DNA from: a virus | Reading direction: 5' to 3' (one strand) | Virus record (IMG/VR): IMGVR_UViG_3300012954_000079 | Span: 1-23,988 of that record | DNA: 23,988 nucleotides | In this document: one piece after another, positions 1 to 23,988 of the stretch | Position numbering within the stretch: position 1 is the first letter of the stretch | Layout: every line of letters begins with the position of its first letter | Translations under genes and position numbers: made by a program | Notes under the pieces: generated by a model | Databases searched by the model: none | Told to the model about the DNA's origin: nothing | What the model saw: the letters and a program-made list of their open reading frames with translations, nothing else

Positions 1-1560
1 AACAACACTGAGGGTGGTGCAATCATCCCTAGAGGTTCTTCTCTCGTAGGTTATGACCTAAGAAGAACTGTTGTTCGTCCTATGTACGTTCCTGATCCTG
101 CTGTAACGGAACGTGAAATTCCTCGCTCTGCAATCTTTAACGTAACTGGTGGTTGTTATTTCTGGCAGTTCACTATTAAAGATGGACAAACGACTACTGA
201 ATCTCCTCTATATGATGTTGCAGATGGTACTGGTAAGGTTTACTATGATCCAAATGACTTTACCAAACTTGCAGCACCTAACTATTCTCACCATAAACTA
301 ACTGTATTTGAATATGCAGATACTGAAGAACTAGGTATCTTCTATAGAAAGATTGCTAAAGCATTCTCTGCATACCAACCTACAATTGATGATCCAGGTG
401 AATTTGATTTCAGAGTCCAAGAGAACAGAATTGTTGGTCCTCTATCTGACTCTAGAGTTATTGAGTCTTTGACTCTAAGTGATGCTACGACTGATCCTAG
501 TATCCCTGCTTCTACTGCTGAGATTGAAGTAACAACTAAAGTTGATCATGGCTACTTCCAAGGTCAGTTTGTTGCTATTGCAAACACTGAGATTGATGAT
601 GTATTAGAAGGTATCTTCCAGATCAAATCTATTGATCAAAATGATGCTCGTAAGTTTACATATGAAGTACCATTTGTTGTAAGTGCAATTGGTAGTAATA
701 TTGTATCTGGACAGACTGTAAGTGTTGACACTACTCCTGCTCTAGGGCAAAATGCACAAACTCTAGCAGAGGTTGACTCTGTTGAGTCTGCATCACCTTA
801 TGTGTTTAACGTGTCTATTCGTTCTACATGGGGTATTTGTGGTATCTGGGCAAATGGTCTTAAGGCAACAGGCTTTAAGTCAATGGTTATTGCTCAGTAC
901 ACGGGTGTATCGTTGCAGAAGGATGATAGAGCGTTTATTCGTTATGATGAATATACTAACACATGGAACCAAGCATCACTTGTAGACGCATTTGCTACTG
1001 TTCCTTATCACACCAAGGGTGATAGTTATTGGAAGGATGAGTGGAGAAACTTCCACGTTCGTGCATCTGAAGACGCATTTATCCAGAACGTTTCTATCTT
1101 CGCTGTTGGTTTCGCTGATCACTTCCTAATGGAAAGTGGTGGTGACATGTCCATCACAAACTCAAACTCCAACTTTGGTAACACATCTCTACATGCTATT
1201 GGTTTCAAAGGTTTTGCCTTTAACCAAGATAAGGGTGGTTACATTACTGATATTATTCCACCAAAGCAGGTACAAGATAACGCTGCAAGCACTAAGAAGA
1301 TCAATTATTATACAATTGATATTCAAGGAACTCTACAGACTTCGCAGAATTATACCAAGTTATTCCTTGGTAGTGACGAGATTAACAGTCCTCTAACACG
1401 TCCAGCTGCTACCATCACTGGTTATAGAATTGGTGCTAAGTCTGATGATAAACTATATGTCAAACTGGATCCAGCAGCTGGTACTGATGAATTCTTCAAT
1501 GCATCCCTAGAACCAACTGGTTTCGTTAAGTATGTTGCTAAGGGATCGGTTCTCAATCCT
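1..1560 (+). other. Beta-helix-like N-terminal region of the giant protein (visible part)
   Basis: The visible residues 1 to about 520 contain short hydrophobic strands separated by Gly/Asn turns. Examples are GAIIPRGSSLVGYDLRRTVV at the left edge and, around bases 1081-1215, NVSIFAVGFADHF followed by ESGGDMSITNSNSNFG. Stacked G-x-x-I/V and N-S-N ladders of this type are typical of right-handed beta-helix (pectate-lyase-like) phage fibre and tailspike proteins. A small HGYFQGQFV segment near base 548 resembles the beta modules further on. The fold assignment is from pattern only. No depolymerase active-site residues can be argued, so an enzymatic role is not claimed. Confidence 0.45.
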
Positions 1561-4500
1561 TCTGGTGGTGTTGTTAACAGTGTCTATGCTGATGCTGCTA
1601 ACCTCATTGAATCTAATCGCCGCATGATTCAGGAGGAAGTCTTCGGATATATCCTAGAGAAGTACCCTAGACTTCAAAATATTCCTTATGTTAACCCTGG
1701 TCTAAATCCTGCAGGTAACAGATACTTTGATGCTCGTAACCTAATTGCTGCCAACCGTCAAGAGATTGTTGACACAGCATTTGATGACATGATTAGAACC
1801 TTTGGTTCTACTGTCATTCAAGGTATTGGTGATGGTAAGTGTAAGCGTGACATCGGTCTAATTGTTGATGCTGTTGCAGAAGACCTTAAGGATGGTGGTA
1901 ACTCAAATGTTATCGCTGCAACCAGAACATACTTTGATGGTGATGGTAACCCACTAACTAACGGTCTAGTTGGTGAAGAAACATATGCAACCTATGCATT
2001 CCGCAGAGCTCGTGATCTTTGCAAGCAAGCGATTGCTAACCTACTGACTGTTAAGGCAGACTTGTATGATCCTGATCCTAACAGCAACCTTGCTCCTTAT
2101 GGTATCAACGTCGGTAAGACAGGTTCTCAAGCAGAACTAGATGGTGATACAACTAACGGTGTAACGATTGACCTTGCACTTAAGGCAGATCCAGCATCTC
2201 GTTATAAAGATGCACGTAACAGAATTGTCGCCAATAGAGAGTTCATCCTAGACGCTGCACTTGCTGAAGTAAGTGTATATCACCCTGACTTCTATATTCC
2301 TGGCGACTCACAAACTAATGCACAATCAAGACTTGCTGATGCATTCCGTCTGATCAGAAGAAACTCTTCTGAAATTAGAGATAAGGCACTTGCATCTATT
2401 GCTGTCTCTCATCCTGATTTCTATATTGATGGAGACAATCAAACTGATGGTGGTTCTAGATATGCTGATGCATATCGTTTGATTGCACAGAACAGAGATC
2501 AAATTGTTGATACTGCATTAGCAGAAATTACAGTAGGACATCCTGATTTCTTTATCCCTGGCGATCAACAGACAGACGCTCGCTCTAGATATGCTGATGG
2601 TTATCGTTTGATCCAACAGAATAAGACTGATATTATTGATGTTGCATATGCAGCGATGCTCGCATTGTATCCAAACTATGATGGTAACAATGGTAATACC
2701 TTTGGTACTAAGTGTAAGCGTGACATGGGCATCTTCGTTGATGCTGTATCTCTTGACTTATTTGTTGGTGGTAACAAGTATTCCCGTAAGTTTGTATCTG
2801 AATACTTTGATGGCAATGGTAACTGGATTTCTGGTGGTCTACAGGGCGAAGAGACTGCATCTGTTGAGGCATTCAACCAAGCAAGAGATCAGATGAAACT
2901 AGCAGTTGCTAACCAACTTGCTATTCAAGATCTTACAGTTACTGAGGGTCCTGCACAATATGGTGGTGGTGGTGGTAACATCTCTAGAACTAATTCTGGT
3001 GCATGTGATGATGTACAGTCTGCTATTGTAACTCTTACTGATATTATTACAACTCAGATTGCTGCTGGTAATCTTAATGCACTTCCTGCTGAGACACCTT
3101 ATGAAGCTGGTCCTGGTGAAAGCAAGTGCCGTAGAGACATTGGTATCTTTGTTGACTCCCTAGCACTTGACTTGTTCATGCAGGGTAATGTTTACACTTA
3201 TAGATTTGCTGCTGAATATTTTGAGAATGCAACTACACCTATCGCTAATGGTGTTGTAGGTGAGGAAGCTCCAACGATCACTACGCTGAACAAAGCAGCA
3301 GAGATGATCAAAAAAGCAATCACCAATCAACTTTATGAGAAAGATCTAACGATCACTGCTGATAATGCACCTGGATCTGCATATGGTCAGGTATCTAAGG
3401 ATTACACACCACACGGTGCATCTTATGATCCAGCAACTGGTCTTATGATTCTTAGCATTGCCAATCATGGTTTGAGCATTGGCGATCGTGTCAAGATTGC
3501 TGACAACTCACTCACATTTACTTGTACATCAGATGGTAACGTTTCTAACAATACCTATCCACGTACATCTGACCCTGCATCTGGACAGTATCTAGAGATC
3601 ACTTCATCTTCAACAGATACTATCACAGTTAATGTTGGTGCTTCTCCTGCTGGTCAACAATATGCACATACATTTGTAAGTGCTGCAACTGATGCTGTTA
3701 ACTTTGCTGGTAATACTGCTAACCAATTGTTTGATGCTCAGCAATTCCTCTGCTCTGATGTACAATCTGCTGTTGATACTCTTACTGGTGTTGCCACAAC
3801 AATTATCGCTGCTGGTAACCTCAGTTCTATGCCAACTGAAGTTAACTATGGTACAGGAATGGGTCCTGGCGAAGTTAAATGTGCTCGTGACCTTGGTTAC
3901 TTCATTGATGCTATCTCTGTTGACATGTTCTGTGAAGGTAATAAGCACACAAGAACATATACAGAACAATACTTTACTAATGCTACCACACCTCTAAGCA
4001 ATGGTCTTGTGGGTGAGGAGGCAGAAAGTGTAACTGCATATAATACTGCTATCAATGTAATGAAGCAGGCGATCACTAACCAGTTATACTATAAGGATCT
4101 TACTGTAACTCCTGGTGATGCATCATACAATGATGGCAATGGAACTATTCCTAACAATAGCACTGCTGCATGTGCAGATGTTCAAGCAGCACTTGATAAC
4201 CTAGGAACTATCGTTACTGATGCAATCATTGCTGGTAATATCACTGGTGGTATCTGGAACCAACCTGCTAACGAAGGTACATTCATCACTGGAGAAGCTA
4301 AGTGTCGTAGAGACCTTGGTATTGTTGTTGACGCTGTTGCACAAGACCTTTGGTTTGGTGGTAACGAGTTTACTATCGCTGCAACTAAGGAATACTTTAA
4401 CAATAACCAGTTGATCGCTAACGGTGTTGACGCTGAAGTTGGACCTTCTATCACTGCATTCAAGCGTGCTGAAGATCTAATGCAGCGTGCATTGAACAAC

Positions 4501-7500
4501 GTTTATTATGATCGTGACCTTAACATTACACTAGATCAAATTGGTGATCCTCCAATTGTTGGAGATATTGAGTGTGATGCACACGATATGGTTCTAGACA
4601 ATGTAGACTTCATCGCTGAAGAAGCATATCTCCGTATGCTTGCTGCATATCCTTCTTACACACCACAGGCAGACAATACTGCACAGGATTGTAAGGATGA
4701 TGTTGTTAGCGTCCTTAAAGAAGTTATGTGGGACGTTAAGTTTGGTGGTAACTACAAGACTTATGATGCTGCTAAAATCTATGTCACTAACTATGACTAC
4801 AGAGACGGTACTACTGTAGAAACATTCATTGATGCTGAGCGTGATGAAGCTGCTAAGGTAATGACCGAGGCGAAGAACATCGCGATGCAGGTTATCAAAA
4901 ACGAGACTGTATCTGTAACTTCAGGTAATACTCTAACCCAGAAGATTGACACAACTATTGTTGATGACTGGGACTATGATGAACTACTACCTAAGTGTGG
5001 TTCTGCTGTAAATGCTGTTGATACTTTGATGGGTATCATCATCCAAGCAATTGGTAATGATGGTGGTGTAGGTAATCTTGATGGTGTAGTTAGAACTACT
5101 TTTGACGGTCCTGATCCTGCATGGAACACTCCACTTAACATTCTCAGCACAACTGCTACATCTATCACGATTAACACTGGTGCATCTGCATCTGGAGATC
5201 AATATCCACATACTTTTGTTGCTGCTGTCGCAGGAGCTGTTGTATCTGGTGGTAACTATCTACACACATTTGTAAATGCTTCTCCTGGTGCTGTTAGTGT
5301 TCTTGGTGGTTCACAATTAACACCAACAAATGCTACTTATGATGCTACTACTGGTCTAATGGTGTTGTATTTCGGTACTGCACATGGTGTAACAGTTAGT
5401 GATCAGGTATCTCTAGCAGATAACTCCTTTACCTTCTCATGTGATATGGGAAGAACTGCATCTACTAAAACATATCCACGTCCTGGTAGTGATCCTTTTG
5501 CTGGTCAGAACATTCAAGTTGCTGCTGTAACTGACTATAGCATTAGTCTTAATGTTGGCACATCTCCTCTAGTAGAGTGGAATGTTAGTAACGCAGTATA
5601 TGATCCTGCAACTGGAACTACTGCTCTAACTATTGGTGCTCACAATCTAGAGGTAGGAACAAGCATTAAACTTAAGGAAGAGTCACTCATCTTTAAGTGT
5701 ACTAAAGATCAGAATGTAACTACTCACGCATATCCTAGAGCTTCTGGTAAGTATCAACCAACTGCATATGCAGATGGTAACTGTTCTGATGTTCTTGCAA
5801 CTGTCAACGCATTGGTTGACATCGTATGTAACTCTCTAAATGATGGTGATCTAGACAATCTACCACCTCTAAACAATGGTGAGTGGGATTGTGCAAACGT
5901 TCGTGGATCTATTGAGACACTATTTGATATCCTACAGGATGCAATTGTTGGTGGCACACTTGCTGGACTACCTCCTCTTAACACAGGTGACTTTACTGTC
6001 AACAACGAAGCATCCAAGTGTTTCCGTGACGTTACTTACATCGTTGATGCTATTGTTAATGACCTCAGACTTGGTGGTAACATCAATAGCATCCAAGCAG
6101 GTGAAGCATACTACGTTGGTAACAACCTAGAGTACATTGATGGTGAGAAGACTGAAACTCTAGATGCATGGGATTACGTCGGTCAAATGGCAACTGCTGC
6201 CATGAGAAACTTTGACGTTCTAGGATTTGATTGTTCTACCACTGCTGGTAGTGCAATTGTTGACGTTAATGATACTCGTGGCATCATTATTGGTATGAGT
6301 GTTGTTGAATATGATAACTCTAGAGGTCAAACAGATCCTGCTAACCCAGCATTTGTCAACGGACTTCTACAGGATAATGCAACTCCAATCTATACCAACA
6401 TTCCTGAAGGAACATATGTCAAGAGAATCGTAAGTAATACACAGATTGAACTTGGTGTTAATGGTTCTAGATTGAATGAGGGTAACATTGTTAATGCTCT
6501 ACAAACTAGCAGCACAACTGACCTCTACTTTGTATACTCTAAGGGTATTTGGGCAGACACACTACCAGATACTGTAATTGTTGGTCCTGAGGCAGATGGT
6601 CCTGAAGTCATTCAAGATACTCTAACTTCTCCATCTTACAGAGAGTGTTCTGGTACTGCTGATGCTATTGAAACTCTAGTTGGTAACATCACCACTATTA
6701 TTAACAGTGGTCTTGGCACAGTTGTAAGACAAGAGCAGACAGTTAACACTGCATTACTGGCATCTAGAGCTACTGTATTCACAATTGACACAGGTGGTAA
6801 CCCATCTGACCCACACAAGTTTGAAACTGGAACTCCAGTCAGACTTGTACCACGTCCTCGCTTTGATGTTGTAACTGGTAAGTATGTTGATGTTGATAAG
6901 CGTCTTGTTAGACTACCTAACGGATTTGAGACTAACAGAACATATTATGTTATTGCTCCTGGTAGAGTAACACAACCAGAGAACTACGGTGCTACTACAT
7001 TCTTTGATGGCAGTGATCAAACTAGATTAATGCTTGCAACTTCCAAAGAAAATGCTGCAGCAGGTATCTATATCTACGCATCTGAGACAGATAGCATTGA
7101 CTCTGATGTTGAAATTGATATGTACCAATTCATCCTAGATGAAAAGTACGATCTACACAACTATAAGGGATCTTTGAGTACCTCAGTTGTTGCTGGTATT
7201 GAAACTGATGTTTCTCATATCTTTGACAGACCATCTGCATCTCTATCTTCTAATGAAGCTCAGAAAGTATTCATTAGAGCAATTGAAGGTGGACAGTTAC
7301 CACTAGTTGGTAGTCAGTTTGCTGGTAACTCTAATGTTGCTGTCACTGATGTTAATGATGCTAATGTTGGTAGAATTAATCCTAAGGTTGAATTCTTTGT
7401 AAGATATCAGAATAGTAAGACATTTACTATTCACGAGACTTATGCAAATTCAATCAGTGGAGCTGATCCAATTGTATTTGCATCTGGACAAGCAGGACTA

Positions 7501-10500
7501 ATCTTTGATGTGTTCGCGAACAAGCGTCGTGTTCCGATGAAGTTTGATCCTGGTTTCACTGATGCTACAACTGACACAGGTAAGTGGTTTATTCAGTGTA
7601 AGGATGAAGTTACTGGACAACCTGATAGTGTCAAGAAGGATAATATCTTCTGGAGAATTAATGAGTCTGATTACTCAGATAGACAGAGATCCACTGATAT
7701 GTGGTATCAACGTCTAGAAGATAATCGTGATAAGGATGACAGAACATACAAGATTCGTATGGTCATTCCTAAGTATCTTGAGAACGCAAGAGATCCTATC
7801 AGTGGTTTCGTTCTTAAGACTAGAACTGACGATACTCGTAAGTTAGTACCACAGAAAGTTCTATTAAAACCAGTTGTTGGTACAGTATATGGTGCTCGTT
7901 TTGAGAACCCAGTACAAGCTGGTGAATTCATTGGTTTCACCTCTGCAGATTTCTCTGCAAATAACCTCAACCTTGAAGCACAATATGATCCATACAAGAA
8001 AGATCAAACTGGTGCAGGTATTGAGTACAGATCATTTGCAAGATTCTCTTCTGGTGTTCAGGCAACCATCCAGTCTGGTCGTTATGTAGAAGATAATCTA
8101 GATGCTTCTATCAAGTATCTTGAATTAACTGTTAATGATCATACTATTGACTCTAGGAATTTCCCTGGATTGAGAAATGAGATCCTAACAACAGTTAAGA
8201 TCACTGCTCCTCAAGGTGGAATTTTCAGTGTAAGTAAGACTGAAAACCTAGCAAATTCTGCAAATGCAGTAAGTTTTGCTGGTAATTCTTCTGGTCTTGC
8301 TAACATTCATGCTTACTTCACAGTTGGTGGTGATCACTATCTAATCATCAAGAATATCCGTGGTGGTAAACTTGAGTACAGTGAGTATGCTAACACAAGA
8401 TTCACTCAAGGCACTGTTTTTGCTGACATGCTTGAGGATCAAGATATGGGTAAATCCCTACCTCTGAAGACTCAAATCGCAAAAAATAATCCTGAGTTTT
8501 TCTACAAGCAAAACGGCGCTAACGTTTATACTATCACCCCTGGTGATACTATTCAAGATGACGCTGGTGTTGAATACTATGTTGATAGTGTTGAGGATGC
8601 AGGCGTCATTGAAGACACCTTCTATATCTTTGGATATGAAACACTACAGCGTAGAATTGCTGGTCAGCAAGATGGTATCTACTACATTACTGCTCTCCGT
8701 GGTAATATCTCACCATTCCCAACTGGTGCTGGTGTAACTAACAACTTTAAGAAGTTTAAGTTCTCTCAACCAGTCAGCAAACTATATCCTCTAAACTTTA
8801 GAAATGATCCTCTTTGGTTTAAGAATTCTGGTACAACTCAGGCAGAAAAAGATTACTATGCTGGATTGATTGATCCACCATCTACATCCTCTGCTGCTGA
8901 TAACTACATCCATGGTTTGGTTTCTGTTAACGACTTTAAGAACTCTGTAACCAGAGAACTTATGGAAGATCTAACAAATCAACCAGCATTTATCATGAAC
9001 AACTACAGTGGTTCAAATGCTATCCAGGCACAAGATGGTAATGCTACTTCTGGTTCTGAAGATCGTCGTATTCCTATCGCTGGTAACAGCACAGTTCTAG
9101 CTGATCAGCGTTACTACATTGAACTTAGAAGACCATCTATTGCTCGTGCAGGTAACCATACGTTTGAATACCTTGGATTCGGTCCTGGTAACTACTCTAC
9201 AGGTCTCCCAGCGCGTCAGGAAGTTGTCTTAACACCTGATGAGGACTTCTACGCACAAAGTAAGAAACAAGACGGTGGTATCGTCTTCTACACTGGTATT
9301 AACTCTCAGGGTGACCTCTACATCGGTAACAGAAGAATCAACGCTATTACTGGTGAAGAAACGTTTATTGATAGAGCAACACTAGCAGATGATGGAGACG
9401 AGGATGATACAATTGGCGGTCTAGTTACTACTTTTGATACTCCAGTAACCTTCAATCAAAATATCACTGTTGTTGGTGGTGATGGAGAACTTGTTAATAC
9501 GTTTGAATCTCCACTAATCGTTGCTGTTCAGGATGAAGATCTAACACAGTCTCGTGATGCACTCATTATTCGTTCTAATGTATCCTCTGTTGATCCTGTA
9601 ACTCAACTGGAGCAAGATGAGGGTCTAGATAGAACTTCTTTCGCTCCTCCAACCGAGGGTGATATCAGACTAAGCAAGAATAGAATCCGTTCTGCTATCT
9701 TCCAGTTCAATGCTAGAGGAAATGGTCAGAGTTACATGTTCCAGACACATACTGTTGCTGGTATTGCATCTAATATTACTCCTAACCAGACTCCATTAAT
9801 TGCTTCTGGTGGTTCTAGAATCAATGCATCACAATATATCACTTATGGTGGTGTATTACCTGCTCCTGGTGATGTTCTATTCAAAGGAGCTGAAATTGGT
9901 AAGAATGGATCTATTGCATGGGTTCTTGCAAACTACTTCCAAAATCTTGCTAATAATACCATTGATAACATCGTCTTTGACGGATCTAATGTTGTTAAGA
10001 TTGAATTTAGAGACTTTAATAGTGGTGTTGCACTTGCAGTTGGTAATGACATTGGAATTACCTCTGCATCTCAGATTAGAATCAAGAATTTCTACTATGA
10101 TCCTAGACTGAATCTTACTTGGACAGTATATGCTTCCAAACCTGGTGATCCATTCAATCCAACAAATAACTACTGTCACTTCCAAGTTATTGATCAAATT
10201 CCACAGGATACACAACCTTGGGAAACAATTATTGCTGGAACTCCTAGTGGTGCTGATCAACCAACTATTGAATTCTCTAATGCTAATTTCAAGGAAGTTG
10301 GAGTTATTGGTGCTGAAGCACTTAGAACTGAAACCGAGAGTATTGGTGAGTATAAGTTAGGTATCAACACTGTTGCTCGTGCTCCACATAGTGCATACAC
10401 AAATGCATGGGTTGATAACCTTACAACTGATCCTCGTGCAAACCTTGATGTTGTTGGTAATGCATTCATTAGTGGTAGAGTTACAGGTGATTTCTTAGAT

Positions 10501-13500
10501 CATACTAACTTCGCTGATCGCGATAAGACTGCTGTTGATAACGCATTCTTAGTTGGTGGTGATAGTGAGACTCCTAATCTTGAGGCAGTCTTACGTGTTG
10601 CTACTACAAACGGTGGTCGTGTTGGTATTAATGTTGATAACTCTCAACTAGACAGAGCTCTGGTTGTAGATGGCACATCTAGATTTACTGATGATGCTCG
10701 CTTTGAGCATGACATTGAAGTCAATGGTGATGATGGTACAACTGCTGAGATCAGAACTTCTCAGACTACAGGTACTTTCAACCTAATCAATGATTCTACA
10801 TTCACTGGAACATTAAACTTCGTTCAAAATGTAGAGAACATCAATATTGGTAATACTACAACTGAAGACCAGTTCATTAATATTGGTAGAGGATCACTTC
10901 ATAGTAACATTTACTTAGGTGTTACACCTGATACTCCTGCTACAAATATTTCTAAAGTAGAAATTGGTGGTGCATATCTTAACACCAACGAAGATCTATC
11001 TTACACCAAGATTAAGACTAGAAACTTCAGAGTTGATGGTGATATGTGGCTTGGATTCCGTAGAGGAATTGGTGACACTGTATCACTCAAGTCACAGGCA
11101 TCACAGGTTGATTTCTTCTCTAATACTGGCGGTCCTTCTACTCTCAACTTTGCAACTAATGCATCTGAGATTAATATTGCAGGTCAGGGTGGTAAGACAA
11201 CTATTAACAACCAGTTAGAAGTTATTGCTTCTGCTACATTCCAAGGCGACATCACAATGTGTGGTGGAGTTGCATCATTCTCCTTTGATGGTGCTAGAGG
11301 ACAGATGGGTACTGATCCTGTCGGTCATGATGATGGTGTTCTAAGTGATACTCTATTCAATAAGAACATTGACATCCTCAACGTATTAGTTGTAGATCCA
11401 TTTGGAGCGGAAGGATATAACCAAGTTGATACTGCTGGTGCTGGACTTTGGGGTTCTGCTGCTTATCAGCAATCAGTCAACATCGGTGGTGTTGTTGAAC
11501 CAACTGAGCTAGTTGCTCTATCTGGTGATGAGTTCTACTTACCACTTAAGAATCAACCACTCAAATTAAATGGTGATCCATACTTCGCAACTAATGACTA
11601 TATCATTATTGACAGTGCTGTTGTTGGATCTGGTTCTTCTGCAACAGGTCATCCAGAAATTCTACAGATTGTAGAACTAACTAGAATCAATGCTTCTCCT
11701 TATTATATTAAGGTCAAGCGTCGTCCGTTCGGTGCATTTGGTGGTGTCCTAGAAAATCACGCTGATACTACACCTATCTACAAGGTTAACGTACAGTTTG
11801 ATGCAACATGGACTGAGCAAACATTAGATAACACTGGACCTAACGATAATGTATATCTTTCTGAGTTTGGTGGAGCACTCACTAACAATGATTACGTTAT
11901 CATTGATAGAGATGACCAATCCGCTGTTCCAGAATATATCAAGGTTGTTGCACCTCTAGAGGCAAATGAGCAGAAATTTATTATCTCCAGTGATTGTTCT
12001 GCAGGTAGTGCTGGTGATGTATTTGTTGTTAACTCTGTAACAGGAGACACTACCATCTTAGGTAATACTGTTATTAATAACACACTTACACTTAAGGGTG
12101 GTTGTGGAACTGCAAATGCTGTTCAAATTACTGGTGACATTGCATCTAGATCTAGAGTCATTGATGGAGTAAGTGTTACATCATCTAATAAAACATTAGC
12201 AGATATTAAACCAGGTGATTCTGTAAAAATTGTTACTGATAATTGCCCTGTAAAAGTTCTTCAAGATACTGAGGTTGACTTTGTATTTGGTGGTGTTATT
12301 TACCTCAATCAACCATTTGTTGGTGGATCTTCTGCTAGTAGCGTCACTCTAATTATTGAGAGAGACGAACGTCTAACTCTCACTGATGGTGTAGGTAACG
12401 AGACATTTGATGTTAACACATGCTCTGGAACTACTGAAATTGGAACTTACGCTGGTAGATTTGATGTAGGACTAGCTTGGTCTAGTAATAACTCTTACAC
12501 TAATGTTGCTTCAATTGAGAATGTAGTTGATTTAGATGATGTAGTTGCTTATGGTTACTACGTTGATCCTCAAACCATTCAGGAGAATGGTCCTGCTACT
12601 ACTATTAGAGCAGCAACAGCAACTGGTAGCAATCCATCATTGCTACAAATTCCTATTCAGTCTGCTGGTGAAGGATCTGGAAGATTTGCAGTTGGTGATA
12701 TTATTGCTGTTGGTCCTACTGCTTCCTTTACTGGTGCTGGACAACTTGAATTCCTTGTAATTGATGCTGTTATCGCTCCTGATAGTGATATTCCTACTCT
12801 TGTCGCACAACGTGCTCAAGAGGGAACAGTCACAATGAGTCATAATATTGGTGATTCTGTAAGAAGAATTATCAAACATGAAACGTGGTCTCGTGTTAAT
12901 GATGCTGAGATCAGACAAAGACAAGTCAGTGGTTCTCCTACAGATTATCTTTCTGTAATCTTAGAGAGAGGATATATTTCACAGCAAAAACTAGATTATA
13001 AGCAGTGGTTGAGATTTAGCAATAAGTCTAATGATGAAGAGATTCTAACTGTTGTAAATGGTAGACTATATGGCAAAGTTCATGAGTCTGTCATGGATGA
13101 GCAAATTTCTGATGGTGCTAAGTCTTACAGGCAGGGTAGCTTGCATGTCACCAATAACTTTACGATGGGTGGTGGTGACTTTATCATCTATGATTCTGTA
13201 AAACAGACTGAACTATTCAAGTTTACTAACGACGATGGTCATGCTGATCACCAAGGTCTACTAAACTGGGATGCTGGTGTAATTGCAAGAGGTGACTTCT
13301 TCTTATATCCATCATCTTGCCCAGAAAACGTTATTACAACACTGTCTTGTGATCCATCGTTCTCTATTGATAACCTTGGAAATGGCACAATTAAAACTTC
13401 CCTAACTATTACAGGTGAAGCATCTGCTACTCCTGGTCCTGATTCTGTATTTTCTGTACAAAATCTTGGAATTAATGGCGGAAGCACTTTTGATATCAAC

Positions 13501-13956
13501 CGAGATCGTTCTGTTGATGCCTTTGGTCTTACTAATTACTACACAAGTAGTGGTGCAAGACACACCAGATATATTTCTGCAGCATCACCTGAAGGAGATC
13601 TACAACTGATATCAAATATTGTTTATATGGTCAATGTACAAGCAACACAAACCTTGATTGTAACTCTACCATCTGGAGCACAAACTGGTGACATTGTTAG
13701 ATTGATTGACGTTGGTGGTAATCTTAAGTATGATACCACACTTGTCGTTAGAACCCCTGAAACTAGTGGAACACCAATTCAAGGAGACAACACTGGTACG
13801 CTATTTGGTGATAGACTTACACCATATCCTTCTGGTGAATTAGTTGTTCAAACAGCAAATGCTGCATTCGCTCTGATCTATCTCGGTTCTACTGATAGTA
13901 ATAATCAAATCGGAATTCCAACCAGTGTACAAGGTTGGTGGCTAATGGAGGTCTAA
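1..13956 (+). CDS. Giant virion structural / fibre-like protein, N-terminus outside window
   Basis: The frame is open from base 1 to a TAA at 13954-13956 and gives 4651 visible residues. The first ATG in view (base 82) is probably internal, because 27 sense codons precede it with no stop. The visible order is a beta-helix-like region (to about residue 520), a repeat region with recurring Cys-containing cassettes (about 528-2240), unnamed domains (2240-3480), fibre-like segments (from 3481) and a C-terminal domain ending GWWLMEV. Asn, Asp, Thr, Gly and Val are abundant, and I saw no membrane segment or catalytic signature. Very large proteins of this style are known among cyanomyovirus virion genes and are taken to be fibres or other external structures; the exact position in the virion is my inference. 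Leucine codons are mostly CTN, unlike the genes downstream. It is followed after 9 bases by the first collar protein, which is in the same frame. Confidence 0.9.
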   Translation, partial: NNTEGGAIIPRGSSLVGYDLRRTVVRPMYVPDPAVTEREIPRSAIFNVTGGCYFWQFTIKDGQTTTESPLYDVADGTGKVYYDPNDFTKLAAPNYSHHKLTVFEYADTEELGIFYRKIAKAFSAYQPTIDDPGEFDFRVQENRIVGPLSDSRVIESLTLSDATTDPSIPASTAEIEVTTKVDHGYFQGQFVAIANTEIDDVLEGIFQIKSIDQNDARKFTYEVPFVVSAIGSNIVSGQTVSVDTTPALGQNAQTLAEVDSVESASPYVFNVSIRSTWGICGIWANGLKATGFKSMVIAQYTGVSLQKDDRAFIRYDEYTNTWNQASLVDAFATVPYHTKGDSYWKDEWRNFHVRASEDAFIQNVSIFAVGFADHFLMESGGDMSITNSNSNFGNTSLHAIGFKGFAFNQDKGGYITDIIPPKQVQDNAASTKKINYYTIDIQGTLQTSQNYTKLFLGSDEINSPLTRPAATITGYRIGAKSDDKLYVKLDPAAGTDEFFNASLEPTGFVKYVAKGSVLNPSGGVVNSVYADAANLIESNRRMIQEEVFGYILEKYPRLQNIPYVNPGLNPAGNRYFDARNLIAANRQEIVDTAFDDMIRTFGSTVIQGIGDGKCKRDIGLIVDAVAEDLKDGGNSNVIAATRTYFDGDGNPLTNGLVGEETYATYAFRRARDLCKQAIANLLTVKADLYDPDPNSNLAPYGINVGKTGSQAELDGDTTNGVTIDLALKADPASRYKDARNRIVANREFILDAALAEVSVYHPDFYIPGDSQTNAQSRLADAFRLIRRNSSEIRDKALASIAVSHPDFYIDGDNQTDGGSRYADAYRLIAQNRDQIVDTALAEITVGHPDFFIPGDQQTDARSRYADGYRLIQQNKTDIIDVAYAAMLALYPNYDGNNGNTFGTKCKRDMGIFVDAVSLDLFVGGNKYSRKFVSEYFDGNGNWISGGLQGEETASVEAFNQARDQMKLAVANQLAIQDLTVTEGPAQYGGGGGNISRTNSGACDDVQSAIVTLTDIITTQIAAGNLNALPAETPYEAGPGESKCRRDIGIFVDSLALDLFMQGNVYTYRFAAEYFENATTPIANGVVGEEAPTITTLNKAAEMIKKAITNQLYEKDLTITADNAPGSAYGQVSKDYTPHGASYDPATGLMILSIANHGLSIGDRVKIADNSLTFTCTSDGNVSNNTYPRTSDPASGQYLEITSSSTDTITVNVGASPAGQQYAHTFVSAATDAVNFAGNTANQLFDAQQFLCSDVQSAVDTLTGVATTIIAAGNLSSMPTEVNYGTGMGPGEVKCARDLGYFIDAISVDMFCEGNKHTRTYTEQYFTNATTPLSNGLVGEEAESVTAYNTAINVMKQAITNQLYYKDLTVTPGDASYNDGNGTIPNNSTAACADVQAALDNLGTIVTDAIIAGNITGGIWNQPANEGTFITGEAKCRRDLGIVVDAVAQDLWFGGNEFTIAATKEYFNNNQLIANGVDAEVGPSITAFKRAEDLMQRALNNVYYDRDLNITLDQIGDPPIVGDIECDAHDMVLDNVDFIAEEAYLRMLAAYPSYTPQADNTAQDCKDDVVSVLKEVMWDVKFGGNYKTYDAAKIYVTNYDYRDGTTVETFIDAERDEAAKVMTEAKNIAMQVIKNETVSVTSGNTLTQKIDTTIVDDWDYDELLPKCGSAVNAVDTLMGIIIQAIGNDGGVGNLDGVVRTTFDGPDPAWNTPLNILSTTATSITINTGASASGDQYPHTFVAAVAGAVVSGGNYLHTFVNASPGAVSVLGGSQLTPTNATYDATTGLMVLYFGTAHGVTVSDQVSLADNSFTFSCDMGRTASTKTYPRPGSDPFAGQNIQVAAVTDYSISLNVGTSPLVEWNVSNAVYDPATGTTALTIGAHNLEVGTSIKLKEESLIFKCTKDQNVTTHAYPRASGKYQPTAYADGNCSDVLATVNALVDIVCNSLNDGDLDNLPPLNNGEWDCANVRGSIETLFDILQDAIVGGTLAGLPPLNTGDFTVNNEASKCFRDVTYIVDAIVNDLRLGGNINSIQAGEAYYVGNNLEYIDGEKTETLDAWDYVGQMATAAMRNFDVLGFDCSTTAGSAIVDVNDTRGIIIGMSVVEYDNSRGQTDPANPAFVNGLLQDNATPIYTNIPEGTYVKRIVSNTQIELGVNGSRLNEGNIVNALQTSSTTDLYFVYSKGIWADTLPDTVIVGPEADGPEVIQDTLTSPSYRECSGTADAIETLVGNITTIINSGLGTVVRQEQTVNTALLASRATVFTIDTGGNPSDPHKFETGTPVRLVPRPRFDVVTGKYVDVDKRLVRLPNGFETNRTYYVIAPGRVTQPENYGATTFFDGSDQTRLMLATSKENAAAGIYIYASETDSIDSDVEIDMYQFILDEKYDLHNYKGSLSTSVVAGIETDVSHIFDRPSASLSSNEAQKVFIRAIEGGQLPLVGSQFAGNSNVAVTDVNDANVGRINPKVEFFVRYQNSKTFTIHETYANSISGADPIVFASGQAGLIFDVFANKRRVPMKFDPGFTDATTDTGKWFIQCKDEVTGQPDSVKKDNIFWRINESDYSDRQRSTDMWYQRLEDNRDKDDRTYKIRMVIPKYLENARDPISGFVLKTRTDDTRKLVPQKVLLKPVVGTVYGARFENPVQAGEFIGFTSADFSANNLNLEAQYDPYKKDQTGAGIEYRSFARFSSGVQATIQSGRYVEDNLDASIKYLELTVNDHTIDSRNFPGLRNEILTTVKITAPQGGIFSVSKTENLANSANAVSFAGNSSGLANIHAYFTVGGDHYLIIKNIRGGKLEYSEYANTRFTQGTVFADMLEDQDMGKSLPLKTQIAKNNPEFFYKQNGANVYTITPGDTIQDDAGVEYYVDSVEDAGVIEDTFYIFGYETLQRRIAGQQDGIYYITALRGNISPFPTGAGVTNNFKKFKFSQPVSKLYPLNFRNDPLWFKNSGTTQAEKDYYAGLIDPPSTSSAADNYIHGLVSVNDFKNSVTRELMEDLTNQPAFIMNNYSGSNAIQAQDGNATSGSEDRRIPIAGNSTVLADQRYYIELRRPSIARAGNHTFEYLGFGPGNYSTGLPARQEVVLTPDEDFYAQSKKQDGGIVFYTGINSQGDLYIGNRRINAITGEETFIDRATLADDGDEDDTIGGLVTTFDTPVTFNQNITVVGGDGELVNTFESPLIVAVQDEDLTQSRDALIIRSNVSSVDPVTQLEQDEGLDRTSFAPPTEGDIRLSKNRIRSAIFQFNARGNGQSYMFQTHTVAGIASNITPNQTPLIASGGSRINASQYITYGGVLPAPGDVLFKGAEIGKNGSIAWVLANYFQNLANNTIDNIVFDGSNVVKIEFRDFNSGVALAVGNDIGITSASQIRIKNFYYDPRLNLTWTVYASKPGDPFNPTNNYCHFQVIDQIPQDTQPWETIIAGTPSGADQPTIEFSNANFKEVGVIGAEALRTETESIGEYKLGINTVARAPHSAYTNAWVDNLTTDPRANLDVVGNAFISGRVTGDFLDHTNFADRDKTAVDNAFLVGGDSETPNLEAVLRVATTNGGRVGINVDNSQLDRALVVDGTSRFTDDARFEHDIEVNGDDGTTAEIRTSQTTGTFNLINDSTFTGTLNFVQNVENINIGNTTTEDQFINIGRGSLHSNIYLGVTPDTPATNISKVEIGGAYLNTNEDLSYTKIKTRNFRVDGDMWLGFRRGIGDTVSLKSQASQVDFFSNTGGPSTLNFATNASEINIAGQGGKTTINNQLEVIASATFQGDITMCGGVASFSFDGARGQMGTDPVGHDDGVLSDTLFNKNIDILNVLVVDPFGAEGYNQVDTAGAGLWGSAAYQQSVNIGGVVEPTELVALSGDEFYLPLKNQPLKLNGDPYFATNDYIIIDSAVVGSGSSATGHPEILQIVELTRINASPYYIKVKRRPFGAFGGVLENHADTTPIYKVNVQFDATWTEQTLDNTGPNDNVYLSEFGGALTNNDYVIIDRDDQSAVPEYIKVVAPLEANEQKFIISSDCSAGSAGDVFVVNSVTGDTTILGNTVINNTLTLKGGCGTANAVQITGDIASRSRVIDGVSVTSSNKTLADIKPGDSVKIVTDNCPVKVLQDTEVDFVFGGVIYLNQPFVGGSSASSVTLIIERDERLTLTDGVGNETFDVNTCSGTTEIGTYAGRFDVGLAWSSNNSYTNVASIENVVDLDDVVAYGYYVDPQTIQENGPATTIRAATATGSNPSLLQIPIQSAGEGSGRFAVGDIIAVGPTASFTGAGQLEFLVIDAVIAPDSDIPTLVAQRAQEGTVTMSHNIGDSVRRIIKHETWSRVNDAEIRQRQVSGSPTDYLSVILERGYISQQKLDYKQWLRFSNKSNDEEILTVVNGRLYGKVHESVMDEQISDGAKSYRQGSLHVTNNFTMGGGDFIIYDSVKQTELFKFTNDDGHADHQGLLNWDAGVIARGDFFLYPSSCPENVITTLSCDPSFSIDNLGNGTIKTSLTITGEASATPGPDSVFSVQNLGINGGSTFDINRDRSVDAFGLTNYYTSSGARHTRYISAASPEGDLQLISNIVYMVNVQATQTLIVTLPSGAQTGDIVRLIDVGGNLKYDTTLVVRTPETSGTPIQGDNTGTLFGDRLTPYPSGELVVQTANAAFALIYLGSTDSNNQIGIPTSVQGWWLMEV
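2200..2715 (+). repeat. Four tandem 43-residue repeats (129-base period)
   Basis: Copies begin at 2200, 2329, 2458 and 2587, exactly 129 bases apart. Each starts with R(Y/L).DA.RLI..N...I.D.AL and the first three end HPDF(Y/F)I.GD.QT. The fourth degenerates after YPNYDGN and runs into a B motif at 2710. Related but less regular copies start at 1582 and 1720. The predicted shape is one amphipathic helix followed by an acidic loop. The loop (for example GDNQTDGG) is rich in Asp/Asn/Gln and could bind a cation, but that is speculative. Confidence 0.85.
3403..3699 (+). repeat. Small beta module D1 (HGL..GD.V / FTC..YPR / HTFV) inserted in a cassette
   Basis: The segment encodes SYDPATGLM followed by NHGLSIGDRVKIADNSLTF, a Cys, TYPR, a strand rich in Thr/Ser ending NVGASP, and a closing YAHTFV. 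It sits between the B motif at 3124 and the C motif at 3751 and lengthens that cassette by about the module's own size, so it looks like an insertion. Similar small beta units occur in many phage tail proteins and are sometimes annotated as FCCH-like; I use that name only as a description. Confidence 0.65.
5143..5757 (+). repeat. Cluster of degenerate copies of the same beta module
   Basis: A partial copy (5143-5298) has ITINTGAS then YPHTFV, and a second, shorter YLHTFV follows at once, as if the ending had been duplicated. A full copy (5317-5580) has ATYDATTGLM, AHGVTVSDQV, FTFSC, TYPR and LNVGTSP. A third (5581-5757) has AVYDPATGTT, AHNLEVGTSI, LIFKC and AYPR. All match the module at 3403-3699. 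The cluster lies between C motifs at 4996 and 5782. Confidence 0.65.
10441..11270 (+). other. Fibre-shaft-like segment of the giant protein
   Basis: This stretch has the short-strand style of trimeric phage fibre shafts: NLDVVGNAFISGRVTGD, then GRVGINVDNSQLDRALVVDG, then INIGN, FINIGRG and SNIYLG, and later INNQLEVIASATFQGDI. A shorter run of the same style (ILGNTVINNTLTLKGG) occurs near 12055. Such segments are common in the C-terminal halves of long tail fibres. Assignment is by style of sequence only. Confidence 0.5.
13615..13953 (+). other. C-terminal domain of the giant protein
   Basis: The last ~113 residues contain TLIVTLPSGAQTGDIVRLID, a conserved-looking core, GELVVQT, ALIYLGS and the final GWWLMEV. 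I recognise the LP....GD...(I/L)D...(G/N) core plus a terminal GW from the ends of other cyanophage fibre-like proteins. It is probably a small beta domain that caps or trimerises the fibre. The domain just before it (about 13141-13430) has paired Cys near 13318 and 13348. Confidence 0.5.
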
Positions 13957-13965
13957 TACAAACAA

Positions 13966-16620
13966 ATGGCAAGTTATAACAGAATCAAAGCACAAAAAGC
14001 CAGTCCTATCGGCACCATTATGCCATGGACTGGTAGTTCTAGCACTTCTGCTTTAACCTCTGATGCAATCCCTAAAGGGTGGATTGTCATGAGAGGTCAG
14101 CAGTTGCGAGCAAAAGATTATCCATTGTTAGCACAGACATTGGGTAACTTATATGGTCCACTTGTAGAACCAGGACAACCTTTTGTTGGAATTTCAAATA
14201 GTTATCCAAATTATAATGATGATGATGTGTTTAATTTGCCAAATCTTTCTGGACAATCATTAATTGATTTAGAAACTAGTTTGATTGATCCAACTGATTT
14301 GTTTGTTGTTGGACCATATACTTCTTTAAACGGTGCTGAGTCTGCTCAGCAACCACTAACAAATGTTATATCATATATTGATATTAATTTCTCTGTACAA
14401 GTTAGTTCTACATTGGCAGGAAAGATTAAAGGTATTGCTTTTGAAGAACCAACATTTTTTGACACTCTAAGAATTATTCCTAGAAAACTTGGTGTTGAGC
14501 ATACACCAGGTCATAGTCATTCTAGACCTACTGATGGTTTCTACCCATCTGTTGAACTTGGTGGTGGTTATCTTGGATTGTTTGAAGCAGGTAACTTTGA
14601 TGTTCAGGACAGTGAATTTGTTACTGGTGCTGATATTGGATTTAATTCTAATGAAGAACAAGCAGATAGATTTAATACAGGAGAAGTAACTTGGACAGCA
14701 TATGATCCTACAGCAAATAGTTTGCCCACATTATCTACATTTAGAAATTATTCTGATGACTCTGACGTAATTCCTATTACTCCAACAGGAAGTAGAACGG
14801 TTGGACAATATGGTAATACTGTTGAATATCAAGATGATAATAGTTGTATTGTAAACGTAGAACAACCAGCAGTTACCGCTCCATTCCCACCACCAGGAAT
14901 TTATCTAGGTCAAAGAAACTATTACATATCAGATCAAGTTCCAGGTTATAGAAGAGGAGAGGGCGTAACCTTTGTACCTCCTGCAGGTGCAGTAAATACA
15001 TTCCAATTGAGAGAGAATCTTACTAAAGCTGATGGATATTATCCAAAGAATGTGGGTAACTGGGCATACTTATCTGGATCCATGGGTTGGAGTGATATTA
15101 ATGACTCTGTTACTGGTAATTTTCCTCTAAGTGGAGGATCTGGTACAGGAATTATTGTCAATGCTACTTTTGAAGCATGGCCTGATCCCTCATTAGCAAC
15201 AGGTGGAATCTCTCCTATTGCTGGAGATTTTTCTTTACAACAAGATTCACTTGGTGGAGATAATCCTAATGAAGGTATTACTGGTAGTGGTAATTATTAT
15301 CCAGGAGTTATAAACAGTTGGGCATATAGTAATGATGGTGATCAAAAACAACTATGGACTGATGGAACTGATTTTGTAGAAGAAGAATTTAATATGACTG
15401 GTGGTAGTGGAACTGGTATGGTTCTGAGAATAAGACTAGAACCATGGAAACAACCATTTCTTCAAGGTGCTGGTATTGTTGCTGCTACATTAGAAGGTTA
15501 TCATAATGAAATTACTGCTGTTGAAGATGACTCAGCATGGACAAATGGACCAGGACCTGATGGTTGGTACAATAGTGATGGTATGGGAAATAATGATTGG
15601 TTCTATTCTACTGATGGTGATTCTGCTCAATTTTGGAATGATTACAGTGACTTTACAGTTGTCACTTGCAAATCAGATGATGGTACATTAGTATCATCTG
15701 ATGGAAATGGAGGAGGAGCTGAAATTAGACTTAGAATTGAACCAGCAAGAGGTCCCAACGCAAATGCTGCTTATCCTCCTAACGCACGATGGAGAGTAAT
15801 TGAAGTCGTTGAAGCTGGTTATGGTTTTACTCCTGGAGCAACATTACAGTGTTTGTTTAATACTGATAGAAGAGCTGCTCTAAATCTTGGTAATACCCAA
15901 ATGAACAACAGTGGTGCTACTTCTGCTGGTATTTTAAGAATTGGCACCGTTACAGATGGTTTTCAGTATCCAGACGATACTAGATATAAAATTGTTGAAA
16001 TTGTTGAAGAAGGGACAGGATATCAAATAGGTGACTTTTTAAACTTTAGTTTTAATACACCAAGAAGAATTAATCTTGGTCTTCCCAATACACAACTTGA
16101 TCCTGATCCGATCGCATTGGATGGTATCGCTGTAAATGGTGGTACTCCTGATAATACTAGATATAAAGTTAATGCTATTAATGTTTTAGGTGAAGGATAT
16201 ACTTCTGGTGACATACTAGGATTTCCTGCTAGTCAATTTAGTCCAAGAACTCCTGCTATTGCTATTGATGATTTGTTTAAAACTGAGACAGTATACCCTG
16301 GTCCCGATGGTGGTGGATCTGGTGTTATTACGGATCCAGAAGATTACTATGGTGCTGTTGGTGCTGGTAGAGATACTCCATATCCAACTACATTGAATCA
16401 TGGTGCTGATGCATTCACATCTAACTCACTTGGATCTCACAACCATTTTACTGTTGACATAACAATGTCTAGAGGTCAGATGGATTTGCCTGGCACTATT
16501 CTGATAAATAATATGACGACTGGAAATGTTGAACCTATCAATGTTGACAGGGGATTAAGCGTACAGGTTAATCCTAATACACCATCTCTAACTGTACTGT
16601 ATATTATCAGAGCATATTAA
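13966..16620 (+). CDS. Tail-collar-fold fibre/adhesin protein 1 (884 aa)
   Basis: The N-terminus matches the phage tail collar family (PF07484 type). SPIGTIMPWTG is followed by IPKGWIVMRGQ, DYPLLAQTLGNLYG and FNLPNLSGQ, spanning residues about 12-96. Two HxH clusters follow, HSH at 14512-14520 and HNH at 16438-16446. In T4 gp37 such motifs hold iron in the fibre tip, so a similar role is possible here. The middle (15030-16260) is built from internal repeats. The C-terminus, LTVLYIIRAY, resembles the ends of the next two proteins. The likely job is a virion fibre, baseplate spike or adhesin. It starts 9 bases after the giant gene in the same frame. A GGAGG at 13947-13951 is 14 bases from the ATG, rather far for a ribosome site, so coupling to the upstream gene is likely. 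Leucine is mostly TTA/TTG here. Confidence 0.75.
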   Translation: MASYNRIKAQKASPIGTIMPWTGSSSTSALTSDAIPKGWIVMRGQQLRAKDYPLLAQTLGNLYGPLVEPGQPFVGISNSYPNYNDDDVFNLPNLSGQSLIDLETSLIDPTDLFVVGPYTSLNGAESAQQPLTNVISYIDINFSVQVSSTLAGKIKGIAFEEPTFFDTLRIIPRKLGVEHTPGHSHSRPTDGFYPSVELGGGYLGLFEAGNFDVQDSEFVTGADIGFNSNEEQADRFNTGEVTWTAYDPTANSLPTLSTFRNYSDDSDVIPITPTGSRTVGQYGNTVEYQDDNSCIVNVEQPAVTAPFPPPGIYLGQRNYYISDQVPGYRRGEGVTFVPPAGAVNTFQLRENLTKADGYYPKNVGNWAYLSGSMGWSDINDSVTGNFPLSGGSGTGIIVNATFEAWPDPSLATGGISPIAGDFSLQQDSLGGDNPNEGITGSGNYYPGVINSWAYSNDGDQKQLWTDGTDFVEEEFNMTGGSGTGMVLRIRLEPWKQPFLQGAGIVAATLEGYHNEITAVEDDSAWTNGPGPDGWYNSDGMGNNDWFYSTDGDSAQFWNDYSDFTVVTCKSDDGTLVSSDGNGGGAEIRLRIEPARGPNANAAYPPNARWRVIEVVEAGYGFTPGATLQCLFNTDRRAALNLGNTQMNNSGATSAGILRIGTVTDGFQYPDDTRYKIVEIVEEGTGYQIGDFLNFSFNTPRRINLGLPNTQLDPDPIALDGIAVNGGTPDNTRYKVNAINVLGEGYTSGDILGFPASQFSPRTPAIAIDDLFKTETVYPGPDGGGSGVITDPEDYYGAVGAGRDTPYPTTLNHGADAFTSNSLGSHNHFTVDITMSRGQMDLPGTILINNMTTGNVEPINVDRGLSVQVNPNTPSLTVLYIIRAY
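15040..15480 (+). repeat. Two related NWAY / GGSGTG repeats in collar protein 1
   Basis: Copy one has GYYPKNVGNWAY and then LSGGSGTGIIV (GGSGTG at 15133) ending FEAWPDP. Copy two has NYYPGVINSWAYSNDGD and then MTGGSGTGMVL (at 15400) ending LEPWKQP. A looser third copy with DWFYSTDGDSAQFW and GGGAEIRLRIEP follows at about 15560-15750. They look like tandem beta domains. Confidence 0.65.
15787..16255 (+). repeat. Three R(Y/W)(K/R)V...GxGY..GD repeats in collar protein 1
   Basis: Copies begin at 15787 (RWRVIEVVEAGYGFTPGATL), 15982 (RYKIVEIVEEGTGYQIGDFL) and 16159 (RYKVNAINVLGEGYTSGDIL), 195 and 177 bases apart. The first two continue to F.F/NT..RR..LGL.NTQ. They are probably small beta repeats forming the head or shaft of the adhesin. 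Confidence 0.7.
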
Positions 16621-16621
16621 T

Positions 16622-17953
16622 ATGGCAGTATTTTATAGCAAAGAAAGAGCAAAGTTAGGAACACTAACTGGATCTATTATCAACTGGTCTAATCAATTGT
16701 CATCAACTGATCCAGACGATCCTAATACTTTGAGAGATTTACCTGCAGGTTATCTTAGATGTGATGGATCTGTATATCAAGCAGAGATTTATCCACAGTT
16801 AGCAGAAGTTTTAGGAGTTGGTGTTAGTTGTAGATATAAAAAACCTGATACTGATTTATTAGATAACCAATTTCAAGTTCCTGATCTAGGTGCTAAAAGT
16901 ATTAGAACATCAAATGCATCAAACTTAGGTGACTATGTTGATACTTATTTGTTAAATGATTCTGGTCAAACGATTACAAAATCTGGTGTTGGACTGGAAG
17001 TTAGTACAAATATTGGTACAGTGTTTGAAGTTCAATATCAAGGAAACTTTTTTATTCCAACACAAACTTTAGAAATTACTGGTGAACCAGGATTTACTAG
17101 AGCTACTGGTAACTATACAGAAGAATCAGAGGTATTGCATACAGCGTTTCAACCTCATGCTCACTTCCATGATGGTAAAAGATCTAGAGTTGCTGCTAGT
17201 AATGGAAATGAGTTTGGTCTCTTTGGTAGAAATTCATATGCTTCCAAGTCTACATTATGCATTATGTCTTGGGCAAACAATACCGCACAACCTTTATGTC
17301 AAGCAACAGCATCAAGACGTGCTACTGCTTTCCAAGAAAGAAGAGAGTCATATCCATGTACATTTTTTCCTCCTGATATTTTGGAATACTATGGTGCATG
17401 TTGGTCTGGATGTACCTTTGATGTTCAAAGTAAGTGTTTGATTCCTGGAAATATTCCTGGTCAAGGTACATTTGGTTGTGCTACTGGTGGATCTCAATCA
17501 GGATTTCCTATCTGGGAAGGCAACTCTGGAAACTGTGGTAACATCCGTTACACTGGTACAATGGGATGTACAACTCCTAGTCCATGTCCTGTTGGTGCTG
17601 CAATATGCTCACCACCATCATCAAATGCAAGGATTCAAACAGTTCCTGCTAACTACACACCATCAACTGTATCACAAGCTACTCAAGTTCCTTTTGATTC
17701 TGTTCCAAATGACCCTACATTTGGTGCGGTAAATAATGTTGTTACTGATGTACAAGAGTATGGTGATGAGTGTAATCACAAACATTTTGTTCCATTTGAA
17801 CAAGATGATCACACGTTTTTGGTAAAGACTAATGCTGTAAATATTCCTGCAACAGATATTGTATCTACTATCCAGATAGATATCAATGAACAAAACAAAG
17901 CAGATAGTTACATCCAACCATTTTTAGTTCAAGAGTTTTTGATTAAGTATTAA
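16622..17953 (+). CDS. Tail-collar-like virion protein 2, Cys-rich (443 aa)
   Basis: The N-terminal ~90 residues follow the collar pattern: LGTLTGSIINW, LPAGYLRCDGS, YPQLAEVLGVG and FQVPDLGAK. The protein has 14 cysteines, 11 of them between residues 213 and 329, in pairs and clusters such as ACWSGC and GCTT..PC. That is unusual for a phage structural protein assembled in the cytoplasm. Two His clusters flank the Cys-rich part: HAHFH at 17156-17170 and CNHKH ending at 17785. The Cys/His content suggests metal binding or a disulfide-stabilised tip; which of these is not shown. The C-terminus (VQEFLIKY) resembles those of the neighbours. It starts 1 base after the previous stop, with no clear ribosome site, so translational coupling is likely. 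I recognise the overall type as a conserved cyanomyovirus structural protein, but its exact role is unknown. Confidence 0.7.
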   Translation: MAVFYSKERAKLGTLTGSIINWSNQLSSTDPDDPNTLRDLPAGYLRCDGSVYQAEIYPQLAEVLGVGVSCRYKKPDTDLLDNQFQVPDLGAKSIRTSNASNLGDYVDTYLLNDSGQTITKSGVGLEVSTNIGTVFEVQYQGNFFIPTQTLEITGEPGFTRATGNYTEESEVLHTAFQPHAHFHDGKRSRVAASNGNEFGLFGRNSYASKSTLCIMSWANNTAQPLCQATASRRATAFQERRESYPCTFFPPDILEYYGACWSGCTFDVQSKCLIPGNIPGQGTFGCATGGSQSGFPIWEGNSGNCGNIRYTGTMGCTTPSPCPVGAAICSPPSSNARIQTVPANYTPSTVSQATQVPFDSVPNDPTFGAVNNVVTDVQEYGDECNHKHFVPFEQDDHTFLVKTNAVNIPATDIVSTIQIDINEQNKADSYIQPFLVQEFLIKY

Positions 17954-17956
17954 CAG

Positions 17957-20900
17957 ATGGCAACGTACAGGAATCAATATTTAAATTACTATGCCGACAA
18001 AAATGGACAACACAGTCCAGTCGGTACAATTCTTCCTGTGTTTGTTGGCACTGATCAACAAATAGATGGTGAGGATCCTGATTATACTTACAGAAATCAC
18101 TTATATTGTGATGGTAGATCTTTAAAAATTAGAGATTATCCAACTTTATATTCATCTATTAGAAATAGATATGGTGGCGCATCTGGTGTAACTGTCACTC
18201 AATCTGCAGATCCTGGTGGATTGAGAAGATCTTACATCATTAACAATAAACTATTCTTCCAGTTTTATAAGGATCCTACTAATGATAAGGTAAACGTTCA
18301 AATGCCTTATCCTTATAATACTGCATTAAGATTCAATACTATGGGGCAATTTCCTACTAATACAGGAGCAGCTCTCAATACTAATACAATATATCCTTTA
18401 GTTGAACCAACTGAAGATGTAACTTCTCAAGCACAAACAGGAGAATTTGCATATGAAGTCACACTTCCTGATAACATTGATTTAAGCACTTTTTCAGCAT
18501 CACAATATACTTGGTCATTTGTTGCACCATCTTCAGCACTACATCCAGATATTTCACTATCAAAGAGTTTTTCTCTGAATGATTATCCATATAATATTGG
18601 AACATTTAATCTACCAGACTACAGACAAAGAAAAATTTTAGGATTTGGTAATGTAAATGGTGCTGGAACAGCAACACCAGAAAATGCTATTAATAACTTT
18701 GTAGGACAGATTGGTGGAAAATGGTACATTGCAAAGAATGTATTAGTTGATAGTGGAGAATTTTTTAATGTTGGTGATGTAAAAACTACAGGATACACTG
18801 ATATTGTTGCTGATGTATCAGCATATGCAGATGGTTTTGTAAAGTATAGAGTAGGACCAATTGATGATCATACTTTCTCATTTCCACCACGACATCAACA
18901 TAGAATTTTATCTGCTGAAGTAGATGCAACCAGACGTGCTGAATTAGGACCATCTGAAGTAGATAAGTATGCTGTTAATTACATTGATAGTAGAGCAAAT
19001 ATTATTGAATTTGAACCAGAAGGTGCTGGCGGTGATCCTTTAGGTCACTCTCATGGTATTATTGGTACGAGATTGCAAAGTCCAGCGATTGCGACATATG
19101 GCAATACTCCTGGTATTGGTGAAAAAGATGCATCGTATAACTATGCGGTTTCCGAATCACCATCAGTTCCTTTAGCAAGTGTAACATACGATCCTTCTAG
19201 TGGATATATTACTTTTAATACAGATGGAAATCATGGTTTTGCTGTTGGTGATAATATTGTAGCTTCAAATGTATCACCTGCTGAATTTGCTGGAGTGTTT
19301 ACAGTAGAAGCTGCTGGATTTGGTGCAACTAATTTTAACGTACTACCAAGACCAAACGAAACACCACCAATTAATAATGCAGTTGTTGCGTCAGGTGCTA
19401 ATGTAAAATTAGCTGGTGGTTATTTTGTAGAAGAAGAAATTACACAATCACCAAGAGCATATGTTATTGATAATAATACACTAGTTGGTGGTAAGCAAGC
19501 AGAGTTTGAAATTCCAGGAAATGCTATCACAATAGCTAGTGAAACTATCACTACACCATCAAGTGCAGTTGTTCCTATTCCGAATCCAAATTTAGGTACA
19601 GTTATTGGAATACAAATTATTTTAGAAGCTCCAGGTGGTGGAGGTGCTGATAGTGACACTGATGGTGGTAATGGTGGATCAGCATCAGTTACTCTTGACG
19701 TTGATGGAGATTTATATACCATTACTGCAAATGGTGGTAGTGGTGGACAAGCAGGAAATAGTGGTGGTGCAGGTGGTCAAGGTGGAACGTTGTCCATTCC
19801 TATTTCTTTAGTAACAGATTCTAGATTTGAATTCTCTACTACTAATGGTATTAATGGTGAAGATGGTGGTCAAGGTGGTGCAGGAGCATTCTCTTTAGGA
19901 GGTGGAGGTGCGCTTAATCCAACACCTCTAAACAGAGGTGGTAATGGTGCATCAACAGCATTTGAAAGTACAACTAATGTACCAACTACAACATATACTA
20001 GTAATGGTTCTTGGACTATTCCTACCGCTTCAGGAAGTGAAACTAATAGACAAATTACTGTAAGACTATCTGGCGGTGGTGGTGGTTCAGGTAACCCAAA
20101 TGCTAACTCTACATGTAGTGGATCATGGCCAGGTCACCCAACATCAACTAGTGGCAAATCTGGTGCTGTTGGTGGTTATGGTGGTAGAGCTGCGAGACTT
20201 CTCGGTACATTAACTACAACATCAGGAACACTTTCTTGGGAAATTGGTCAAAAAGGTAACGCTGGATTCAACAATGTTGATGGTAACAACGGAACTGGAA
20301 AGGAAGCAGGACCAGCATCTGGTGGTATTGGTGGTGGTCAAACCTATGGTGGTAATAGTGGAATTGGTGCATGGGGTAACGGCGCAACTGGTGGCGGTGG
20401 CGGTGGATGTACTGGACTATTTTTGGATGGTACACTAATTGCAGGAGCTGGCGGCGGTGGCGGCGGCGGTGGATCAGGTGGTGGTTTCAACGGTGGTGGT
20501 ACTACTGATGGTTGCTATCCTGGTGGAAACCATCGTCCTGCTTCAACAAGTCTTGTCACCAGCAGCAGTGCAATAGACTTTGCTGATGGTTCTAATGGAT
20601 CATCTGGTGGTTGTACTGCTGGTAGTGGAGGCGGTGGTGGTGCTGGATGCGGCGTCGTCGGACAAAGTAATGGTGGTGTTGGTGGACAGGCAGGTGTTGG
20701 ACATAATGGTAATGGTGGTGGTACAGGTGGACGCCGTGGTGCATCGGCATTTAGAAGTGATTTTTGGGATGGTGCAGTTTCTCTTGATACTAATGGTTCT
20801 CTACCAACAACAGATGGATATGTAGAAATTGAATATAGTATTACAGAATTAAATTATGAAGATACTGGTGGTGGCGGTGGACAAGGTTCTAAACTCATAA

Positions 20901-21892
20901 TTACTATTTCTGATCTTGTAGTTCCTGTTTCTGTATCATTACAATCTGCTGGTAACGGTGGTGGCACTGGACAAGATGGTAGTAGAGGTAACATCTTTGT
21001 CAGATATGTTGGTCAAGAAGCAGGCACAACACTTCCAGGTGAAATTACAAATCCGTCTGGTAAATATTTTAATTGTACTACAAATGGTACACCTACTGGA
21101 GCTCCATTTAATGCCCCTGTTTGGCAGTCTTCTACTGATCCTAATTTAAAACAAAGAGCCTTTGGTATAGGAACTGGTAGTTCTGCTGGATTTGGTTCTG
21201 CCAATATTCCATTTAATGGAGGTAAAATAACACAGTATATCAATTTTACTGGTGCTGCGGCAGATGCTGGTGGAGATAGACAACTAGTTGTTGGTGATTT
21301 TGATATGACAGCTGTCAATAAGATAAGATTTACAATTATTAGAGGCAGTGGACAAAATGGTGGTGAAAATCCAGATGAAGCATTGAATTTATTCTATCAA
21401 AAACAAGGATCAACAAACACGACACTGTTCAGCGAAATATTACTTGCCTCAAATAATGATCCATCATGGCAAGCAATTGATATATCAGTTGCAGAAACTT
21501 CTTCAATAAGAGATAGTGGTATTACACTCATTCTATCTCAAGATAGACCAACTGGTGCAAATGACAATGCTACCGCAAATGCTGATAACTATGGTCTTGC
21601 TGCCATTACATTGTTCTATGATCCACAAATTATCAATAGATTTGTTTCTACTGGTGGAGCATCTTTACAAGGCAACTTAGATGATGCTGGATTACCAATT
21701 AATTCCGATGTGGGTATCAATCAGGTAAGACGAACTGTTACTGTGAAAGATGCATCCTTGACAGTTACGGATGGAACGTTTACAATGTCATCATCCACAC
21801 CTATTGTTACTACAGCACAAGTTGTATCTGAAGCAGATATTCCGCTAATCACTAAGTATCATAGAGTTAAATACCTAATCAAAGCATTTTAA
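17957..21892 (+). CDS. Tail-collar-fold adhesin 3 with Gly-rich receptor-binding-like region (1311 aa)
   Basis: Residues about 19-75 are collar-like (SPVGTILPVF, YCDGRS, DYPTLYSSIRNRYGG), with FNLPDYRQRKILGFG at about 216-230. HQH (18893-18901) and HSH (19046-19054) follow. A small beta module (VTYDPSSG, NHGFAVGDNI, NVLPRP) spans about 409-463. Two Gly-rich modules come next, about 528-671 and 678-1022, the second opening with SNGSWTIP, a typical entry to the Gly_rich_2 style of fibre domain. Poly-Gly runs alternate with non-Gly loops, as in gp38-type adhesins of T-even phages, where the loops between poly-Gly helices contact the receptor. The C-terminal ~290 residues are a non-Gly beta-rich domain ending YHRVKYLIKAF. 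By analogy this is the best receptor-binding candidate in the window. It lies 3 bases after the previous gene and 4 before the oxygenase. Confidence 0.75.
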   Translation: MATYRNQYLNYYADKNGQHSPVGTILPVFVGTDQQIDGEDPDYTYRNHLYCDGRSLKIRDYPTLYSSIRNRYGGASGVTVTQSADPGGLRRSYIINNKLFFQFYKDPTNDKVNVQMPYPYNTALRFNTMGQFPTNTGAALNTNTIYPLVEPTEDVTSQAQTGEFAYEVTLPDNIDLSTFSASQYTWSFVAPSSALHPDISLSKSFSLNDYPYNIGTFNLPDYRQRKILGFGNVNGAGTATPENAINNFVGQIGGKWYIAKNVLVDSGEFFNVGDVKTTGYTDIVADVSAYADGFVKYRVGPIDDHTFSFPPRHQHRILSAEVDATRRAELGPSEVDKYAVNYIDSRANIIEFEPEGAGGDPLGHSHGIIGTRLQSPAIATYGNTPGIGEKDASYNYAVSESPSVPLASVTYDPSSGYITFNTDGNHGFAVGDNIVASNVSPAEFAGVFTVEAAGFGATNFNVLPRPNETPPINNAVVASGANVKLAGGYFVEEEITQSPRAYVIDNNTLVGGKQAEFEIPGNAITIASETITTPSSAVVPIPNPNLGTVIGIQIILEAPGGGGADSDTDGGNGGSASVTLDVDGDLYTITANGGSGGQAGNSGGAGGQGGTLSIPISLVTDSRFEFSTTNGINGEDGGQGGAGAFSLGGGGALNPTPLNRGGNGASTAFESTTNVPTTTYTSNGSWTIPTASGSETNRQITVRLSGGGGGSGNPNANSTCSGSWPGHPTSTSGKSGAVGGYGGRAARLLGTLTTTSGTLSWEIGQKGNAGFNNVDGNNGTGKEAGPASGGIGGGQTYGGNSGIGAWGNGATGGGGGGCTGLFLDGTLIAGAGGGGGGGGSGGGFNGGGTTDGCYPGGNHRPASTSLVTSSSAIDFADGSNGSSGGCTAGSGGGGGAGCGVVGQSNGGVGGQAGVGHNGNGGGTGGRRGASAFRSDFWDGAVSLDTNGSLPTTDGYVEIEYSITELNYEDTGGGGGQGSKLIITISDLVVPVSVSLQSAGNGGGTGQDGSRGNIFVRYVGQEAGTTLPGEITNPSGKYFNCTTNGTPTGAPFNAPVWQSSTDPNLKQRAFGIGTGSSAGFGSANIPFNGGKITQYINFTGAAADAGGDRQLVVGDFDMTAVNKIRFTIIRGSGQNGGENPDEALNLFYQKQGSTNTTLFSEILLASNNDPSWQAIDISVAETSSIRDSGITLILSQDRPTGANDNATANADNYGLAAITLFYDPQIINRFVSTGGASLQGNLDDAGLPINSDVGINQVRRTVTVKDASLTVTDGTFTMSSSTPIVTTAQVVSEADIPLITKYHRVKYLIKAF
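19628..21024 (+). repeat. Gly-rich low-complexity coding region
   Basis: GGT/GGA/GGC-rich DNA encodes repeated G runs. The densest part, about 20386-20505, encodes stretches of six to eight Gly. GGC codons, rare in the rest of the window, are interspersed with GGT in the longest runs, which breaks up what would otherwise be perfect trinucleotide repeats. Four Cys codons lie in or near the runs in the second module (for example GGGC at about 20406 and SGGC at 20612). Confidence 0.85.
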
Positions 21893-21896
21893 ATTA

Positions 21897-22505
21897 ATGG
21901 CAGATTTTATTTTTCCACCTGAGAAATTGGTGGCTGATTTTGACGATTTTATTGGTATCTGGGATAATTTCTTCCCACCGCAGATGTGTGATGATGTAAT
22001 TGAGAAATGTCTGCAAGCAAAAGAAAATAATGGATGGATGAATGTAGATTGTGGTATGGGACAATTTCCACATGGAAAGTTAGGTCGTAGTGATTATCAA
22101 TATTTGTTCAATGAACATGAGAGTGAGATATCCAAGCAAGTAAGAGAATATTTAAAATGTTGTGTTGCAAGTTATACTACTGAATTTGCTACATTGAGAC
22201 CAACTAAAATGATTACTAATATCATTAAGTTTCAGCAAACACCTCCTGGTGGTGGTTATCATGACTGGCATTATGAAACTTCCGCATATCATGCTTCTAG
22301 TCGTGAATTAGTATGGACAATATATCTCAATGATATGCCTGTAGGTGAAGCAGAAACTGAGTTCATCTATCAAAAAAGAAGAGTACAACCAAAAAAAGGC
22401 AGAGTTGTAATTTGGCCAGCGGCATTCACCCATACACATAGGGGAAATACTGTATTTTCCCAAGATAAATACATTTTAACAGGATGGATTCATAAGACAG
22501 TATAA
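21897..22505 (+). CDS. 2-oxoglutarate/Fe(II)-dependent oxygenase, prolyl-4-hydroxylase-like (202 aa)
   Basis: It would use 2-oxoglutarate, O2 and Fe(II) to hydroxylate a substrate in the infected cell. The C-terminal half carries the double-stranded beta-helix signature. GGGYHDWHYE (118-127) supplies H125 and E127, an HxE version of the usual HxD iron ligands. ELVWTIYLND and ETEFIYQ form the core strands, and RVVIWPAAFTHTHRGN supplies the distal His. H181 is 10 residues before K191, the same distance as between distal His and 2OG-binding Lys in collagen prolyl hydroxylase. Length is normal for a minimal phage oxygenase. 2OG oxygenases are common in cyanomyoviruses, but their substrates are largely unknown. 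It sits directly behind three adhesin genes, so a virion protein is a reasonable guess. There is no clear Shine-Dalgarno before the ATG; the upstream stop is 4 bases away. Confidence 0.85.
   Translation: MADFIFPPEKLVADFDDFIGIWDNFFPPQMCDDVIEKCLQAKENNGWMNVDCGMGQFPHGKLGRSDYQYLFNEHESEISKQVREYLKCCVASYTTEFATLRPTKMITNIIKFQQTPPGGGYHDWHYETSAYHASSRELVWTIYLNDMPVGEAETEFIYQKRRVQPKKGRVVIWPAAFTHTHRGNTVFSQDKYILTGWIHKTV
22464..22472 (+). promoter_or_regulatory. Possible T4-type late promoter (GATAAATAC)
   Basis: GATAAATAC resembles the T4 late -10 element TATAAATA and lies inside the end of the oxygenase gene, about 36 bases before the next ATG. It is coding sequence for DKY, so chance is a serious alternative; similar TAAATA strings occur elsewhere in the window. 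Confidence 0.2.
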
Positions 22506-22507
22506 AC

Positions 22508-23329
22508 ATGGACATCGCATCACCATCAAAAACAGCATTGTACTTGAATGCATTTGATAAAAACATTCAAGTTGACGGAGTTATCAAGACAATTGATGAC
22601 TCATATTGGGCAGACAACATTGTTCCCATCTTGTATCCTCTATGGGATTCTGATAAAGATAAACTAGAAGTTTTTGTCAAGTACAAGGATGGTACGGCAA
22701 AGATGAACAAGACCAAGTATCAACGTCAGCAGAAGACTGGTGTATACAAGTGGGTCTCTTATCAGTTTGATCTATCACCATTTACTGATGAAGTAGATGA
22801 TTTGTATAATCGTCTCTTAGAAAAGTATACAGAGTATAGAGTAGGACAAGAAAACGATTTAGAAAGATCGTTAGCAGGAGCATTTGCAAAGAGTGCTATT
22901 CTTAATTGGAATAAAGTTATTCTAATTAGAAACTTTCTACTCATGGACAGTGATTGGACACAACTTGGTGATGTACCACTCACTGATGCTCAAAAAGAAA
23001 ACTGGAGAACATATCGTCAGAAGTTGAGAGATTTACCAGAAGATCAGAGCTCTGCTGCTGCTAATGATGTAAAATTCCCAGTAACACCATCTAAACATGA
23101 AGCAATGGAAGATGGCAAGGAGTATCTATCTGATGAATTTAATCATGTCTATAAGATGAATCAAATAGTATACAGTAAATTTGCAGATAGAATCACTAAC
23201 TATCTTGCTATTGCTATTTCTACTCAAGCAATTGATGAGATGCCTGTAAGTAGAGTACATAGAGTACAAACTAATGATAAGTCTCTTGATGATATCTTGT
23301 CCATTATTGAAGAAGGAGAAGTAGGATAA
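22508..23329 (+). CDS. Protein with C-terminal tail assembly chaperone-type domain (273 aa)
   Basis: Residues about 138-194 match the phage tail assembly chaperone pattern (PF16778 type): RNFLLMDSDWTQLGDVPLTD, then WRTYRQKLRDLPE, then FPVTP. In other phages this domain sits in small proteins encoded just after tail fibre genes and helps fibre assembly. Here it follows a ~135-residue N-terminal part (WADNIVPILYPLW, KYKDGTAKM, YKWVSYQFDLSPF) that I do not recognise. Another ~75 residues of mixed, acidic-ended sequence come after it (DDILSIIEEGEVG). A role in folding or attaching the adhesins encoded upstream is likely but inferred. It starts 2 bases after the oxygenase stop with no clear ribosome site, and its stop overlaps the next start by one base (TAATG). 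Confidence 0.7.
   Translation: MDIASPSKTALYLNAFDKNIQVDGVIKTIDDSYWADNIVPILYPLWDSDKDKLEVFVKYKDGTAKMNKTKYQRQQKTGVYKWVSYQFDLSPFTDEVDDLYNRLLEKYTEYRVGQENDLERSLAGAFAKSAILNWNKVILIRNFLLMDSDWTQLGDVPLTDAQKENWRTYRQKLRDLPEDQSSAAANDVKFPVTPSKHEAMEDGKEYLSDEFNHVYKMNQIVYSKFADRITNYLAIAISTQAIDEMPVSRVHRVQTNDKSLDDILSIIEEGEVG
23313..23318 (+). promoter_or_regulatory. Ribosome binding site AAGGAG for the 121-aa protein
   Basis: AAGGAG ends 10 bases before the ATG at 23329, inside the end of the preceding gene. It supports that start, which also overlaps the upstream stop as TAATG. It is the clearest Shine-Dalgarno in the window. Confidence 0.55.
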
Positions 23330-23694
23330 TGCTAATCTCTTTAAATCCTAAAACAGAAGCAATGTTAGTAGCAGACTATGCTGCTATTGCTGAGAAATAC
23401 GTCATTGTTATTGATAATAGTCAGTATCATACACTATCTGATACTAAGAAAGCGGAAATTTTTGCATGGTACGAAGATATCATTCCAGAAGCAGAGATTG
23501 ATAGAATCTTTGAACTAAAGACAGTATACTATTATTTCCCAAATGAGCAGAGTGCAGTGGACAATTGTTACGACTGGTTCCCACAACCACAGAACTGCCC
23601 TGATGCAATGCATCACATTCCAGCATATGTGATCAAACCTAATGGTGGCATTCCATATGTTAATACAAATCCAACACCACCAGAAGAGGGTTGA
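23329..23694 (+). CDS. Small hypothetical cyanophage protein (121 aa)
   Basis: I do not recognise a named family. The N-terminal half looks mixed alpha/beta (YVIVIDNSQYHTL, then a helix EIFAWYEDIIPEAEIDRIFE). The second half is aromatic- and Pro-rich with two Cys (VYYYFPNEQ, NCYDWFPQPQNCPDAMHH) and ends in a Pro/Glu tail (NPTPPEEG). It has no signal peptide or membrane helix. The one-base overlap with the chaperone-domain gene and a good AAGGAG upstream suggest it is translated with it, perhaps as an accessory assembly or minor virion protein; that is inference from position only. The stop codon overlaps the -35 box of a candidate promoter. Confidence 0.7.
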   Translation: MLISLNPKTEAMLVADYAAIAEKYVIVIDNSQYHTLSDTKKAEIFAWYEDIIPEAEIDRIFELKTVYYYFPNEQSAVDNCYDWFPQPQNCPDAMHHIPAYVIKPNGGIPYVNTNPTPPEEG

Positions 23695-23719
23695 CACGTC
23701 CTTGATAGTGTGATACGCT
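23691..23719 (+). promoter_or_regulatory. Candidate sigma70-type promoter for the DUF4385 gene
   Basis: A perfect TTGACA (23691-23696) is followed after 17 bases by TACGCT (23714-23719). TG at 23711-23712, one base before the -10, gives an extended -10. The -10 hexamer itself matches only 3 of 6. Transcription would start near 23726. Early cyanophage promoters are known to resemble the host sigma70 type. The box overlaps the stop codon of the preceding gene. Confidence 0.4.
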
Positions 23720-23748
23720 AGCAGAGCACCAGTGGTGATCCATGCTAG
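23718..23748 (+). promoter_or_regulatory. Hairpin overlapping the promoter -10 and the DUF4385 start codon
   Basis: CTAGCA (23718-23723) pairs with TGCTAG (23743-23748), GA (23724-23725) with TC (23739-23740), and CACC (23727-23730) with GGTG (23734-23737) around the loop AGT. There is a G/A mismatch and a two-base bulge. The ATG at 23742-23744 lies in the bulge and the outer stem. AATTTT follows, so a weak terminator for the structural operon is the main alternative. Confidence 0.45.
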
Positions 23749-23988
23749 AATTTTGCTATGAACTTCCTTATGAGGAACTTGACTTTACAAACAAAGAAAC
23801 TCGCGAACTTTATCGTATTGGAAGGGGAGAGCAAGGAGTGCTATTGGTACGCCCTTACACTAACGACATTTGTGCTCATTGGAGGTTTGTAAATGAGGAT
23901 GCTGCTAGCAAATCTGCTAATAAGATTTACTCCATGTACTGTAACTATAAGAAGTCTGGAGACTTCATTGGTATGGACATGGCACGAA
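23742..23988 (+). CDS. DUF4385 family protein, C-terminus outside window
   Basis: From ATG at 23742 the frame stays open to the right edge, giving 82 residues plus one base. The sequence fits the DUF4385 family well: an N-terminal YELPYEELDF, then LYRIGRGEQGVLLVRPY (23-39), HWRF (46-49), a helix SANKIYSMYCNYKKSGD and FIGMDMAR at the edge. Family members I know of are roughly 150 residues, so about half is missing. The function of DUF4385 is unknown. An in-frame TGA at 23736-23738 fixes the start, since no other in-frame start lies between. The only upstream purine-rich match is a weak GGTGAT. It differs from its neighbours in having a 47-base gap with promoter and hairpin signals, so it is probably regulated separately from the structural genes. 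Confidence 0.8.
   Translation, partial: MLEFCYELPYEELDFTNKETRELYRIGRGEQGVLLVRPYTNDICAHWRFVNEDAASKSANKIYSMYCNYKKSGDFIGMDMAR

Follow-up and report, generated by a model that had tools for sequence, protein, structure and literature searches.

The stretch of DNA analysed here, called the window, is the 23,988-base virus record IMGVR_UViG_3300012954_000079. Along its plus strand, a gene for a very large structural protein is followed by genes for three Collar-domain fibre proteins (884, 443 and 1311 aa), a 202-aa ORF, a 273-aa Phage_tail_APC protein, a 121-aa ORF and a DUF4385 protein. The features relevant to the 202-aa ORF are listed below.

13966..16620, plus strand: fibre protein 1, 884 aa, Collar domain (profile matches)
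16622..17953, plus strand: fibre protein 2, 443 aa, Collar domain (profile matches)
17957..21892, plus strand: tail fibre protein 3, 1311 aa, with an N-terminal Collar domain, a Gly-rich stretch and a weak Reelin_subrepeat-B match (ORF, profile matches)
20288..20740, plus strand: Gly-rich stretch of fibre 3, 44% Gly over 150 aa, 3 Pro (composition)
21897..22505, plus strand: predicted 2OG/Fe(II) oxygenase with a prolyl-4-hydroxylase fold, 202 aa, PHROG 61, T4-GC 240 type (ORF, Pfam, PHROG, alignment, model)
22269..22277, plus strand: codons of H125-Y126-E127, the putative HxE iron motif (alignment; bacterial relatives have Asp at the E127 column)
22437..22439, plus strand: codon of H181, the putative distal iron-binding histidine (invariant in alignments)
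22467..22469, plus strand: codon of K191, the presumed 2-oxoglutarate-binding lysine (invariant; role taken from prolyl 4-hydroxylases)
22508..23329, plus strand: tail assembly chaperone, Phage_tail_APC, 273 aa (profile matches; begins 2 bases past the oxygenase)
23329..23694, plus strand: small ORF, 121 aa, no function assigned (behind the chaperone in most window-type relatives)

The oxygenase ORF starts with an ATG at 21897, four bases after the stop codon of fibre 3, and its own stop codon ends at 22505. An earlier note on this DNA had described the gene as lying behind three adhesin genes and ahead of a tail assembly chaperone gene, and this layout is correct: three Collar-domain fibre genes stand upstream and the Phage_tail_APC gene follows 2 bases downstream. 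The middle part of fibre protein 2 (16622-17953; translation read by eye) is unusually Cys-rich for a phage tail protein. The window itself carries no host marker; the virus, a marine one, is most likely a T4-like cyanophage, since the named phages with this locus infect Synechococcus or Prochlorococcus and psbA is present on a related 186-kb contig (L074). Among the long relatives psbA was found only on this contig, where it is broken by apparent frameshifts. Stops or frame breaks affect the oxygenase and the chaperone of L074 as well, and the contig looks like an assembly with indel errors.

The oxygenase matches Pfam family PF13640 (2OG-FeII_Oxy_3) with an E-value of 8.8e-11 (43.1 bits, cut-off 27) and PHROG 61 with an E-value of 4e-46, and a tblastn search with it gives matches in 394 phage records. 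Its dN/dS against six relatives is 0.02-0.13, with the larger dS values near saturation, and the gene is under strong purifying selection. H122, H125, E127, R136, H181 and K191 are invariant in an alignment of 32 sequences, and the motif takes the form [YF]HxxHxE both there and in 79 viral-contig loci that we collected by the enzyme alone. If bacterial relatives are added to the alignment, H125, H181 and K191 are still invariant, and the E127 column is Asp in four alphaproteobacterial rows. E127 is therefore the carboxylate of the iron triad, standing at the Asp place of HxD. The residues picked out in the earlier note (H125-Y-E127, H181 and K191) are numbered correctly, with 10 residues from H181 to K191. 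Its view of HxE as replacing HxD stands as far as the alignment column is concerned, but HxE is not an oddity. The idea that it is a peculiarity of the window protein can be dismissed since HxE occurs throughout the phage family, of which it is the norm. The family is common in cyanophages.

The AlphaFold2 model of the oxygenase (pLDDT 85, pTM 0.85) has a double-stranded beta-helix fold, and Foldseek relates it to solved 2OG/Fe(II) members with a probability of 1.00. The best solved-structure matches are the PBCV-1 viral collagen prolyl hydroxylase, P. putida P4H, PHD2 and B. anthracis P4H. A search with the alignment profile likewise matches solved P4Hs (E 8e-10 to 1e-8). With a profile score above the cut-off, a conserved HxD/E...H triad plus a basic residue and the beta-helix fold, the ORF can be taken, from sequence and model, as a genuine 2OG/Fe(II) oxygenase with a predicted prolyl-4-hydroxylase fold, and the suggestion of a prolyl hydroxylase-like enzyme is borne out by the modelled fold and the profile matches to P4Hs. 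P4Hs are its nearest solved relatives by both profile and fold. Nonetheless, we prefer the name P4H-like to P4H because the whole phage family has HxE rather than the HxD of characterised P4Hs.

The P4Hs of B. anthracis and P. putida carry HxD; PHD2/EGLN HIF prolyl hydroxylases have HxD and use Arg for 2-oxoglutarate. PHD2 matches the model with a TM of ~0.7 at a sequence identity of ~14%. The two bacterial P4Hs share the fold, and the B. anthracis enzyme is the best profile match (E 8e-10), but identities are ~12-19%, and the titles of structures 5v7y and 4iw3 link these enzymes to EF-Tu. PBCV-1 vCPH (5c5t), also a viral enzyme, is the best solved-structure match (TM 0.66-0.73, profile E 1.3e-8); it differs in its host and genome context and is only 18-20% identical. 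Another difference is that the surroundings of the phage enzyme yielded no recognisable collagen-like repeat: on reading, the Gly-rich stretch of fibre 3, with its 3 Pro in 150 aa, contains no Gly-X-Pro series, and no proline-bearing collagen-like Gly-X-Y protein of the kind expected for a collagen prolyl hydroxylase was seen nearby.

The enzyme might instead act on nucleic acids; an AlkB- or TET/JBP-like role in DNA repair or base modification is an idea raised for the 2OG proteins of cyanophages (Weigele 2007, as cited in PMC3037559). A weak PHROG overlap with 'DNA endonuclease' families points the same way. However, the label seems to be misleading, because a protein of PHROG 274 that bears the name endonuclease V proves by Pfam to be a 2OG oxygenase, and the best 50 solved-structure matches listed are all of the prolyl-hydroxylase type, with neither AlkB nor TET among them. 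We consider a nucleic-acid substrate highly improbable. The protein in question is S-PM2 p230 (L087:14253-14762); it and its homologues are annotated 'DNA endonuclease V', score above the cut-off of Pfam 2OG-FeII_Oxy_3 and look like misnamed 2OG oxygenases.

The gene context is conserved. Fibre, oxygenase and chaperone genes are directly adjacent, with nothing between them, in 57 of the 79 enzyme-fetched loci, and at least 6 others, on truncated or frame-broken contigs, agree over the part that is present; the remaining loci, mostly of no more than 42% identity, have other neighbours. All loci with this order together give median gaps of 1 and -4 bases. The window has the same arrangement, with a fibre gene directly upstream and a Phage_tail_APC / PHROG 4697 chaperone directly downstream. 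It is also found in 13 annotated genomes: S-RSM4, S-PM2, Syn1, S-CAM1, S-CAM3, S-CAM4, ACG-2014e, S-RIM32, ACG-2014h and S-H9-1, which stand for ten named Kyanoviridae genera, and three sponge-associated Sf- phages. Loci fetched by the S-RSM4 chaperone contain the enzyme in every case where the upstream sequence is covered. Even in the distant group of the L063 type, as in P-RSM4, a tail fibre gene (PHROG 6942) adjoins the enzyme, and at another distant locus (L079) a Collar-domain protein is encoded two genes upstream. The survey proposed in the earlier note thus placed the oxygenase beside a fibre gene in contig loci and annotated genomes alike; most relatives do not have it at a distance from fibre genes, the outcome that the note had named as refuting.

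The cyanophage oxygenases of PHROG 61 / T4-GC 240, such as S-PM2 p227 and S-RSM4 SRSM4_210, share family, HxE and the fibre/chaperone slot with the window enzyme, to which these two are 42-44% identical. The S-PM2 type differs in that its adjacent fibre is not Gly-rich and more 2OG genes follow behind the chaperone. Fibres next to the enzyme in the 13 annotated genomes are of different types. The more specific expectation of a pairing with the Gly-rich adhesin therefore held only in part: the enzyme does sit directly behind a fibre gene, but since S-PM2-type neighbours are not Gly-rich and many Gly-rich fibres occur without the enzyme, its partner would not be the Gly-rich adhesin as such, and the Gly-rich domain is ruled out as a constant partner.

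Among 52 non-redundant loci, enzyme distances rise and fall with those between fibre C-termini (r 0.976) and between chaperones (r 0.964), although shared ancestry is uncorrected in these values and any co-inherited neighbours would score high. In the tree, there is a single group for each enzyme type: window, S-RSM4, S-PM2 and freshwater. Taken together, the tracking distances and the single group per type indicate that enzyme, fibre C-terminus and chaperone are inherited vertically as a unit.

Collecting loci with the chaperone revealed fibre-chaperone pairs that have no enzyme. One such group is the window's sister clade, where the chaperone start follows the fibre stop codon with 0 bases in between; this clade is nested among enzyme carriers with a support of 100/99. 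The enzyme is likewise missing from S-WAM2 and phages related to it, from Sf-FR1 plus two relatives, and from several lineages of freshwater and marine origin. At least 3 gains or losses of the enzyme are implied by a tree of 87 non-redundant loci, which was built by a quick method without bootstrap. Relocation of the gene in these genomes finds no support, as only distant paralogues were detected, in 4 of 51 enzyme-free contigs, most of which are fragments. The gene is thus facultative and its slot fixed, because enzyme-free lineages keep fibre and chaperone and lack the gene at the same point.

Such facultative presence is typical of accessory genes, and the oxygenase might be an auxiliary metabolic enzyme acting on a host protein, a small molecule or the 2-oxoglutarate pool, merely sited in the late tail operon. 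Its PHROG class is auxiliary metabolic, many such genes are found in cyanophages, and a link of cyanophage 2OG oxygenases to 2OG and NtcA has been proposed (PMC3037559). By their PDB titles, the P4Hs of B. anthracis and P. putida bind or modify the bacterium's own EF-Tu. A position near a tail gene could also reflect an accessory-gene region, since S-PM2-type phages carry more 2OG genes further along and the genome of S-SCSM1 has 24 2OG oxygenase copies (PMC9602691). Yet accessory genes are usually mobile. This subfamily, by contrast, occupies the very same position in ten named genera, with the fibre on one side and the chaperone on the other, and diverges in step with these two neighbours. 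Furthermore, a shallow scan of bacterial genomes gave distant relatives only and no cyanobacterial one. All in all, an auxiliary metabolic role seems rather unlikely to us. Recent capture from a host is not supported either; within the limited sensitivity of the scan, close relatives are phage-borne and bacterial ones distant.

The likeliest role of the oxygenase, in our opinion with about an even chance of being the true one, would be to hydroxylate the fibre or some other protein of the distal tail. The nearest solved matches (PBCV-1, P. putida, PHD2 and B. anthracis) are all protein hydroxylases, so a protein substrate is what we infer, and a gene order that recurs across many related viruses suggests that the enzyme may modify the fibre. 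In the window, fibre 3 would most likely be the substrate. As an Fe(II)/2-oxoglutarate-dependent hydroxylase of P4H fold, the enzyme might act on a residue of the fibre encoded upstream, or of another distal tail protein, while the fibre is synthesized and folded with the chaperone encoded downstream, and the hydroxylation could tune fibre stability or receptor binding. That several lineages retain fibre and chaperone with no enzyme in between speaks against a fibre role, and so does the scarcity of proline in the Gly-rich stretch. In view of the enzyme-free lineages, the modification would be an optional tuning step rather than a requirement for fibre assembly. The conserved position lends real but circumstantial support to the idea, already voiced in the earlier note, that the substrate is a virion protein. 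Our search of the open-access literature found no report of phage fibre hydroxylation and no mass-spectrometric evidence for a hydroxylated virion protein.

The enzyme-free lineages also permit a search for the target residue. In a first comparison, four fibre columns, including the adjacent D1203-N1204 of fibre 3, were conserved with the enzyme and lost without it. D1203-N1204 is kept in enzyme-carrying marine and freshwater relatives; the enzyme-free sister clade has other residues there, and in S-WAM2 this Asp-Asn loop shows N>Q. However, the NDN loop is intact in freshwater lineages without the enzyme and in other enzyme-free phages related to S-WAM2, which rules it out as the hydroxylation site. 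A change of the D-F-S-x-G-N motif in Sf-FR1, seen by eye, was dropped on the same ground, being confined to a single divergent lineage. We then scanned three enzyme-free clades, counting columns lost in at least two of them: 0 of 20 C-terminal and 0 of 48 N-terminal conserved fibre columns are lost together with the enzyme. Nor do the overall contents of Pro, Asn, Asp, Lys and Gly differ consistently with and without it. The scan adds no support for fibre modification; nor does it amount to a refutation, as phages may tolerate an unmodified residue. The loop itself, at residues 1196-1213 of fibre 3 (window 21542-21595), reads RPxGxxDN...DNYG near the C-terminus and R-GPxYQT...DNYG in the enzyme-free sister clade; it is possibly a metal site.

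The same scan bears on the chaperone, or some other non-virion assembly factor, whose modification might regulate fibre assembly. Adjacency and co-divergence apply to the chaperone just as they do to the fibre. On the other hand, out of 39 conserved columns of the chaperone just 1 differs in two enzyme-free clades, by a Ser/Thr exchange, and the chaperone persists without the enzyme in several lineages. A substrate of this kind is in our view quite improbable.

In the case of fibre hydroxylation, it is tempting to speculate further that widespread T4-like cyanophages carry a putative fibre-modification cassette, in which an HxE enzyme of P4H fold hydroxylates the fibre beside the fibre's own chaperone, and that otherwise matching phages change their receptor-binding fibre from modified to unmodified, or back, as they lose or gain the gene. 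We offer this tentatively, holding its chances to be somewhat below even. The fixed slot and the natural enzyme-free lineages point to modification of a virion protein and provide a clean comparison. Hydroxylated tail fibres, if real, would add a new layer to the recognition between phage and host.

Few unexplained genes of marine phages are as common as those for 2OG oxygenases. In cyanophages these enzymes have long been known (14 of 16 genomes), and they have been credited with a part in 2OG/NtcA signalling and host nitrogen sensing, or with DNA repair, explanations put forward without tests (PMC3037559). A Baltic Sea study mentions a viral prolyl 4-hydroxylase together with tail-fibre collagen and calls its use cryptic (PMC9301287), and the Phold paper reports EGLN3-like folds for marine phage 2OG oxygenases (PMC12774648). 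The enzyme family and its occurrence in cyanophages are thus already known. As to the conserved gene context, a limited, open-access search found no description of the fibre-oxygenase-chaperone order or of its presence/absence pattern. The Phold paper gives glutamine as the third conserved residue of the triad; it is glutamate in our alignment, so this is possibly a slip. Finally, Synechococcus phage Sf-CH1b (L081:11959-18359) has six genes annotated as 2OG/prolyl-hydroxylase type within ~6.4 kb directly behind a fibre gene.
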